Positions 1 through 64,000 of a stretch of DNA of 64,000 nucleotides are shown here, piece by piece. The stretch covers positions 168,388 through 232,387 of the forward strand of contig NZ_WUQZ01000004.1 of assembly GCF_009829075.1 (NCBI RefSeq), read 5' to 3'. The position numbers and the translations under genes were made by a program. The first letter of the stretch is position 1, and the number at the start of each line of letters is the position of its first letter. This DNA comes from Sphingobacterium composti (GTDB lineage Bacteria; Bacteroidota; Bacteroidia; Sphingobacteriales; Sphingobacteriaceae). The notes beneath the pieces are model-generated. The model did no database searches, was not told the origin of the DNA, and saw nothing but the letters and a program-made list of their open reading frames with translations.

Positions 1-636
1 GCCCTTGTGAATTTTGATGAGGAATCTACTATAGCCGAATTTCCTTCAAACTTTGATTTTGTATTGAATAGTATTCCAGCAAGTTCTCGTTCTTCTATGG
101 AAGAAATAGCTATACGATTTCAAAATGTACGTCGATATTTGAATCAAATTCAGGTCAAGAAGCAGATATTTTTGAGTTCTATTGGTATTTATCCAGATAG
201 GGATGGAGTATTTGATGAAACTTATACAAAGTATTTGAATGAACGATTACTGTTAAGCGAAAACTCAATTCAACTTGATAATACATTTATTTATAGATTA
301 GGTGGATTGTTTGGAAAGAATAGAATTTTTGCTAAATATTTTTCGAATCGCGTATGTACTACAGGCGAACAACCTGCTAATTTTATTCATGTACATGATG
401 TAGTATCATTAATCGTAAAAGGATTTGAATCGGATTTAAATCATTCGATTTATAATCTTGTAGCACCCGATCATCCGACCAAGCAAGAAGTTATAATAGC
501 ATCTGCTAAAAAATACGGATTTGATTTACCCTCGACTTTTGATTCTGAAAATTCCTTTCAAAAAATAGTTGATGGTTCAAAAATAGTTAAGGAAATTAAT
601 TTTAGTTTTAAGTATTTTTCTCCTTTAAATTTTTAA
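1..636 (+). CDS. NAD-dependent epimerase/SDR-like protein, 5' end outside window
   Basis: The frame is open to the left edge (codons Ala-Leu-Val precede the first possible GTG at 7), so the N-terminus and its Rossmann glycine motif lie outside the window. The visible 211 residues look like the C-terminal part of an extended SDR / NAD-dependent epimerase of the YeeZ kind: the strand-turn FLSSIGIYPDRDGVFDE with the S-x-x-x-x-Y pattern, the YLNERLLL helix, the RLGGLFGKNR segment, and a late FIHVHDVVSLI segment, which in this family is the WIHVDDLV-type element. The usual active-site Tyr-x-x-x-Lys is not clearly kept (YLNERLL), as in other atypical extended SDRs. The substrate is unknown. The family call is moderate and no specific function is offered. 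Confidence 0.6.
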   Translation, partial: ALVNFDEESTIAEFPSNFDFVLNSIPASSRSSMEEIAIRFQNVRRYLNQIQVKKQIFLSSIGIYPDRDGVFDETYTKYLNERLLLSENSIQLDNTFIYRLGGLFGKNRIFAKYFSNRVCTTGEQPANFIHVHDVVSLIVKGFESDLNHSIYNLVAPDHPTKQEVIIASAKKYGFDLPSTFDSENSFQKIVDGSKIVKEINFSFKYFSPLNF

Positions 637-647
637 ACCTCAATATA

Positions 648-1470
648 ATGGCGAAAGATTATCATATCGTTTATGGAGATAATGCATAATCCTCCCTTAT
701 CCAATATTCTTCTATTGACTTTATAAGAGATGTTGTTGAAATTATTGTGTTGAAAGATAATCTGAATGAGGGTTTTTTGTTTGATTTAAAAACTTTACAA
801 GGGTTAGATGAGCGCATCGAATGGTTTGACAAATACTATAAATTTAAGGAGCATTATCGTGACAGAAAGTTTGATAATATTGTTATTCAATCAAAGCTTA
901 AAAAAATTACACCAGGAGATACTGTTTATTTATGGCTTGGTGATGAGGGGAATGAATATATTTGGATGTGTGCTATCTTAAATTTTCTATTAAAAACCAA
1001 ACTCTCTATTTATGTTATTGATTGGTCAAAAATATCCTTTAATAATTTTCACTATAAGGAATTATCCGCATATTCACTACAAGTAAGTGCACCTCAAGAC
1101 GTAATTTTGGCTTCTAAAAATTTCAGACGTTTAACAAATCCAGAGCAAAATATCTTCTCGGAATTATGGATAAATTTTTTAAAAAACAACAGTCCACTAA
1201 GAATTTTGAAGGAGTTATCTTCAATTTTGGAAACGGATATAGAATATTTATGATAATAATCTGATGAGTTTGACTACCTCATATTTTCAAAGAGCTGTTA
1301 TTATAGTAACCAAAACTTTTGGTATTCTATATCGTAAAAACTATTATTGTGGAATTGGGGAGGAATTTTTGTTGCGAAGATTAGAGGAATTATGTTTAAC
1401 GGGAAAATTAGTTGGAAGATTCTCTGAAAACGGTAATAGGTGGGATTTTGAAGTGCGATTAACAAACTAA
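648..1470 (+). pseudogene. DUF1835/DUF3658-family gene, broken by a stop and a frameshift
   Basis: An ATG at 648 opens MAKDYHIVYGDNA, the usual start of DUF1835 proteins, but codon 14 is TAA (687-689). The same frame then continues without a break (SSLIQYSS..., then VLKDNLNEGFLFDL from about 747) to TGA TAA TAA at 1251-1259. After that the frame still reads SDEFDYLIFS, and the homologous C-terminal part resumes in another frame at about 1285-1470 (YFQRAV..., EEFLLRRLEELCLTGKL, WDFEVRL), which fits the DUF3658 tail of the same family. So one gene of roughly 270 codons carries a nonsense codon, a stop cluster and a frame change. The molecular function of the family is not known. A GTG at 747 could still start a 168-residue fragment. 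Decay is the simplest reading; sequencing error is possible but would need several independent errors. Confidence 0.78.
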
Positions 1471-1472
1471 TT

Positions 1473-2255
1473 ATGTCAGATTTTAATATTAAAGATTTTT
1501 TAGATAACAAGGTTGATGAATACAATCAACCCAATTTCATACTCAATGACCCAATGTGTATTCCACATTTGTTTACAAAGAAGCAGGATATAGAAATAAT
1601 GGGGTTTATAGCTTCAATATTAGCTTGGGGACAGCGAAAAACCATTATCAACAAGTGTAAAGAGCTGATCGAGCGAATGGGGGGAAGTCCTTATGATTTT
1701 ATCATGCATCATCAGGAAGAAGATTTGAAATCTTTGTTGGGTTTCAAGCATCGGACTTTTAACGATACGGATTTGCTATATTTCGTGGAATTCTTTCGCT
1801 ATCACTATACGCGTTTTGACTCGTTAGAAGATGCATTTTTAATAGGGCAGGAGAATGTAAAACCTAAAGAAATTTCCATTGAAAAATCTTTGAATGAGTT
1901 TAAACAATATTTTTTCTCTTTGCCTGACTTTCCATTGCGTACTCACAAGCATGTTAGTTCACCAGCTCAAAAATCAACCTGTAAACGATTAAATATGTTT
2001 TTGCGTTGGATGGTGCGTCAAGATGATAAAGGTGTTGATTTTGGGATTTGGAATAGGATTGCTCCATCACAATTGATTTGTCCGTGTGATGTACACGTAG
2101 AACGTGTCGCGAGAAAGCTCCAGCTTATTACTCTAGATAAATTAACATGGAAGGCAGCGGTTGAGTTAACGGAAAATTTATTATTTTTAGATGAAAGTGA
2201 TCCTGTCAAATATGATTTTGCTCTATTTGGGTTGGGGGTTGAAAGAGAAATGTAA
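1473..2255 (+). CDS. TIGR02757 (DUF2400) family protein
   Basis: This 260-residue protein matches the usual length and pattern of TIGR02757 in Bacteroidota. Recognisable segments are FIASILAWGQRKTIINK (about 45-60), which resembles the helix-hairpin-helix DNA glycosylase fold, the HYTRFDSLEDAF segment, the SSPAQKSTCKRLNMFLRWMVR segment (about 160-180) and PCDVHVERVARKLQL near the C-terminus. The family is often described as distantly related to endonuclease III-type glycosylases and to archaeal Ogg, but no enzymatic role is established. It starts two bases after the DUF3658 remnant stop, so it was probably co-transcribed with the broken gene. The ATG at 1473 is the only sensible start. Confidence 0.85.
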   Translation: MSDFNIKDFLDNKVDEYNQPNFILNDPMCIPHLFTKKQDIEIMGFIASILAWGQRKTIINKCKELIERMGGSPYDFIMHHQEEDLKSLLGFKHRTFNDTDLLYFVEFFRYHYTRFDSLEDAFLIGQENVKPKEISIEKSLNEFKQYFFSLPDFPLRTHKHVSSPAQKSTCKRLNMFLRWMVRQDDKGVDFGIWNRIAPSQLICPCDVHVERVARKLQLITLDKLTWKAAVELTENLLFLDESDPVKYDFALFGLGVEREM

Positions 2256-2264
2256 ACTGATATT

Positions 2265-2642
2265 ATGCTTAAAACTCCTCTGTTTTTTGTGTTGAGCTTA
2301 GTGCTAATTGTAGTGAATAATTTGTTGTTTAGCATGCACGAAGGCGCAATTATTCATTGCATCCAAGTAATAGTCGGTATTTTGTTATGTTTTCATTTTA
2401 CCTGTAGTATTCTAAATACTACAGCGGATTTTCCTAAGCAATACGAAATTCCTCTATTTATAGGTTTTATCGTGGTAGCCCGATCAACTGAATCTATAAT
2501 TCGTAAGTCATTGATAAATTATTACCCAGATTTTTATCAAGATTATAAACTTTACATTTTTGCGATTGTACTTGCTATATTTTTAGTAGTTGTATACTTT
2601 TTACAAAAATCTATTAAAAGCTCAAACGAATCTTCCTCTTAG
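2265..2642 (+). CDS. Small four-helix inner-membrane protein, PsiE-like
   Basis: This 125-residue protein has four predicted membrane spans (about 5-22, 28-48, 62-80 and 95-115) and a short polar, serine-rich tail. The arrangement, with a basic patch after the third helix (VARSTESIIRKSL), resembles the PsiE family of small membrane proteins, but I see no diagnostic motif, so the name is only a suggestion. It begins nine bases after the TIGR02757 stop, consistent with the same transcript. It ends six bases before the convergent gap gene, with no clear terminator between them. Confidence 0.55.
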   Translation: MLKTPLFFVLSLVLIVVNNLLFSMHEGAIIHCIQVIVGILLCFHFTCSILNTTADFPKQYEIPLFIGFIVVARSTESIIRKSLINYYPDFYQDYKLYIFAIVLAIFLVVVYFLQKSIKSSNESSS

Positions 2643-2648
2643 TAGTTT

Positions 2649-3647
2649 TTATTGCTGACTTAATTTTTTCAAAATATCAACCAATCTATTTGAATAGCCA
2701 AATTCATTATCATACCAGCCCACAACTTTGACCAAACCGCCGATAATCGAAGTCAATTGTGCGTCAAAAACACATGAATATGGATTGTTAATAACGTCAA
2801 CTGATACAATAGGATCTTCAGTATAATAAAGCACCTGTTTTAATTTATTTTGAGCAGCTTCCTTGAATTTTTGGTTAATTTCTTCGACTGTAGTTTCCTT
2901 CTCAAGTGTACACGTAAAATCTGTTAATGAACCATTTAAGACAGGAACTCGGATTCCGGCACCACCTAATTTGCCTTCCAAGTGAGAAAATACATTTGTG
3001 ATTGCTTTAGCAGCGCCAGTGGTTGTTGGAATTATTGAAGAAGATGCGGCGCGAGCTCGACGTAAATCTCTATGTGGTGCATCATGAAGATTCTGATCAC
3101 CGGTCATTGAATGCACGGTGGTGATATAACCGTCTTTAATGCCCCAGTTTTCATCCAATATTTTTACTAATGGTGCAACATTGTTTGTTGTACAAGAGGC
3201 ATTAGAGAAAATAGGAGTATTCCAGTTAAAATCGGCGTCATTGATGCCAAGTACAACTGTAGGAATTTCTCTATCAGGTGATGGAGCAGAAATAATGACC
3301 TGCTTAGCACCGGATACTAAATGCAGTGAAGCTTTCTCTTTACTAGTAAAAAGACCTGTCGATTCTATTACAACATCAATACCCAAATCAGCCCATGGAA
3401 GTTTAGCAGGATCTTTTTCTTGCGTAACTAATATTTTATGACCATTTATAAATAGATGCTGTTCGTCGAATGAAACTTCTCCTTCGAAAGGACCATGAAC
3501 TGAATCATATTTAAATAAATGTGCTAAAGTAGATGTGTGTGTTAAATCATTAATAGCAACAACATCAATATTTGGCAAATTTCTTTTGAGCAAATTGCGA
3601 AGTGTGTGTCTTCCAATTCGCCCAAAACCATTTATTGCTATTTTCAT
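2649..3647 (-). CDS. gap: Type I glyceraldehyde-3-phosphate dehydrogenase
   Basis: This 332-residue GAPDH converts glyceraldehyde 3-phosphate to 1,3-bisphosphoglycerate in glycolysis. Visible landmarks are the N-terminal NAD-binding INGFGRIGR, Asp34 in AINDL (NAD rather than NADP preference), the catalytic Cys152 in NASCTTNN, His179 in TTVHSMTGDQ, and WYDNEFGYSNR near the end. Length is typical. It lies four bases downstream of the thioredoxin-like lipoprotein gene on the same strand, so the two probably share a transcript. Bacteroidota often carry two GAPDH genes, and nothing here tells whether this copy serves glycolysis or gluconeogenesis. Confidence 0.97.
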   Translation of the reverse strand: MKIAINGFGRIGRHTLRNLLKRNLPNIDVVAINDLTHTSTLAHLFKYDSVHGPFEGEVSFDEQHLFINGHKILVTQEKDPAKLPWADLGIDVVIESTGLFTSKEKASLHLVSGAKQVIISAPSPDREIPTVVLGINDADFNWNTPIFSNASCTTNNVAPLVKILDENWGIKDGYITTVHSMTGDQNLHDAPHRDLRRARAASSSIIPTTTGAAKAITNVFSHLEGKLGGAGIRVPVLNGSLTDFTCTLEKETTVEEINQKFKEAAQNKLKQVLYYTEDPIVSVDVINNPYSCVFDAQLTSIIGGLVKVVGWYDNEFGYSNRLVDILKKLSQQ

Positions 3648-3651
3648 CGAG

Positions 3652-4284
3652 TTATTTAGTATATTCTGTTAGAATAAAATCGATTTTTTTCTCTCCATCC
3701 CAGTGAGATTGTAATTTGCCTTCAGCTGAATAAACATAATTAGCTGGGAATTGCTTTGGTACATGTATTTTTTGAATAAAATCTTGGTTTCTATCGTACA
3801 ATACTTCCACATTAGGTTTTCCTACTAATTCTTTTCCAAATGTTTCTAAGAAATTAGCCATTAATGCCGGATCATTCATCGAAACGAAATAGATGTTTAC
3901 GTTCTTTAGCTTATCGTAGTTTTTGCCTAATAACCCTGCTTCTAATTGACAATGTCCACAGCTGGGATCAAATAGAATAAATACTGTTTTTTTCCCTTTT
4001 GGAATGTCTTGATTCGTGAAAGAAATGCCCGATTTTACTTTATAAAATTTGAATTCAGGTAAAATTTGTGCTGGGGATTTTTGAGATAGTTCCTCAATTT
4101 TTTTTTGTTGTTCTGTTTGAGAAGCGGTATGGTTGTGCGCACTGTGATCGTGTCCTGCATGATCGTGACCATCATGATTTTCTACGTTTTCAGTCGCGTT
4201 AGTATTCGTATTAGAAGAATTTGAGCAACTCGAAAATCCAAGAACAGTACTTAGTAAGAGAGTTGATAGCATCATTTTTTTCAT
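3652..4284 (-). CDS. Thioredoxin-fold lipoprotein with histidine-rich linker
   Basis: This is a 210-residue envelope protein. A lipoprotein signal ends at Cys20 (LGFSSC). Next comes a linker at about 37-52 in which His alternates with Asp, Gly and Ala (HDGHDHAGHDHSAHNH), a likely metal-binding stretch. The rest is a thioredoxin-like domain with a Cys109-Gly-His-Cys112 motif after FILFDPS, as in TlpA/AhpC-TSA-type proteins, and the cis-Pro segment KQFPANYVY. It probably acts as a periplasmic thiol-disulfide protein; the partner is unknown. It is followed by gap after four bases and has its own TAnnTTTG promoter upstream. The histidine linker suggests a link with copper or zinc, but that is an inference. 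Confidence 0.8.
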   Translation of the reverse strand: MKKMMLSTLLLSTVLGFSSCSNSSNTNTNATENVENHDGHDHAGHDHSAHNHTASQTEQQKKIEELSQKSPAQILPEFKFYKVKSGISFTNQDIPKGKKTVFILFDPSCGHCQLEAGLLGKNYDKLKNVNIYFVSMNDPALMANFLETFGKELVGKPNVEVLYDRNQDFIQKIHVPKQFPANYVYSAEGKLQSHWDGEKKIDFILTEYTK

Positions 4285-4302
4285 ATAAAATAGTTATTTT
4301 GA

Positions 4303-4310
4303 CAAATCTA
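4303..4310 (-). promoter_or_regulatory. Promoter -7 element for the thioredoxin-like lipoprotein and gap
   Basis: On the minus strand this reads TAGATTTG, a full match to the Bacteroidota -7 consensus TAnnTTTG, 19 bases upstream of the lipoprotein ATG. No clear TTG is seen at the -33 distance. Confidence 0.55.
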
Positions 4311-4370
4311 TAAAAAATATGTGGGTATGGTAAGAATGCTGTTATTTATGATGAATTTGTGATAAATAGA

Positions 4371-4397
4371 AAAGGGTTATCATAATGATAACCCTTT
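4371..4397 (-). terminator. Hairpin terminator downstream of secDF
   Basis: A 13-bp perfect inverted repeat (AAAGGGTTATCAT and its complement, one-base loop centre) lies 22 bases past the secDF stop. Read on the minus strand it is followed by TTTTCTATTTAT, a fair rho-independent terminator. Confidence 0.75.
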
Positions 4398-4418
4398 CAA
4401 ATATGTTTTAATTAGTTG

Positions 4419-7406
4419 TTATGGAGTAACAACTTTAGCTTCTGCAGATTTTGGTTTAGCAATATTTGCATTGTTCTTACCTAAATCATATACAGATGGC
4501 GCAGCCAACATGATTGAAGAATAAGTACCTACAACAATACCTATCAAGATTGCAAATGCAAATCCTCTGATTACCTCACCGCCAAATATAAATAACACCA
4601 CTAATACGAAGATTAAAGTCAGTGACGTAATAATTGTACGGCTTAGTGTAGTATTAATAGCATGATTAATAACTTCACCGAAACTCTTATGCAAACCAGC
4701 TGATTTATTAATTTCTTCGCGGATACGGTCGAATACAACAACGGTATCATTCACCGAATAACCTAATACGGTCAAGAATGCAGCAACGAAATGTTGGTCA
4801 ATATCTAATGAGAAAGGAACGATTCCATCAAGTAATGAGAATAAACCCAATAAAATCAATCCATCATGTATTGTTGCGATAGCAGCTCCAGCCGAATATT
4901 GCCATTTGTGGAAACGAACTAATATGTATACCGCAATAATTAAAATTGATATTACTGCTGACCATGCTGCTCTTTCTGTAATATCAGAAGCTATAGATGG
5001 TCCTACTTTTTGAGAAGAAAGGATTTCATACTTGTTTCCTGAAATTTTTTCTAATCCTGTGTTTAATTTCGCTAATACCTCTGCGTCCGCTTCATCAGAA
5101 GTTTCTTCGATATGGTAAGTAGTCGTTACACGTACTTGATTTGAGCTACCAAAAGTCTTAACCTCTGTTGAAGACTCGAAGACCTCATCTAAGTTTTTAC
5201 GAACTTCTTCTAAGTTCACAGGCTTATCATAACGAACAGTATATGTTCTTCCTCCTTGAAAATCTACACCCAGACTAAATCCTTTTGTAAAAATTGAGAT
5301 TAAAGAGACTGCAATAGCTACTAATGAAATTGTGTAGTATAATTTACGTTTTTTGATGAATTGATAATTCGCACCAAGTAACGTATTAGCTGACCAAGGG
5401 TATGAAACACTTATTTTCATTTCTCTTTTAAGCATGAATTCGAAAATCAAGCGAGAAATAAAGATTGAAGTAAATAATGATGTAATAATACCAACCATCA
5501 ATGTAGTTGCGAATCCTAAAATTGGTCCAGATCCGAAGATGAATAATACAACACCAACTAAAAAAGTAGTGATCTGCGAGTCTAAGATTGATGACATCGC
5601 ATGTTTATAACCTTCTTCAATAGCTTGCTTGATATTTTTACCATTTCGGATTTCTTCACGTATACGTTCGTAAATAAGTACGTTCGCATCTACCGCAGTA
5701 CCCATTGTTAATACGATACCGGCAATACCTGGTAATGTTAATACCGCATTCAGCGAAGCTAAAATACCCATCAAGAAGAATACGTTGAAAATAACTGCAA
5801 TATTTGCAGCCCATCCAGCACGGTTGTAATACGCTACCATGAATAGCATTACCACAACAACAGCAATCATAGATGAATTTAAACCTGCGTCAATAGCTGC
5901 TTGCCCCAAAGAAGGACCTACAATTGCTTCCTCTACGATTTTTGCAGTAGTGGGTAGACGACCTGCTTTTAAGACGTTAGCTAAATCCTTAGTGTCTTCA
6001 ATCGTGAAGTTACCTGAGATAGAAGAGCTTCCACCAGCGATTTCTGATTGCACATTAGGCGCCGAATATACCACATTGTCTAGTACAATAGCAATAGCTT
6101 CTTTTTTCTGTGCTGCTTTAGCTGTTACTCGGCGCCATTCTTTAGCACCGTATGAGTTCATTTTCATACTTACTACAGGAGAATTGGTTTGCTGATCAAA
6201 CTCATCTCTAGCGTCAGTAATTACATCACCTGATAGTACTGAGCCAGACTCACCTGCGCCAACTTTGATAGCATACAATGCTAACGACTCAGAATTTGAC
6301 TCTGGTTTTACTGCCCACAGTAATTTAAGGTTAGCAGGAATTATAGACTTAACCTCAGGTCTAGCAAAATATGCATTAACTTTTGCAGTATCTTTTAATG
6401 CTGCAGATCCAACCATTGGTCCAGGAATTAATTCTGGTTGGCCAGTTGGTCCTTGATAAACAGCAGGGTATAATACGCTAAATAAAGGGTTTTGCGCTGT
6501 TAGGTTTGCAAGAGCTGCCGAAGAATCCGTCTTTGCAGATTTATTACCACCTAGATTAGCTAATAAATTTTCTTTTTTAGTTGTATCTGCTACAGTTGAA
6601 TCTGATTTGGCAATTGCATTATCTGTAGATTTTAGCGATGTAGCTAATGTATTATTAATACTATTTAATACACCATGAACTTCAACATTATTATATGTTT
6701 CAAAGAATTCTAATTTAGCAGAACCTTGTAATAATTTACGAACACGATCTGCATCGTTTACACCTGGTAATTCGATTAAAATACGGTTGGTTCCTTGTTG
6801 AATCTGAATATTAGGAGATGCTACACCAAATTTGTCTATACGGGTACGCAATACTTTGAATGAATTTTGAATTGCGTTATCAGCTTCAACTTGTAAGAAA
6901 TTTTTAACATCCGATTCTGAACTAGTGCTACTAATTAAGTTTGAATTATCTTTTGTAGCAAAGAATGATGCTAATGATGAAGTTGCACCTGACGCTTTGT
7001 ATTCGTCAATAAATAAATCAACAATAGATTTGTTTGTCGATGTACTTTTCTGAATTGCTGCATTTAGCGCAGTGTTGAATTTTTCATCTTTCGTATTATT
7101 CGCTAGGTTGCGAATCAACTCGTCCAATGAAATTTCCATTGTTACGTTCATACCACCTTTTAGGTCTAGACCTAATGGCAACTCTTGTGCTTTACATTCT
7201 CTGTAGGTAAATTTAGCAACACCTAAATTATACACTACTTCCCCAGCGATAGAATCCAAATACGCTTTTTCTTTGGCGATATCTCCGCCAGCGTATGCTT
7301 GTGCGTCACGCTCTACTTTTCTTGTAACAAATGTAAATGATAACGCATATAGACAGGCTACTGTCAATATGGCTACCAGAAATTTAATCAGCCCTTTGCT
7401 CTGCAT
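4419..7406 (-). CDS. secDF: Protein translocase subunit SecDF (fused)
   Basis: This 995-residue fusion of SecD and SecF uses the proton motive force to pull exported proteins through SecYEG from the periplasmic side. SecD landmarks are GLDLKGGMNV (about 77-86), the P1 domain motif ELPGVNDADRVRKLL, and GTAVDANVLIYERIREE in the fourth transmembrane region. The SecF half begins with GVDFQGGRTY and has SVNDTVVVFDRIREE. There are six membrane spans in each half. Between about residues 245 and 320 the P1 domain carries an Ala/Ser/Asp/Lys-rich insertion of low complexity, as is common in Bacteroidota SecDF. The gene stands alone with its own promoter and terminator. Confidence 0.97.
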   Translation of the reverse strand: MQSKGLIKFLVAILTVACLYALSFTFVTRKVERDAQAYAGGDIAKEKAYLDSIAGEVVYNLGVAKFTYRECKAQELPLGLDLKGGMNVTMEISLDELIRNLANNTKDEKFNTALNAAIQKSTSTNKSIVDLFIDEYKASGATSSLASFFATKDNSNLISSTSSESDVKNFLQVEADNAIQNSFKVLRTRIDKFGVASPNIQIQQGTNRILIELPGVNDADRVRKLLQGSAKLEFFETYNNVEVHGVLNSINNTLATSLKSTDNAIAKSDSTVADTTKKENLLANLGGNKSAKTDSSAALANLTAQNPLFSVLYPAVYQGPTGQPELIPGPMVGSAALKDTAKVNAYFARPEVKSIIPANLKLLWAVKPESNSESLALYAIKVGAGESGSVLSGDVITDARDEFDQQTNSPVVSMKMNSYGAKEWRRVTAKAAQKKEAIAIVLDNVVYSAPNVQSEIAGGSSSISGNFTIEDTKDLANVLKAGRLPTTAKIVEEAIVGPSLGQAAIDAGLNSSMIAVVVVMLFMVAYYNRAGWAANIAVIFNVFFLMGILASLNAVLTLPGIAGIVLTMGTAVDANVLIYERIREEIRNGKNIKQAIEEGYKHAMSSILDSQITTFLVGVVLFIFGSGPILGFATTLMVGIITSLFTSIFISRLIFEFMLKREMKISVSYPWSANTLLGANYQFIKKRKLYYTISLVAIAVSLISIFTKGFSLGVDFQGGRTYTVRYDKPVNLEEVRKNLDEVFESSTEVKTFGSSNQVRVTTTYHIEETSDEADAEVLAKLNTGLEKISGNKYEILSSQKVGPSIASDITERAAWSAVISILIIAVYILVRFHKWQYSAGAAIATIHDGLILLGLFSLLDGIVPFSLDIDQHFVAAFLTVLGYSVNDTVVVFDRIREEINKSAGLHKSFGEVINHAINTTLSRTIITSLTLIFVLVVLFIFGGEVIRGFAFAILIGIVVGTYSSIMLAAPSVYDLGKNNANIAKPKSAEAKVVTP

Positions 7407-7482
7407 TTTCTTATTCGTCTATTAATTTGATATAGTTTATGTTTTATTACGATGTAATGATAAAAATATTTACCAAGATTCG

Positions 7483-7515
7483 CAAAGGTATAAAAAAAAT
7501 ACAGAAAGAAAACAA
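7483..7515 (-). promoter_or_regulatory. Promoter of secDF
   Basis: On the minus strand TACCTTTG (7483-7490) matches the -7 consensus TAnnTTTG, and a TTG (7513-7515) lies 22 bases upstream of it. The distance to the secDF start is 76 bases. Confidence 0.65.
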
Positions 7516-7582
7516 TAGTGTAATTAGATTAACTATATAAGGTCTATACAGTTATAGGGTGTAAAAAAAGAAGAAAAAATTA

Positions 7583-7606
7583 AAAGGGAATCATTCGATT
7601 CCCTTT
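7583..7606 (-). terminator. Hairpin terminator downstream of the outer-membrane protein gene
   Basis: A 10-bp stem (AAAGGGAATC with a four-base loop) lies 15 bases after the stop of the 7622-8098 gene. On the minus strand it is followed by TTAATTTTTTC. Confidence 0.7.
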
Positions 7607-7621
7607 CAAAACGTAAAGATA

Positions 7622-8098
7622 TTATCTTAATACATATTTTACACCGAAGGTGAAACCATCACCATGGAAGCCTGTATCATGATTTAAGCCTAAATATGGC
7701 TTATAATCTAAATGTAATGCTAATGGGATAGTAGGGATTTTATATTCCAAACCTACTTGCGGACGAAGTCCAATTAATGTGTGACCATCACCATCACCAG
7801 TCCAAAATCCTACTTGAGCACCAACACCAGCATACCAATGTAATCCTTCAGCACCTTGAAAAGGTCTTTCATACTGCCAGTCAGCTCCTAATGAAACCCA
7901 CTTGTTGTTAAAAGCAGCTTGCAATTGTAATGCTTGAGGACCTTGTAAAGCTGTTTTGTATTGTATACCTACGTTTGCTCCGTCATTTCCGTCAAATACA
8001 ACACCTAAAGCTGATTTGAATGGAGTTTGTGCTTTTGCCTCGTTAGCACCTAAAGTTAATGCAGCAACTGCGATCAAGGATAAAAATACTTTTTTCAT
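7622..8098 (-). CDS. Small outer-membrane beta-barrel protein
   Basis: This 158-residue protein has a clear signal peptide (about 1-23, ending AKAQ). The mature part is made of alternating hydrophobic/polar strands rich in Gly and aromatic residues (VGIQYKTAL, WVSLGADWQYERPF, WYAGVGAQVGFW) and ends in FGVKYVLR, as expected for an eight-strand outer-membrane barrel of the porin/OmpW-like kind. I recognise no specific family and no ligand. It stands alone between two terminator/promoter pairs, with a TAnnTTTG element upstream. Likely role: structural or pore-forming outer-membrane protein (inference from fold only). Confidence 0.75.
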   Translation of the reverse strand: MKKVFLSLIAVAALTLGANEAKAQTPFKSALGVVFDGNDGANVGIQYKTALQGPQALQLQAAFNNKWVSLGADWQYERPFQGAEGLHWYAGVGAQVGFWTGDGDGHTLIGLRPQVGLEYKIPTIPLALHLDYKPYLGLNHDTGFHGDGFTFGVKYVLR

Positions 8099-9890
<1,792 letters not shown>

Positions 9891-9917
9891 AACTTCGAAT
9901 AAACGATATTTTTATTC

Positions 9918-9946
9918 AAAGCCTAGAGATTTCTAGGCTTTTTTTT
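9918..9946 (+). terminator. Rho-independent terminator of guaB
   Basis: A 10-bp stem AAAGCCTAGA with loop GATT is followed by a run of T residues, 27 bases after the guaB stop. Confidence 0.85.
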
Positions 9947-10015
9947 GTTCTAATTTTTAAATTTATTAAATTAGTATTTCTAGTAATCAATTTATATTCA
10001 CTAATACAATTTATT

Positions 10016-10132
10016 ATGGGAAAGGGAGATAGAAAAACTACTAAAGGAAAAATTATTATGGGTTCTTATGGTAAAAAGCGCCCAGGTAAGAAAGCATTCA
10101 AGAAAAAGGATGCCTCTAAAGAGACAGAATAA
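10016..10132 (+). CDS. 30S ribosomal protein bTHX
   Basis: This very short gene encodes 38 residues. The protein begins MGKGDRKTTKGKIIMGSYGK and continues with KRPGKKAFKKKD. The pattern GKGD-x-K(T/S)-x-x-GKI-x-x-GS(Y/F)G-x-x-RP is the signature of bTHX (Thx), a small basic peptide bound to the head of the 30S subunit in Thermus and widely found in Bacteroidota. It lies between the guaB terminator and its own hairpin terminator, so it is a separate transcription unit. It is easily missed because of its size. Confidence 0.93.
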   Translation: MGKGDRKTTKGKIIMGSYGKKRPGKKAFKKKDASKETE

Positions 10133-10162
10133 AGCAACCTAAAAGGTTGCTTTATTTTTTTT
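10131..10162 (+). terminator. Rho-independent terminator of the bTHX gene
   Basis: A 10-bp stem AAAGCAACCT / AGGTTGCTTT begins at the stop codon and is followed by a T-rich tract. Confidence 0.85.
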
Positions 10163-10221
10163 GGTTAATTTTAATTTTTTATCAAAAGCTGTGTTTTAAT
10201 TTTATTTTCATAAAAAAAGAC

Positions 10222-10251
10222 TTGAAAAAATATAAAATTTGCATACATTTG
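10222..10251 (+). promoter_or_regulatory. Promoter of ppc
   Basis: TTG (10222-10224), a 19-base spacer and TACATTTG (10244-10251) fit the Bacteroidota promoter consensus well. The ppc ATG is 50 bases downstream. Confidence 0.7.
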
Positions 10252-10300
10252 GGTTGGATAATATTTTTTCACCTTTACCAAGATATTAATAAAAATCATA

Positions 10301-12877
10301 ATGAAATTAAGTCAAAAGCAAGTCGTATTTGAAAATGAGGTTCTGACAAGATTTGACCTTTTTAAAAGCTTGTTTTTAACACTTCCATTTCAACGTGTAA
10401 AGCATACAGGTACGTTGTTGCCATTTTTTGCTGCGCATTGTGAAAACGGTGTTGAGCAACATTTAGCGCCAGAGCATATTATTGATAGTTTCTTTGGTCA
10501 GTATGAGCAATATATACAAGAAAGCGACCGTATTGATCTCCTTTTTCGTATTGTTCAATACATAGAACGACAAGTAGTTTTATTTGATGCAATCGAAGAT
10601 TCTTCTTTTCAAGCATTAGGAAAAACAGATGAAACAGCTGGTTTGGATTCTTTGTTCAAATTGGCACAGACAGATTCCAAATTGAAAAGTCGCATTGTCG
10701 AGAAGCTAAAGGATTTCTCTGTTCGGTTGGTATTGACGGCACATCCCACTCAGTTTTACCCTGGGCCGGTTTTAGGAATTATAAATGACTTGATTGAGGG
10801 CATTAAGAATAATGATATTCCGAATATCAATTTATTGTTACAGCAATTAGGAAAAACTCCTTTTATCAAAAAGCAGAAGCCGACACCTGTGGATGAAGCG
10901 GTTAGTTTGGCATGGTATCTTGAAAATGTATTTTATAAAGTAACCTCAAGTATTCATTCCAAAATTGATAGAGAACTAGAGTTGCCTTCTGATGATGTAA
11001 AGCAATTAATCGAGCTTGGCTTTTGGCCGGGAGGAGATAGAGATGGTAATCCAAATGTAACTGTCGAAAGTACAAAGAAAGTGGCGACGATGTTGCGTAC
11101 CATTCTGTTCAGATGTTACTATCGTGATTTTAGAGTTGTAAAACGTAGAATTACATTCCGTGGAGCTGAGGAATATTTAGAAAATCTTCAAGAGTTGTTG
11201 TACAACAACAGCTTCAATCCTGTAGAGAATCCTGTCGATGAAACTTTAAAAATTTTAGAAAATCTGAATGGAATTAAAGATGTGCTTTATACGCATCACA
11301 ATGGATTGTTTGTCGACTTAGTAGAAGACTTGATTCGTAAGGTAAATACATTTGGATGCTACTTCACGACATTAGACATTCGTCAGGACAGTTCAATTTT
11401 GCGTAATACAGTTGGTTATCTGGTTGAAACATATAATGGTGAGACTGGTGTAAAGGAAGCTGATTTGGAAGGTTCTGAAGAATTAAAGCAGAAAGCATTT
11501 AAGTTCAATGAAGAGGAACTAGATTTTTCTGAAAATGCAGATCCTCTTGTGCAAGATACGTTAGGTGTTATTCGTTTACTTAAGAGTATTCAAGCGTCAG
11601 GAAGTGAACGTGCTGCGCAAAGATTTATTATTTCAAATTGTCAACAAGCTTCGGATATCCTTGGTTTGATGCAATTATTCTTGTGGCAAGGCTGGAAAAA
11701 AGATTCGTTGACGATTGATTTTGTGCCATTGTTTGAGACTGTAGATGATCTTTCTAGAGCGCGAAGCGTAATGAAAGCATTATATACCAATAAGGCATAC
11801 GCAACACACTTAAAAAAGCGTGGCAACAAGCAGACTATCATGTTGGGTTTCTCGGATAGCACCAAAGATGGTGGTTATTTGATGGCTAACTGGTCAATTT
11901 ATAAAGCAAAAATTGAATTGACTGCATTGGCAAGAGAATATGATGTGGATTTAGTTTTTTTCGATGGTCGTGGTGGGCCGCCAGCTCGTGGTGGCGGTAA
12001 GACACAACGTTTTTACGCAGCGATGGGTGGGGAAATTGAAAATAAACATATTCAATTGACAATTCAGGGTCAAACGATTAGTAGTCAATATGGTTCGTTA
12101 GATACGGCACAATATAATATCGAGCAATTATTGCATGCGGGGTTGATTTCAGAAATTAAACAGAACAGTAGCGATACCCTCACAGATAAGCAAAAAAGCG
12201 TGATTGATGATATGGCTGCAGAAAGTCATCGTAAGTTTATGACACTGCGTAATCATCCTCAGTTTTTGAAATATTTAGAGAAATTAAGCCCATTAAAAGC
12301 ACTCTCTTCGATTAATATTAGTAGTAGACCAGTCAAGCGTAATTCTGATAAAGAACTAAGATTGCAAGATCTGAGAGCGATATCTTTTGTGACATCATGG
12401 AGTCAGCTCAAACAAAATATTCCTGGATTCTTTGGGGTAGGTAGTGCGATGCAATGGGCAGAAGAGAACAATTTGTGGTCTTATGTGCGTAATTTGTACC
12501 AAACATCAGGATTTTTCAATACGCTGATCGATAATTGTATGATGTCGATGACAAAATCTAATTTTGATATCACGGCTTATATGAAAGACGATAAAGAGTT
12601 TGGTGAGTTTTGGACTATGTTGCATGAAGAATACGAAAAAACTAAAGCGTACTTGTTAAAATTGAGTAATGCAAATGTCTTAATGGAAAACTATCCTGTA
12701 GAACGTGCATCAATTTTGGAACGCGAGAAAATAGTTTTACCATTGCTTATTATTCAACATTATGCAATCCGGGCCATTGAAGCTGGTAAGCTTGATGAAG
12801 AACAACAAGAGGTATATAGAAAGATAATTGGACGCACTATTTATGGTGTGGTGAATGCAGGTAGAAACTTAGCATAA
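10301..12877 (+). CDS. ppc: Phosphoenolpyruvate carboxylase
   Basis: This 858-residue enzyme fixes bicarbonate onto PEP to give oxaloacetate, an anaplerotic reaction. Landmarks are VLTAHPTQ with His148 (catalytic), the GFWPGGDRDGNPNVT segment (about 242-256), the mobile-loop sequence FFDGRGGPPARGGG and the SDSTKDGGYLMANW segment. The protein is somewhat shorter than the 880-930 residues of proteobacterial enzymes. Its C-terminus reads NAGRNLA instead of the (Q/R)NTG that closes most PEP carboxylases. Allosteric regulation cannot be judged from the sequence. It is a single gene with its own promoter. The start at 10301 follows the promoter; an ATG further upstream is not in this frame. Confidence 0.96.
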   Translation: MKLSQKQVVFENEVLTRFDLFKSLFLTLPFQRVKHTGTLLPFFAAHCENGVEQHLAPEHIIDSFFGQYEQYIQESDRIDLLFRIVQYIERQVVLFDAIEDSSFQALGKTDETAGLDSLFKLAQTDSKLKSRIVEKLKDFSVRLVLTAHPTQFYPGPVLGIINDLIEGIKNNDIPNINLLLQQLGKTPFIKKQKPTPVDEAVSLAWYLENVFYKVTSSIHSKIDRELELPSDDVKQLIELGFWPGGDRDGNPNVTVESTKKVATMLRTILFRCYYRDFRVVKRRITFRGAEEYLENLQELLYNNSFNPVENPVDETLKILENLNGIKDVLYTHHNGLFVDLVEDLIRKVNTFGCYFTTLDIRQDSSILRNTVGYLVETYNGETGVKEADLEGSEELKQKAFKFNEEELDFSENADPLVQDTLGVIRLLKSIQASGSERAAQRFIISNCQQASDILGLMQLFLWQGWKKDSLTIDFVPLFETVDDLSRARSVMKALYTNKAYATHLKKRGNKQTIMLGFSDSTKDGGYLMANWSIYKAKIELTALAREYDVDLVFFDGRGGPPARGGGKTQRFYAAMGGEIENKHIQLTIQGQTISSQYGSLDTAQYNIEQLLHAGLISEIKQNSSDTLTDKQKSVIDDMAAESHRKFMTLRNHPQFLKYLEKLSPLKALSSINISSRPVKRNSDKELRLQDLRAISFVTSWSQLKQNIPGFFGVGSAMQWAEENNLWSYVRNLYQTSGFFNTLIDNCMMSMTKSNFDITAYMKDDKEFGEFWTMLHEEYEKTKAYLLKLSNANVLMENYPVERASILEREKIVLPLLIIQHYAIRAIEAGKLDEEQQEVYRKIIGRTIYGVVNAGRNLA

Positions 12878-12918
12878 TACTAATTCTGAAACTTTTAAGA
12901 AGTTTGTAAGATATTTTA

Positions 12919-12926
12919 TACTTTTG
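12919..12926 (+). promoter_or_regulatory. Promoter -7 element of the 12948 lipoprotein gene
   Basis: TACTTTTG matches TAnnTTTG and lies 21 bases upstream of the ATG. A TTTG occurs at 12903-12906, but the 12-base spacing is shorter than usual. Confidence 0.45.
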
Positions 12927-12947
12927 TGTTCGATAAATTGAATAAAC

Positions 12948-13502
12948 ATGAAATTTAATACTTTATTTGTTGCGGCGATTTGTGCAGGTACATTGATGAC
13001 TTCATGTGTAAATGACACTGCCAAAGAGAATCAGTTGAAGTACACACATACATCATTAGTGGATGGTGATGCCTTCTCTTATTTTCAAATTATTGGTGAA
13101 ACAGCTTTAGACGGCGTAAAATATGCAGAATATGCAGAGCAGTCGGGTGATGCGAAGTCTACGGATATCGCTTCAAAAGTAAAGGCATTCTATAGCCAAT
13201 TAATTCCAGCTTTAGACTCTTTAGCTACATCTAAACAAGTTGATTTTCCTATAAAGGGAATTCCTCAAGGTCATGGTGAAGCTGATACTACTTCTGCAGA
13301 TTCTACAGCACATGAAGCACATGCTCACTTTGATTATGTACATCATGCACAACATGAATTGGCAACTGTAAAAGATAAATTAAAAAGATTGACTCGTAAT
13401 ACAGATAAAGATGTTCAGGCTTTTGCAAAAGAACAATTCACAATCGTTACAGATTTGTATACGCAAGTTGGTGGTAAAGAAGATGCGCATGCACACCACT
13501 AA
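12948..13502 (+). CDS. Hypothetical lipoprotein, His-rich segment
   Basis: This 184-residue protein has a lipoprotein signal ending at Cys20 (GTLMTSC). The mature part is mainly helical and polar. A region at about 105-140 is rich in His with Ala, Glu and Asp (HGEADTTSADSTAHEAHAHF and HHAQHE), and the protein ends DAHAHH. I recognise no family. The His clusters resemble metal-buffering stretches and recall the separate His-rich lipoprotein at 3652-4284. Likely anchored in the envelope; function unknown. It has its own promoter and a strong terminator, so it is monocistronic. Confidence 0.75.
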   Translation: MKFNTLFVAAICAGTLMTSCVNDTAKENQLKYTHTSLVDGDAFSYFQIIGETALDGVKYAEYAEQSGDAKSTDIASKVKAFYSQLIPALDSLATSKQVDFPIKGIPQGHGEADTTSADSTAHEAHAHFDYVHHAQHELATVKDKLKRLTRNTDKDVQAFAKEQFTIVTDLYTQVGGKEDAHAHH

Positions 13503-13526
13503 GTCCTAGTTGAAAATATTTTAAGT

Positions 13527-13559
13527 AAGGCGTCAATTTTTGTATTGACGCCTTTTTTA
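13527..13559 (+). terminator. Rho-independent terminator after the 12948 lipoprotein gene
   Basis: An 11-bp GC-containing stem (AAGGCGTCAAT) with a six-base loop is followed by a T run. Confidence 0.88.
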
Positions 13560-13743
13560 TTATTTAAATTTTCAAAATTTCATATTTCGTATGCTTTAAT
13601 CTATTACTTTATTTTATTTTTATAAAAATCATATATAAATTGTTAAAATTTCAATAAAAATTGAAAAATGTTATGATTTTTATTTTTATTGATGTTATTT
13701 TGTGTTGTTAAATAATTAGAAATAACTCAAATAGAAATAAATT

Positions 13744-15438
13744 ATGTGTGGTATTATTGGAGCATTTGAATTAGTCCAAGAGGAGTCGACGATTAGACCC
13801 CAAGTATTAGAAATGTCAAAGCGTATTCGTCATCGTGGACCAGATTGGTCAGGTATCTTTAGTTCTTCAAAAGCTATATTGGCACATGAGCGTTTAGCGA
13901 TTGTAGATCCGAAATCAGGAAGCCAGCCTTTATATAGCCCTGATGGAAAAGTGGTATTAGCGGTGAATGGTGAAATTTATAATCATCAAGAATTACGTAA
14001 TTCGCTACCACATTATAATTTTGCGACTAACTCAGATTCTGAAGTAGTATTAGCATTGTATTTAGAGAAAGGTCCAAGTTTCGTAGAGGATTTAAACGGT
14101 ATTTTTGGATTTGCTTTGTATGATTCTAGAGATGATTCATTTTTTGTAGCACGTGACCATATGGGGATTATTCCATTGTATTATGGTCGTGATGAGGCTG
14201 CTCAATTTTTTGTGTCTTCAGAGTTAAAATCTTTAGAAGGATTTTGCACTACAATAGAACAGTTTCCTCCGGGACACTATGTTTACAGCAAAGAGAGTTT
14301 AGAGCCTCAAAGGTGGTATAACCGTGATTGGGAAACTTATGATACCGTCAAAGATAATAAAACTAGTATTGATGACTTGCGTACTGCTTTGGAAGCAGCA
14401 GTTCACCGTCAATTGATGTCGGATGTTCCTTACGGTGTTTTGTTGTCTGGAGGTTTGGATTCATCTGTAATTGCTGCTGTCACTAAGAAATTTGCTTCAA
14501 AACGTATAGAGTCAGGAGATCAAGAAGAAGCTTGGTACCCACAATTGCATTCCTTTGCAGTGGGATTGAAGGGAGCTCCAGATTTAATAGCAGCTCAAAA
14601 GGCAGCTGATCATATTGGTACGATTCATCACGAAGTGAACTTTACTATTCAAGAAGGTTTAGATGCGATTCGTGACGTTATTTACCATTTGGAAACGTAT
14701 GATGTCACTACAATTCGCGCATCTACTCCGATGTATTTGTTGTCACGTGTGATCAAATCTATGGGAATCAAAATGGTGTTATCAGGAGAAGGTTCCGATG
14801 AGTTGTTCGGCGGGTATTTATATTTTCACAAAGCACCAAACGCACAAGAATTTCACGAGGAGACTGTACGTAAGCTAAAAAAACTATATTTATATGATTG
14901 TTTACGTGCTAATAAATCTTTAGCCGCTTGGGGAGTAGAAGGTCGGGTTCCATTCTTAGATAAAGAATTTATGGATGTGGCGATGCGTCTAAATCCTGCG
15001 GACAAAATGATTAAAGATGGGCGTATGGAGAAATGGGTAGTACGTAAAGCATTTGAAGATTACTTGCCAGAAAGTATCGCATGGCGTCAAAAAGAACAAT
15101 TTTCTGATGGGGTAGGATACAGCTGGATTGATACACTTAAAGAACAAGCGGAAACTAAAGTGTCGGATGCTGAATTCGTAGCAGCAGCCACAAGATTTCC
15201 TATCAATACACCCAAAAACAAAGAAGAGTATTATTACCGTTCAATATTTGAATCTCACTTCCCTTCAGAAGCAGCAGCTAAAACTGTGCCTTCGGTGAAG
15301 TCGGTAGCTTGTAGTACACCAGAGGCATTGCTCTGGGATGCATCTTTCCAAAATTTGAATGATCCTTCAGGAAGAGCTGTAGCAAGTGTTCATAATGAAA
15401 GTTACGACAAGGCTAAAGCAGAAGTTGGAGTTAATTAA
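13744..15438 (+). CDS. asnB: Asparagine synthase B, glutamine-hydrolysing
   Basis: This 564-residue enzyme makes asparagine from aspartate, ATP and glutamine. The N-terminal class II glutaminase domain starts with the nucleophile Cys2 (MCGIIGAFE), followed by RHRGPDWSG and the VNGEIYNHQELR and SDSEV segments. The synthetase domain has the PP-loop LSGGLDSS (Ser235-Ser241) and SGEGSDELFGGYLYFHKAP. Length is typical of AsnB. The next gene downstream is tRNA-Asn, 123 bases away with its own promoter, so amino acid synthesis and its tRNA lie side by side. The ATG is fixed because Cys2 must follow it. Confidence 0.97.
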   Translation: MCGIIGAFELVQEESTIRPQVLEMSKRIRHRGPDWSGIFSSSKAILAHERLAIVDPKSGSQPLYSPDGKVVLAVNGEIYNHQELRNSLPHYNFATNSDSEVVLALYLEKGPSFVEDLNGIFGFALYDSRDDSFFVARDHMGIIPLYYGRDEAAQFFVSSELKSLEGFCTTIEQFPPGHYVYSKESLEPQRWYNRDWETYDTVKDNKTSIDDLRTALEAAVHRQLMSDVPYGVLLSGGLDSSVIAAVTKKFASKRIESGDQEEAWYPQLHSFAVGLKGAPDLIAAQKAADHIGTIHHEVNFTIQEGLDAIRDVIYHLETYDVTTIRASTPMYLLSRVIKSMGIKMVLSGEGSDELFGGYLYFHKAPNAQEFHEETVRKLKKLYLYDCLRANKSLAAWGVEGRVPFLDKEFMDVAMRLNPADKMIKDGRMEKWVVRKAFEDYLPESIAWRQKEQFSDGVGYSWIDTLKEQAETKVSDAEFVAAATRFPINTPKNKEEYYYRSIFESHFPSEAAAKTVPSVKSVACSTPEALLWDASFQNLNDPSGRAVASVHNESYDKAKAEVGVN

Positions 15439-15500
15439 TATTTACATCAATTAGTAGGTTTTTAAATAATATACGCGTTTAAAGAAATTTAAAATTCATT

Positions 15501-15530
15501 TTGAATGTTTAGAAACAAGTATTATCTTTG
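15501..15530 (+). promoter_or_regulatory. Promoter of tRNA-Asn
   Basis: TTG (15501-15503), a 19-base spacer and TATCTTTG (15523-15530) match the consensus. The mature tRNA begins 31 bases downstream. Confidence 0.75.
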
Positions 15531-15561
15531 TGCCGTTGGCAGGGAAGCCTACTAATATGAT

Positions 15562-15635
15562 TCCTGAATAGCTCAGTTGGTTAGAGCATCTGACTGTTAA
15601 TCAGAGGGTCGCTGGTTCGAGCCCAGCTTCAGGAG
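15562..15635 (+). tRNA. tRNA-Asn (anticodon GTT)
   Basis: This 74-base cloverleaf is complete: acceptor TCCTGAA/TTCAGGA with discriminator G, D-arm GCTC-AGTTGGTTA-GAGC, anticodon stem TCTGA/TCAGA with loop CTGTTAA (anticodon GTT), a five-base variable loop, and T-arm GCTGG-TTCGAGC-CCAGC. CCA is not encoded. A hairpin terminator follows after six bases. Confidence 0.96.
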
Positions 15636-15641
15636 CATTTC

Positions 15642-15667
15642 AAACCGGTATTAATGCCGGTTTTTTT
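15642..15667 (+). terminator. Rho-independent terminator of tRNA-Asn
   Basis: A 10-bp stem around CCGG with a two-base loop and one G-T pair is followed by seven T residues in all. Confidence 0.85.
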
Positions 15668-15694
15668 GTTTTATACTTATTTCATAACAGAAAC

Positions 15695-16612
15695 ATGAGT
15701 TTAGTTATAGTGGGCACAGTAGCTTTTGATGCTATTGAAACACCATTCGGAAAGACAGATAAGATAGTGGGGGGGGCTGCAACTTTTTCCGGATTGTCAG
15801 CAACTTATTTATATGATGATGTTAAGCTTGTTAGTGTTGTAGGGGAAGATTTTGGGGATAATCTTAATATCATTACTGCTAAGGGAATAGATGTAGATGG
15901 AATTGAAATAGTCGAAGGGGGTAAAACATTTTTTTGGTCAGGTAAATATCATAATGATTTGAATTCTAGGGATACTCTCAGTACAGATTTAAATGTCTTG
16001 GCTGATTTTGATCCTAAAATTCCCAAATCATATCAAGATTGTGAGTATTTATTGTTAGGTAATTTGACTCCTCAAATACAAATAGCAACTTTAGAGCGTT
16101 TACAAAATAAACCAAAGCTCGTTGTTTTAGATACTATGAACTATTGGATGAATGTAGCGTTGGATGATTTGAAAAAAGTATTGCAAAGAGTAGATGTATT
16201 GACAATTAATGATGAAGAGGCACGTCAATTATCAGGTGAATATTCTTTGGTAAAGGCATCAGAAAAAATTCTAGCAATGGGACCGAAGTATTTGATTATT
16301 AAAAAAGGGGAACATGGTGCGTTGCTTTTTGGTGAAGGTCAGATCTTCTCAGCTCCAGCATTGCCATTAGCAGATGTATTTGATCCTACGGGTGCAGGTG
16401 ATACCTTTGCGGGTGGTTTTATTGGCTATATGGCTAAAGTGAAGTCGATAAACTTCAATAATATGAAAAATGCAATTATCTATGGTTCGGCAATGGCCTC
16501 TTTTTGTGTAGAGAGGTTTGGAACAGAGCGTATGCTGGATCTAACGCAAGATGAAATTACAGTTCGTTTGCAACAGTTTGTAGCGCTTTCGAAATTTGAT
16601 ATTGCGGAATAA
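15695..16612 (+). CDS. PfkB-family sugar kinase
   Basis: This 305-residue ribokinase/PfkB-type kinase has an N-terminal substrate-side motif VGGAATFSGLSATYLYDDVKLVSVVGEDFG (about 25-55; only partly quoted by position in general family terms) and the C-terminal anion-hole motif DPTGAGDTFAGGF with catalytic base Asp236. It probably phosphorylates a sugar or nucleoside; the substrate cannot be told from the sequence. The conserved Gly-Gly near residue 27 is encoded by a run of eight G residues (15769-15776), striking in this AT-rich DNA. The gene is followed by a hairpin shared with the convergent cytochrome b5 gene. Confidence 0.85.
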   Translation: MSLVIVGTVAFDAIETPFGKTDKIVGGAATFSGLSATYLYDDVKLVSVVGEDFGDNLNIITAKGIDVDGIEIVEGGKTFFWSGKYHNDLNSRDTLSTDLNVLADFDPKIPKSYQDCEYLLLGNLTPQIQIATLERLQNKPKLVVLDTMNYWMNVALDDLKKVLQRVDVLTINDEEARQLSGEYSLVKASEKILAMGPKYLIIKKGEHGALLFGEGQIFSAPALPLADVFDPTGAGDTFAGGFIGYMAKVKSINFNNMKNAIIYGSAMASFCVERFGTERMLDLTQDEITVRLQQFVALSKFDIAE

Positions 16613-16630
16613 TATAATCATTCATAAATG

Positions 16631-16669
16631 AAATAGGGAGAATGCTTATGTAATTCTCCCTATTTTTTT
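16631..16669. terminator. Bidirectional terminator overlapping the end of the cytochrome b5 gene
   Basis: A 13-bp stem AAATAGGGAGAAT (16631-16643) / complement (16653-16665) is followed by a T run on the plus strand and preceded by A residues for the minus strand. Its right arm encodes the last residues (KIGRI) of the convergent cytochrome b5-like gene. Confidence 0.8.
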
Positions 16670-16888
16670 GAATCTTTCGAACACTGTAGCGGTATGAGGC
16701 GCATCTACTAGTTCTTCTGTAAGATCTTGTCCTGCCCAATGTTCGTAATGCATACCTTTCTTCCAAAGTCTGCTTTCAGATACGTCGTATATAATGCCTT
16801 TGTAACCAACCCAAATTTCAGGTTTGTCTTGCCCATTTCTTAAAGCTAACTGCGATTTTGTATAAACGGTTAAGTTTTCGTCACTCAT
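16646..16888 (-). CDS. Cytochrome b5-like heme/steroid-binding domain protein
   Basis: This 80-residue single-domain protein belongs to the cytochrome b5-like heme/steroid-binding family. Visible motifs are LTVYTKSQLALRNG, WVGYKGIIYDVSES, LWKKGMHYEHWAGQDLTEEL and APHTATVFERFKKIG. The first two His residues (GMHYEHWAG) and the His in APHT are the likely heme-side ligands in this short bacterial subfamily, which lacks the classic HPGG. There is no signal peptide or membrane span, so it is cytoplasmic. It lies 24 bases downstream of the ECF sigma gene on the same strand and is probably co-transcribed. The electron partner is unknown. Confidence 0.85.
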   Translation of the reverse strand: MSDENLTVYTKSQLALRNGQDKPEIWVGYKGIIYDVSESRLWKKGMHYEHWAGQDLTEELVDAPHTATVFERFKKIGRIT

Positions 16889-16912
16889 CTACAAATCTAC
16901 CCAAAAGGTTTA

Positions 16913-17416
16913 TTATTTATACGTAGAAAGCGTTTTTTTCATTGCTTTTCTAGCAACGTGTATTCTTGTTTTTACAGTTCCGATAGGAATATTCAAATGC
17001 TCAGAAATTTCATGGTATTTGTAGCCTTCAAAATACATCGTAAAAGGCGTGTAGTAATCTTCAGCTAACGCGGAGAGTGCAGAATTGATATCCTCCAATA
17101 CAAATTTATTCTCTCCTTGGTTCTTCGTTGCCGAATGTACAAGATTCACAGGAGAAATTTCTTCTTCTTTGGTAATAAAGCTGTTTGATTTTGTAATACG
17201 CCTGTAATTATTGATAAAGGTGTTTTTCATAATGGTATATAACCATCCCTTTAGGTTTGTTCCATCCCTAAAGTTTTTGAAATATGTGACAGCCTTTAGC
17301 AAAGTGTCTTGAACTAAATCATTTGCATCATCGTGATCTTTGGTAAAATTTCTTGCATAAGATCTCAATGAATCGGAATGTTCGATCACTAAAGTGTTAA
17401 ATTCTGTTCTGTTCAT
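16913..17416 (-). CDS. ECF-type RNA polymerase sigma factor
   Basis: This 167-residue sigma-70 family protein has region 2 (ARNFTKDHDDANDLVQDTLLKAV, then FRDGTNLKGWLYTIMKNTFINNYRR; about 18-75) and region 4 (DYYTPFTMYFEGYKYHEISEHLNIPIGTVKTRIHVARKAMKK; about 118-162). The order, length and motifs are typical of ECF sigma factors. No anti-sigma gene lies next to it. The only partner in the apparent transcript is the cytochrome b5-like protein. This stand-alone type is common in Bacteroidota, and its target regulon cannot be derived here. Confidence 0.93.
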   Translation of the reverse strand: MNRTEFNTLVIEHSDSLRSYARNFTKDHDDANDLVQDTLLKAVTYFKNFRDGTNLKGWLYTIMKNTFINNYRRITKSNSFITKEEEISPVNLVHSATKNQGENKFVLEDINSALSALAEDYYTPFTMYFEGYKYHEISEHLNIPIGTVKTRIHVARKAMKKTLSTYK

Positions 17417-17643
17417 AGCCTTGAGGTTTGTAATTAAAAAATAGTAGTTGTCCTTAAATTTTTATAAGTGTGAACTACAGTTCAGTTATTACATTACAAA
17501 CACTGTGCTAGAATTTTATTGCTAAATATTAAATATTTGTTAATATTAAATAAAAATTTGTAAAAAGAACCCTAAAACTACTTTTAATAGTGATTTAAGT
17601 ATACGGCGGCAGGCCGATTTATTAAGAAATGTGGAAAACTTTT

Positions 17644-18654
17644 TTACAAAATATTTACTTCTCTTTCTAATTCTATTCCAAAATTATTAAATACAGAATC
17701 AATTATTTCTTTAGAAACTTGAAATATTTCTTTTCCTGTAGCATTCCCTTTATTGGTAATCACTAAAGCTTGATTCTTCCAAATGACTACTTCTCCTATT
17801 TCTTTTCCTTTCCATCCACATTGCTCTATAAGCCAGCCTGCAGCTACCTTACTGTGCATTGTATCTATTGGATAGTTAACAATATTTGGGTAAGAAAGTT
17901 TTAAATTTTCCAATTGCGTATTAAGTATGATTGGATTTTTAAAGAAACTGCCCGCATTCCCAACTGTTTTAGGATCTGGCAATTTTTCTACGCGAATGAA
18001 GGAAACAACTTCAGCTATATCTTTAATAGTAGGATTTGATATCGCTCGCTTTGTTAATTCTGATTCAATAGCTCCATAGGAAGTATTTCTTTGTGTGTGA
18101 AGGTTTAATTTGTAAGTCACTGATACAATGATATAGCGACCTTTATGTTTGCTTTTGAAAATACTATCACGGTAGGAAAAACCACATTCTTTATTATTAA
18201 AGGTTTTGAATACTCCCGTTAATGTATCAAAGGCTCGGCATGTATACATTACGTCCATTAATTCAGTGCCGTATGCTCCAATATTTTGAATAGGAGAGGC
18301 GCCAACTGTTCCTGGAATCAAGGCCATGTTTTCTAAACCAGGAAAGTCATGCCTTACACAGTACCACACGAGGTCATTCCATACTTCACCTCCAGCAGCA
18401 GTGACGTAAATATTGGTTCCCTCAATAAAGTGTTGTATACCTTTAGTAGAAATTTTGATAATTGTTCCTTCAAAGTCAGTAGTAAACAGTACGTTACTGC
18501 CTCCTCCCAATACAAAAAAACGATTTTTGAAAATACCAGTGTTATATAATTCTATTAATTGTCTTTCATCTTTAATTTCAGCAAATTGTTTTGCTATTGC
18601 TTGAACGCCGAAAGTATTGTGTTTTTTTAAAAGTATATTTTGCTGTAGCTCCAC
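17644..18654 (-). CDS. murB: UDP-N-acetylmuramate dehydrogenase
   Basis: This 336-residue flavoenzyme reduces UDP-GlcNAc-enolpyruvate to UDP-MurNAc in peptidoglycan synthesis. It starts with the KKHNTFGV motif. The FAD-binding part has LGGGSNVLFT (about 49-58), and the family pattern GTVGASPIQNIGAYG follows. The C-terminal domain has VGNAGSFFKNP with the proton-donor Ser, and AAGWLIEQCGWKG near the end. Length fits the long (type I, E. coli-like) form. It stands alone. The 227 bases between it and the sigma gene start hold nothing I can name. Confidence 0.95.
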   Translation of the reverse strand: MELQQNILLKKHNTFGVQAIAKQFAEIKDERQLIELYNTGIFKNRFFVLGGGSNVLFTTDFEGTIIKISTKGIQHFIEGTNIYVTAAGGEVWNDLVWYCVRHDFPGLENMALIPGTVGASPIQNIGAYGTELMDVMYTCRAFDTLTGVFKTFNNKECGFSYRDSIFKSKHKGRYIIVSVTYKLNLHTQRNTSYGAIESELTKRAISNPTIKDIAEVVSFIRVEKLPDPKTVGNAGSFFKNPIILNTQLENLKLSYPNIVNYPIDTMHSKVAAGWLIEQCGWKGKEIGEVVIWKNQALVITNKGNATGKEIFQVSKEIIDSVFNNFGIELEREVNIL

Positions 18655-18762
18655 GTTATTCTATATTTTTGGGGGATGAAATAAAATTAAAATGGTATAT
18701 TTATTCCATTTATTCGCTATAAAGATAGCATAAGCGAAGCAATACCTAAAAAATAATTGAAT

Positions 18763-19371
18763 ATGGCTAATAATGCAGACGAAAAAAGAATAAGAATTTT
18801 GGAGACGGCGAAAAGACGCTTTGCCCACTATGGAATGGCAAAAACCACCATGGCGGAGATAGCGAAAGACTTGTCTTTTTCAAAAGCATTATTGTATTAT
18901 TATTTCCCTGATAAAAATAGTTTATATGCTGCAGTATTGGAGCATGTCATTGAAGAATGTCAAGGTATTGTGGAAGATTCTATAGCGCATGTAAATAACG
19001 TTTTAGAAGGCGTAAATGCCGTGCTAGATGTTGGTATGAATTTCAAAAAAAAATATTTCTATCTATTAGAATATACGATTCTGATGCGCAAAGAATTGCC
19101 ATCTGAATTGGATAGATTAATCATTAATTCATTTGAAAGTCAACGTAAAACTATTGAACAAATTTTTCGTATGGGGGTTGCTTCAGGAGAATTAAAATCC
19201 ATAGATACTGAGGATACAGCACGTATATTCGTGTTTAGCACGTTGGGAATGCGCATGTCTGTATTGAAGGATTTTAAAAATGATTTTATTCCTGACAAAT
19301 GCGAATTTGATGAAATCTTAGCTATGCAGAAAAAATTAGCAGAAATTTTTGTTGAAGGATTGAAAGCTTAG
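18763..19371 (+). CDS. TetR/AcrR-family transcriptional regulator
   Basis: This 202-residue protein has an N-terminal TetR helix-turn-helix (ILETAKRRFAHYGMAKTTMAEIAKDLSFSKALLYYYFPDKNSLYAAV; about 9-55) and a helical ligand domain. The ATG at 18763 is preferred over an upstream TTG. It lies beside the convergent ypdA-like and FUSC genes. A link to the FUSC gene is possible because TetR proteins often control transporters, but the genes do not diverge from a common promoter. Its stop TAG overlaps the ypdA stop by three bases on the other strand. Confidence 0.9.
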   Translation: MANNADEKRIRILETAKRRFAHYGMAKTTMAEIAKDLSFSKALLYYYFPDKNSLYAAVLEHVIEECQGIVEDSIAHVNNVLEGVNAVLDVGMNFKKKYFYLLEYTILMRKELPSELDRLIINSFESQRKTIEQIFRMGVASGELKSIDTEDTARIFVFSTLGMRMSVLKDFKNDFIPDKCEFDEILAMQKKLAEIFVEGLKA

Positions 19372-20339
19372 CCTTTAGAAAGAATTGTATCTATTATTAA
19401 ATGCGCATGAACGCGTGAATTTTCAATAAACCATAAGTGTGTATTCAATCCACCACATACGACCCCAGCTAAGTACAATCCTTCTATATTTGTTTCCATA
19501 GTGGTGGGATTATGTTGAGGTATCATGGCGTCCACTTCGGGTACGTTGATGTTGAATTTTTTGAGCAATTCAAAGTTTGGGCGATAACCAGTTAATGCGA
19601 GCACAAAGTCATTGGGAATAGTTTTATAGCCATCTTTTGTACGAATAACAACTTCTCCTTCTCTTATTTCTGTCAATTTACTTTCAAAATATGCATCAAT
19701 AGAGCCCTCAGCTATTCTATTTAAAATATCAGGACGAACCCAATATTTCACACGATGACTGATATCGTTTCCACGAATTACCAACGAAACTTTAGCCCCT
19801 TTGCGATAAGTTTCTAATGCAGCATCAATAGAAGAATTGCTGGCGCCGACCACTACGACATTCATCCCTGCGTAGTAATGCGGATCATTATAATAATGGG
19901 AGACTTTAGGTAGCTCCTCACCAGGGATATTTAGATACATTGGGATATCATAAAATCCAGTGGCTACAATTACATTTTTAGCTTTATAGAGCGCTTTTGA
20001 TGTTCTAACATTAAAAATGTCGTTTGATTTATCACAATTTAAGACTTCTTCGAATAAGTGAGTATTCAATTTGTATTTGTCGTGTACTCGGCGGTAGTAT
20101 TCCAAGGCTTCGGCTCTTTTTGGCTTCGGATTAGTAGTGACAAATGGAATTTCTTCGATTTCCAACCTTTCGGATGAAGAAAAGAAGGTCATATTGATAG
20201 GGTAATTATATATAGAGTTAACGATACAACCTTTTTCGATGATTAAGTGCGATAGATTATTATTTTTAGCTTCAATTCCACAAGCAATGCCAATTGGACC
20301 TGCGCCTATAATAAGTACATCGTAAATCATATTATCCAT
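19368..20339 (-). CDS. ypdA: YpdA-type bacillithiol disulfide reductase
   Basis: This 323-residue FAD/NADPH protein has an N-terminal FAD motif LIIGAGPIGIACGIEA (about 8-23), a second dinucleotide motif VVVGASNSSIDAALE (about 163-177), and a C-terminal GLYLAGVVCGG. The early segment YPINMTFFSSSERLEI is characteristic of YpdA, which reduces bacillithiol disulfide and lacks the CxxC of thioredoxin reductases; no CxxC is seen. Bacillithiol is known in several Bacteroidota. It lies one base downstream of the FUSC gene on the same strand, so the two are probably co-transcribed. Confidence 0.85.
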   Translation of the reverse strand: MDNMIYDVLIIGAGPIGIACGIEAKNNNLSHLIIEKGCIVNSIYNYPINMTFFSSSERLEIEEIPFVTTNPKPKRAEALEYYRRVHDKYKLNTHLFEEVLNCDKSNDIFNVRTSKALYKAKNVIVATGFYDIPMYLNIPGEELPKVSHYYNDPHYYAGMNVVVVGASNSSIDAALETYRKGAKVSLVIRGNDISHRVKYWVRPDILNRIAEGSIDAYFESKLTEIREGEVVIRTKDGYKTIPNDFVLALTGYRPNFELLKKFNINVPEVDAMIPQHNPTTMETNIEGLYLAGVVCGGLNTHLWFIENSRVHAHLIIDTILSKG

Positions 20340-20340
20340 T

Positions 20341-22485
20341 TTAAATCTCTTTGGAAGCTAAAGTAGACACATTTTTTTGTAAATCTCCAGAAATTTTGGC
20401 TAAAAATTGTAATTGTTCTGTAATCAATATAGTGTCCTCATTATTCTCTTCTGAATGATTTTTCTCTACTGATTTTACATATTCTATTTTAGCGTATTCG
20501 GGTGATTCAATTTCGGCGATAGCACTTTCTAAGTATCCTAAAGATTTCGTAAGTAACTTGATATGCTCATTTGTATAATACTGATAATCGGTATTGTATA
20601 TTTGAGTTAGTAATGTAGCTGTATAGGATGAAAATATATGATTTAATATCACAAATCTGTTGACATCCTTCGTGTTTTTTTGTCTCCATTTGGGCTCTGT
20701 TAGAAGGCGCTGAAATGTTGAGCCCATATTTGCAGAAGCAATATAGACTTCTTTACGTGCTAACTTGTATTCTATGACGGATATTTTTTTGTCGGATAAA
20801 AGAAGGATTGCTTGAGCCAAATATTTGTAATTTGCTACAAGTAAGCTGTGCATATTTTTTCTGATTTGAAAACTTTCCCAGTTGGGGAATATAATATAGC
20901 TGGAAATAAATGCAATAGATCCCCCTATGAAAGTATCCAAAATCCGCTCTTTTGCCATTTCCAATGTGTTTACTCCTGTAAAACTGAGCATAATCAGTAC
21001 GTAAGGCGTCATAAATATTACCGCCATAATATAGTTTACACGGAATAGGCTGTAAGCTATTAAGAAAAATACAATGAGTATAACAAACCTGACCATTACA
21101 TCTGGAACCGTGAAAAGGATAATACCTCCGATAATACCTCCAATAATAGTTCCGACTAATCGTTGTAAATTACGCTCTTTGGTCAATCCAAAACCAGGTT
21201 TGAGAATTACAAGGATTGTCAACAAAATCCAATAAGTCGTAAAGCTGGAATAGTTGAAAAAATTGAATAAAAAATAGGTGCTTGACAACACAATTGCCAT
21301 CCGTAAAGCATGCCTAAACACACTTGATTGTAAACTTAAGTTATCTTTGAAATTTTGCCAATTTAGAATATCCCTATTGATAAATTTATTAGATTGTAGA
21401 ATTTCTTCTTTCGTTACATCTCCAGCTTCAAATACTGCGTATTTAAAAACATTTCTCACGTGTTTAGTAATTGTACGAATATTAATGACGATTTTTTTAA
21501 GTGGAATAGAATTGACATTATTAGCTGAGTCATATTTCTCAATGCTAATTCTTAAGTGTTCTATTTCATGCTCATAATCATATAATGCCTGAGGGCGCTT
21601 ATTCGCATGTAGTTTGTATGCAAAATGATCTAATTCATGTGCGATTTTATCTATAATACTTTTTATCTCTTCTAATATTCCAGAGTCAGCATACTTGGTT
21701 CTAATTTCTGAATAGTCATAATGGGTGGTCATACTTTGTTCGAATAAGTCGACCATTTCATTGAAAATCAAGGTCAAATAACGTCCTTCTTTAGTAGTAT
21801 CTTTTATTGATCTTTTGCTTTGAAATAGAATATCTCTTGTGTTTTCTTGGTGTTCATTGACTCCAATTTGTTTTTCAATAAGCTTTAAATAGTTTTCATC
21901 TGCCTCTTTTCTCAAATCATAGAAATTAGCTTTTAGACGTAAATAATCCGCTACTTGTACGATAGTTTCCGAAAGTTCTTGTTGTGCCAATCGATAGGGG
22001 CGGACACGCATTAAGGAAAAGCTAATGAGCATATACCATAATGCTCCAATGATAAAGAGCCCTAAATACTGCATTTCTTGCTCAAAAGAAAACTGTGCAT
22101 CGATGTTAATCAGCATAATCAAAATACCCATCATACCTACGGTTGCAGCCCTCGCATTGAAAACAGAAAACATACATAATATAAAAGAAAATAACGCAAT
22201 GACTACAGTCATCAAATAGAGATAATCATTGGCTAAAGCAGTAACTAGAATGGTAATAATAGATATTACGGTACAATAGAACATTCCCCATTTGCGGTGC
22301 CTTGGTGCTCCAGGAGTATCGGATAACCCAATAATTAGCGCGCCTAAAGATATAAATGTTCCCATCAAAAATTCACCAAGAAGCGCACATACGACCACGG
22401 GAATTATTGTTCCTAACGTAATTCGTATTCCTTCGGCGAAATATTGACTATAAAAAAAACTGCTTAGTTCTTGTGTTTTTTTCAT
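20341..22485 (-). CDS. FUSC/YccS-family membrane protein
   Basis: This protein of about 714 residues has two blocks of roughly six membrane helices, in the N-terminal quarter and centrally at about 400-530, separated and followed by long helical cytoplasmic segments. This is the FUSC/YccS/AaeB arrangement, also called aromatic acid exporter type. The conserved LLTILVILKPGFGLTKERNLQRLVGTIIGG of the second block is the FUSC signature. I prefer the ATG at 22485 (MKKTQELSS) over an upstream ATG 14 codons earlier. Probable role: export of small organic acids or toxic compounds; the substrate is unknown. ypdA follows after one base, a hint of a stress-related transcript. Confidence 0.88.
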   Translation of the reverse strand: MKKTQELSSFFYSQYFAEGIRITLGTIIPVVVCALLGEFLMGTFISLGALIIGLSDTPGAPRHRKWGMFYCTVISIITILVTALANDYLYLMTVVIALFSFILCMFSVFNARAATVGMMGILIMLINIDAQFSFEQEMQYLGLFIIGALWYMLISFSLMRVRPYRLAQQELSETIVQVADYLRLKANFYDLRKEADENYLKLIEKQIGVNEHQENTRDILFQSKRSIKDTTKEGRYLTLIFNEMVDLFEQSMTTHYDYSEIRTKYADSGILEEIKSIIDKIAHELDHFAYKLHANKRPQALYDYEHEIEHLRISIEKYDSANNVNSIPLKKIVINIRTITKHVRNVFKYAVFEAGDVTKEEILQSNKFINRDILNWQNFKDNLSLQSSVFRHALRMAIVLSSTYFLFNFFNYSSFTTYWILLTILVILKPGFGLTKERNLQRLVGTIIGGIIGGIILFTVPDVMVRFVILIVFFLIAYSLFRVNYIMAVIFMTPYVLIMLSFTGVNTLEMAKERILDTFIGGSIAFISSYIIFPNWESFQIRKNMHSLLVANYKYLAQAILLLSDKKISVIEYKLARKEVYIASANMGSTFQRLLTEPKWRQKNTKDVNRFVILNHIFSSYTATLLTQIYNTDYQYYTNEHIKLLTKSLGYLESAIAEIESPEYAKIEYVKSVEKNHSEENNEDTILITEQLQFLAKISGDLQKNVSTLASKEI

Positions 22486-22599
22486 CGGGATTATGGTGTT
22501 TTGTATTATTTCATACTTGCTGTACAATTTACATTTTTGTTTCGGCTGAAAGAAATATTATTCCTTCTTAAAATGTACTTCCGATGTTCAAATGTGTAG

Positions 22600-22632
22600 T
22601 TTGAATTAGGTTTTTCAATAATTTTACCTTTA
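22600..22632 (+). promoter_or_regulatory. Candidate promoter of the LacI-type regulator
   Basis: TTTG (22600-22603), a 21-base spacer and TACCTTTA (22625-22632, one mismatch to TAnnTTTG) lie 35 bases upstream of the ATG. Confidence 0.5.
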
Positions 22633-22667
22633 TATTTATACATCAATTGTTATCTATATAAAATTTC

Positions 22668-23660
22668 ATGCGAAAAAAAGCTTCCCTAAAGGATATTGCA
22701 AATAAGGCAAATGTGTCAATAGCTTTGGTTTCTTATGTCCTCAATGGGAAAAATACAAAGAAAATAAATGTAGAGACTGCGAATCGTATTAAGGAGATTG
22801 CAGATGAGCTACAATATCGACCTAATCAAATAGCTAAAAGTTTAAAAAGTAATAAAACATATACTATAGGATTAATAGTAGCGGATATTTCTAATTTTTT
22901 CTACAGTTATATAGCAGGTCACATTGAAGAGGAAGCTAATAATCGAGGTTATAATGTGTTGTTTGGTAGTGCATATGAAGATCCCAAGCGATTCAAAAAA
23001 TTACTTCAAGTCATGATCGATCGTCAAGTCGATGGGTTGATACTCGCTATACCAGAGGGAGCAGATGATTGTTTTGATGATATTATTGATTCTGGCATAT
23101 CTTACGTGTTGATTGATAGGGAATTTCCTTTTTGTGGTTCTCTCAAGACAGTTTGCTTGGACAATTATAACGCATCATCTTTAGTCGCTGAAAAATTAAA
23201 AAGTTTGAACTGTACTAGTGTAGCAGGAATAGCTTTACAAAGTAATTTATATCATTTGAAGGAGCGTACAAGAGGTTTTGTAGAAACTAGTAACTTATTT
23301 TTTGGGGAGCAAAATGTGCAAATGTATAGAGTAATAGAAGATCAATTGGCTGAATCCGTTTCAACCATTGTAAAAGATATCCTCGCTCAGAAATCTATTG
23401 ATGGATTATGTTGTTTTACCAACAAAATTGCAATGGAAGTTTTACCACAACTTCTGAATAAGGTTGAGATTCCACAAGATATGCGTATCGTGTGTTTTGA
23501 TGAAGTGGAAGCCTTCAGACTTTTTCCTCACAAACTTAGTGTGGTCAAACAGCCTTTATATGAAATGAGTAAAAAAGCTGTGGAATTATTGTTCGATGAT
23601 TCCAAGAATGATAAGGTAGTTCATTATCTAAACGCAACAATAACCGATATGAATACGTAG
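22668..23660 (+). CDS. LacI-family transcriptional regulator of the polyol locus
   Basis: This 330-residue regulator has an N-terminal LacI helix-turn-helix (SLKDIANKANVSIALVSYVLNG; about 5-26), a hinge helix around RPNQIAKSLKSNKTYTIG, and a periplasmic-binding-protein-like sensor domain (about 60-330). It directly precedes the polyol operon in the same direction. A 16-bp palindrome with central CG, typical of LacI-family operators, lies between the two (23835-23850). It most likely represses the operon until a sugar or polyol binds; this is inferred from position and operator form. Confidence 0.92.
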   Translation: MRKKASLKDIANKANVSIALVSYVLNGKNTKKINVETANRIKEIADELQYRPNQIAKSLKSNKTYTIGLIVADISNFFYSYIAGHIEEEANNRGYNVLFGSAYEDPKRFKKLLQVMIDRQVDGLILAIPEGADDCFDDIIDSGISYVLIDREFPFCGSLKTVCLDNYNASSLVAEKLKSLNCTSVAGIALQSNLYHLKERTRGFVETSNLFFGEQNVQMYRVIEDQLAESVSTIVKDILAQKSIDGLCCFTNKIAMEVLPQLLNKVEIPQDMRIVCFDEVEAFRLFPHKLSVVKQPLYEMSKKAVELLFDDSKNDKVVHYLNATITDMNT

Positions 23661-23834
23661 AATAAGCAATTTATTCTGTATTGGCTACCTGATGAGTAAC
23701 AAACAATTTATACAATTATTAAGTATATTAAAACGCTTCTGCCATTAAGATACATTTTCCGAAGTAGATATAATTCTATTAAGTGTTCTATTTATGGATT
23801 AATTTTTTTTGTAATTTTTCCATTATACTATTTT

Positions 23835-23850
23835 ATTTAAACGTTTAAAT
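23835..23850. promoter_or_regulatory. LacI-type operator, perfect 16-bp palindrome
   Basis: ATTTAAACGTTTAAAT is a perfect palindrome with a central CG, the usual form of LacI/GalR-family operators. It lies 32 bases upstream of the first operon gene and downstream of the lacI-type gene. Confidence 0.8.
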
Positions 23851-23881
23851 AGCTAATTTTAGATTTCCAATTATAAATACT

Positions 23882-24910
23882 ATGAAACAAGCAGTATTGC
23901 AATCTGCCGAAGAAATTATATTTCATGATGTAGACTTTATAGCCGATTTGGCACGTAACGAAATATTAGTTCATATTAAAAGGATAGGAGTATGCGGATC
24001 AGATATTCATGCTTATAAAGGTAAGCATCCGTTCACACCTTTGCCAGTGGTACAAGGACATGAGTATAGTGCTGAAGTAATAAATGTCGGAAGTTCAGTT
24101 TCAAAATTCAAAAAGGGAGATAAAGTAACTGGTCGGCCACAGCTTACTTGCGGAATGTGTAATCCATGTAAAAGTGGGAAATACAATGTCTGTCAAGAGC
24201 TTAAAGTTCAAGGTTTTCAAGCGCCTGGTGTAGCTCAAGATTATTTTATTCTTCCAGAAGATAGAGCTTACAAGATTAATGGGCAGGTTTCTTTTGATGA
24301 AATTGCATTGATTGAACCAGCTGCTGTGGGTGCACACTGTACTTCGCTTATCGAGGATATTCATGCTAAAAATATAGTGATTTCCGGTGCGGGACCTATT
24401 GGGATATTGATCGCACAATTTGCGAAAGCAAAAGGGGCTAAGCGTATTGTTGTTTCCGATTTTAATCCATTTCGTTTAGAAATGTTACACAAACTTGGGA
24501 TAACGGATACCATAAATTTGAGAGAAGAATCTTTTGGCAATGGTGTACGTCGAATTTTGGGTGATGATGGCTTCCAGGTTGGGATAGAGGCTGTAGGTCA
24601 CCAAGCTGCATTGGATGATTTGGTCGCTCATGTGGAGAAAGGTGGTGAAGTAATCATTGTAGGTGTTTATGAGGAATTTCCTCGTGTCAATATGGGATTT
24701 GTTGGAGAGTATGAATTGACTCTCAAAGGAAGTATGATGTATAAACATGAAGATTATGAGGAAGCTATTGAATTTCTTAATACCAATAAAATCAATGTTA
24801 AAGATATGATTACGCATACATTTGAATTCTCTGACTACAATAAAGCGTATAAATATATAAATGATAATCCAAATGAAACTTTAAAAGTAATTATAAACGT
24901 AAATGATTAA
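23882..24910 (+). CDS. Zinc-dependent alcohol/polyol dehydrogenase
   Basis: This 342-residue medium-chain dehydrogenase is close to sorbitol/L-iditol and threonine dehydrogenases. Catalytic zinc ligands are Cys38 (GVCGSDIH), His60 and Glu61 (QGHEY). Structural zinc ligands are Cys90, Cys93, Cys96 and Cys104. The Rossmann motif GAGPIGILIA (about 170-180) is followed by an Asp (VVSDFNP) that favours NAD. It probably oxidises a polyol or sugar at one hydroxyl to a ketose. It is the first gene of the operon, and its stop region overlaps an upstream ATG of the next gene. The exact substrate is not readable. Confidence 0.9.
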   Translation: MKQAVLQSAEEIIFHDVDFIADLARNEILVHIKRIGVCGSDIHAYKGKHPFTPLPVVQGHEYSAEVINVGSSVSKFKKGDKVTGRPQLTCGMCNPCKSGKYNVCQELKVQGFQAPGVAQDYFILPEDRAYKINGQVSFDEIALIEPAAVGAHCTSLIEDIHAKNIVISGAGPIGILIAQFAKAKGAKRIVVSDFNPFRLEMLHKLGITDTINLREESFGNGVRRILGDDGFQVGIEAVGHQAALDDLVAHVEKGGEVIIVGVYEEFPRVNMGFVGEYELTLKGSMMYKHEDYEEAIEFLNTNKINVKDMITHTFEFSDYNKAYKYINDNPNETLKVIINVND

Positions 24911-24923
24911 TATCCATAAAATT

Positions 24924-25757
24924 ATGAAAAATAAAAAGTCGCTAGTCCTCATTTGCTTTCTATTATTCATTGCGCTTTTTTCAAGCTCAATTTATGCTCA
25001 AAATAGAGAGGTGAAAATATTTGCACATAGAGGTGGAATGTTAGAATATGACGAAAATACAATTTCTGCCTTTCAAGAAACGTTCAACAAAGGAATTCGG
25101 GGGTATGAAGTCGATATCCGAATGACAAAAGATGGTTATCTTGTTTTATTTCATGACGACAACTTCAAAAGAATTATTGGGACTGAGGGTTCTATCGAAG
25201 AATCCACTTTGGCAGAAATCAAAAAAATGAAAACATTGAAAGGAAATCCAATTCCTTCATTAGATGATTTTTTGAATTTCTTAAAAGATAAAGAAGGACT
25301 GTATGTAGAATTTGAGATGAAAACCCAAAAGTCCTATTACAATGAAACTGTTTTGGCGAAATATTGCTCTGAATTATATAACAAAGTAAATAAAATAAAA
25401 AGATCAAAGGATACGTATCTATTTACTTCATTTGACAAAAGACCACTTCGCTTATTGAAAGCAAAAGATGCGAATGTAGACTTGTTGTTCATTAAATCCG
25501 AAGGATTGACACAAGCAGTACTAGATGAAGCGAAAGAATTGGGTATTAATAGACTTGGCTGCCGCGTAGAGAAGACTACTAGAGACATGGTTAAAAATGC
25601 TAAAGACCAAGGATTTATTGTAAGTCTTTGGCCTGGAAGAAATATAAATGATTTCTTGTTAGGAGTTAGTCTAGGGAGTGATATGTTATGTACTGATATT
25701 CCTGTCGAAGTGATGGAATGGGTAAAGAAACAAGGATCTTGGATTACATTGAAGTAA
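24924..25757 (+). CDS. Secreted glycerophosphodiester phosphodiesterase
   Basis: This GDPD-family protein of about 277 residues starts at the ATG 24924, which gives a clean signal peptide (MKNKKSLVLICFLLFIALF..., cleavage after YAQ). An ATG 21 bases upstream would overlap the dehydrogenase stop. The catalytic HRG (FAHRGGMLEYDENT) and the metal-site Glu-x-Asp (YEVDIRMTKDG) followed by LFHDD are intact, and the C-terminal SLWPGRNINDF is kept. The family hydrolyses glycerophosphodiesters to glycerol 3-phosphate and an alcohol. Its place inside a polyol uptake operon suggests that it frees the polyol from a phosphodiester-linked source outside the cell (inference). Confidence 0.9.
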   Translation: MKNKKSLVLICFLLFIALFSSSIYAQNREVKIFAHRGGMLEYDENTISAFQETFNKGIRGYEVDIRMTKDGYLVLFHDDNFKRIIGTEGSIEESTLAEIKKMKTLKGNPIPSLDDFLNFLKDKEGLYVEFEMKTQKSYYNETVLAKYCSELYNKVNKIKRSKDTYLFTSFDKRPLRLLKAKDANVDLLFIKSEGLTQAVLDEAKELGINRLGCRVEKTTRDMVKNAKDQGFIVSLWPGRNINDFLLGVSLGSDMLCTDIPVEVMEWVKKQGSWITLK

Positions 25758-25763
25758 TATAAT

Positions 25764-26795
25764 ATGATTAGGTACAAACACTTAAGCTGCTTATGTCTGA
25801 TTATTAGTTTGTTGTTTGGATGTATCCCAAAAGAAGAAAAAAGGTCAAACAAAAGCACTAGTTCTTCAACTAGAAATGCAGCATTGCTAAGTTCAGAACG
25901 AGACCTTTCTGCTATCAAAGTTGGGTATTGTGGACCATCTATGGTTGCTCCATATTATGTGGCTTTGGAAACAATAGTAAAAGAGACAGTTCAGCATTAT
26001 GGGATGACTTATTATACTGCCGATGGCCAAGAAGATGTAGCGAAGCAAGTAGCAGCCATTGAAGATTTATTGTCTAAAGGTATTGATGCTTTGATTATTA
26101 ATCCCTTAGATCCAAAGGCTGTAGTTCAAGTCGTAAACCGAGCTCATCAACAAGGTGTGAAGATATTTGTTGTGGATTCTATGATAGATCCATCAGCAGA
26201 ATACATATCTTCTATAGTTGCTAATAATATGATGAATGGCGAACTTTTAGGTTTGTGGCTTGCCGAACAAAATATTGCAGAGCCTAAGATTGCGATTATT
26301 TCAGGAAATCAAGGAAATCCAGTTGGTAGAGAGAAAAGATTAGGATTTATTCGCGGATTGGCAGATGGACAATTACATAAAAATGCAAAGACTAATTTCA
26401 GAGTCGTAGCACATGGTTGGGGTAAATGGAACAATAACGGTGGTGTGAAAGCCATGGAAGATATTTTGGTTGCGCATCCATATGTTAATGTTTTGTTTGC
26501 GGAGAATGATGCCATGGCAATGGGAGCTGCAAAAACTATCAAAGAGATGGGCAAAGAAAAGGATATTACCGTAATAGGTGTAGATGGACAAAAGGAAGCC
26601 TATGAAATGATGAAGGAGGGACGGTTAGCAGCAACAGCACAAAATAGTCCAAAGATACTTGGTGAATTAGTAGTTCAAGCTCTTGTTCGATATTTGAATG
26701 GTGATGAATCTGTTGAAAAAACCATTTATACACCGTCGGTGCTTATATCAAGGTCTAATGTGGAAGATTTTTATGATCAAAAAGCACTTTTCTAA
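25764..26795 (+). CDS. Sugar/polyol-binding lipoprotein of ABC importer
   Basis: This 343-residue periplasmic-binding protein of the RbsB type (peripla_BP_4) has a lipoprotein signal ending at Cys20 (SLLFGC) and a Ser-rich linker. The folded part begins IKVGYCGPSMVAPYYVAL, and typical motifs follow: QVAAIEDLLSKGIDALIINPLDP, VDSMID, NPVGREKRLGFIRGL and VIGVDGQKEAYEMMKEGRLAATAQNS. The lipid anchor suggests that it sits on the inner membrane facing the periplasm. It is six bases from the GDPD gene and is followed by the ATPase and permease, making a complete ribose-type importer. Confidence 0.93.
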   Translation: MIRYKHLSCLCLIISLLFGCIPKEEKRSNKSTSSSTRNAALLSSERDLSAIKVGYCGPSMVAPYYVALETIVKETVQHYGMTYYTADGQEDVAKQVAAIEDLLSKGIDALIINPLDPKAVVQVVNRAHQQGVKIFVVDSMIDPSAEYISSIVANNMMNGELLGLWLAEQNIAEPKIAIISGNQGNPVGREKRLGFIRGLADGQLHKNAKTNFRVVAHGWGKWNNNGGVKAMEDILVAHPYVNVLFAENDAMAMGAAKTIKEMGKEKDITVIGVDGQKEAYEMMKEGRLAATAQNSPKILGELVVQALVRYLNGDESVEKTIYTPSVLISRSNVEDFYDQKALF

Positions 26796-26810
26796 TAATA
26801 AGTAACCATT

Positions 26811-28286
26811 ATGTTAAAACTAACCAATGTTTACAAATCTTATGGTGGCGTAAAGGCACTTCAAGGTGTTGACTTAGAGGTGAAGGGAGGAGAGATTCAT
26901 GCGCTATTGGGAGAGAACGGTGCAGGTAAGTCTACTTTGATGAAAGTAATTTCAGGAGCTATTGCATATGATTCTGGAAATATTTCATTCATTAATAAGG
27001 AGGTGAAAACAAATAATCCGCATATTTCCAAAGAGTTAGGAATTAGTATCATCTATCAAGAGTTCTCTCTTATTCCAGATCTTACTGTCGCAGAAAATAT
27101 TTTTTTTGGAAATAATACTTACAAATGGATTAAGTGGGAACAACTTTATAAGGAAGCGCGAGAATTAATTCAATCTTTGGGGTTTGATATTGATGTGAGA
27201 AAAATCACATCAGAATTGTCTATTGCACAACAACAAATTGTAGAAATAGCTAAGGCATTATCCAAATCTATAAAATTGCTCATTTTGGATGAACCATCAG
27301 CTGTATTAGGTTCAGAAGAGATAAAAAAATTATTCACACTACTAAAGAAACTCAAAGAAAAGGGAATAGGAATAATCTATATTTCACATCATTTGGAGGA
27401 ATTAATTGAATTAACTGACCAGGTTACCATTCTTAAGGATGGAAAAACAATTGGTACTGTGCGTACTGCAGATGTCAATAAAGATATTTTGATTAGTATG
27501 ATGGTTGGGCGAGAACTCAATCAATTGTATCCAGTCAAGAACCCAACTTTTAAATTTGATAACCCAATTGAAATCAAAGGATTCAACTCAAAACACTTTA
27601 ATTCTCCTTTGAATTTTAAAGTTTACAAGGGAGAAATATTGGGTATTGGAGGTTTAGTAGGATCTAGCAGAACTGAAATTTTGCAAAGTTTATTTGGAAA
27701 TTTTCCTATTGATGAGGGAACTATTGAAGTGGATAATACTTCGTTCAAGCCTACAAATATTTCGTCTATGTTGACCAGAGGTTGGGGTATGGTACAAGAG
27801 GATCGAAAAGCTTTAGGTGGAGTATTGGAGCGAAGTATTAAAGAAAATATCAGTTTGGCTAATTTGAAGAAAGTATCGAATCGATATGGTTTCATTAATC
27901 CTAACAAAGAAAAGCTAGTTCTCGATGAATTGATAACGCGATTGAAGATTAAGATGGGCAATGCGGAGGATAATTTGTCATCCTTGAGTGGTGGAAATCA
28001 ACAAAAAGTTATATTGGCAAAGTGGCTGAACCGAGAATTAAGGGTTCTATTGATCGATGAACCTACACGAGGAGTAGACGTTGGAGCACGTTATGAGATC
28101 TATCAGATATTACAAAATTTGGCATATAGTGGTGTATATATCATCATGGTTTCTTCAGACATGGAAGAGCTATTAGGTATTTCGGATCGTATTATGATTA
28201 TGAAATCAGGTACTATAAGTGGAATATTAGAACGTAAAAATTTCAGTGAAGAGTCTTTGCTGAGGATGGCAATAGGCGCTAACTAA
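26811..28286 (+). CDS. Sugar ABC importer ATPase, RbsA/MglA type
   Basis: This 491-residue protein carries two ABC domains in tandem, as usual for the ribose/galactose class. The first domain has Walker A GENGAGKST (Lys40), the signature-like LSIAQQQIVEIAKAL and Walker B LLILDEPS. The second has a degenerate Walker A (GGLVGSSRTE), the signature LSGGNQQKVILAKWL and LLIDEPTRGVDVGA. It powers import of the substrate caught by the 25764 lipoprotein. The gene lies 15 bases after the binding protein and 9 bases before the permease. Confidence 0.95.
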   Translation: MLKLTNVYKSYGGVKALQGVDLEVKGGEIHALLGENGAGKSTLMKVISGAIAYDSGNISFINKEVKTNNPHISKELGISIIYQEFSLIPDLTVAENIFFGNNTYKWIKWEQLYKEARELIQSLGFDIDVRKITSELSIAQQQIVEIAKALSKSIKLLILDEPSAVLGSEEIKKLFTLLKKLKEKGIGIIYISHHLEELIELTDQVTILKDGKTIGTVRTADVNKDILISMMVGRELNQLYPVKNPTFKFDNPIEIKGFNSKHFNSPLNFKVYKGEILGIGGLVGSSRTEILQSLFGNFPIDEGTIEVDNTSFKPTNISSMLTRGWGMVQEDRKALGGVLERSIKENISLANLKKVSNRYGFINPNKEKLVLDELITRLKIKMGNAEDNLSSLSGGNQQKVILAKWLNRELRVLLIDEPTRGVDVGARYEIYQILQNLAYSGVYIIMVSSDMEELLGISDRIMIMKSGTISGILERKNFSEESLLRMAIGAN

Positions 28287-28295
28287 TTAAAACCT

Positions 28296-29210
28296 ATGAA
28301 AAATTATATTTTAAAGAATAATACTTTAATCATTTTTATACTGTTGCTTTTTGTCTCTAGTATACTTTCAGATTCATTCTTGACTATTACCAATATAAGT
28401 AACTTGTTGCGTCAAGTAGCGCCGATAGGTTTGGTTAGCATCGGAATGTTTTTGGTGATTTTGACTGGTGGTATTGATTTATCAGTAGGGTCTATTTTAG
28501 CATTTATCGGTGTTGTGTTTGCCTTATTGTCTTACGAAGTTTATTATCCTGTAGCTTTATTACTCTCTATTATTTTTGGGATTTTGTGCGGTGTTATTTC
28601 TGGTTATTTGGTTGCTTATCAGTACATCGCATCTTTTATAGCTACATTGGCAATGATGACTATTGTTCGTGGCGGTGGATTTTTGCTGTCTAAAGGAGCC
28701 CCAATTACTGTCGGCGAGCATTCTTCTAGTATTTTGACATTAGCCAATGGTACATTTTTAGGTATTCCCTATTCTGCTATCATATTATTTGTTTCATTTG
28801 GTATAGTTTACGTTTTACTCAAATATCATGTTTACGGAAGAAAAGTAATCGCATTAGGTTCTAATGAAGAAGCTGTTCGTCTTTCGGGAATAAATGTGAA
28901 GCAAATAAAAATGTCTGTATATGTATTGGCAGCATTGCTGACCACAATAGCAGCATTATTAATGGTAGGAAGAACTGGTGTAGGTACGCCAAATGTTGGG
29001 GTTGGGATGGAGTTGGATGCAATTGCTGCGGTTGTGATTGGGGGAGCAAGTCTATCTGGTGGTAAAGGCACTGTTTTTCACACTTTATTGGGTGTTTTTA
29101 TTTTAGGAATGATTGGCAATATCATGAATCTTTTGGATGTTACTTCTTATTTGCAACAATTAATTAAGGGTGTAATTATCATTTTAGCAGTAATATTTCA
29201 AAAAAGATAA
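28296..29210 (+). CDS. Sugar ABC importer permease, RbsC type
   Basis: This 304-residue membrane protein has about eight to ten spans and the family motifs GGIDLSVGSILA (about 67-78), ATLAMMTIVRGGGFLLSKGAPI, GSNEEAVRLSGINV (cytoplasmic coupling loop) and GGASLSGGKGTVFHTLLG. It should work as a homodimer with the RbsA-like ATPase, which explains why only one permease gene is present. The position between the ATPase and the mannitol-type dehydrogenase fits a dedicated polyol importer. Confidence 0.94.
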   Translation: MKNYILKNNTLIIFILLLFVSSILSDSFLTITNISNLLRQVAPIGLVSIGMFLVILTGGIDLSVGSILAFIGVVFALLSYEVYYPVALLLSIIFGILCGVISGYLVAYQYIASFIATLAMMTIVRGGGFLLSKGAPITVGEHSSSILTLANGTFLGIPYSAIILFVSFGIVYVLLKYHVYGRKVIALGSNEEAVRLSGINVKQIKMSVYVLAALLTTIAALLMVGRTGVGTPNVGVGMELDAIAAVVIGGASLSGGKGTVFHTLLGVFILGMIGNIMNLLDVTSYLQQLIKGVIIILAVIFQKR

Positions 29211-29223
29211 GCTAATAATACAA

Positions 29224-30717
29224 ATGAATTTTTTGAATAAACAAACCATAAAGTCTTTACCACAAGCGTTTGATGTACTAAGCGTGTCTGAAAATAAAGA
29301 GGTAGACAATGCTATAGTCCATATTGGTGTGGGAGGATTTCATAGATCGCATCAAGCTTTTGCATTGGCGCAGTTAATTTCACAAGATCCTGTGAAATAT
29401 GCCAAATGGAGAATTACAGGCGTAGGCGTAATGCCGCAAGATAAGGAGTTGATTGCGAATTTCAGAGAGCAAGACTATTTATATACATTGAGGATGGTGA
29501 ATGCGGACGGAGAAGAGAAGTTAATGGTAATCGACGCTATACAAGATTTTTTGCATTTAGATTGTGAATTAAATAAAATTATAAAAAAGATAGCGAGTGA
29601 ACATACAAAGATTGTTTCTTTAACCATTACAGAAGGAGGTTATAATTATGATTTCGAAAAGGATGCTTTTAAGATTGAGAATGAGAACATCATTCATGAT
29701 TTAAACAACAAACAGCATCCTAAAACGGTATTTGGTTTGTTAGCAAGGGCTTTAGAATACAGAATGTCAAATACTAATTCGTCTATTGTACTGCTTTCCT
29801 GTGATAATATAATCGGAAATGGAGAAATCCTCCGTAAATCATTGTTATCTTTTCTAGAAGGTTATGATAGGACATTAAGAGATTGGGTCAAAACAAATGT
29901 ATTTTTCCCAAATTGTATGGTCGATAGAATTACACCAGTTCCCAAGAAAAATGATGTGGAAGATTTAACTAACCGATTTCAAGTGAAGGATAATTGTTTG
30001 GTCGTATCAGAAGATTATTTTCAATGGGTAATTGAAAAAGGTAAATATCTATCCGAGTTTCCTCCTTTACAATTGGTTGGTGTAGAATTCGTAGATAAAG
30101 TGTTGTATTACGAAAAGATGAAATTAGGGATCTTGAATGGTGGACACACCTTAGTGGGATTATTAGGATATGCATTAGGTTATAACACGATTCACGATGC
30201 CGTATTGGATCCTATGATTTCTTCTGTGTATAATGCTTATGTGCATGAAGAGGTGATACCTGTATTGTCACCCATTTCTGGAGTTGACTATCATGAGTAT
30301 TATGAAAAGGTAAAAACTAGGTTTGCTAATGCGATGATCAATGATAGTACGGATAGAATTATCTCTTTCTCTTCGGACAAATTTCCCAAGTTCATATTGC
30401 CAATTTATCAAAGTCAATGCGAACTTCATAAACCAAAGATAAGATATGTGAGCATTATTGTTGCGGCTTGGTGGTATTATCTTCGCCAAAATCAAATTGA
30501 AAATGGTATGAGCCATGTTCAAGATAGTTTGAAAGGGGAATGGTCTATAATTTTTGATGACGAAGATAGTTCTGCACTCAAATTTATCGAATACAATCCT
30601 GTATTTGGAGATATGGGTAAAAATGAACTTTTTTTGAGTTTCTATTTGGAAGCCATTAACCATTTCAAAGCAGGTACTTTTAAAAAGTATCTTAATAATT
30701 TACACTTAACTAGATAA
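29224..30717 (+). CDS. Long-chain polyol dehydrogenase, mannitol 2-dehydrogenase family
   Basis: This 497-residue protein has an N-terminal NAD domain starting HIGVGGFHRSHQAF (about 32-45) and a C-terminal helical domain. The polyol-specific long-chain dehydrogenase catalytic pattern Lys-x4-Asn-x2-His is intact: Lys300, Asn305 and His308 in KLGILNGGHT. These enzymes oxidise mannitol or arabinitol to fructose or xylulose, or reduce fructuronate/tagaturonate. The adjoining PfkB kinase makes a route from polyol to ketose to ketose phosphate likely. Length is normal. Confidence 0.92.
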   Translation: MNFLNKQTIKSLPQAFDVLSVSENKEVDNAIVHIGVGGFHRSHQAFALAQLISQDPVKYAKWRITGVGVMPQDKELIANFREQDYLYTLRMVNADGEEKLMVIDAIQDFLHLDCELNKIIKKIASEHTKIVSLTITEGGYNYDFEKDAFKIENENIIHDLNNKQHPKTVFGLLARALEYRMSNTNSSIVLLSCDNIIGNGEILRKSLLSFLEGYDRTLRDWVKTNVFFPNCMVDRITPVPKKNDVEDLTNRFQVKDNCLVVSEDYFQWVIEKGKYLSEFPPLQLVGVEFVDKVLYYEKMKLGILNGGHTLVGLLGYALGYNTIHDAVLDPMISSVYNAYVHEEVIPVLSPISGVDYHEYYEKVKTRFANAMINDSTDRIISFSSDKFPKFILPIYQSQCELHKPKIRYVSIIVAAWWYYLRQNQIENGMSHVQDSLKGEWSIIFDDEDSSALKFIEYNPVFGDMGKNELFLSFYLEAINHFKAGTFKKYLNNLHLTR

Positions 30718-30721
30718 GATT

Positions 30722-31633
30722 TTGAAACATACTGTTATAGGATTTGGAGAGGTGTTATGGGATTTACTTCCTGAGGGCGCCCGTATCGGAGGTGCACCGC
30801 TCAATGTTTGCTACCACCTTAATAAAACTGGTTTGAATAGTTTTATTATAAGTCAAGTGGGGAAGGATGAACTGGGAGATAAAATATTGTCTGAGATTAA
30901 AAATTTAGGAGTCAATGCAGATTACTTGATACAAATTCCGCATTATCCAACATCTACTGTGGAAGTATCTTTGGATGCCAAAGGAAGTCCCAAATATACC
31001 ATAGTGGAAAATGTCGCCTGGGATTATATATCTTTTAATCAGGGTGTTGCATGCCAAATAGCAAAAGCTGATGCTTTTGTTTTTGGTAGTTTGGTAGCAA
31101 GAAACCAACATTCCTATCAAACACTTTTGAAGTACGTAAGTTCTTCTACTTATACGGTTATGGATGTGAATTTAAGATTTCCATTTTATACGAAAGAAAT
31201 CATTTTTAATTTGTTACATCATGTTGATTTGCTTAAAATAAATGATGAGGAAATTAATATAATAGGGAAGTGGGCTGGAATAGAAAGTGAGGATGAATTG
31301 GCTATATGTAAGTATTTGATTGCTACATTTCCAAAAATGAAAGAAATATTACTTACCAAAGGATCTCAAGGTGCGCTCTATTATTCTTCAGACATAATAG
31401 TACGTATAGGTATTTACGAAGTCCAAGTCGATGATACAATAGGCGCTGGTGATTCTTTTTTAGCGGCTTTTCTAGCCAAAAAACTTCAAGGTGAACAAAT
31501 TCAAACGTGTATGGAAGAGGCGGCTTTAGTTAGTGCTTTTGTAGCAAGTAAATCGGGAGCTAATCCTATTTATTCAAAGGACGATTTGATCAATTTCAAA
31601 AAAACACATATCCTAAAAAAGCCATTGCAGTAA
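30722..31633 (+). CDS. PfkB-family carbohydrate kinase, fructokinase-like, TTG start
   Basis: This 303-residue kinase begins MKHTVIGFGEVLWDLLPEGARIGGAPLNVCYHL, the typical opening of PfkB fructokinases, and has the catalytic motif TIGAGDSFLAAF with Asp244. The frame has no ATG near the expected start; a TTG at 30722, four bases after the previous stop, gives the full family N-terminus. It should phosphorylate the ketose made by the two dehydrogenases of the operon. The hairpin at its end (31617-31648) uses the last coding bases as its left arm. It closes the operon. Confidence 0.9.
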   Translation: MKHTVIGFGEVLWDLLPEGARIGGAPLNVCYHLNKTGLNSFIISQVGKDELGDKILSEIKNLGVNADYLIQIPHYPTSTVEVSLDAKGSPKYTIVENVAWDYISFNQGVACQIAKADAFVFGSLVARNQHSYQTLLKYVSSSTYTVMDVNLRFPFYTKEIIFNLLHHVDLLKINDEEINIIGKWAGIESEDELAICKYLIATFPKMKEILLTKGSQGALYYSSDIIVRIGIYEVQVDDTIGAGDSFLAAFLAKKLQGEQIQTCMEEAALVSAFVASKSGANPIYSKDDLINFKKTHILKKPLQ

Positions 31634-31648
31634 TTTACAATGGCTTTT
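31617..31648 (+). terminator. Terminator of the polyol operon, overlapping the kinase stop
   Basis: An 11-bp stem AAAAGCCATTG with a ten-base loop that contains the stop codon is followed by TTTT. On the other strand it may also serve the convergent YceI gene. Confidence 0.7.
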
Positions 31649-31671
31649 AAAATGTTAGCGTGGTAGGTATA

Positions 31672-32259
31672 TTAGTTTTTTACTACTTCAACGTTAATAG
31701 TGATTTCAACTTCTGGAGCAACTGCAAACACGCCTGTAGGCAACTTGTCTGCATAGTTAATTCCATAATCAAAACGGTTAATTGAAGTAGTCGCTGTAAA
31801 TCCAGCTCTTGTCATTCCCCAAGGATCTGTGATGATTCCGTTATTTTGAACAACTTTAAATGTTACTTTTTTAGTAACATCACGGATTGTTAAATCACCC
31901 GTTAATGTATATTTTCCTTTTTTGCCTTTCAATACCGAATTTTCCAATTTCATTGTCGGGAATTTTGCTGCACTAAAGAAATCGTCAGATTTTAAGTGAT
32001 CATCACGCATTTCTACACGTGTATCGATGCTATTCACATCAATCGTGAAATTGACTTTTGAATTATTGAAATCTGTTGCAGAAGTTGACTCTACATTACC
32101 TTCTAATTTTTTGAATTGTCCGTCTACAAATGCAATTCCTAAATGTTTTACCTCAAAACGCGCGTTCGTGTGCGCAGGATCTACAGACCATTTTACTTGT
32201 GCTACCGCAACATTAGTAAATAGTACAAAAGCTGCTAAAATGTTAAATAGTGTTTTCAT
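31672..32259 (-). CDS. YceI-family protein, periplasmic lipid-binding barrel
   Basis: This protein of about 195 residues starts from the ATG at 32259 (MKTLFNILAAFVLFTNVAVAQ, a signal peptide). An ATG seven codons upstream would spoil the signal. The mature protein shows the YceI pattern: VKWSVDPAHTNARFEVKHLGI, VDGQFKKLEGNV, RDDHLKSDDFFSAAKFPTM, LTGDLTIRDVTKKV and the terminal VEITINVEV. The family forms a lipocalin-like barrel that binds polyprenoids, but its role is mostly unknown. It stands alone, convergent with the polyol operon. Confidence 0.93.
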   Translation of the reverse strand: MKTLFNILAAFVLFTNVAVAQVKWSVDPAHTNARFEVKHLGIAFVDGQFKKLEGNVESTSATDFNNSKVNFTIDVNSIDTRVEMRDDHLKSDDFFSAAKFPTMKLENSVLKGKKGKYTLTGDLTIRDVTKKVTFKVVQNNGIITDPWGMTRAGFTATTSINRFDYGINYADKLPTGVFAVAPEVEITINVEVVKN

Positions 32260-32353
32260 ATATTTCTTATTTGCTGACAAAGTTGACCTTTTAAAATAGT
32301 TCTAAACTTAATCTATATTAAGAAATACAATTATTGTTATGATAAGATTTAAA

Positions 32354-33472
32354 CTAATCAATGCCTTCCCACCAGTTAGGATACTTTTTATAATTATCTA
32401 ATGAAACGATTTCACCCATTTTAGGAGTCAACAAAGGGAAGTTTTGTTTTTCGGCTTCTTGAGTTACACGAATTAAAGGCTCGTCCCAAGCGTGATTTGC
32501 TAAGGGAAATTTAGAAGAATGCACTGGGATGGTGTAAGTTGTTTTTAAATCATGTGACGCTTGAATCACTTCTTCGGGCATCATATGAATGTATTTCCAC
32601 ATCTGATTGTATTGTCCATTTTCCAAAATAGCGAAATCAAAAGGCCCATATTTTTCACCTATATCTTTGAAATGTTTCCCATAGCCACTATCTCCACCTA
32701 TGTAAATTTTCTTAGAATTAGTTTGTAAAATAAATGAGGACCACAATGTCGTATTTCGAGTAAATGTACGTCCGGAAAAATGTCGAGATGTCGCAGAGGT
32801 AAACTCAATGCCATCGACTTTAGCATGTTCACCCCAATAAAGTTCGGTGATTTGGGAAGCAGGATATCCCCATTTTTCTAAATGGGCTGCAACTCCTAAA
32901 CCAGTGACGATATATTTTACCTTATCTTTCAAACTCATAAATGTATTGTAATCTAAATGATCCCAATGGTCATGGGTAATCACCATAATATCTATTTCGG
33001 AGAAATCATCCGCTGAATAATTATAAGTTAATGGAAAAGCTTTTACACTTATTCGTATAGGAGAGGCGTACTCACTAAATACGGGATCGACCAATATTCG
33101 CTTTCCATCTAACTGCAAGTAATATGATGAATGCCCGAACCAGACGTATACATTGCTATCCAAAGGAATGTTTTTCAAATCCGATTTAATGACGGGAAGA
33201 GCAACGGATGGTGAATTTCGTACTTTTTTACTAAAGAAGAAACCGCGAAGCATATCTGAATAGGATGTGCCTTCTGCCAAGGCCGGTGTAAATTCTAAAT
33301 TATCGAAAGCTCCATTTTTGTAATTAGGGGCATTTTGCATCCGAATTAGGCGATCGCCAGAAGCATTCACACCAAAGCGATCTGATCGCATATATAGAAA
33401 TCCTCCAATAAGGATGATAACAAGGAGAAGTATAATGAATAACATAGTGAATTTGAATATTTTTCTTAACAT
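32354..33472 (-). CDS. MBL-fold metallo-hydrolase, NAPE-PLD/UlaG-like, membrane-anchored
   Basis: This 372-residue protein has an N-terminal membrane anchor (about 8-28) and a metallo-beta-lactamase fold. The zinc motif is His167-x-His169-x-Asp171-His172 (THDHWDH), preceded by VWFGHSSYYLQLDGKRILVDPVFS and followed by SRHFSGR, YIGGDSGYG and IPVHSSKF. This order matches the beta-lactamase superfamily group that includes NAPE-PLD-like phospholipases and UlaG-like lactonases. The substrate is unknown; the anchor places the enzyme on the outer face of the inner membrane. The gene is separate from its neighbours. Confidence 0.88.
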   Translation of the reverse strand: MLRKIFKFTMLFIILLLVIILIGGFLYMRSDRFGVNASGDRLIRMQNAPNYKNGAFDNLEFTPALAEGTSYSDMLRGFFFSKKVRNSPSVALPVIKSDLKNIPLDSNVYVWFGHSSYYLQLDGKRILVDPVFSEYASPIRISVKAFPLTYNYSADDFSEIDIMVITHDHWDHLDYNTFMSLKDKVKYIVTGLGVAAHLEKWGYPASQITELYWGEHAKVDGIEFTSATSRHFSGRTFTRNTTLWSSFILQTNSKKIYIGGDSGYGKHFKDIGEKYGPFDFAILENGQYNQMWKYIHMMPEEVIQASHDLKTTYTIPVHSSKFPLANHAWDEPLIRVTQEAEKQNFPLLTPKMGEIVSLDNYKKYPNWWEGID

Positions 33473-33600
33473 AATACGTCTAATGTAGACTATTTTTTAA
33501 TTATATACTCAAATTAATTGTAACGATTTTTTTATTCAGAACTTAATCAATTAGACATTTTGTTTACATATCTTGAGCACTCAATCATACAAAAACTATT

Positions 33601-34758
33601 ATGAAGATTAGTCTACTAATCACATTTGCGATTTGCACATTATTAAGTTACGGTCAAGAGACTATTGTATTCGCGTCTGGTGAAGATGGTTACGCAAGTT
33701 ATCGTATACCGGCTATTATTAAAAATAAGGATGGTAATCTATTAGCCTTTGCCGAGGGACGCGTCGATCATGCTGGTGACTATGGAAATGTCGATATTGT
33801 ATACAAAATCAGTCAAGATAATGGTAAAACTTGGGGGGCACTACAAGTAGCAGCGGATTATGATAAATTACAAGCTGGAAACGCAGCACCTGTTGTCGAT
33901 TTATTAGATCCCAGATTTCCTAAAGGGCGGATTTTCCTATTTTACAATACGGGCAACAATCATGAATATGACGTAAGAGCTGGTAAAGGTTTGCGTGAAG
34001 CTTGGTACATTACATCTACCGATGGTGGCAAATCTTGGTCTTCGCCCGTAAATATTACTACACAAGTACATAGGCCAAAAATGCCTCATATCAATATCGC
34101 ATATAATTTCTCAGAAGATTGGAGAGCATATGCAAATACTCCAGGACATGGCTTACAGTTTGATTCAGGAAAATATAAAGGACGTATTTATATTCCAGCA
34201 AATCATTCTTTTGGTAATCCTAAGCCTGATGGCAAAGATTATTTTGCACACGCCTACTATTCTGATGATCATGGTGATACATTCAAAATAGCTGATAAAA
34301 TCACATTTGAGGGAGGTAATGAGAGTATGGCAGCACAAATTTCATCAAAAGAGCTGTATATGAACTCACGAAATCAGCAAGGTAATGTTAGAAGTCGTAT
34401 TGTTAGTTGTTCGAATGATGGAGGTGTGACATGGGATACTACTTTTTATGATAGAAATTTGCCTGATCCTGTGAATCAAGGTAGTACTTTATCATGGAAG
34501 AAAGGTAATAAGTATATTTTGGCTGTAAGCAATGCTGCCGATGAAAAATTAAGAGACAATTTAGTGCTTCGTCTATCAAAGGATAAAGGAAAAACTTGGT
34601 ACTTCAATAAAGTTGTGGCTAAAAGCCCAGAAGGTTATAAAGGGGGCGCATGGGCAGCCTACAGTGATATAGTCTTAGTAAAGAAGAATACAATTGGTGT
34701 ATTGTATGAAAAAGATGGTTACAAAGAGATTGTGTTTTCTGTAGTGAAAGTCAAATAA
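33601..34758 (+). CDS. Exo-alpha-sialidase
   Basis: This 385-residue secreted sialidase has a signal peptide ending near SYGQ. The arginine-triad motif YRIP (Arg35) is followed by AEGR and His-Ala-Gly-Asp60, which carries the acid/base Asp. Four Asp-boxes are visible: SQDNGKTW (71-78), STDGGKSW (139-146), SNDGGVTW and SKDKGKTW. The fold is therefore a six-blade beta-propeller of glycoside hydrolase family 33. It releases terminal sialic acids from glycans. No sialic acid transporter or catabolic genes stand next to it, so here it is a lone scavenging enzyme. A strong hairpin follows. Confidence 0.92.
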   Translation: MKISLLITFAICTLLSYGQETIVFASGEDGYASYRIPAIIKNKDGNLLAFAEGRVDHAGDYGNVDIVYKISQDNGKTWGALQVAADYDKLQAGNAAPVVDLLDPRFPKGRIFLFYNTGNNHEYDVRAGKGLREAWYITSTDGGKSWSSPVNITTQVHRPKMPHINIAYNFSEDWRAYANTPGHGLQFDSGKYKGRIYIPANHSFGNPKPDGKDYFAHAYYSDDHGDTFKIADKITFEGGNESMAAQISSKELYMNSRNQQGNVRSRIVSCSNDGGVTWDTTFYDRNLPDPVNQGSTLSWKKGNKYILAVSNAADEKLRDNLVLRLSKDKGKTWYFNKVVAKSPEGYKGGAWAAYSDIVLVKKNTIGVLYEKDGYKEIVFSVVKVK

Positions 34759-34769
34759 TTTAAATTAGT

Positions 34770-34819
34770 ATCAAAAAGAGTAGTTCGTTTATTTTTATAA
34801 ACGAACTACTCTTTTTGAT
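34770..34819. terminator. Bidirectional terminator, 23-bp perfect inverted repeat
   Basis: A 23-bp perfect stem (34770-34792 and 34797-34819) with a TTTT loop lies between the convergent sialidase and S41 genes. The arms begin ATCAAAAAGAG, so both strands end in a T-rich run after the stem core. Confidence 0.85.
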
Positions 34820-34827
34820 CTAAAACT

Positions 34828-36285
34828 TTAGTTAAGGATATCATTTACATATTTAATCCATTCGTAAGTATGGATGCTTTTGTCTATATAATAGTCTGGT
34901 TGTATTCCTTTATTATCTATTTCGAAATCCGGAATACGCATACTTCTGGTAAGGCAATATCCAAGTTTAAATTCTTTACATGGAGAATCAATAAAATACA
35001 TATTGGAAATATCTAAGACACCAAACGTAGTAGTGCCAAAAAGTTTAACTTTCTTACTTTGCTTTGCAGCTAACAAAAATTGTTCATCAGTACTTCCATT
35101 ATTTTGGTTAATAATTATTCCTATGTTTTTGGGAAATTCGTACACCGTGTCCTGTTTAGTATAAAACACCACGCTATCTTGCAGGTTCACAAATTTTCCA
35201 TGATTATTTTCTAATGTATCGTATGCTTTTTTTATATGAACTTTTTCTTCTTCAGCAATATTATATGCAGGGTTGGTAATGAATTCAATCATTCTTTGAT
35301 TGTTAAGAGGTGTAGATAAGTATTCAACACCTACATTACGTATTGGATTAGTGTATAAGAATGGAATTATTTCACTATAACTTCTATCGCTTCCTCCTGT
35401 GCCATTAGTAATATCAATTATCAGGTTTTCTGTCGAAAGTATAATTGATTTATTAGCCGTTATAACACTATCTATTTTTGTTTTTTCGGAGTAATTAAAA
35501 GATGGAATTCTAAAATATAGCGTCTTATTGTTCAACCTCTCAATATAAGGGATTGATGATTTTTGTGATTTAAAATACTGTTCATAATAGGGATCGACTT
35601 CGAATGTAGGGTAAAGTCTAGTTAATACTATATCGCCAATTTTTAAATGATTATTACCGATTAAAATTACAGATTGAGATTCTACAGGAGTGCGATCCCG
35701 TAAATAAAATATTGATTTATATTTATCTTTTTCAATATCGATTTTAAATTTTATATCACCTTTTGCCCAAGTTTCAAGACTTGATTCAATTATAAATCCA
35801 ATATATTGCCAATTAACTTTCTTTACACCTATCTTATAGGGATCGGTCCACCAAATTCCTTCAAAGTCAGCTATTCCTTTTTCACTTAACACGTTGGTGA
35901 ATACATCTATATTTGTCGAATATTTTTCACTTATAGCGTTAATCTTAGTGTTAGATTGAATTGAAATATTTTGATTAGATAGTTGTGGAGAATTAAGTTG
36001 TATCGCAATATGACCAGAGCGAAAAAAGGTTAACCACTCATATAATATAGGGCCACATTCAGATAAGGTTTTCGCAGACTTCACTTTCTCTAGTATTTTT
36101 TGATTATGCGTTTGGTAAGCAGGAATTCCTTTTCGGGAAACAGCATATTCAAAACCAGCATCGTTTTCTTCAAATGTTTTTTTTAACCATTCGAAATTCT
36201 TTAAGCAATCACAATTTTGTGCCCTGGTTTCGAAATTAAAATTTAATAAAATGATTGTTAGGATAATTGTTGCGATTCTTTTCAT
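34828..36285 (-). CDS. S41-family peptidase-like secreted protein
   Basis: This protein of about 485 residues starts at ATG 36285 (MKRIATIILTIILLNF..., signal peptide ending at about ETRAQ). An N-terminal helical part (CLKNFEWLKKTFEENDAGF) precedes a C-terminal S41 (tail-specific protease) domain. Visible elements are LIIDITNGTGGSDRSYSEIIPFLY, which matches the usual LIIDLRGNGGG strand, and IIINQNNGSTDEQFLLAAKQSKKVKLFG, which carries the nucleophile position Ser401 in the GS(T)-x-E context. It is probably periplasmic; the target is unknown. The gene is single, and its downstream region is the shared hairpin. Confidence 0.8.
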   Translation of the reverse strand: MKRIATIILTIILLNFNFETRAQNCDCLKNFEWLKKTFEENDAGFEYAVSRKGIPAYQTHNQKILEKVKSAKTLSECGPILYEWLTFFRSGHIAIQLNSPQLSNQNISIQSNTKINAISEKYSTNIDVFTNVLSEKGIADFEGIWWTDPYKIGVKKVNWQYIGFIIESSLETWAKGDIKFKIDIEKDKYKSIFYLRDRTPVESQSVILIGNNHLKIGDIVLTRLYPTFEVDPYYEQYFKSQKSSIPYIERLNNKTLYFRIPSFNYSEKTKIDSVITANKSIILSTENLIIDITNGTGGSDRSYSEIIPFLYTNPIRNVGVEYLSTPLNNQRMIEFITNPAYNIAEEEKVHIKKAYDTLENNHGKFVNLQDSVVFYTKQDTVYEFPKNIGIIINQNNGSTDEQFLLAAKQSKKVKLFGTTTFGVLDISNMYFIDSPCKEFKLGYCLTRSMRIPDFEIDNKGIQPDYYIDKSIHTYEWIKYVNDILN

Positions 36286-36405
36286 TTCTGTCATTTTTAT
36301 TAAAGACGATAGGAATTCTTGATTCGTTGCATGTGAATTAAAATATTTTCTATATAATAACTACGCAAAGCATAGGCTCAATTTTTATTTGAAGCATTTC
36401 TTTTT

Positions 36406-36571
36406 AATTGATATCCTCAATAATTTGATCACTTGTTTTGTTTTTTCTTTTCATCGAAACTGCATAGTTGAAAAGTTTCGTCTCTTCAGTGAAGTATTAA
36501 CACGTATTTAAGAAAGAGGCAAACAATGTTGAATAGCACCACATCCCGAAAATGCATCTTGATTTATTAGG
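36406..36571 (-). pseudogene. Decayed 3' fragment of a speA-like decarboxylase gene
   Basis: About 165 bases align closely, with small gaps, to the 3' end of the intact gene at 48582-49973 (to about 48747), in the same orientation. The minus-strand translation keeps QDAFSGCGAIQHCLP and later RDETFQL, against QDVLSGYGGIHHCLLP and RDETFNY in the intact protein. Two stop codons and frame changes show that it is not functional. By eye about three quarters of the bases agree. Nothing upstream of this fragment resembles the rest of the gene, so it is a truncated relic. It lies at the left edge of the SusC/SusD locus, while the intact gene end lies at the right edge. Confidence 0.85.
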
Positions 36572-36954
36572 TGTATAAATTTATTTCTTTTATAAATTTT
36601 AAGTTTTATTGTAGGTAAAAATTTAATTTTTACTTTTTTTTACTTACCACATATTTTATTTGGAAAAAACTTCTTCACTTAATAATATTTCAAAATTTAC
36701 TTATTGAATCTAATCTTAATATGGATTTTACACGTAATTAACATAGTAAGTATACTTTTGTTTCAACTCAGGAAAATATGAATAAAGGTTATTAATCTTA
36801 TCGAATGTTTTAAAACATTATCATTTGTCGTTTTTTATATGTTTTATTTTATTTATTTTTATTAATTTTTTACATGAAATCTAAAACTTTTGTTTATATT
36901 AGAGGCAACCAATTAAAAATATCTATATACTATACATTTACATTACTTAAAATT
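36572..36954. other. Gene-free AT-rich leader upstream of the SusC/SusD locus
   Basis: This 383-base stretch is very AT-rich and holds no convincing gene. It contains a TACTTTTG promoter element (36753-36760). The bases from there to the ATG at 36955 would form a 5' leader of roughly 190 bases, long enough for regulation, but I see no clear conserved stem. Confidence 0.55.
36753..36760 (+). promoter_or_regulatory. Candidate promoter -7 element of the SusC/SusD locus
   Basis: TACTTTTG fits TAnnTTTG. No TTG lies at the normal -33 distance, which may mean that an activator is needed. Confidence 0.5.
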
Positions 36955-38280
36955 ATGAGAAACACAAAACCATTTTGGTGTATTTTTCTGATGTTTTACC
37001 TATTTCAGTCATGTGCTGATAATGAGGTAAATAGTAAGGCGGACTATGATCCAAATAAGCCCGTTAAGTTAACATCATTCTTTCCCAAAGAGGGAGGAGC
37101 CAAAGATAAAATTTTATTAAGCGGTGAAAATTTTGGTTCTGATCCGGATAAGATAAAAGTTTATTTTAATAACGCGAGAGCTGCTGTAGTATCTTCTAGT
37201 GGTAATAAAATATATGCTATCGTGCCAAGGTTACCTGGAGAAAACCCAAAGATTTCCGTTGTTGTAGGTTCTGATTCTATCGCATTTGATGAAACATATG
37301 TGTATAATATCCAAGCTCAAGTAAGTACTGTTACTGGTACTGGAGATAAAACATTCCTAGCGGGGACATTAGATCAAGCAAAAGTGTATGGTAAGTATTT
37401 GGATCTTGACGCACAGGGGAATTTGTTTATGACTTGGAGAGATGGTGGTTCATACGGTGTAGCACGAATCAATGAAAAGGAAAATATAGTAACTGCATTA
37501 TATCAAGCTGCATCATCACCAAATCCATATGCAAATGGAGTGACTGTTGATCGTGGAACAGGTATTATGACTGTATCACATGAGTCTGTGGCAGAAGTGT
37601 TCTTCTCATTTGATCCTCGTGAAGCATGGACTTTACGCCAAAGAAATGCACAGTTCTCAGCAGCTGATTATGGTAAAATTGTTCAAGCAGATCGTTATGC
37701 AAACTTTGTAACTTTTTGTCCTTATGATGGGTATTTGTATACACGTTTTAGAGATGGGCATATTGCAAAGATACATCCTGAAACATATGCAGCAACAATT
37801 GTACATAAAGGGCCTTACGGGTCACAATATGGTCAAGCAATAAATCCTGCAAAACCGTGGGAACTATATATTACACTTCATAGTAATGCAACTCCTATTG
37901 AGGCACGTCAAGGTATTTTAGTTTTGGATTTAAGAGATCCTGATGGAACTGGTGGTTTCAAGAGAATTAATGCACCAGGTGGTGGTGGATTTCGAGATGG
38001 TCCCGTAGCAGATGCAATTTTCAACTTGCCTAAAGATATTAAGTTTGATAATGACGGTAATATGTTCATTGCTGATTATGGTAACCACTGTATTCGAATG
38101 TTGTCGGCAGACGGAATTGTTTCGACAGTAGCGGGACAACCAACTAAAGCTGGTTATAAAGATGGTGGACCAATAGAGTCTTTATTTAATCAACCATGGG
38201 GAGTAGCTGTAAACGATCAAGGTGATATTTATATCGCTGATTGGAATAATGCACGTATTCGCAAACTAGTAATTGAATAA
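36955..38280 (+). CDS. TIG/IPT and NHL-repeat surface lipoprotein
   Basis: This protein of about 441 residues starts at ATG 36955, which gives a lipoprotein signal ending FQSC. An upstream ATG 27 codons earlier adds a tail without function. After the Cys and an acidic stretch (ADNEVNSKADYD) comes a TIG/IPT domain (LTSFFPKEGGAKDKILLSGENFG), then NHL repeats forming a beta-propeller (PKDIKFDNDGNMFIADYGNHCIRML and NQPWGVAVNDQGDIYIADWNNARIRKL near the end). Such proteins occur at the head of many Bacteroidota SusC/SusD loci and are thought to bind or present the ligand at the cell surface. It precedes susC by 20 bases. Confidence 0.9.
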   Translation: MRNTKPFWCIFLMFYLFQSCADNEVNSKADYDPNKPVKLTSFFPKEGGAKDKILLSGENFGSDPDKIKVYFNNARAAVVSSSGNKIYAIVPRLPGENPKISVVVGSDSIAFDETYVYNIQAQVSTVTGTGDKTFLAGTLDQAKVYGKYLDLDAQGNLFMTWRDGGSYGVARINEKENIVTALYQAASSPNPYANGVTVDRGTGIMTVSHESVAEVFFSFDPREAWTLRQRNAQFSAADYGKIVQADRYANFVTFCPYDGYLYTRFRDGHIAKIHPETYAATIVHKGPYGSQYGQAINPAKPWELYITLHSNATPIEARQGILVLDLRDPDGTGGFKRINAPGGGGFRDGPVADAIFNLPKDIKFDNDGNMFIADYGNHCIRMLSADGIVSTVAGQPTKAGYKDGGPIESLFNQPWGVAVNDQGDIYIADWNNARIRKLVIE

Positions 38281-38300
38281 CTAAACCTATTATTTGTATC

Positions 38301-41300
38301 ATGAAGTTCATTTATGTTCTGTGCATAATTCCATTATGCTTATGGATCACTGTATCGTTTGGTCAACAAACAGAAGAGTTAACTATTGCGGGAACGGTAG
38401 TTAATGAAACGGGAGAGCCTATTAATAAAGTGTCAATTTATGTCAAAGATAAGCCTACGGGAGCTACTGCGACAGACGATCAAGGAAAATTTTCAATCAA
38501 GGCTGTATATGGTGACAGACTTGTATTTACATATGTTGGATATGAAACAGTGGAGCATCTTGTCGTAGCATCTACTGCAGATTTAATTATTGAATTGTCC
38601 GATAAAAACGTAGAGGTAGAAGAGGTTGTAGTAGTCGGATTAGGTGCTCAACAGCGAAAAATTAGTTCTGTAGGAGCTATTACGACAGTCGATGTGAAGC
38701 AATTGCAAAGTCCAGCACCTTCTATGGCGAATCTCTTAGGTGGGCGTGCAGCTGGTGTTATATCTATGCAAAGTTCGGGAGAGCCGGGAGCTAATATTGC
38801 AGATTTCTGGGTGCGTGGTATTGGAACTTTTGGTGCTAATGCAAAGGCGCTCGTGCTTATCGATGGATTAGAGGGTGATTTAAATACTATTGACCCTGCT
38901 GATGTAGAGAGTTTCTCTATATTAAAAGATGCGTCAGCAACAGCTGTATATGGTGTAAGAGGTGCGAATGGGGTTGTTTTAGTGACAACAAAAAGAGGTA
39001 CTGTAGATAGGATTCAGATTACGGGTCGTGTTAATTCTACCTTGTCTCATTTGAATAGATTGCCTGAGTACCTTGGAGCGTATGATTATGCATTATTAGC
39101 TAATGAAGCGAGTGCTGTTCGCGGCGGTGAAATAATGTTTAATGAAACTGAATTAGGAATTATCGAAAACAATTTAGATCCGGATATGTATCCCAACGTA
39201 AATTGGCAAGATGAAATCTTAAACAAAAGTTTCTGGCGTCAAAGCACCTATGTGTCTGGACGTGGCGGATCTGAAGTAGCTAGATATTTCCTAAGTTTGG
39301 GAGGTAATAAAGAGACAGCGGCATATAAAGTAGACAAAAATAGTATCTATAGTTCAAACGTAGGCTACAACACATACAATTATCGTGTAAACTTAGATAT
39401 AAATCTTACAAAGAGTACAAAAGTTTTCTTAGGTTCGGATGGTTTCTTATCGCAACATACCCAGCCTGGTATTGCCAATACCGATTATATTTGGAAAACA
39501 CAATCAACATTAACTCCAGTTTCGATTCCTATTCAATATTCAAATGGCTTATTACCAGGTGTAGGTAGTGGTGAGCGATCGTCACCATACGTAATGATTA
39601 ACCGTACAGGTAAAGCTGCCAACGAATGGTATAAAGGGAAGGCGACTCTTGCTATTGACCAAGATTTATCAAGTTGGGTTGACGGGTTAAAAATTAGAGC
39701 ACAAGGTGCTTATGATATTCATAGCAACTTTTATGAGCGTAGATATATCCAACCTTCTTTGTATGAGGCAACAGGGAGGAATTTTGACGGCTCGCTTGTG
39801 ATGGTGCAAAAAGTACAAGAAAGACCTGCAGCTTATAGTAAATCTTTAGCACAATGGCGTAAATACCACTTTGAATCAACAATAAACTATAGTAAACAAT
39901 TTAATGAAGATCATCGTACGTCTGCTCTCATTTATTATTATTTGAGTGACGCAAAAGATACGCGTGATGCGACTAATAATTTAACAGCTATTCCAGTAAG
40001 GTATCAAGGGGTGTCGAGCCGTTTTACCTATGGATATAAAGATACGTACTTATTAGATGCAAACTTTGGATATACAGGATCAGAAAACTTTCAACCAGGA
40101 CGTCAATATGGTTTCTTTCCATCAATTGCGGTTGGTTGGGTGCCTACTGGGTATAAATTCGTACAAGAGCAAATGCCATGGTTAGATTATTTCAAAATCA
40201 GAGCATCTTATGGTACTGTAGGTAATGACCGTATCATCAATTCTGTACGTTTCCCTTATTTGACTAAGGCGGATATAGATGCGGGAAGTGTGTGGGGTAT
40301 TCCTAATATTGAAACAATCAATGAGACACGTATTGGCGCTGATAACTTAGCATGGGAACGCGCGATAAAATCAAACTTAGGTATTGAAGGTAAATTATTT
40401 AATAATAAAATAGACTTCGTTGTAGATATATTTGAAGATCAGCGTAATGGAATTTTTCAGCCACGTGTGCAAGTGCCAGATTACGTGGGTGTAATTTCAA
40501 ATCCTTACGCAAACGTAGGGCGTATGAAAAGTACGGGCGCTGATGGTAATATTACCTATACAACCAATTTGTCTAACGATATGACATTGACGCTACGTGG
40601 TAACTTTACTTATTCTAAGAACGTAGTTCAAAACTGGGAGCAAGCATATCTAGAATATTCATACTTGGAGTACAACGGATATCCTTACAATTCTATACGT
40701 GGATACCATGCTTTGGGATTGTTTAAAGATGAAGATGATATTAAATATAGTCCAACTCAAACTTTTGGAGTAGTATTACCAGGAGATATTAAGTATAAAG
40801 ATGTGAATGGTGATGGTATAATTAATACACTTGATAAAGTGCCTATTACCCATAGTAATTATCCATTGACAATGTATGGTTTTGGTGGTGAATTCCGTTA
40901 TAAAAACATTTCATTGGGTGTACTAATGAAAGGAACTGGAAAAACGTCATTCTTTTATGTTGGACAACCAATGTCTTATCAAGGAGTGACTGAAAGTACA
41001 GGAATGGGATATATGCCATTTTTTGGAGGAACGGATGGAAACTTGATTACATTAGTTAATGATCCTGCTAATAGATGGATACCAAGAGAATATGCTTTGG
41101 CTAATGGCATTGACGTATCGTTAGCGGAAAATCCTGATGCAAGATTTCCACGTATGCAATATGGAAATAATAGTAACAATAGTCAATTGTCTACATTCTG
41201 GCAAGATGATGCAAGGTATTTAAGATTGCAAGAGGTAACGGTAAGTTACAATGTAAGGCCAAAATTCCTACGTAGAGTAGGTGTGAAATCTATGGATTTA

Positions 41301-41429
41301 CAGTTTGTAGGTAGCAACCTTTATATCTGGGACAACGTAAAATTATATGATCCAGAGCAAGCTGCTTGGGGAGGTAGAAAATACCCTATACCAGCGACAT
41401 ATTCGTTGCAAGCATATATCAATTTTTAG
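38301..41429 (+). CDS. SusC/RagA-family TonB-dependent outer-membrane transporter
   Basis: This 1042-residue transporter has a signal peptide (about 1-22), then a carboxypeptidase-regulatory-like domain (IAGTVVNETGEPINKVSIYVK...) and the TonB box region EVVVVGLGAQQRK. The plug has the SusC motifs GVISMQSSGEPGANIADFWVRG and SILKDASATAVYGVRGANGVVLVTTKRG, and a 22-strand barrel follows, ending ATYSLQAYINF. No N-terminal STN domain is present, so it is not built for trans-envelope sigma signalling. It imports large ligands together with the SusD-like lipoprotein encoded next. The substrate is not readable from the sequence. Confidence 0.97.
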   Translation: MKFIYVLCIIPLCLWITVSFGQQTEELTIAGTVVNETGEPINKVSIYVKDKPTGATATDDQGKFSIKAVYGDRLVFTYVGYETVEHLVVASTADLIIELSDKNVEVEEVVVVGLGAQQRKISSVGAITTVDVKQLQSPAPSMANLLGGRAAGVISMQSSGEPGANIADFWVRGIGTFGANAKALVLIDGLEGDLNTIDPADVESFSILKDASATAVYGVRGANGVVLVTTKRGTVDRIQITGRVNSTLSHLNRLPEYLGAYDYALLANEASAVRGGEIMFNETELGIIENNLDPDMYPNVNWQDEILNKSFWRQSTYVSGRGGSEVARYFLSLGGNKETAAYKVDKNSIYSSNVGYNTYNYRVNLDINLTKSTKVFLGSDGFLSQHTQPGIANTDYIWKTQSTLTPVSIPIQYSNGLLPGVGSGERSSPYVMINRTGKAANEWYKGKATLAIDQDLSSWVDGLKIRAQGAYDIHSNFYERRYIQPSLYEATGRNFDGSLVMVQKVQERPAAYSKSLAQWRKYHFESTINYSKQFNEDHRTSALIYYYLSDAKDTRDATNNLTAIPVRYQGVSSRFTYGYKDTYLLDANFGYTGSENFQPGRQYGFFPSIAVGWVPTGYKFVQEQMPWLDYFKIRASYGTVGNDRIINSVRFPYLTKADIDAGSVWGIPNIETINETRIGADNLAWERAIKSNLGIEGKLFNNKIDFVVDIFEDQRNGIFQPRVQVPDYVGVISNPYANVGRMKSTGADGNITYTTNLSNDMTLTLRGNFTYSKNVVQNWEQAYLEYSYLEYNGYPYNSIRGYHALGLFKDEDDIKYSPTQTFGVVLPGDIKYKDVNGDGIINTLDKVPITHSNYPLTMYGFGGEFRYKNISLGVLMKGTGKTSFFYVGQPMSYQGVTESTGMGYMPFFGGTDGNLITLVNDPANRWIPREYALANGIDVSLAENPDARFPRMQYGNNSNNSQLSTFWQDDARYLRLQEVTVSYNVRPKFLRRVGVKSMDLQFVGSNLYIWDNVKLYDPEQAAWGGRKYPIPATYSLQAYINF

Positions 41430-41443
41430 ACGCTTAGACTTAA

Positions 41444-43510
41444 ATGAAAGACATGAAAACCTCAATAATTATAAGACGAATTACAAAGGTAGCTATCGCA
41501 TTGCAACTTTTGGTAACAGTGACCTCTTGTAAGGATTACTTAAATATAGATAATTACTTTGATGACGAGTTTAATATCGATTCTGCTTACGCTAATACAC
41601 GATATATAGAAGCATATATGTGGGGAGCTGCAGCAATGTTTCCGGATGAATCAAATACTATTCGTAATAACTATACTCCTGGTCCCATGGCAACAGATGA
41701 AGCCATCAATGGATTAACAGGTACTGGTACAGCCAATATTTATTATGGGATGGATTTTGTAACTGGTAATATCACTCCAGATCATTATGGTGCGAATGGT
41801 ACATTAAATCAATGGGGAAGATATTATAAAATAATCCGAAAATGCAACAATGTACTAGCGAATATTGACAAACCACAAGATATGACATATACTGACAGAA
41901 GTCGTATAGAAGGTTATACACGCTTTATTCGTGCCTATGCATATTACAATATTTTAATAGATTTTGGTCCACCTATTCTTTTAGGTGATGAAATCGTAAA
42001 TACAAATGAAAGTATTGAATATTACGACAGACCACGAGCTACTTATGATGAAGCTATGGAATACATCTGTGAAGAATTCGAAAAGGCAGGAGTATTATTG
42101 CCAACAACAGTAGGACTATTGAACTTTGGGCAACCAACCAAAGGAGCAGCTTATGCTTTGATTGCTAGACTACGTTTAATTCATGCAAGTCCATTATTTA
42201 ATGGTGGCGCCGCTGCAAATTCTTATTTTGGAAACTGGACAAGATCGTCAGACGGTCTACATTATGTATCTCAGCAATATGATGAGCGTCGTTGGGCTGT
42301 AGCTGCTGCAGCTGCTAAACGAGTAATGGATATGGGAATGTATAGACTTTACACAGTTCCTGCAGACGAAAGAACTCCAATATTGCCTGCTAATGTAACA
42401 TCAGATCCAAACTTTTATAATGCATATCCAAATGGTGCATCAGGTATAGATGCATTCAGATCATATTCAGATGTATTCACTGGAGAAGCTGTAGCAGCAA
42501 TCAACCCTGAATATATATGGGGAAGAAATACGGCTTATTTAAACACGAATATTAATCAAGGTGCTACTCCTCCAACATTAGGTGGATGGGGACGCTTTGC
42601 AGTACCTCAAAAAATTATTGATTCATACTTAATGGATGATGGTCGTACAAGAGAGGAAGCTAGAGGTTCTACGTATTTCGAAACAGTTGCCGATCTACCT
42701 GCAGGAGGTGTTTATGATGATCTATTTACGACACAACCACGTAATTTTTCGGGATATCCTATGAATTCTGGAATCTATAAAATGTATGCAAATAGAGAAA
42801 TGCGTTTCTATGCGTCAATTGGTTTTAATGGAGCTATTTGGCAAGCATTGTCTAGTACTACTTTAAATAATCATACTGCTAAATATTTTTATCAAGAAGC
42901 AGATGGCAGAGGTGGTGTGTCAGCGTCTTCTCCAAATTATCCTTTAACTGGATATGTGATTAAGAAATGGAATCATGCTTACGATGCTATAAATGGTACT
43001 GGTGCACGACAATTGCCTAAGGCATATCCTATTATACGTTATGCGGAGATTTTATTGTCTTATGCCGAAGCTTTGAATAACCTTACAAGTAGTCATACTG
43101 TAGAATTAGGTGGACAATCTTATGTCTTGAATCGAGATGCTGATGAACTTAAGAATTCATTTAATGCAGTAAGATACAGAGCAGGATTACCAGGTCTGTC
43201 ATCAATGCAATTAGCAAGTAGAGATGAAGTTCAAAACCAAATTGAGCGTGAAAGAATGGTGGAATTCCTTTGGGAAAATAGACGTTTCTATGATGTACGT
43301 AGATGGGGAATTTATGAGGAAACAGAAAGAGAACCAATTATTGGTATGAATCCAGATGGACCAGATAGAGAATCATTCTATAGAAGAGTTTCTCCGGGTA
43401 CATCCTCATTTTTAACACGTCAAGTAGACAAGAGATATGTTTGGGTTCCTATTCCACGTGCTGAGATGAGAAGATTACCTTCATTGGATCAAAACCCAGG
43501 GTATAATTAG
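41444..43510 (+). CDS. SusD/RagB-family nutrient-binding lipoprotein
   Basis: This 688-residue lipoprotein has a signal ending TVTSC, then KDYLNIDNYFDDEFN, the usual start of SusD proteins. The TPR-like helices follow (RIEGYTRFIRAYAYYNILIDFG, RPRATYDEAMEYICEEFEKA, KGAAYALIARLRLIHASPLF). The C-terminal part has YPIIRYAEILLSYAEALNNL, IERERMVEFLWENRRFYDVRRWG and the final LDQNPGYN. It caps the SusC channel and binds the ligand outside the cell. It is long for the family (usually 500-600), with extra segments around 255-400. It follows susC by 14 bases. Confidence 0.96.
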   Translation: MKDMKTSIIIRRITKVAIALQLLVTVTSCKDYLNIDNYFDDEFNIDSAYANTRYIEAYMWGAAAMFPDESNTIRNNYTPGPMATDEAINGLTGTGTANIYYGMDFVTGNITPDHYGANGTLNQWGRYYKIIRKCNNVLANIDKPQDMTYTDRSRIEGYTRFIRAYAYYNILIDFGPPILLGDEIVNTNESIEYYDRPRATYDEAMEYICEEFEKAGVLLPTTVGLLNFGQPTKGAAYALIARLRLIHASPLFNGGAAANSYFGNWTRSSDGLHYVSQQYDERRWAVAAAAAKRVMDMGMYRLYTVPADERTPILPANVTSDPNFYNAYPNGASGIDAFRSYSDVFTGEAVAAINPEYIWGRNTAYLNTNINQGATPPTLGGWGRFAVPQKIIDSYLMDDGRTREEARGSTYFETVADLPAGGVYDDLFTTQPRNFSGYPMNSGIYKMYANREMRFYASIGFNGAIWQALSSTTLNNHTAKYFYQEADGRGGVSASSPNYPLTGYVIKKWNHAYDAINGTGARQLPKAYPIIRYAEILLSYAEALNNLTSSHTVELGGQSYVLNRDADELKNSFNAVRYRAGLPGLSSMQLASRDEVQNQIERERMVEFLWENRRFYDVRRWGIYEETEREPIIGMNPDGPDRESFYRRVSPGTSSFLTRQVDKRYVWVPIPRAEMRRLPSLDQNPGYN

Positions 43511-43585
43511 TAAGATATTAATTAAGATAATTATATGGGCTTATTACAAATTATTTTAGTCTTAAGTCCATTAAAAAATATACAT

Positions 43586-44479
43586 ATGAAACGAAGTTAT
43601 TTAGCTCTTATCACAACATTAGCATTCCTTAGTTCTTGTAAGGATAATGAGGTGTTTGAGAAGGAAATGTATAAAAATGAAGTAGCGTTGATAAGTAGTG
43701 ATTATCACAATACTTTTAAGGAGGTAGTAACCTTGACAGGAGAGGAGGTGACTGGTTATATTGCTGCTTCTGCAGGAGGTACTCACGCTCCACAAAATGA
43801 TTTGGTTATTGGGATTGAAGAAGATCCAACTCCTTTGGAGAGATATAACTGGTCACTATATGATGCATCAACAGAATTATATGCTAAATTATTGCCTTCT
43901 AGCAAATATGAAATTATGGATGACAAGATTGTTATTAAAGCGGGAGAATTAACCGGTCGAACAATGATCAAACTTAGACCAGATGGACTATCCCCAGACT
44001 CTAGTTATTTCATAGGATTAAAGGCCACAAATGAATTTGGTGTCGAGATTAATCCGAAGAAGAATTCAATGTTGTATCAAGTCATAATTGAAAATGAGTA
44101 TGCCTCGCAAGCAAAAAATTCAGTTTACTCCATGGTGGGATATGCGGATGGACTATTAACAGCTGCTAATAAACAATTATTCCCATTATCGCGAAATAGT
44201 GTAAGAATGGTAGCAGGAAGTGAGACATTTGTATCTAAGGAAGCAAATATTAAACAAAACTCATTAATTCTTGAAGTTGATGATTATAACAATGTGACCA
44301 TCAAACCTTATGGTACGATTGAAGTAGTACAGCTCAATAATGATCCTGCTTATCCAAATAAATATAGAGTAGAGGAAGCTTTTGGTATGCGTACGCGTGT
44401 ATTTTTACTTTCTTACCAATATAAAATTGGAAATAAGACAATAACCGTTAAAGAGCGTGTAGAGAAATTAGAGAATTAA
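43586..44479 (+). CDS. DUF1735/DUF4361-like surface lipoprotein
   Basis: This lipoprotein of about 297 residues starts at ATG 43586 (MKRSYLALITTLAFLSSC). The mature part has an N-terminal domain with YNWSLYDASTELYAKLLPSSKYEI and KLRPDGLSPDSSYFIGLKATNEFG, the typical pattern of DUF1735 (a beta-sandwich next to SusD genes), and a C-terminal part consistent with DUF4361. These accessory lipoproteins are thought to help bind the ligand on the surface. The family call rests on pattern and position and is less certain than the SusC/SusD calls. It ends 12 bases before the next gene. Confidence 0.7.
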   Translation: MKRSYLALITTLAFLSSCKDNEVFEKEMYKNEVALISSDYHNTFKEVVTLTGEEVTGYIAASAGGTHAPQNDLVIGIEEDPTPLERYNWSLYDASTELYAKLLPSSKYEIMDDKIVIKAGELTGRTMIKLRPDGLSPDSSYFIGLKATNEFGVEINPKKNSMLYQVIIENEYASQAKNSVYSMVGYADGLLTAANKQLFPLSRNSVRMVAGSETFVSKEANIKQNSLILEVDDYNNVTIKPYGTIEVVQLNNDPAYPNKYRVEEAFGMRTRVFLLSYQYKIGNKTITVKERVEKLEN

Positions 44480-44491
44480 AAAATCTAAACT

Positions 44492-45766
44492 ATGAAATTT
44501 TTGAACAATTTAAAATCAATATATCTATCAACGCCTGCTATTCCTATGGTGGCAATATGCCTTTTTCTATTAGTTGGATGTAAGGAGGATAATGACGATA
44601 AAGCTTTTTTTGCGATAAAGGATAATCTAACAACACTTCAGTCAACGGCTGATGGAACAGCACAAACAATAACGGTGCAATCCAGTGGTAATTGGAAGGT
44701 AGAGCCATTGCGTAAAGAACATTGGGTAAAGATAGAACCGATGGAAGGTAACGGGGACGGTACATTTACTATTACTGTTTTAGAGAACATGGACGAAGAA
44801 GCTCGTGAGTTACCTTTATTTTTTAAAGTAAATGATAGACTTCAAGACGCAGTTCTAAAAATATCACAAGATGGAGCTTTAATAGACGATAGTCAAAAGG
44901 AGTCTTATGTTAATTTCGATTCAAACCTTATGATATCTGAAATTCCAGAGGCAGGGTTAACACAAAACACAATTATTAGAGCGACTGGTAAATGGCGAAT
45001 GGAAATTGAAGAAGGACAAGATTGGGTTACGTTTAGCCAGACTGAAGGAGAAGGTGATACACCGATCTCAATGACTGTAGCTAGAAATACCGATATCGTA
45101 AGACAGGCAAGTATAACTTTTTATTTAAATGAGGTGCAATATCCAACTCCAATTATTATCGCGCAAAAAGGTGTAAAATTACAAGTTGTGGGTGACGTGG
45201 TATTCACAGAGAATTTTAATTGGTTAACTTATGGAAGTGAAATTTTTGCGACTACAACAGGTGAGGCGCGAATATCAACATGGACTACTGATCAATTAGC
45301 TAAGGGATGGACAAGTACCATTAATACTACTGAAGGAGGAGGAAGCTACGCTTCTACATATGCTCGACAAGGATTTATAAAGTTGGGAAGAACAAATTAT
45401 GGTGGGGATATAATTTCACCAAAATTGGAGAATGTACAACGTACCAAGAATCTATTAGTGACTTTTAAAGCTGTAAGGCATGGCGCTAATGATCACTATC
45501 TACTTACTGTAGGAGTAAATGGTCCAGGTACAGTAAGTAGAAGTTCATTTGATATTATGAACTATGCTAATCCAAATAATACTTCTGCATCATCTATAGC
45601 TGCTTGGCAAGCCTCTGAGGCAACTTATTCTTTCGTGATTAATGGTGCAACCAAAGATACACAAATTTGGTTTTTGGGAGGTGCATTTGATCAGAGATCT
45701 GGTAACTGGCCATCAACTACGAACCGTATATACTTAGATGATATCGAGGTTATAGTAACTAATTAA
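44492..45766 (+). CDS. BACON-domain surface lipoprotein
   Basis: This 424-residue lipoprotein has a signal ending LLVGC. Two BACON-type beta-sandwich domains follow: about 40-128, with QSSGNWKVEP and WVKIEPMEGNGDGTFTITVLEN, and about 135-225, with RATGKWRMEIEEGQDWVTFSQTEGEGDTPISMTV. The rest (about 230-424) is a jelly-roll-like segment that ends RIYLDDIEVIVTN, as in choice-of-anchor/carbohydrate-binding-type domains. BACON domains are common in polysaccharide utilisation loci and bind mucin or other glycans, or act as spacers. A hairpin terminator follows at once, separating this gene from the phosphoesterase. Confidence 0.85.
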   Translation: MKFLNNLKSIYLSTPAIPMVAICLFLLVGCKEDNDDKAFFAIKDNLTTLQSTADGTAQTITVQSSGNWKVEPLRKEHWVKIEPMEGNGDGTFTITVLENMDEEARELPLFFKVNDRLQDAVLKISQDGALIDDSQKESYVNFDSNLMISEIPEAGLTQNTIIRATGKWRMEIEEGQDWVTFSQTEGEGDTPISMTVARNTDIVRQASITFYLNEVQYPTPIIIAQKGVKLQVVGDVVFTENFNWLTYGSEIFATTTGEARISTWTTDQLAKGWTSTINTTEGGGSYASTYARQGFIKLGRTNYGGDIISPKLENVQRTKNLLVTFKAVRHGANDHYLLTVGVNGPGTVSRSSFDIMNYANPNNTSASSIAAWQASEATYSFVINGATKDTQIWFLGGAFDQRSGNWPSTTNRIYLDDIEVIVTN

Positions 45767-45771
45767 TTTTG

Positions 45772-45814
45772 AAAAAGTCCATGAATACTATCTCTAGTAG
45801 CATGGACTTTTTTA
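45772..45814 (+). terminator. Internal terminator inside the SusC/SusD locus
   Basis: A 12-bp stem AAAAAGTCCATG (45772-45783) / complement (45801-45812) has a smaller inner ACTA/TAGT stem and ends in a T run. It lies between the BACON lipoprotein and the metallophosphoesterase and should reduce transcription of the last two genes. Confidence 0.78.
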
Positions 45815-45831
45815 TATGATAACCAATTATT

Positions 45832-47841
45832 ATGTCAAAAAAACATTATTATAGTCGTAGAAAATTTTTACAGGCTTCCATTGTTACTGGCTTGGGATTG
45901 ACGCTTAATTTGTACAGTTGCACAAAAGGTACTTCATCACCAACCCAAGAGCCCCCCAATCCTACTCCCACGCCTACACCTGAAGATAAAACTTTGCGGA
46001 TAACAGGTTTTGCACTGTCATCACGTATAGAATCGAGTAAAGGTTTTGAATATAAAATTACAGGTAAAGGTTTTGCGTCAGGTGATCAAATTTATTTTGA
46101 GTCAACCAATAATCTAGGTGCTACAGGCAAATTTACTATTAATAGTAAGAATGTATCTGCAGACAGTATTGAATTTGTATTTCCAAATAACATAGTTGCT
46201 GATAGTTATCGTGTTTCTGTTAAGAGAGGGACGCAGACTTTTCTATTAGGTACAACTATTTTAAATCTATATTTCAATGCTAATATTCCTGACAAAGCAG
46301 GAATGACTGTGAAGGGCTCCGTATATGCAAATGGTGTTGGTTTAGCCAATGTGGTGGTATCAGATGGGTTTGAAGTTACAAAAACGGATGAAAAGGGAAT
46401 ATACTATTTACCATCTGCAAAGAAAGCAAAATATGTTTTTATTTCTATTCCGGGAAATTTTGAGGTCAATACAAATCAAAGTGCTCCACAGTTTTTTCAG
46501 AAACTATCACAACCTGTGAATATCGTTGAAATAAGGGATTTTGAATTGAAACCTGTGAATAACGAGAAACATGTGGTCATGGTATTAGGTGATATGCATT
46601 TAGCAAAGCGAAATGATGACATTAATCAATTTCAAAAAGGATTTTTACCCGATCTGAATCAAACCATTGATAAATACAAAGCTGCAGGAAATAAGGTATA
46701 TATATTAACGCTGGGAGATTTAACTTGGGAGACTTATTGGGAGTCTAGTAATTACGCATTGCCAGAGTACCTATCGGAGATGAATAAAATGAACGCTATG
46801 GTATTCAATACCATGGGAAATCATGATAATAACCCGAAAGCATTTAATGATTGGCCTTGTGAAGATAGGTTTAGAGACGTATTGGGACCGACATATTATT
46901 CATTTAATCTCGGTAAAGTTCATTACATTGTATTGGATAATATTGAATATATAAATACTTCAGGTACGCGAAATTACAATACAAAAGTAGTAGCTGATCA
47001 GATAGAGTGGCTTAAAAAAGATTTAGCTACTATCGCAGATAAGAGCACGCCGATAATATTATCTATGCATGCTCATTTGTACAGAAATCCATCTTTGAGC
47101 GGTACTAATGAAACTACATCGTTGAATATCACGAATGCTACTGAGCTTATAGCTGCATTTTCAGGATTTACAAATGTCAATGTGCTTTCGGGACATATGC
47201 ATCTTAATTATAATGTAGAAACTACCGATGCTCCTAACATTATGGAACATAACACAGGGGCTGTGTGTGCTACTTGGTGGTGGACTGGTAATGTGGGCTA
47301 TGCAGGCAATCATATTTGTAAAGATGGAACCCCTGGTGGATTTGCAATATGGGAAATGCAAGGACGTGATGTGAAATGGAAATACAAAAGTCAAGGCCAA
47401 GACGAGAATTACCAATTCCGTGCTTACGATTTGAATCAAGTGCATATAACAAAGGAAAAATTCGCACCTAATTATACAGGAAGCGAATGGAATACATACG
47501 CTGTAGAATATGCAAATGTGAATAGTAATAACGAAATACTTATCAATGTATGGAATTATGACAAAAAGTGGAAAGTAGAAGTATTCGAAGGAGATAAACC
47601 GTTAACTGTTTCACGAGTACGTGTACGTGATCCACTACATATTGTGTCTTATTCAGCACAACGATTAAATAGGAATGCCGTTCCTACAGCAGATTTTGTG
47701 ACCACATTAACTGCGCACATGTTTAAGGCGAAGGCAGCTTCACCAACAAGTACCTTATTGATTAGAGTGACAGACCGTTTTGGCAATGTCTATGAACAAA
47801 ATATGGTTAGACCAAAAGCATTTGGTTACTTAATGAAGTAA
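45832..47841 (+). CDS. Tat-type calcineurin-like metallophosphoesterase lipoprotein
   Basis: This 669-residue protein starts with a twin-arginine motif (YSRRKFLQAS) and a hydrophobic stretch that ends in a lipobox (LNLYSC), so it is probably a Tat-exported lipoprotein. A Pro/Thr-rich linker is followed by a TIG-like domain (about 55-150), an N-terminal beta-sandwich of the metallophosphoesterase-N type (about 160-240), the calcineurin-like catalytic domain and a C-terminal domain. Metal motifs are VLGDMHLAK, LGDLTWE, MGNHDNN, SMHAHLYR and SGHMH. It may cleave phosphate esters or diesters on the imported ligand. It lies just past an internal terminator. Confidence 0.88.
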   Translation: MSKKHYYSRRKFLQASIVTGLGLTLNLYSCTKGTSSPTQEPPNPTPTPTPEDKTLRITGFALSSRIESSKGFEYKITGKGFASGDQIYFESTNNLGATGKFTINSKNVSADSIEFVFPNNIVADSYRVSVKRGTQTFLLGTTILNLYFNANIPDKAGMTVKGSVYANGVGLANVVVSDGFEVTKTDEKGIYYLPSAKKAKYVFISIPGNFEVNTNQSAPQFFQKLSQPVNIVEIRDFELKPVNNEKHVVMVLGDMHLAKRNDDINQFQKGFLPDLNQTIDKYKAAGNKVYILTLGDLTWETYWESSNYALPEYLSEMNKMNAMVFNTMGNHDNNPKAFNDWPCEDRFRDVLGPTYYSFNLGKVHYIVLDNIEYINTSGTRNYNTKVVADQIEWLKKDLATIADKSTPIILSMHAHLYRNPSLSGTNETTSLNITNATELIAAFSGFTNVNVLSGHMHLNYNVETTDAPNIMEHNTGAVCATWWWTGNVGYAGNHICKDGTPGGFAIWEMQGRDVKWKYKSQGQDENYQFRAYDLNQVHITKEKFAPNYTGSEWNTYAVEYANVNSNNEILINVWNYDKKWKVEVFEGDKPLTVSRVRVRDPLHIVSYSAQRLNRNAVPTADFVTTLTAHMFKAKAASPTSTLLIRVTDRFGNVYEQNMVRPKAFGYLMK

Positions 47842-47888
47842 TCGTGTTTTTTGTTGAAGGTTGATTTTTAAATTAATTACTGTGAGCT

Positions 47889-48515
47889 ATGAAAAGAGTT
47901 ATATTATCAAGTCTATTGTTTTTGATATTGGGTTTTACGGTACAAGGTCAAACAGAATTTGGTCTGAAAGCTGGCTTAAATAGCGCTCAATATAATTATA
48001 AGAAGTCTGAAATCATGGGTGATACGGAGGCTTTGCTACGTTATTATCTTGCTGGATACCTCGATACGCGTATGACGAGGTGGCTTTACCTTCATCCAGA
48101 AATTTCTTTACAGGGTAAGGGAAGCAAGCTGATAGAGTCGGAAGTAAGAGGAAGTACCAAAATTATTCAGAAAGTAAATTGGTTGGATTTAACATTTAAT
48201 TTTCTTGGGAAACTTCCTGTTGATGGGATAGGAAGCGTTTTTGCTGGAGCGGGGCCTTACGTGGGGTTCACAATGGATGGCACAAATACGACCGCTGAAG
48301 GCAATTCTACTACTGCGGTGATTATATACGAAGACAATGCTTTAGAAAGATTCGATTACGGTGTTAATCTTTTGACAGGAGTCAAATTTGGTAAGCGACT
48401 ATCTTTAAATGTCAGTTATAAGTTAGGTTTGCGCAATATTGCTGAAGATTACTTTAAATGGTCACCCAATGTGAAAAATCGTGTTTTCTCTGTTGGTTTA
48501 GGATTTGCGTTGTGA
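47889..48515 (+). CDS. Outer-membrane beta-barrel protein, PorT-like
   Basis: This 208-residue protein has a signal peptide (ending GFTVQGQ). The start TEFGLKAGLNSAQYNY, the strand WLYLHPEISLQGKGS and the ending VFSVGLGFAL fit the outer-membrane beta-barrel (porin family/PorT-like) proteins common in Bacteroidota. It lies 47 bases after the phosphoesterase gene and is the last gene before the terminator shared with speA. A role in ligand transport is possible but unproven. Confidence 0.8.
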   Translation: MKRVILSSLLFLILGFTVQGQTEFGLKAGLNSAQYNYKKSEIMGDTEALLRYYLAGYLDTRMTRWLYLHPEISLQGKGSKLIESEVRGSTKIIQKVNWLDLTFNFLGKLPVDGIGSVFAGAGPYVGFTMDGTNTTAEGNSTTAVIIYEDNALERFDYGVNLLTGVKFGKRLSLNVSYKLGLRNIAEDYFKWSPNVKNRVFSVGLGFAL

Positions 48516-48551
48516 AATGTTTATTATAATTTAAGTTAGTTAGAGTAAGGA

Positions 48552-48577
48552 AAAAGGAGCTGTAAAGCTCCTTTTCT
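48552..48577. terminator. Bidirectional terminator between the outer-membrane protein gene and speA
   Basis: A 10-bp stem AAAAGGAGCT with loop GTAA has T residues after each arm; it serves both convergent genes. Confidence 0.8.
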
Positions 48578-48581
48578 GTTT

Positions 48582-49973
48582 CTATTGATACCCTAATAAT
48601 TTCATGACTTGTTTTGAATTTTGCTCTTCACCGAAAACTTCATAGTTGAAAGTCTCGTCTCTGTTGCGACGTATCAATACGTGCTTAGGAGAAGGCAACA
48701 AACAATGGTGAATACCACCATAACCCGACAATACATCTTGGTATGCTCCAGTGTGGAAGAATCCTAAATACTGAACTTTACGAGTTTTAGGCATGAATAC
48801 CGAGTTCATGTGCGCTTCTTGATTGTAATAGTCTTGTCCATCACATGTGATACCACCTAAGTTTACACGTTCGTATTCTGAATCCCAGTTATTGATAGGT
48901 AACAAAATGTACTTTTGATTCAACGCCCATACATCAGGTAAATTTGTGATGAATGAACCATCAATCATAAACCATTTTTCACGGTCATTTTGTTGTTTAC
49001 GACCTAGTACTTTGTATAAAATACCTGAAGCCTCAGCAACTGTGTATTTACCAAATTCAGTAATGATGTCAGGTTCCATTACTTCGTGGTGCGCACAGAT
49101 TTGTTTGATGCGGTTTACAATTTCATTGACCATGTATTCATAATCAAAATCATGAACCAATGAATCTTTGAAAGGCATACCACCGCCGATATCCAATGTA
49201 TCTAATTCAGGGTTGATTTTCTTGAATTTACAGTAAAGCGTTACATACTTTTCTAATTCATTCCAATAATACGGAGTGTCCGAAATACCTGAGTTAATAA
49301 AGAAGTGCAACAATTTCACTTTAAAGTTTGGATTGTTTGCTATTTTATTGTTGTAAAATTCAATAACATCCTCCATACGTATTCCCAAACGAGATGTATA
49401 GAATTGAGAATCAGGTTGCTCTTCCGAAGCAATTCGAATACCCAAAGCACATGGTTCATCCAATTCAATTTCATCATCATACAAATTGAATTCTTCCTTG
49501 TTATCCAATACAGGAATGATATTCTTGTAACCATCATGGATCATATCGATGATGTACTGTTTGTATTGGTATGTTTTGAAACCATTACAAATCACCGTAA
49601 TATCTTTCGTAACCGTACCTTGACGCTCTAGTGAATCAATCATCGGCATATCAAATGCAGATGAAGTTTCCAAGTGAATATCATTTTTCAATGCTTCTTC
49701 TACGATGTGTTTGAAGTGCGAAGATTTGGTACAATAACAATACTTATATGAACCACGGTAATCGTGTTTCAATATTGCCGTTTGAAACAAGATTTTCGCT
49801 TGTTGTATTTTTTTGCTGACAATAGGTAGGTACGTAAAACGCAATGGCGTGCCATACGTTTCAATCATTTCCATCAAATTCAAATCGTGGAAATACAATT
49901 CGTCGTCGATGATTTCGAATCCGTCTTGGGGAAAACCAACACTTAAGTCAAGAAATTCCTGATAGCTCTGCAT
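48582..49973 (-). CDS. speA: Arginine decarboxylase-like PLP enzyme (fold III)
   Basis: This 463-residue PLP-dependent decarboxylase of the alanine-racemase/DapDC fold is the form annotated as arginine decarboxylase in Bacteroidota. Segments seen are YGTPLRFTYLPIVSKKIQQAK, GSYKYCYCTKSSHF with the PLP lysine region, LDIGGGMPFK (Gly-rich phosphate loop), ITEFGKYTVAEASGILYKVLGRK and a late GGITCDGQDYY. It is shorter than the 630-660 residue E. coli SpeA, as expected for this group, and lacks its long C-terminal part. The product would be agmatine for polyamines. It diverges from argS, which uses the same amino acid. Its 3' end is duplicated as a relic at 36406. Confidence 0.75.
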   Translation of the reverse strand: MQSYQEFLDLSVGFPQDGFEIIDDELYFHDLNLMEMIETYGTPLRFTYLPIVSKKIQQAKILFQTAILKHDYRGSYKYCYCTKSSHFKHIVEEALKNDIHLETSSAFDMPMIDSLERQGTVTKDITVICNGFKTYQYKQYIIDMIHDGYKNIIPVLDNKEEFNLYDDEIELDEPCALGIRIASEEQPDSQFYTSRLGIRMEDVIEFYNNKIANNPNFKVKLLHFFINSGISDTPYYWNELEKYVTLYCKFKKINPELDTLDIGGGMPFKDSLVHDFDYEYMVNEIVNRIKQICAHHEVMEPDIITEFGKYTVAEASGILYKVLGRKQQNDREKWFMIDGSFITNLPDVWALNQKYILLPINNWDSEYERVNLGGITCDGQDYYNQEAHMNSVFMPKTRKVQYLGFFHTGAYQDVLSGYGGIHHCLLPSPKHVLIRRNRDETFNYEVFGEEQNSKQVMKLLGYQ

Positions 49974-49988
49974 TTTTTATTATTTTTG

Positions 49989-49996
49989 CAAAGATA
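49989..49996 (-). promoter_or_regulatory. Promoter -7 element of speA
   Basis: On the minus strand this reads TATCTTTG, a perfect -7 element, 16 bases upstream of the speA ATG. Confidence 0.6.
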
Positions 49997-50081
49997 TACT
50001 TTCATAATGAATACCTAAATACATTAGGTGTTATTTTTCTCGTTCATTATCAGAAAGATAGAATTATTACGCAATAATTAC

Positions 50082-51866
50082 ATGGCTAATTCGATACAAG
50101 ATACACTCGTTCAACAAACTGTTGCCGCTGTCAAAGCGCTTTATGGTGCTGATATTCCAGAATCCCACATTTCTCTGCAAGAGACAAGAAAAGAATTTGA
50201 AGGTCAAATAACTATCGTTACCTTTCCCGTAACTCGATTCTCCAAAAAATCTCCAGAACAAACTGGTGCTGAGATAGGAGAGTATTTACAGCAAAATATT
50301 GATGCAATTTCGGCTTTCAATGTGATTAAAGGATTTTTGAATATCTCTTTAGCGGACTCGTATTGGATTTCTTTGTTGAATGAAACTATTGCCGCAAAAA
50401 ACTTCGGTCAGTTTCCTGCTAATGGTAAAAAATTGATGGTGGAATATTCTTCACCTAATACCAATAAACCATTGCACTTAGGACACATCCGCAACAATCT
50501 GTTAGGTTATTCAGTAGCAGAGATTTTGAAAGCTTACGGTTATGATATTATCAAAGCTAACTTGGTTAATGATCGTGGGATCCACATCTGTAAGTCCATG
50601 TTGGCTTGGCAGAAGTTTGGTAATGGTGAAACACCAGAATCATCGGGCTTAAAAGGTGATCACTTAGTAGGTAAATATTATGTGGTATTTGATAAAGAAT
50701 ACAAAAAGGAAATCGAAGCCTTAAAAGCGGAAGGACAAACAGAAGAAGAAGCTAAGAAAAATGCACCTTTGATGTTGGAAACGCAAGAAATGTTGCGTCA
50801 ATGGGAAGCGGGCAATGAAGAAGTTATTGCGCTTTGGTCAAAAATGAACGGCTGGGTGTATGATGGTTTTGCAAAAACCTACAAACAACTTGGCGTTGAC
50901 TTTGATAAATTTTATTACGAATCAAACACCTATTTATTAGGTAAAGATATTATTCAAGAAGGTTTAGACAGTGGTGTTTTCTTTAAAAAAGAAGATAATT
51001 CGGTTTGGATTGATTTGACGGATGAAGGTTTAGACCAAAAATTGGTGTTGCGTGGTGATGGAACTTCCGTTTATATCACTCAAGATTTGGGTACAGCACA
51101 ATTGAAATACGACGAATTCGGAATGAGTGAGTCAATTTATGTTGTTGGTAATGAGCAAGATTACCACTTCAAAGTGTTGTTCTCTATTTTGAAAAAATTA
51201 GGTAAATCTTGGGCTGATGGTTTATTTCATTTATCATACGGTATGGTGGATTTACCTTCTGGCAAGATGAAATCACGCGAAGGAACTGTCGTGGATGCCG
51301 ATGATTTGATGGCTGAAATGGTAGAAACAGCACAATCGCGTACCGAAGAGTTAGGTAAAACAGAAGGTTTTTCAGATGAAGAAAAATCTGAATTGTACAA
51401 TACAATCGGTATGGGTGCTTTGAAATATTTTTTGTTGAAAGTTGACCCTAAAAAGCGTTTGTTATTTGACCCGAACGAATCTGTAGATTTCCAAGGTCAT
51501 ACAGGTCCATTTATTCAATACACACACGCTCGTATTAAATCTGTTTTACGTAAAGCTGAATTTAATGTGAATACAGTAATAGCTATTCCTGCTAGTATTT
51601 CATCTTACGAACGTGACTTGATTCAAGCATTGGGACAATTTCCTACGGTAATTGAAATCGCTGCAACAGAGTTTAGTCCTGCACAATTAGCAAACTATGC
51701 TTATGAGATAGCTAAATTGTACAATAAATTCTATCATGAAGAGACTATCTTGAAAGCAGAAAATGAAGATGTTAAAACTTTCCGTTTACACTTATCCGCT
51801 TCCGCAGCAAAAGTTATCGCAGAATCTATGAGATTGTTAGGAATTCAAGTTCCGGAAAGAATGTAA
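50082..51866 (+). CDS. argS: Arginyl-tRNA synthetase
   Basis: The start ATG at 50082 gives MANSIQDTLVQQTVAAV and 594 residues; an upstream ATG 18 codons earlier adds an unlikely extension. The class I signature HLGH (132-135, in SSPNTNKPLHLGHIRNN) and the KMSKS counterpart (KMKSREG) are present. The N-terminal Arg-tRNA-synthetase domain and the C-terminal DALR anticodon-binding domain (QFPTVIEIAATEFSPAQLANYAYEIAKLYNKFY) complete the architecture. Length is normal. It charges tRNA-Arg and stands divergent from speA. Confidence 0.97.
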   Translation: MANSIQDTLVQQTVAAVKALYGADIPESHISLQETRKEFEGQITIVTFPVTRFSKKSPEQTGAEIGEYLQQNIDAISAFNVIKGFLNISLADSYWISLLNETIAAKNFGQFPANGKKLMVEYSSPNTNKPLHLGHIRNNLLGYSVAEILKAYGYDIIKANLVNDRGIHICKSMLAWQKFGNGETPESSGLKGDHLVGKYYVVFDKEYKKEIEALKAEGQTEEEAKKNAPLMLETQEMLRQWEAGNEEVIALWSKMNGWVYDGFAKTYKQLGVDFDKFYYESNTYLLGKDIIQEGLDSGVFFKKEDNSVWIDLTDEGLDQKLVLRGDGTSVYITQDLGTAQLKYDEFGMSESIYVVGNEQDYHFKVLFSILKKLGKSWADGLFHLSYGMVDLPSGKMKSREGTVVDADDLMAEMVETAQSRTEELGKTEGFSDEEKSELYNTIGMGALKYFLLKVDPKKRLLFDPNESVDFQGHTGPFIQYTHARIKSVLRKAEFNVNTVIAIPASISSYERDLIQALGQFPTVIEIAATEFSPAQLANYAYEIAKLYNKFYHEETILKAENEDVKTFRLHLSASAAKVIAESMRLLGIQVPERM

Positions 51867-51893
51867 TCCCGTATTTCTAAATATAATTTAGTG

Positions 51894-51930
51894 AAATAAT
51901 CTAACCAAAAGATGGTTAGATTATTTTTTT
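51894..51930 (+). terminator. Rho-independent terminator of argS
   Basis: A 13-bp stem AAATAATCTAACC with a seven-base loop is followed by a T run. Confidence 0.85.
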
Positions 51931-51976
51931 TGTCAAAATGTGATAATATTTTATATTTAATGAAATATTATAAAAC

Positions 51977-52627
51977 ATGAGTAAAATCACTTCTGCAATA
52001 TCTGTTATTTTAGTGCTATTAATTTTTTCTTGTACAGAAATTAAAAATGATTTGCCTTCTCCTCAGGATACAACTTTTGAAGGTACTGCATATGGATATT
52101 TAATTTCTCAAAAGAAAGGGAAATTCGATTCCTTATTGAAAGCAGTTGATAGAGTGCCAACTCTAAAGAGTTTTCTGCAAAATTTTTCGAATTCCTTAAC
52201 TTTTTTTGCTGTTGAAAATAAGTCATTTGAAATTGGAATTGACATAATGAATGAAAATAGAGTTTCTAATGGTTAATCCAAACTATTTATTAGCAACATA
52301 AAAGGTCTAGAAACATTGTTAAACAGGTATGTATTTAATGACAGATATCTAAGTAATGATATAAGAATTTCATTAGATGGTACAATGATGAATAGTCTGG
52401 ATAATAATTACAGAATGCACGCACGTTACCGTCAAAAGGAAGGCGATAAAAATAAAACTCCAATAATATATTTAGAATTTAGTGATACGAATAGTTCAGT
52501 GTATAATATAGAATGGGATAAATCTGAAACTTCAGCAGTAGATAAGGAAACTAAGAATGGGGTGGTGCATATTTTGTCTACCCAGCACGAATTTGGATTT
52601 GGTAAGTTAATTGAATTTAATAAATAG
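51977..52627 (+). pseudogene. Fasciclin-like lipoprotein gene with an in-frame stop
   Basis: The frame starts with a lipoprotein signal (LLIFSC, Cys17) and reads 99 codons to TAA at 52274-52276. Exactly the same frame then continues for 117 codons (SKLFISNIKGLETLLNRYVF... to FGFGKLIEFNK, stop TAG 52625). The joined product is like a fasciclin-type domain lipoprotein of about 216 residues: SLLKAVDRVPTLKSFLQNFSNSLTFFAVENKSFE before the stop, LETLLNRYVFNDRY after it. There is no new start signal for the second half apart from rare codons. One nonsense change separates the parts, so recent inactivation is likely. The fasciclin assignment is tentative; the single-gene reading is much firmer. Confidence 0.75.
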
Positions 52628-52635
52628 TGCTTTTT

Positions 52636-53013
52636 ATGGAAAATCATTTAGATATTCTTGTTCCCTCGTTAGGAGCTCTTTTGGTTTTGTTACCCATAAT
52701 TTTCTTTTTGTTTCTTCGTGACATTAAGAAATTTAAATTCCTCTTTTATTTATTCTTAACGCTAACTTTTGGTATTGTATTTCTGATTTTACTAGCGAAT
52801 TATTTGGATAAGGAAAATGCTTATCAATTAAGTCAGTATAGTTTGGCCTCTGAGGATTTAGAAAAAATCAATAGCTTGAAAAGAAGTTTGATGGGTATTG
52901 GATGGCCAATGAAGGCAATGATGGTCAGTCCTTTTTACCTAATTTATACCGTGTTGATTTATCCAATATTAAGCATTCTTCAAAAAGGTCTGTTACAAAG
53001 GAAACTTGGATAA
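52636..53013 (+). CDS. Small membrane protein of unknown function
   Basis: This protein of 125 residues from ATG 52636 (a GTG nine bases earlier overlaps the previous stop) has three likely membrane spans, at about 8-27, 35-55 and 98-118, with a polar stretch of about 40 residues (NYLDKENAYQLSQYSLASEDLEKINSLKR) between the second and third. I recognise no family. It directly follows the broken fasciclin-like gene and may have been co-transcribed with it. Confidence 0.55.
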   Translation: MENHLDILVPSLGALLVLLPIIFFLFLRDIKKFKFLFYLFLTLTFGIVFLILLANYLDKENAYQLSQYSLASEDLEKINSLKRSLMGIGWPMKAMMVSPFYLIYTVLIYPILSILQKGLLQRKLG

Positions 53014-53052
53014 GTATATATTTTATTATATTGCGCATCCAAGGATATAACT

Positions 53053-54135
53053 ATGAAAAGATATAAAGTAGGACTGATAGGGTTTTCAATTGGGGGGCAT
53101 GTTTTTCATGCACCATTTATTGCAAGTAATCCAGATTTAGAATTATATAAGGTGACTGCTCGTAAAGAGGAGCAGCAAAAAATGTTAGCTGAGCGCTATC
53201 CAGATGCGATTGGTGTATTATCAGCCGATGATATTATCAATGACCCCGAGGTTGATATTGTGGTGGTTGCTACCTCCAATGATGCGCATTACAGTTTGAC
53301 AAAACAAGCTTTGGAAGCTGGGAAGCATGTCATTGTCGAAAAACCATTTACCAATACTACAGCCGAAGCGGATGAATTAATTGAACTAGCTAAAGCCAAA
53401 GGCTTGTTGTTATCAGTACATCACAATGCACGCTTTCATTCGGATTTCAAAACAGTAAAACGTGTGCTTAATCAGGGAAGATTAGGTAGAGTGGTAAGTT
53501 ATGAAGCGCGATTTGACCGATTCCGTAATTTCTTGAGAGAAGGGGCGTGGCGTGAGCAAGCAGGACCAGGTTCTGGTATACATTACGATTTGGGAGCTCA
53601 TTTAATAGATCAAGCTTTGCAATTATTTGGTCATCCAGAATATGTGTTTGCGGATTTGCGTGTACAGCGCGATGGGGCTGAAGCGATTGATGATTTTGAG
53701 TATATTTTGTCTTATCCACGTCTGAAAGTAACCTTAAGGGGGCAGATGTTAGCAAAGGAACCGACACCTCGATTTGCTATCTATGGCATGAATGGTTCGT
53801 TTGTAAAACGTGGCGTAGACCCTCAAGAAAATCTATTGCGCGCTGGAATTCGTCCAGAGTCAAAGGTTGACTGGGGAGTGGAATCGGCAGATATACAAGG
53901 TTCTTTGTCTTTGTTGGAGAATGGCGAGGATGTACATGAATATGTGTTGAGTGAAATCGGTACAGGTCAAGATTTTTATAAAAATATCGTAGCTACCTTA
54001 AATGGCAAAGAAGCTTTATTTATAAAACCAGAAGAAGCTCGCGATGTTATCCGCATTTTAGAATTGGGAGATATTTCTTGGAAGGAAAGAAGAACTGTTC
54101 CCGTTGCCGGAGAATTGATTTCTACAAAATATTAG
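53053..54135 (+). CDS. Gfo/Idh/MocA-family oxidoreductase
   Basis: This 360-residue NAD(P)-dependent dehydrogenase has the N-terminal Rossmann motif VGLIGFSIGGHVFHAPFI (about 5-22) and the family motif EKPF (Glu-Lys-Pro, about 96-99). The C-terminal alpha/beta domain contains HHNARFHSDFKTVK and GSGIHYDLGAHLIDQALQLFGHP with the Asp/His of the active site. Relatives act on sugars, inositols or sugar derivatives. The opening GFSIGGHVFHAPFI resembles YdgJ-type oxidoreductases; the substrate is unknown. It has a good terminator after it. Confidence 0.9.
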   Translation: MKRYKVGLIGFSIGGHVFHAPFIASNPDLELYKVTARKEEQQKMLAERYPDAIGVLSADDIINDPEVDIVVVATSNDAHYSLTKQALEAGKHVIVEKPFTNTTAEADELIELAKAKGLLLSVHHNARFHSDFKTVKRVLNQGRLGRVVSYEARFDRFRNFLREGAWREQAGPGSGIHYDLGAHLIDQALQLFGHPEYVFADLRVQRDGAEAIDDFEYILSYPRLKVTLRGQMLAKEPTPRFAIYGMNGSFVKRGVDPQENLLRAGIRPESKVDWGVESADIQGSLSLLENGEDVHEYVLSEIGTGQDFYKNIVATLNGKEALFIKPEEARDVIRILELGDISWKERRTVPVAGELISTKY

Positions 54136-54141
54136 TAAATC

Positions 54142-54176
54142 AAAATCCCGAAGTTAGATTAATTTCGGGATTTTTG
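54142..54176 (+). terminator. Rho-independent terminator of the 53053 oxidoreductase gene
   Basis: An 11-bp stem AAAATCCCGAA is followed, after an eleven-base loop and its complement, by TTTTTG. Confidence 0.82.
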
Positions 54177-54317
54177 TTTTTTATTAAAATGGTTAAACTA
54201 AATTTTCTTTACAGCGATATAGCAGACTTCTCCTATTGTCGAAGTGACGGGGAGCAATAACGGTTTTTGCTTTCTACTTCTAAATTTCCCACTTCTAACT
54301 TTTTACTTACTATTAAC

Positions 54318-54348
54318 TTGTCCTATTTACGCAGACAACTTATCTTTG
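54318..54348 (+). promoter_or_regulatory. Promoter of the BaiN-type flavoprotein, fixes its TTG start
   Basis: TTG (54318-54320), a 20-base spacer and TATCTTTG (54341-54348) form a consensus promoter. It lies inside the longest open frame (which begins at 54244), so translation must start downstream of it, at the TTG 54367. Confidence 0.75.
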
Positions 54349-54366
54349 AAGCTTAATTCAAAAACA

Positions 54367-55563
54367 TTGGTAAATTACGACGCGATAATAATTGGTGCTG
54401 GAGCTTGTGGACTGATGTGTGCAGCACAGGCAGGTTTGTTGGGTAAGAAAACACTCGTTCTCGAGCGAAATGATAAACCTGGCGCAAAAATCCTGATTTC
54501 AGGTGGAGGTCGTTGTAATTATACCAATTTAGGCACTACTATCGATAATTTCGTTTCTGAAAATCCCAAATTTCTGAATGCGGTCTTTTCACAATGGTCA
54601 GTAGATGATACCATTCAGTTTTTTGAAAATTTTGGTGGTATCAAGCCACAAGAAAAAACATTAGGTCAACTTTTTCCAACAACGAATAAGGCTAAGGATA
54701 TTGTCGCAACTTTTACTAAGTTGGTTTATGAAACTGGTCAAGATTTGTGGTTAAATACATTAGTGAAAGGAATTCAGAAAGTTGATGAAGGATATGAACT
54801 TTCGATAGAGCGAAATGGTAAAGAGGAGAAAGTAAAGGCTAATAAAGTCGTATTTGCTTCTGGTGGTTTGCCTGTACACAAATTAGGCGCGTCAGATTTT
54901 GCATTGCGTGTAGCTCGACAATTTGATATGGAAATTGTACAAACTGCGCCGGCTTTAGTTCCGCTGACTATTACAGGTAAGGATGCCGATTGGTATGCTT
55001 CCTTATCTGGGAACTCTGTTTTTGCACGTGTCTATAACGATAAAATATCTTTCGAGGAGAATATACTTTTTACGCATTGGGGGCTGAGTGGTCCTGCTAT
55101 TTTGCAGATTTCATCTTATTGGAAAGCTGGAGAAACTTTTACCATTGACTTGTTACCAAAATTTAAACTAGAAGATGTCATCAAGCAAGAACGTAATGAT
55201 GGAGGTAGGCGTTTGGTCGGGCAGTTGCTCAACGATTATTTTACCAAAAAAATGGTCGATGCTTTGGGTAAATTCTTGCCGTTAGATATAAAAATTGCTT
55301 CACTGAGTAAAGTTGATGCAAAATTAATTATCGATACCATTCACAAATTCAAAGTAAAACCTGCAGGCGACAAAGGCTATGATAAGGCGGAAGTCATGCG
55401 AGGCGGTATTTCAACGACGGAACTAAACCCGAAGACATTGGAATCGAAGAAAAATCCAGGTTTGTACTTCGGTGGCGAGGCTGTGGACATCACAGGTTGG
55501 CTAGGTGGATACAATTTTCAGTGGGCTTGGGCAGCTGGTTTTGCAATAGCGCAGGATATATAA
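54367..55563 (+). CDS. BaiN/HI0933-family NAD(P)/FAD-dependent oxidoreductase
   Basis: This protein of about 398 residues starts at the TTG 54367. The frame is open further upstream, but that stretch looks non-coding, contains a promoter, and has no ATG near the family start. The FAD motif YDAIIIGAGACGLMCAAQAG follows at once, then KPGAKILISGGGRCNYTN, the hallmark of TIGR00275, and the C-terminal GLYFGGEAVDITGWLGGYNFQWAWAAGFAI. BaiN acts as a flavin-dependent reductase of steroid-like compounds in gut clostridia; most members have no known role. It is a single gene. Confidence 0.92.
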   Translation: MVNYDAIIIGAGACGLMCAAQAGLLGKKTLVLERNDKPGAKILISGGGRCNYTNLGTTIDNFVSENPKFLNAVFSQWSVDDTIQFFENFGGIKPQEKTLGQLFPTTNKAKDIVATFTKLVYETGQDLWLNTLVKGIQKVDEGYELSIERNGKEEKVKANKVVFASGGLPVHKLGASDFALRVARQFDMEIVQTAPALVPLTITGKDADWYASLSGNSVFARVYNDKISFEENILFTHWGLSGPAILQISSYWKAGETFTIDLLPKFKLEDVIKQERNDGGRRLVGQLLNDYFTKKMVDALGKFLPLDIKIASLSKVDAKLIIDTIHKFKVKPAGDKGYDKAEVMRGGISTTELNPKTLESKKNPGLYFGGEAVDITGWLGGYNFQWAWAAGFAIAQDI

Positions 55564-55835
55564 TCATTTATTTTATAATAAAGTCTATTTATGTTATGGG
55601 CAAAAGAAAAGTTTTTGTATTTTGCATAATGCTAAACTTTAAAAAGTTAAGATTAGTACATTTACTATGAAAACATTTGATTATTAATAATAATCTATTC
55701 AATCTAACCCTTTAGTATTCAGAAGTTTTGTTATGATATGATGCATGTGCATTAATTATTTATATTTTAATAATGCTCTTAATATATGGTCAGTTATTAA
55801 ACATCACTTTAGTAATATAAAAGGATTTTTTACCT
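55564..55835. other. Gene-free region upstream of the signalling cluster
   Basis: These 272 bases are AT-rich and hold no gene. An imperfect inverted repeat, AACTTT AA AAAGTT (around 55630-55643), may be a regulator site. I do not see a full TAnnTTTG promoter, which is unusual for so large a cluster downstream. Confidence 0.4.
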
Positions 55836-56249
55836 ATGAATCCAATACGAGTAACACTAGTAGAAGATAATGCTATCTTCTGTTTCTTATTTAAAAAATT
55901 TTTGGAAGATTATCCTTCCAGAAAAATCGTCGTTGAAGTTTTTTCAGATGGTAAAAAGGCTTGGGATCATTTTGTATCTATTCAAGGTCAGCCTGAATTA
56001 TTTCCCCAAATGATTTTCATTGATATTAATATGCCATTTATGAATGGCTGGGAGCTAATAGAAAATCTGGTGGTAAATGATTTTAATTTTATTAAGGAGA
56101 TTCCGAGTTATATTGTCAGTTCGTCGAAAAGTTCTTTAGATATAGGAAAATTTAAAGAATATAAATTTATCAAAGACTATATTATTAAACCAATTGATCG
56201 AGAAGGTATTTATGCAATTTTGGATAAATATCAAGAAGATCTTTTATGA
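55836..56249 (+). CDS. Single-domain response regulator (CheY-like)
   Basis: This 137-residue stand-alone receiver domain has the acidic pair Glu10-Asp11 (LVEDN), the phosphorylation site Asp63 (FIDINMP), the Ser pair in IVSSSKSS and the Lys in DYIIKP. There is no output domain, so it should act by protein contact, perhaps as a phosphate shuttle for the histidine kinases encoded downstream. It is the first gene of the cluster, and its stop overlaps the coding region that follows. Confidence 0.9.
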   Translation: MNPIRVTLVEDNAIFCFLFKKFLEDYPSRKIVVEVFSDGKKAWDHFVSIQGQPELFPQMIFIDINMPFMNGWELIENLVVNDFNFIKEIPSYIVSSSKSSLDIGKFKEYKFIKDYIIKPIDREGIYAILDKYQEDLL

Positions 56250-57078
56250 CCAAAATTATATATCAGTGGCATTAGTATTCAAAGAAGGAAGACCTGTAGT
56301 TCGATTAAGAGCCTTTAGAGCTATCGATGATCCAAAAACTTGTGAGAAATTTATCCAAGGACATGAACACGTGCTTACTGCAATAGGTGTGAAGAAGGTT
56401 ACATCATCCAAAAACGATTGGATGTATAATCCTGCGGCATTCGTTTTAATTGTCGAATCGCTGGATGGAGAAAATGTATACGGAGGGGCGCGGATACATG
56501 TTGCGGGAGGTTCTCAACCGCTTCCTATTGAGGAAGCTACAGGAAAAATGGATCCATCAATTTTTGATTTAGTATGGGACTATGCACAAGAAGGAACAGG
56601 AGAGGGGTGTGGCCTTTGGAATTCTAGAGAGATTGCGGGATATGGTATCGGTAGCATATTCCTTACACGTGCAGCAATTGCCATCTCTCCGCAGATAGGA
56701 ATCAAATCTTTATTTGCTTTATGTGCTCCATACACGATTAATCTTACAAAAAGTGTGGGATATAGACAAGAAACGAGTGTGGGTAATAATGGAACTTTTT
56801 ATTATCCTAAATTGGATCTTCTTGCTACTACGATGGTTCTTGATGATGTGGATTCGTTGTCATTAGCATCCGAAGATGATAGAAATGCGATATTAGCTTT
56901 GCGAAATAATTTGGATTGTACTCGGATAGAAGTGTTGCGTTCTAAGGAAATCGAGATTCAATATCAATTAGGTTTAGATTTTAAAGGAAATTGGAATTTA
57001 AATGAGGTGATTGCGAATCTGTCCAAACGAACAAAGCTTGATAATGATATTGATGATAATGATATCCAAATAATGTAA
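56212..57078 (+). CDS. GNAT / autoinducer-synthase-like acyltransferase, start uncertain
   Basis: This protein of about 280 residues has a core that resembles GNAT and LuxI-type N-acyltransferases: VALVFKEGRPVVRLRAFRAIDDPKTC at the front, FVLIVESLDGENVYGGARIH, and the acyl/acetyl-CoA loop region REIAGYGIGSIFLTRAAIAISPQIGIKSLFALCAPYTINLTKSVGYR (about 145-190). No solved function is known to me. The start is unclear: in frame there are ATG 56194, ATG 56212 and GTG 56266, all overlapping or near the response regulator end. An ATG at 56246 overlaps the regulator stop as ATGA but is one base out of frame. It is likely to make a small acylated molecule or modify a partner (inference). Confidence 0.7.
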   Translation: MQFWINIKKIFYDQNYISVALVFKEGRPVVRLRAFRAIDDPKTCEKFIQGHEHVLTAIGVKKVTSSKNDWMYNPAAFVLIVESLDGENVYGGARIHVAGGSQPLPIEEATGKMDPSIFDLVWDYAQEGTGEGCGLWNSREIAGYGIGSIFLTRAAIAISPQIGIKSLFALCAPYTINLTKSVGYRQETSVGNNGTFYYPKLDLLATTMVLDDVDSLSLASEDDRNAILALRNNLDCTRIEVLRSKEIEIQYQLGLDFKGNWNLNEVIANLSKRTKLDNDIDDNDIQIM

Positions 57079-57100
57079 CTACAAGTTATAGCATATAGAT

Positions 57101-58183
57101 ATGAATGATAAATTTGAGAATTCCTATCCCTATAAACCTATTTTCTTCCATAACTCAAATATTGAAGATAGTGCTCGTCTATCGGCACTAAAAAGTAGTG
57201 AAGAAGTAGTATTTCTTTATGATGAAATAGAAAGACAGATCGCAGAACTCATACGCTGTCGCTTTCCAATGGGAATTCCGGAAGATAAAGCTAAAAGCTT
57301 ACATAATGAAATTTTGGATGGTAAAGATTTGACAGATTATGGAGTTTGGGTGTATTATCCTTGGCGTAAAACATTAGTACATCTGTTAGATGAAAAAGAA
57401 TTTGTAGAGGTACGGACTAATCGTAATCAGCTAAAAATAGCAAAGGAAGAACATGAGGAACTTGCAAACAAAACTATTGGAATAATAGGTCTGTCTGTTG
57501 GGCAATCTATTGCATTGACAATTGCGATGGAAAGAATTTGCGGACGTTTGAGACTTGCAGATTTTGACGCATTAGATCTAAGTAATATGAATAGACTGCG
57601 GACTGGAGTATTTAATATATCTGTGCCTAAAGTAGTAATTGCAGCTAGAGAAATCGCGGAAATTGATCCATTTTTGGATGTAGAAATTTATCCTGAAGGC
57701 GTATTAGATTCTAATTTTGATTTGTTTTTGAATGGCGATGGTGGTGTTGATGTACTGGTAGAGGTATGTGATAGTTTTGATGTTAAAATTAAAAGCAGAT
57801 TAGTAGCACGAAAACACCATATACCTGTCGTTATGGATACTAATGATAGAGGAATGTTGGATATTGAACGTTTTGATTTAGAGCCAACGAGACGAATATT
57901 TCATGGATTAGCTGGAGATTTATCAGTAGAAAAGCTAAGTAAGTTGACGCAAGGAGAAAGAATGGGATATCTGATGAAGATTGTAGATGCTGCAAGTTTA
58001 TCCCAAAAGATGAAAATGTCGCTTCCTGAGATAAATAAAACCTTGGCATCCTGGCCTCAGTTGGCCTCAGAGGTAGTTTTAGGAGGAGCTATTACGACCA
58101 CAGTATGCCGAGAGATTTTACTGGGTCATGATGTGAAATCTGGACGACACTATTTGGATGTGGAAAAATTAATCAAAGATTAA
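57101..58183 (+). CDS. E1/ThiF-like adenylyltransferase, Rv1355c-type without nitroreductase domain
   Basis: This 360-residue protein has a helical N-terminal part of about 120 residues (EIERQIAELIRCRFP, YYPWRKTLVHLL) and a ThiF/MoeB-fold domain. The nucleotide loop is IIGLSVGQSIALTIA (about 127-141), in place of the usual GxGGxG. The adenylation residues are conserved: Asp154/Asp156 and Asn164-Arg165 in LADFDALDLSNMNRLR, Lys177 in VPKVV, and Asp224. There are no CxxC zinc pairs and no clear catalytic Cys. The arrangement matches the front half of Rv1355c/MoeY-type proteins, which carry a nitroreductase-like domain after it; here that domain is absent. It probably activates a carboxyl group by adenylation. 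Confidence 0.8.
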   Translation: MNDKFENSYPYKPIFFHNSNIEDSARLSALKSSEEVVFLYDEIERQIAELIRCRFPMGIPEDKAKSLHNEILDGKDLTDYGVWVYYPWRKTLVHLLDEKEFVEVRTNRNQLKIAKEEHEELANKTIGIIGLSVGQSIALTIAMERICGRLRLADFDALDLSNMNRLRTGVFNISVPKVVIAAREIAEIDPFLDVEIYPEGVLDSNFDLFLNGDGGVDVLVEVCDSFDVKIKSRLVARKHHIPVVMDTNDRGMLDIERFDLEPTRRIFHGLAGDLSVEKLSKLTQGERMGYLMKIVDAASLSQKMKMSLPEINKTLASWPQLASEVVLGGAITTTVCREILLGHDVKSGRHYLDVEKLIKD

Positions 58184-58194
58184 TAAGAATTGAT

Positions 58195-60360
58195 ATGAAT
58201 ATTAGAACTATTCTATTAATATTATATGTTTTCACAGTTTGCACTCTTGTCCAAGCAAATCCACCTTTCGTATTTACAGAGGAGGCTGGTAATAATTATA
58301 TAGGTAGACATATTTCCATTTTAAAGGATCCAACTCGTACATTAACCTTTTCGGAGATTCAACAATTAAAAGATAAATTCATTGACATAGATCAGGATGT
58401 GCCAAATTTGGGAGTAGGGGATGCTACTAATTGGATTAGATTTACTGTAAAAAATGAATCAGATATTGAAAATTTAATTGTCAATCTTTCCCAAACAAAT
58501 ATTGATGAAGTTGTTTTTTATACAGTAAAAAATGGAATTGTAGATAGTATAGTTTCTGAGTCAAGTGGGAGTGGTAGTGGATTCATTTTCTCACATCAAT
58601 TCTCTTTGTTCGATCTTCCAATAAAAAAAGGAGAAGAAATAGAGTGTTATTTTAAGTTATATAGTCATACGCAAATATCAGCACCAATATCCATTCATTG
58701 TCAAAAGAGTTTATTTAATAAGCTTTTAAATACTGATATATTTTCGGCTATATATATAGGACTCATGCTTTCGATGATACTATATAATATTTTCCTTTAT
58801 TTTACGACACGCGAGTCACATTATTTTTCATATGTAAATTATATTTTTTGGGTTGTCGTAGCGCAATTAGCCATACTAGGTTTACTTGCACCATTATTGG
58901 AAATTGAAAATGATTGGATTAAAAGTAGATTACTAACATTTACAGGAGCAACCTCAGGTATTGCTGCGATATTTTTTGTAAAATCATTTTTGCAGACTTC
59001 TGAAAATTCTCCCAACTTCAATAAGCTACTGAATATCTTTATTCTTGGCTATCTAATTGCAATTGTATTATTAGGAGTAGGATTCATTACACCAGCATAC
59101 AAAATGGTAAACTTTGTGGCTGGCGGAGGAAGTGCCATTGTGCTAATTTTGGCATTTCGACTTTCACGTCAAAAATATAGACAAACAAAGTATTTTCTTT
59201 TTGCTTGGTGTATTTTTTTGATTAGCGTTTTGGTCTATGTTTTGAAGGATTACAATGTTTTACCCTACAATTTTTTTACTTTACGATCTGTTCAAATAGG
59301 CTCATTTATTGAAGCTATACTTCTTTCCTTTGCATTAGGAGATAAGATAAATATCTACAGAAAGGAAAAGGAAGAGTCACAATCTAAAGCGTTGAAAATT
59401 TTACTTGAAAATGAGCGCTTGATAAGAGTTCAAAATACGGAGTTGGAGTTAAAAGTAAAAGAGCGAACAATGGATTTGACTGTAGCAAACGAATCTTTAA
59501 AAGCAACTTTGAAGAACTTGAAGGATACACAGTCACAGTTGGTAGAAGCTGAAAAAATGGCTTCATTAGGTCAGCTAACGGCAGGCGTGGCACATGAAAT
59601 TAATAATCCAATCAATTTTGTGACTTCAAATGTTACTCCATTGCGTCGTGATATTGATATGATATGGGAGGCAATAGGAGAATTTGAGAAATTGGCTTTG
59701 AATTCGGATTTATCAGTTAATGAAAAACAAAATTGGATTGCACAATATAAAGATGATTTAGACTTTGACTACGTCAAAACTGAGGTAGAATATTTGCTCA
59801 AAGGAATGCATGAAGGAGCAAGTCGTACAGCAGAAATAGTGAAGAGTTTGCGTGTCTTTTCTCGTGTTGATGAGGACACGTTGAAATTTGCTGATATTAA
59901 TGAAGGTGTGGAATCAACTATGGTAATCTTGAATAGTCTGGTAAAGGATCGCATTAATGTCATTAAAGAATATGGAGATATACCGTTTGTAGAATGCTAT
60001 GCGGGCAAATTGAATCAAGTTTTTCTTAATATCATAACCAATGCGATATACGCTATTGACAAGAAATTTCCAGCAAATTCAGGTGGTATTTTGAAAATTG
60101 AGACAAGTTTATTGGATAATGGTTCTTCGGTTGCTGTTAAAATTTCAGATAATGGCATTGGAATTCCTGAAGATATTAGGAACAAAATATTTGAACCATT
60201 CTTTACGACTAAAGATGTGGGTGAAGGGACAGGATTGGGGATGTCTATAGCTTATAATACTATTGACAAGCATAACGGAAAAATATGGATTGAATCTGTT
60301 TTGGGAGAAGGTACTACGTTTAATATAGTAATTCCAATCAAGCAGACTATTAACTCATAG
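58195..60360 (+). CDS. 7TMR-DISM sensor histidine kinase
   Basis: This 721-residue membrane kinase has a signal peptide (about 1-21), an extracytoplasmic 7TMR-DISMED2-type domain (about 25-170, with [36 protein letters not shown]) and a seven-helix 7TMR-DISM block (about 178-385). A coiled coil follows, then HisKA with His467 in [17 protein letters not shown] and a HATPase domain (N-box [33 protein letters not shown]). The DISM sensor is thought to bind carbohydrates or other small molecules. It follows the E1-like gene by 11 bases and has no receiver of its own. Confidence 0.94.
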
Positions 60361-60366
60361 CTTACT

Positions 60367-61449
60367 ATGGAAAAAATTGAAATTTTATATGTCGATGATG
60401 AAGTAAATAATCTACTGGGATTTAAAGCAAATTTCAGATTAGATTACATCATTCATATAGCTTCTAATACCAAAGAGGCAGAAAAGATTTTGGCAGAAAA
60501 TCCAAATATTAGAATAATTTTCTGTGATCATCGTATGCCAGATGAATTGGGAGTTGATTTTTTATCCAGAATTAAAAAAGAATATCCTAGACCAATTCGT
60601 ATACTATTGACCGCTTACGCGGATATGAGTGTGGTTATAGATGCGATTAATAAAGGAAATATCTTTAAGTTTGTTCGCAAGCCTTGGATGAACGAAGAAA
60701 TAATATCGTCAATAGAAGAGGCTAATAAATTTTATATAGCTACCTCACTTTTAGACATTCGTAACCAAGAATTGCAAAAAGCGTATGATGAATTGGATAA
60801 ATTCGCGTATAGTATAAGTCATGATTTGCGTGATCCATTGACGGGTGTGCTTTCAGCGATTACTTATGCTTTGGGGTATGATAAAGTGAAAGACATTCAT
60901 GAATTATTACTACTCATGCAAGGATCTATTTTGAAATTGGATCAATATATTGATAGTCTTAGAGATTACTATCTATTGAGAAGAGGCGAGTTGTTGCTAA
61001 AAGATATTGACTTTCATGAAGTTGCAAATAATTTAAGAGATTTTTATCAAGTATCGGTAGAAAGAACACAAATCGATTTTAAAGTTGATGTGGATCAAGC
61101 TGCAGATTTTAAATGTGATATCTCACTAATTGAACTCATCATCCACAATTTATTGAGCAATGCATTCAAGTATCAAAGAGAAGGTGAGCCTAATAAATTC
61201 ATTCATGTATCAATACATGTTGCTAAAGGTTTGGCAACAATTCAAGTAAAAGATAATGGTATTGGAATCCCCTTAGATGCTCAAGAAGAGATTTTTAAGT
61301 TATTCTATAGAGCGAGTACGCAATCACAGGGCATGGGATTTGGACTTTATAACGTACGTAGTGCATTAATTAAAATTAAAGGAACTATAGAAATCGAATC
61401 TGCATTAGGTGAAGGAACCACCTTTATAGTAAAAATTCTAAGTAAATAA
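60367..61449 (+). CDS. Receiver-histidine kinase hybrid
   Basis: This 360-residue cytoplasmic protein has an N-terminal receiver (Asp10-Asp11, phosphorylation site Asp54 in FCDHRMP, Lys in RKPW), a HisKA-like domain with His152 in YSISHDLRDPL, and a HATPase domain (NLLSNAFKYQ, DNGIGIPLDAQEEI, GMGFGLYNVRSAL). This inverse order (receiver before kinase) suits a phosphorelay intermediate between the DISM kinase and the single-domain receivers. It starts six bases after the DISM kinase stop. Confidence 0.93.
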   Translation: MEKIEILYVDDEVNNLLGFKANFRLDYIIHIASNTKEAEKILAENPNIRIIFCDHRMPDELGVDFLSRIKKEYPRPIRILLTAYADMSVVIDAINKGNIFKFVRKPWMNEEIISSIEEANKFYIATSLLDIRNQELQKAYDELDKFAYSISHDLRDPLTGVLSAITYALGYDKVKDIHELLLLMQGSILKLDQYIDSLRDYYLLRRGELLLKDIDFHEVANNLRDFYQVSVERTQIDFKVDVDQAADFKCDISLIELIIHNLLSNAFKYQREGEPNKFIHVSIHVAKGLATIQVKDNGIGIPLDAQEEIFKLFYRASTQSQGMGFGLYNVRSALIKIKGTIEIESALGEGTTFIVKILSK

Positions 61450-61451
61450 GC

Positions 61452-61487
61452 TTTCTCTTAAGACAAAAGCTTCTGTCTTAAGAGAAA
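61452..61487. terminator. Hairpin shared by the hybrid kinase and the convergent receiver
   Basis: A 14-bp perfect stem (61452-61465 and 61474-61487) with an eight-base loop begins three bases after the hybrid kinase stop. Most of it lies within the last codons of the convergent receiver gene (RQKLLS). No long T run follows on the plus strand, so it may stop transcription weakly. Confidence 0.6.
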
Positions 61488-61916
61488 TTCTAATTGTTCG
61501 TTTGATAGCTCTAGTTGAGAGAATTTTTCCATAGCAGATTTTCTATCTGCGTATATTTGATAAGCTCTTTGTATCGTGTCATCCAATTCCTTCTCATCCC
61601 AAGGTTTGGTCAAATAATGAAATATTTTACCTTTATTTACGGCATCAATTACAGCACTCATATCTGAGTAGCCTGTCAATAAAATTCGTATTGGCTCCGC
61701 ATTGATATCTATTACTTTTTCCAAAAATTCTACACCTGTCATTTCCGGCATTCTTTGATCTGTAATAATGATATCAATTGGTTTTTTCTTAACAATTTCT
61801 AGGGCAGCATCGCCGCTAATAGCAGTGTGTACATTATATTTTATGCGAAAGGTAGCTTTAAATGAAAACAAGTTATTCTCTTCATCATCTACATAAAGAA
61901 CTGATATTTTACTCAT
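61458..61916 (-). CDS. Response regulator, single receiver with helical tail
   Basis: This 152-residue protein is a receiver domain (Asp10-Asp11, phosphorylation site Asp53 in ITDQRMPEMTG, LLTGYSDMSA, Lys in LTKPWDEKEL) with a short amphipathic tail (KSAMEKFSQLELSNEQLEFLLRQ) that may form a coiled coil. The receiver is clearly related to that of the neighbouring hybrid kinase (VLYVDDEENNLFSFKATFRIKYNVHTA against ILYVDDEVNNLLGFKANFRLDYIIHIA), so the two come from a duplication. It is encoded on the opposite strand and converges on the hybrid gene. Confidence 0.92.
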   Translation of the reverse strand: MSKISVLYVDDEENNLFSFKATFRIKYNVHTAISGDAALEIVKKKPIDIIITDQRMPEMTGVEFLEKVIDINAEPIRILLTGYSDMSAVIDAVNKGKIFHYLTKPWDEKELDDTIQRAYQIYADRKSAMEKFSQLELSNEQLEFLLRQKLLS

Positions 61917-62351
61917 ATTGTTTTTTTAATAGATAGAATTTGTGATGTAGGAATGGCTTAATACTATTAATGTGGAAGCCAAGGTACGGAAAAAATATAA
62001 AAATGTAAAACATTTATTGAATATTAATATATTAAAACGTTTGTTTTCAGGTGTTTCTATGAAATTAATGTGTATTCGATAAAATTTTTTAAGATTTTCA
62101 GAGGTTGTAATTTAGTTTTTGAGGTAGCGTTTAAAATGATACTAATCGTTTTAATAAATATTTGCTTCTAGAGAGGTTAAAATAGTTTTGATGTTAGTGA
62201 ATTGAGTTGTAAAGTATCCCGCCAAAATATACTATTTTTAATTTTATAGGCTTAGCTTCCAATTCGTTAGGATTTGATGAAATCTAAGGCTTTAATTTTT
62301 CAATTTAAATCAATAGATTGGATAATAACCTACAAAATTATAAATAAACCT
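61917..62351. promoter_or_regulatory. Regulatory region with three CG-centred AT boxes
   Basis: This 435-base gene-free stretch contains AAACGTTT (62035-62042), AGCGTTTAAA (62126-62135) and AATCGTTTTAAT (62144-62155). The first is the same eight-base core as the LacI operator at 23835-23850; the others are half-site-like. They lie upstream of the AraC-type gene, while the divergent receiver gene starts at the left end. Confidence 0.4.
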
Positions 62352-63239
62352 ATGAAACCGTCACTATATGATGTACAATCTCTATTGAGAAATTCTATCC
62401 ATGTAAAGGAGGTTGTTCAAAAGTCTTTAAGTGATCAATTACATTATCATAATGCCTACGAAATAGCACTCATCCTAAAGGGTAATGGAAGAAGAATTGT
62501 GGGTGACAGCGTGGATCGGTTTGTTGATGGCGACCTCACTATCATGCCCCCATACATGCCTCATGCTACGTATACAGAATCAAAGCATCATGTCGTTAAT
62601 AATGATGAATCCATTCATGCAATCGTGATTTACTTTATGCCAGATTGGTTTGAAGATCGTCATTACAATTCAGTTGATTTTGCACCTATTCGTTTGCTAT
62701 TTAGTAATTTGAAAAGAGGGATACGGATAGCTGGTGAGAGATATAATAATATTGTCTCCATGATAAATGAGATATCTGTAACGGAGAATAGCTTAGACCG
62801 ATTATTAATATTACTACACCTAATAAAGGATTTAGCTACCAATGCTACCTTTGAATATTTGGCGAGTTCAATCTATCAGATTAGTAATCGCGATGATAAT
62901 ATTGAGAAAATAAATAAAATTTACAAATATGTCATGGAGAATTTTACCAACAAAATTAGTCTAGAGGAAGTTGCAGAAATCGCGTTTATGACACCACCAG
63001 CATTTTGTAAATATTTTAAAAACAGAACTAACAAGACATTTTCAAATTTTGTAAATGAAATTCGGATAGGATATGCCTGTGAATTATTACTTCAAGGAAA
63101 TGATGATATTTCATCCATAGCTTATCATGCTGGCTTCAACAACCTTACCTCTTTCAATAAAAATTTTAAAAAATTCACCAAATTGACTCCTTCAGAATAC
63201 AGAATGAAATCATTGGCAGTAATGGAATTAGCAGACTAA
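62352..63239 (+). CDS. AraC-family transcriptional regulator with cupin sensor
   Basis: The ATG at 62352 (MKPSLYDVQ) gives 295 residues; an ATG 26 codons upstream adds a tail unlike the family. The N-terminal part is a cupin-type AraC arm (LHYHNAYEIALILKGNGRRIVGDSVDRFVDGDLTIMPPYMPHATY; about 30-80). The C-terminal part has two HTH motifs (ISLEEVAEIAFMTPPAFCKYFKNRTNKTFSNFVNEIRI and ISSIAYHAGFNNLTSFNKNFKKFTKLTPSEYR). It lies 18 bases before the short-chain dehydrogenase and is likely to be co-transcribed with it and to regulate a sugar-related gene set that continues past the window. Confidence 0.92.
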   Translation: MKPSLYDVQSLLRNSIHVKEVVQKSLSDQLHYHNAYEIALILKGNGRRIVGDSVDRFVDGDLTIMPPYMPHATYTESKHHVVNNDESIHAIVIYFMPDWFEDRHYNSVDFAPIRLLFSNLKRGIRIAGERYNNIVSMINEISVTENSLDRLLILLHLIKDLATNATFEYLASSIYQISNRDDNIEKINKIYKYVMENFTNKISLEEVAEIAFMTPPAFCKYFKNRTNKTFSNFVNEIRIGYACELLLQGNDDISSIAYHAGFNNLTSFNKNFKKFTKLTPSEYRMKSLAVMELAD

Positions 63240-63257
63240 TCAATAAATAGACTTTAT

Positions 63258-64000
63258 ATGTTCAAAAACAAAATCGTAATTATAAGCGGAGGAATAGGCG
63301 GAATAGGATTGGCAACAGCTAAGAAATTTGCGAGCCTTGGAGCGCATATTGCACTTGCGGATATTAAGAAAAAGGAAGACATTAATTCTCAAATTAATGA
63401 AATCAAAAGTTTTGGAGTAAAATGTTTATATACCTGTCTCGATGTCTCGAAATCTGATGATGTCAAGAGATGGATTGAGGAAGTAGAGCAAACCTTAGGA
63501 ATACCAACAATAATTATTGTTAATGCAGCAATTACAAGACTTTCATCTTTTGACGAGACTTCTGCTACGCAGTGGGATTTGGACATAGCTGTAAATGTAA
63601 ATGGGGCATTCTATATGAGTAAGTATGCGACAGAACTACTCAAACAAAAGCAAGAAAAGGGCAGAGTCGTGTTCGTTGGTAGTTGGGCTGCTCAGCATGT
63701 CCACAGTCATATGCCCTCTTATTCTGTCTCAAAAGCAGCGATTCAAATGCTTAATAAATGCCTTGCATTAGAGTTAGCGCCATACGGGATATTAGTGAAC
63801 GAAATTGCGCCAGGTTATGTTGACGCTGGACTTTCTGGTCGTATATGGGATGAAAATCCTGGTCGAAGAGAAAAGGCTGCTGAACGAATTCCAACTAAAG
63901 AAGTAATATTAGCAGAAGAAGTGGCAGATAATATAGTATTCTTATGCGATCCAAAAAATCGCCATATGGTAGGTGCTTCTTTGTTGATGGATGGAGGACT
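63258..64000 (+). CDS. Short-chain dehydrogenase/reductase, cut by right edge
   Basis: The frame runs from ATG 63258 to the last base with no stop. The 247 residues visible are almost a whole classical SDR. The cofactor loop is SGGIGGIG (10-17) in place of TGxxxGxG, Asp35 (LADIKK) suggests NAD preference, and VNAAI is the usual NNAG position. The active site has Asn115, Ser142 (VGSWAAQ), Tyr155 and Lys159 (YSVSK). The visible end LLMDGG is close to the family C-terminus. It follows the AraC regulator by 18 bases and probably acts on a sugar or sugar acid. Confidence 0.9.
   Translation, partial: MFKNKIVIISGGIGGIGLATAKKFASLGAHIALADIKKKEDINSQINEIKSFGVKCLYTCLDVSKSDDVKRWIEEVEQTLGIPTIIIVNAAITRLSSFDETSATQWDLDIAVNVNGAFYMSKYATELLKQKQEKGRVVFVGSWAAQHVHSHMPSYSVSKAAIQMLNKCLALELAPYGILVNEIAPGYVDAGLSGRIWDENPGRREKAAERIPTKEVILAEEVADNIVFLCDPKNRHMVGASLLMDGG

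Follow-up and report, generated by a model that had tools for sequence, protein, structure and literature searches.

A Bacteroidota gene set pairing a LuxI-fold synthase and an exchangeable tailoring enzyme with a DISM kinase suggests an undescribed self-sensing or cell-to-cell signalling family

The analysed window, a 64,000-nucleotide stretch of Sphingobacterium composti DNA, contains six open frames within positions 55836–61916, all lying where the original prediction had placed them. The plus-strand genes are separated by 16, 22, 11, and 6 nt. They sequentially encode a lone receiver, REC1 (55836–56249; Pfam Response_reg, 8.9e-14), an enzyme of predicted GNAT/LuxI fold resembling N-acyl amino acid synthases (56266–57078; 270 aa), a ThiF/E1-like adenylating cyclase (57101–58183; ThiF PF00899, 1.4e-12), a 7TMR-DISM sensor histidine kinase (58195–60360; DISMED2, 2e-22; DISM_7TM, 1.5e-41; HATPase_c, 4.2e-24), and a REC-HisKA-HATPase hybrid (60367–61449; Response_reg, 3.9e-15; HATPase_c, 9.3e-23; HisKA, 2.2e-5, just below the cut-off). 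After a further 8 nt, a second lone receiver, REC2, converges from the minus strand (61458–61916; Response_reg, 7.8e-21). Pfam backs every gene except that of the GNAT-like protein, which is supported by its predicted fold. Pfam detects no sensor or membrane domain in the hybrid and, as originally noted, the module contains no DNA-binding output protein.

The start of the synthase gene is most likely GTG 56266, rather than 56194 or 56212, judging from related frames. The GTG start and the length of 270 aa are repeated in relatives L041, L042, L043, and L045; the frame of L050 is longer and has a TTG start. With the start at 56266, the synthase gene does not overlap that of the first receiver.

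The synthase belongs to no Pfam family, and none of ten members of its group matches the Pfam autoinducer synthases at a limit of E 5. Its AlphaFold model has a pLDDT of 89.8. A Foldseek search with the model returns FeeM (2g0b, E 2.7e-8) at the top, followed by MesI, BjaI, and RpaI, and the structural Z scores are 15.8 for BjaI, 15.7 for FeeM, 15.2 for RpaI, and 14.6 for LasI, the leading matches being FeeM and CoA-dependent AHL synthases. The model thus points to the fold of LuxI-type AHL synthases and FeeM, although ordinary acetyltransferases, with Z of 12–15, come near the 14.6–15.8 of that group. The original prediction made its case depend on a predicted fold with an acyl-CoA pocket, and the modelled fold is that of the acyl-transferring N-acyl amino acid and AHL synthases. 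The closest structures of TyzA likewise include FeeM and BjaI (PMC10404671). FeeM and the synthase are 15–17% identical; the latter has a greater length, and its neighbourhood is fixed and includes kinases. A search of PDB sequences with the synthase profile gave nothing significant. An actinobacterial candidate acyltransferase matched it weakly (hmmsearch E 0.003; hhalign probability 9.6%), and a Streptomyces GNAT protein adjoining ThiF was rejected as a relative after profile comparison showed no relation.

Within the Rv1355c/TrzS family, the E1-like protein corresponds to the N-terminal half, the ThiF cyclase, matching positions 4–340 of the 722 of NF005901 (E 6.6e-141); its score of 470.9 bits compares with a cut-off of 476 that was set for the whole protein. 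It is 43–46% identical to three actinobacterial homologues, with invariant adenylation-site residues. Cys223-Asp224, Arg165, and others are invariant, and Asp224 appears to be equivalent to Asp217 of TrzS. E1/ubiquitin-like conjugation was considered and rejected, the protein falling in the Rv1355c/TrzS branch, outside the conjugation branches. Members of this family, together with an adjoining acyltransferase, make N-acyl oxazolones, whose role in mycobacteria is described as unknown (PMC12856293). The enzyme pair, first taken to be unprecedented, therefore has a counterpart in the acyltransferase and ThiF cyclase of OxzAB, TyzABC, and TrzAS (PMC12856293, PMC10404671). These systems, from Pseudoalteromonas, Mycobacterium, and Rhodococcus, share with the locus a LuxI/FeeM-fold acyltransferase adjoining an Rv1355c-type ThiF cyclase. 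The ThiF-like protein in the window lacks the flavin oxidase domain, and the rest of its genome gave no related oxidase when searched with a profile built from three fused ones (best E 0.059). A fused flavin oxidase is present in 38 of 80 relatives (the best 80 of at least 585) and, after correction by hand, an oxidase in 40 of 69 loci of a class sample. In that sample, L036–L038 were counted by hand as ThiF-oxidase, as were L191 and L223, which lie at contig edges.

The gene set is conserved among relatives. The 80 loci are the best 80 of at least 585 confirmed relatives (among 592 stretches) and are biased toward near relatives of the window. Among them, the synthase, DISM kinase, receiver-kinase, and a lone receiver all lie beside ThiF in 50 of the 55 with enough flank, whereas none of 16 control loci of ordinary MoeB/ThiF (E1) proteins has these partners (309 frames, same thresholds). 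The four-partner set thus occurs beyond chance. The class sample comprised 76 matches, reduced to 69 by leaving out G611, G651, G726, G737, G775, G824, and the window's own genome. In 66 of these 69 loci, no more than 9 kb separates the DISM kinase from the synthase, and two of the remaining three are at contig ends. In a sample of the family Sphingobacteriaceae, ThiF and the synthase are on one contig and at most 502 nt apart in all 69 genomes that have both. Locus L087 contains a natural ThiF-synthase fusion (synthase profile E 3.7e-49, aa 397–616). The expectation that the E1-like and GNAT-like genes adjoin kinases in related genomes is borne out. The kinases are missing from L115, L200, and the fusion locus L087, and a recognised slot enzyme from L203, so either the enzymes or the sensor may occur alone, a point against the signalling reading.

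When genes up to 5 kb away were clustered, in the best 80 of at least 585 loci, the lone receiver was the only recurrent family (54 of 80 loci; the next cluster has 10). A conserved exporter, regulator, or immunity gene was therefore not found in these 80 loci, and a hidden transcription factor or exporter was discarded as a part of the module. An AraC-type gene at 62274 in the window falls outside the 14 largest neighbour clusters of the same loci.

The position of the ThiF gene is a slot with exchangeable occupants, namely ThiF, ThiF-oxidase, or a SAM methyltransferase, and in one case each an ICMT-family enzyme and an FAD oxidase. The 86 Sphingobacteriaceae genomes with the synthase divide into 69 with ThiF, 16 with a slot methyltransferase, and 1 with the FAD oxidase. 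The module thus does not require ThiF, as 17 of the 86 lack a strong ThiF match and 16 of these 17 have the methyltransferase instead. Mapped onto the tree of the synthase, the label for the methyltransferase requires 14 changes, 9 of which are forced by starred branches. Compared with solved structures, the slot methyltransferases match general SAM methyltransferases, 3mgg being the top one, so their sequences do not establish carboxyl methylation. The single ICMT-family enzyme, in L228, is the sole pointer to this reaction.

The DISM kinase consists of a sensor half (aa about 22–390), composed of a RetS-like periplasmic domain and 7TM, and a kinase core (aa about 455–721). With DISMED2, 7TM-DISM, and kinase core, it is a 7TMR-DISM protein, and its sensor half is matched best in fold by the periplasmic domain of RetS. 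The two halves differ in how they follow the slot enzyme. This was analysed in 124 loci, after leaving out those without synthase, DISM, REC-kinase, or REC2, as well as L034 (from a genome already represented by L092) and the outlier L200. Dropping the FAD oxidase, ICMT, and no-enzyme loci left 121, and dropping near-identical loci left 117. On trees of these 117, the fewest changes of the three-state label and of the methyltransferase label, respectively, are 11 and 1 for the 7TM and 18 and 4 for the periplasmic domain, compared with 26 and 12 for the kinase core, 29 and 12 for the synthase, 29 and 13 for REC2, and 27–28 and 13–14 for the REC-kinase. Shuffled labels on the periplasmic tree give 49 changes. 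The kinase core rejects the grouping of the 18 methyltransferase loci in one clade (p-AU 2.7e-35). The methyltransferase-linked 7TMs lie on one side of a branch, but its support is only 6.

A scan of the kinase in 100-residue windows gives 11–16 changes inside aa 81–425, 24 at 361–460, and 27–34 from aa 396, revealing a mosaic break where the 7TM ends. Windows inside aa 221–390, the distal 7TM, require 11–12 changes and 1 for the methyltransferase label, compared with 22 and 7 at aa 11–110 in the proximal periplasmic part. Noise in the divergent periplasmic part may account for some of this contrast. Windows of the synthase itself require 26–31 changes. Pairwise comparisons illustrate the break. 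The window and L154, a methyltransferase-type locus of the same genus, are 89% identical in the synthase, 71% in the kinase core, and 75% in REC2, but 28% in the 7TM. The corresponding values against the ThiF-type L050 are 89%, 69%, 78%, and 76%.

The coupling depends on gene order. In the order synthase-slot-DISM (62 loci), the two sensor parts require 3 and 3 changes, compared with 13–18 for the other parts. In the order ThiF-synthase-DISM (59 loci), the sensor requires 11 changes for the presence or absence of the oxidase, compared with 10–12 for the other parts. Sensor coupling is thus limited to loci in which the genes for slot enzyme and kinase are direct neighbours, as they are in all 18 methyltransferase loci analysed.

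The gene set, conserved across many Bacteroidota, points to a so far undescribed family of systems for self-sensing or for signalling between cells. On balance, we favour, by a modest degree, the reading that the locus is a signalling module of synthase, tailoring enzyme, and receptor kinase forming an autoinducer-type circuit. Its fold suggests that the GNAT/LuxI-like enzyme would acylate an amino acid at the amine, with acyl-CoA or acyl-ACP as the donor. The ThiF-like enzyme, to judge from its family, would then adenylate the carboxylate of the N-acyl amino acid, most likely leading to closure to an oxazolone. The order of reactions first proposed, with the E1-like enzyme acting before the GNAT-like one, is probably reversed. 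As an oxidase is neither fused nor found in the window's own genome, the product may be saturated, or released as a derivative. In other lineages, the slot enzymes (ThiF with flavin oxidase, SAM methyltransferase, or ICMT-family enzyme) may mask or alter the carboxylate end, yielding a neutral, AHL-like molecule. The DISM kinase would bind the product through its sensor half, composed of periplasmic domain and 7TM. The earlier proposal that this kinase senses the product gains independent but non-decisive support from the co-segregation of sensor half and tailoring enzyme; such support is absent in the ThiF-synthase-DISM order. A wider reading, plausible but tentative, is that of a Bacteroidota family of chemical communication, in which N-acyl amino acids from a LuxI-fold synthase are masked at the carboxylate as oxazolone, dehydro-oxazolone, or methyl ester by an exchangeable enzyme, and the receptor half is co-exchanged on a common kinase core to produce distinct signalling groups.

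Regulated lipid production without self-sensing is an unlikely but serious alternative. The DISM kinase would respond to a cue from the envelope or from nutrients, and the relay would control the making of an N-acyl amino acid or oxazolone with a role as surfactant, membrane lipid, or stress metabolite. Such a role does not lead one to expect the sensor half, rather than the kinase core, to track the slot enzyme. The RetS-like periplasmic domain suits it, sugar-type ligands being under discussion for the RetS-like family, as do the loci with the enzymes but without kinases. The enrichment of tryptazolones in cells and of acyl-tryptophans in the supernatant, along with the stress roles discussed for them, is also in its favour (PMC12856293).

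The tracking itself could have arisen by neutral hitch-hiking, which we consider somewhat less likely still. The slot gene and the 5' half of the kinase gene would be swapped as a block via conserved flanks, and their pairing would be functionally meaningless. Co-segregation is confined to loci in which the two genes abut, as expected from such swapping. The flanks are also more conserved (mean identity over 65 loci of 60% for the kinase core and 55% for the synthase) than the middle (42% for the 7TM and 28% for the periplasmic domain), and homologous recombination in them could move the middle without selection for matching. However, the association does not weaken along the kinase gene away from the slot: it is strongest in the 7TM, the distal part, and less strong in the periplasmic domain, which is proximal, and the equally adjacent synthase is not co-carried. 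An antibiotic or antagonistic metabolite, with the relay serving the producer's immunity or dose control, is improbable: exchangeable tailoring enzymes would suit chemical warfare and antimicrobial activity is reported for N-acyl tyrosine derivatives from Stieleria (PMC12856293), but the 5 kb around the best 80 of at least 585 loci yielded neither a conserved transporter gene nor one for immunity.

Read as a signalling module, the locus differs from OxzAB, TyzABC, and TrzAS in that its conserved set includes a membrane kinase relay, an oxidase is missing from the window, and methyltransferases may fill the ThiF slot. Genes for c-di-GMP adjoin trzAS, and the terms 'histidine kinase' and 'two-component' are absent from the accessible part of the text of PMC12856293. 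The synthase gene is here fixed beside a membrane kinase, as in systems of the LuxM/LuxN and ComQXPA kind. The Vibrio pairs LuxM/LuxN and CqsA/CqsS encode a small-molecule synthase next to a membrane receptor histidine kinase. We take the present synthase to be unrelated in sequence to LuxM and CqsA; in contrast to those pairs, a LuxU/LuxO-type output gene is absent and the tailoring enzyme is exchangeable. In ComQXPA and agr, receptor variation goes with the signal-making enzyme. These Gram-positive systems use peptide signals, isoprenylated in ComQXPA, and a DNA-binding regulator, whereas the present module has no DNA-binding output and its signal is probably a small molecule bearing an acyl group. 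Where slot and kinase genes adjoin, the variation of the DISM sensor half resembles the ComQXPA pherotypes of Bacillus, in which the receptor kinase has a variable N-terminal sensor half and a conserved cytoplasmic half (PMC4008528). Co-exchange of enzyme and sensor half would be a non-peptide example of pherotype-like evolution. To our knowledge, little is known of small-molecule cell-cell signalling in Bacteroidota, and few ligands are known for the large receptor class of 7TMR-DISM kinases. The role of N-acyl oxazolones is described as a major unresolved question (PMC12856293). If the communication reading is true, oxazolones would be signals, at least in Bacteroidota. The hard-wiring of oxazolone enzyme types to a receptor-type kinase in this phylum, including named isolates, makes the signal question directly testable.

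Downstream of the kinase, phosphate would be handed on to the receivers. Of these, REC2 is the best candidate partner of the DISM kinase and probably accepts its phosphate, to judge from sequence covariation. Its correlation with the kinase core is the top between-protein partial correlation (0.57 over all 65 loci), and its C-terminal tail is conserved over 70 sequences, including that of the window. As the module lacks a DNA-binding output, REC2 presumably acts via protein contacts or a protein encoded elsewhere. The synthase and the 7TM correlate at 0.29 overall in the 65 loci, at 0.55 and 0.52 within each gene order, and at 0.14 in the non-Sphingobacterium loci of one order; in the other order, the value for REC2 and the kinase core is only 0.25. 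Co-evolution of the synthase with REC2 (partial r 0.49 overall) was considered and rejected: the pair is outside the nine leading pairs in either gene order, with a value of 0.24 in one subset, and its overall correlation is thus probably due to gene order. REC1 is an accessory outside the conserved core, because phmmer finds close matches beside the synthase in only five of the best 80 of at least 585 loci (L041–L044 and L110), all from Sphingobacterium. Many other loci contain a different lone receiver, mostly 3' of the REC-kinase.

The six genes occupy positions 55836–61916 of the window, in a 3.6-Mb, Sphingobacterium-like genome of 82 contigs. Five plus-strand genes, spaced 6 to 22 nt apart, sequentially encode a receiver, a GNAT-like enzyme (the synthase, 56266–57078), a ThiF/E1-like enzyme (57101–58183), a 7TMR-DISM histidine kinase (58195–60360), and a receiver-kinase hybrid (REC-kinase, 60367–61449). 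A lone receiver (REC2, 61458–61916, minus strand) converges on them from 8 nt away. Pfam supports five parts of the originally predicted six-gene make-up, but the GNAT-like protein matches no Pfam family; ten GNAT-like members yield one weak match, to a family of unknown function. The synthase gene most likely starts at GTG 56266, because this codon and the 270-aa length recur in four related loci (L041, L042, L043, and L045).

The GNAT-like and ThiF-like proteins resemble the enzymes of the first two steps in an oxazolone pathway, a prediction based on a match of the latter to the Rv1355c/TrzS family and a FeeM/BjaI-like fold of the former, as in TyzA. NCBIfam NF005901 ('Rv1355c family protein') matches the E1-like protein (6.6e-141) at positions 4–340 of 722 only; by this comparison, the C-terminal flavin oxidase half is missing. 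No related oxidase was found elsewhere in the genome with a profile of fused oxidases (best E 0.059). The E1-like protein shares 43–46% identity with the homologous domain in Rhodococcus, Mycolicibacterium, and a Streptomyces plasmid record, and its nearest named relatives among the matches listed are Sphingobacterium species (70–75%). According to an excerpt of PMC12856293, Rv1355c is TrzS, which together with the acyltransferase TrzA produces N-acyl tryptazolones: tryptophan is N-acylated, the ThiF domain carries out an ATP-dependent cyclisation, and the oxidase domain an O2-dependent desaturation; the cyclised, non-oxidised product builds up when oxygen is limited or the oxidase site is damaged. 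The GNAT-like model (pLDDT 89.8) scores 15.8 with BjaI and 15.7 with FeeM in VIA-align, against 12–15 for ordinary acetyltransferases, and these two are named among the closest structures to TyzA in an excerpt of PMC10404671.

Several loci show variant arrangements. A Saprospiraceae MAG encodes ThiF-like and synthase-like parts fused in one 632-aa protein (L087:6409–8307), and the fetched stretch lacks the kinases of the module. Two tandem synthase genes lie between ThiF-oxidase and DISM kinase in L226:7038–8479. Taibaiella soli has a 693-aa ThiF protein (L074:9947–12028); neither the oxidase profile nor any Pfam family above its cut-off fits its C-terminal half. On a Streptomyces plasmid (L133:4818–7715), a MerR-type regulator gene is followed by an oxidase-less ThiF of the Rv1355c-type family and an ordinary GNAT acetyltransferase, perhaps an analogous pair. 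A GGDEF gene near a TrzS homologue on a Rhodococcus plasmid (L134:3849–8097) resembles the mycobacterial TrzS locus, which adjoins c-di-GMP genes (PMC12856293, in excerpt).

A strong ThiF relative is present in 11 of 395 genomes of the phylum, ten full and one a contig-edge fragment. In the remaining 178 of 189 matching genomes, all matches are weak (E no better than 1.8e-9) and presumably represent ordinary E1 proteins. The predicted neighbourhood with kinases is confirmed: synthase, DISM kinase, and REC-kinase adjoin ThiF in all ten full loci, window included. None of the module partners occurs at 16 ordinary E1 loci (309 frames). A genome scan found at least 585 relatives, and the best 80 loci were fetched. 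By profile, these contain the synthase in 75 (76 with the L087 fusion), the DISM kinase in 72, REC-kinase in 68, and REC2 in 66; three of the four synthase-less loci lie on cut-off contigs. All four partners are present in 50 of the 55 loci with room on both sides, the exceptions being L087 and L115, which lack kinases, and three Chitinophaga loci, which lack REC2. Two gene orders exist, synthase first (47/75) and ThiF first (28/75). REC2 lies on the opposite strand in 66/66 loci (69 genes), and is co-directional in two loci of a 395-genome class sample (L207 and L230).

The place of the ThiF gene can be taken by other enzymes. Among 151 Sphingobacteriaceae genomes, the synthase profile matches 86 and ThiF reaches the threshold of 360 bits in 70. 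Both are found in 69, always on the same contig and separated by no more than 502 nt; one genome has ThiF alone (a contig-edge fragment) and 17 the synthase alone. In 16 of these 17 synthase-only loci, all fetched, a methyltransferase of ~255 aa occupies the slot, and in the other an FAD_binding_4 oxidase, weakly GlcD-like, lies between synthase and DISM kinase (L163:8201–9811); Pfam was run on four of the methyltransferases and this oxidase. The loci retain the DISM kinase (17/17), REC-kinase (16/17), and REC2 (16/17). Class-wide, 76 of the 395 sampled genomes carry the synthase. Apart from the window, 69 of these loci were inspected; they hold, after hand correction, ThiF-oxidase (40), ThiF (21), methyltransferase (6), an ICMT-family enzyme (L228, PF04140 1.5e-19), and in L203 no recognised slot enzyme; 66 have the DISM kinase. 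On the synthase tree (162 rows), the methyltransferase label requires 14 changes, at least 9 of them forced by well-supported branches, and all slot types require 36 versus 68.6 when shuffled. The oxidase label requires 7 changes on the ThiF tree (92 rows), at least 3 forced. These label changes indicate that the slot occupant has been replaced many times over.

Trees of seven parts from 117 loci suggest that the sensor half of the DISM kinase follows the slot enzyme type. The fewest slot-type changes are 11 for the 7TM part, 18 for the periplasmic part (49 with shuffled labels), 26 for the kinase core, 27–28 for REC-kinase, and 29 each for synthase and REC2. For methyltransferase versus the rest, they are 1, 4, 12, 13–14, 12, and 13, respectively. 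Resampled to 125 columns, the two sensor parts average 11.6 and 17.8 changes versus 27.5–30.1 in the other five. The kinase core rejects the methyltransferase loci as one clade (p-AU 2.7e-35); in the 7TM tree they form one side of a branch with a support of only 6. A scan of the kinase in 100-residue windows gives 22 and 18 changes at aa 11–145, 11–16 inside aa 81–425, 24 at aa 361–460, and 27–34 from aa 396 on. This jump points to a mosaic kinase with its break at the end of the 7TM part. Comparison of the window with two loci of its own genus illustrates the pattern. With L154 (methyltransferase), the shared percentage is 89% for the synthase, 71% for the kinase core, and 75% for REC2, but drops to 28% for the 7TM and 20% for the periplasmic part; the corresponding values for L050 (ThiF) are 89, 69, 78, 76, and 50%. 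The sensor model (pLDDT 88.0) resembles the periplasmic domain of RetS (4.8e-7) and, much more weakly, human WLS (3e-4), which is known to hold a lipidated protein; the latter likeness is suggestive only. In an excerpt of PMC4008528, ComP of ComQXPA shows a comparable contrast between a variable N-terminal and a conserved cytoplasmic part.

The pattern appears only in the order synthase-slot-DISM (62 loci), with 3 changes in each sensor part and 13–18 in the others. In the order ThiF-synthase-DISM (59 loci), the sensor does not track oxidase presence (11 changes versus 10–12), so co-segregation needs physical linkage. Neutral exchange of a block between conserved flanks is a real rival explanation. 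However, co-segregation is strongest in the sensor part farthest from the slot gene, and the synthase, equally near the slot, is not carried along.

The module's enzymes are related to those of a pathway already described, and a synthase plus a receptor kinase is itself a known kind of module. De Rond et al. 2021 reportedly studied OxzAB, according to two J Biol Chem papers. N-acyl tyrosine clusters contain ThiF and nitroreductase genes (PMC12479983, in excerpt); the excerpts mention no kinase, and the word 'histidine' is absent from the paper. The original prediction of a new circuit is supported in part. Neither the receptor-kinase linkage nor the exchange of the slot enzyme nor the mosaic make-up of the kinase was found in print among open-licence PMC papers.

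Across 65 loci, the strongest between-protein partial correlation links REC2 and the DISM kinase core (0.57). It is also strongest when the synthase comes first (0.61, rising to 0.72 once Sphingobacterium is left out), and only 0.25 in the other order. The synthase-7TM correlation is 0.29 over all 65 loci, 0.55 and 0.52 within the orders, and 0.14 for synthase-first loci other than those of Sphingobacterium. Conservation of the C-terminal tail of REC2 (consensus kL..sN.QLEFlLRQkLLs) extends over 70 sequences, among them that of the window.
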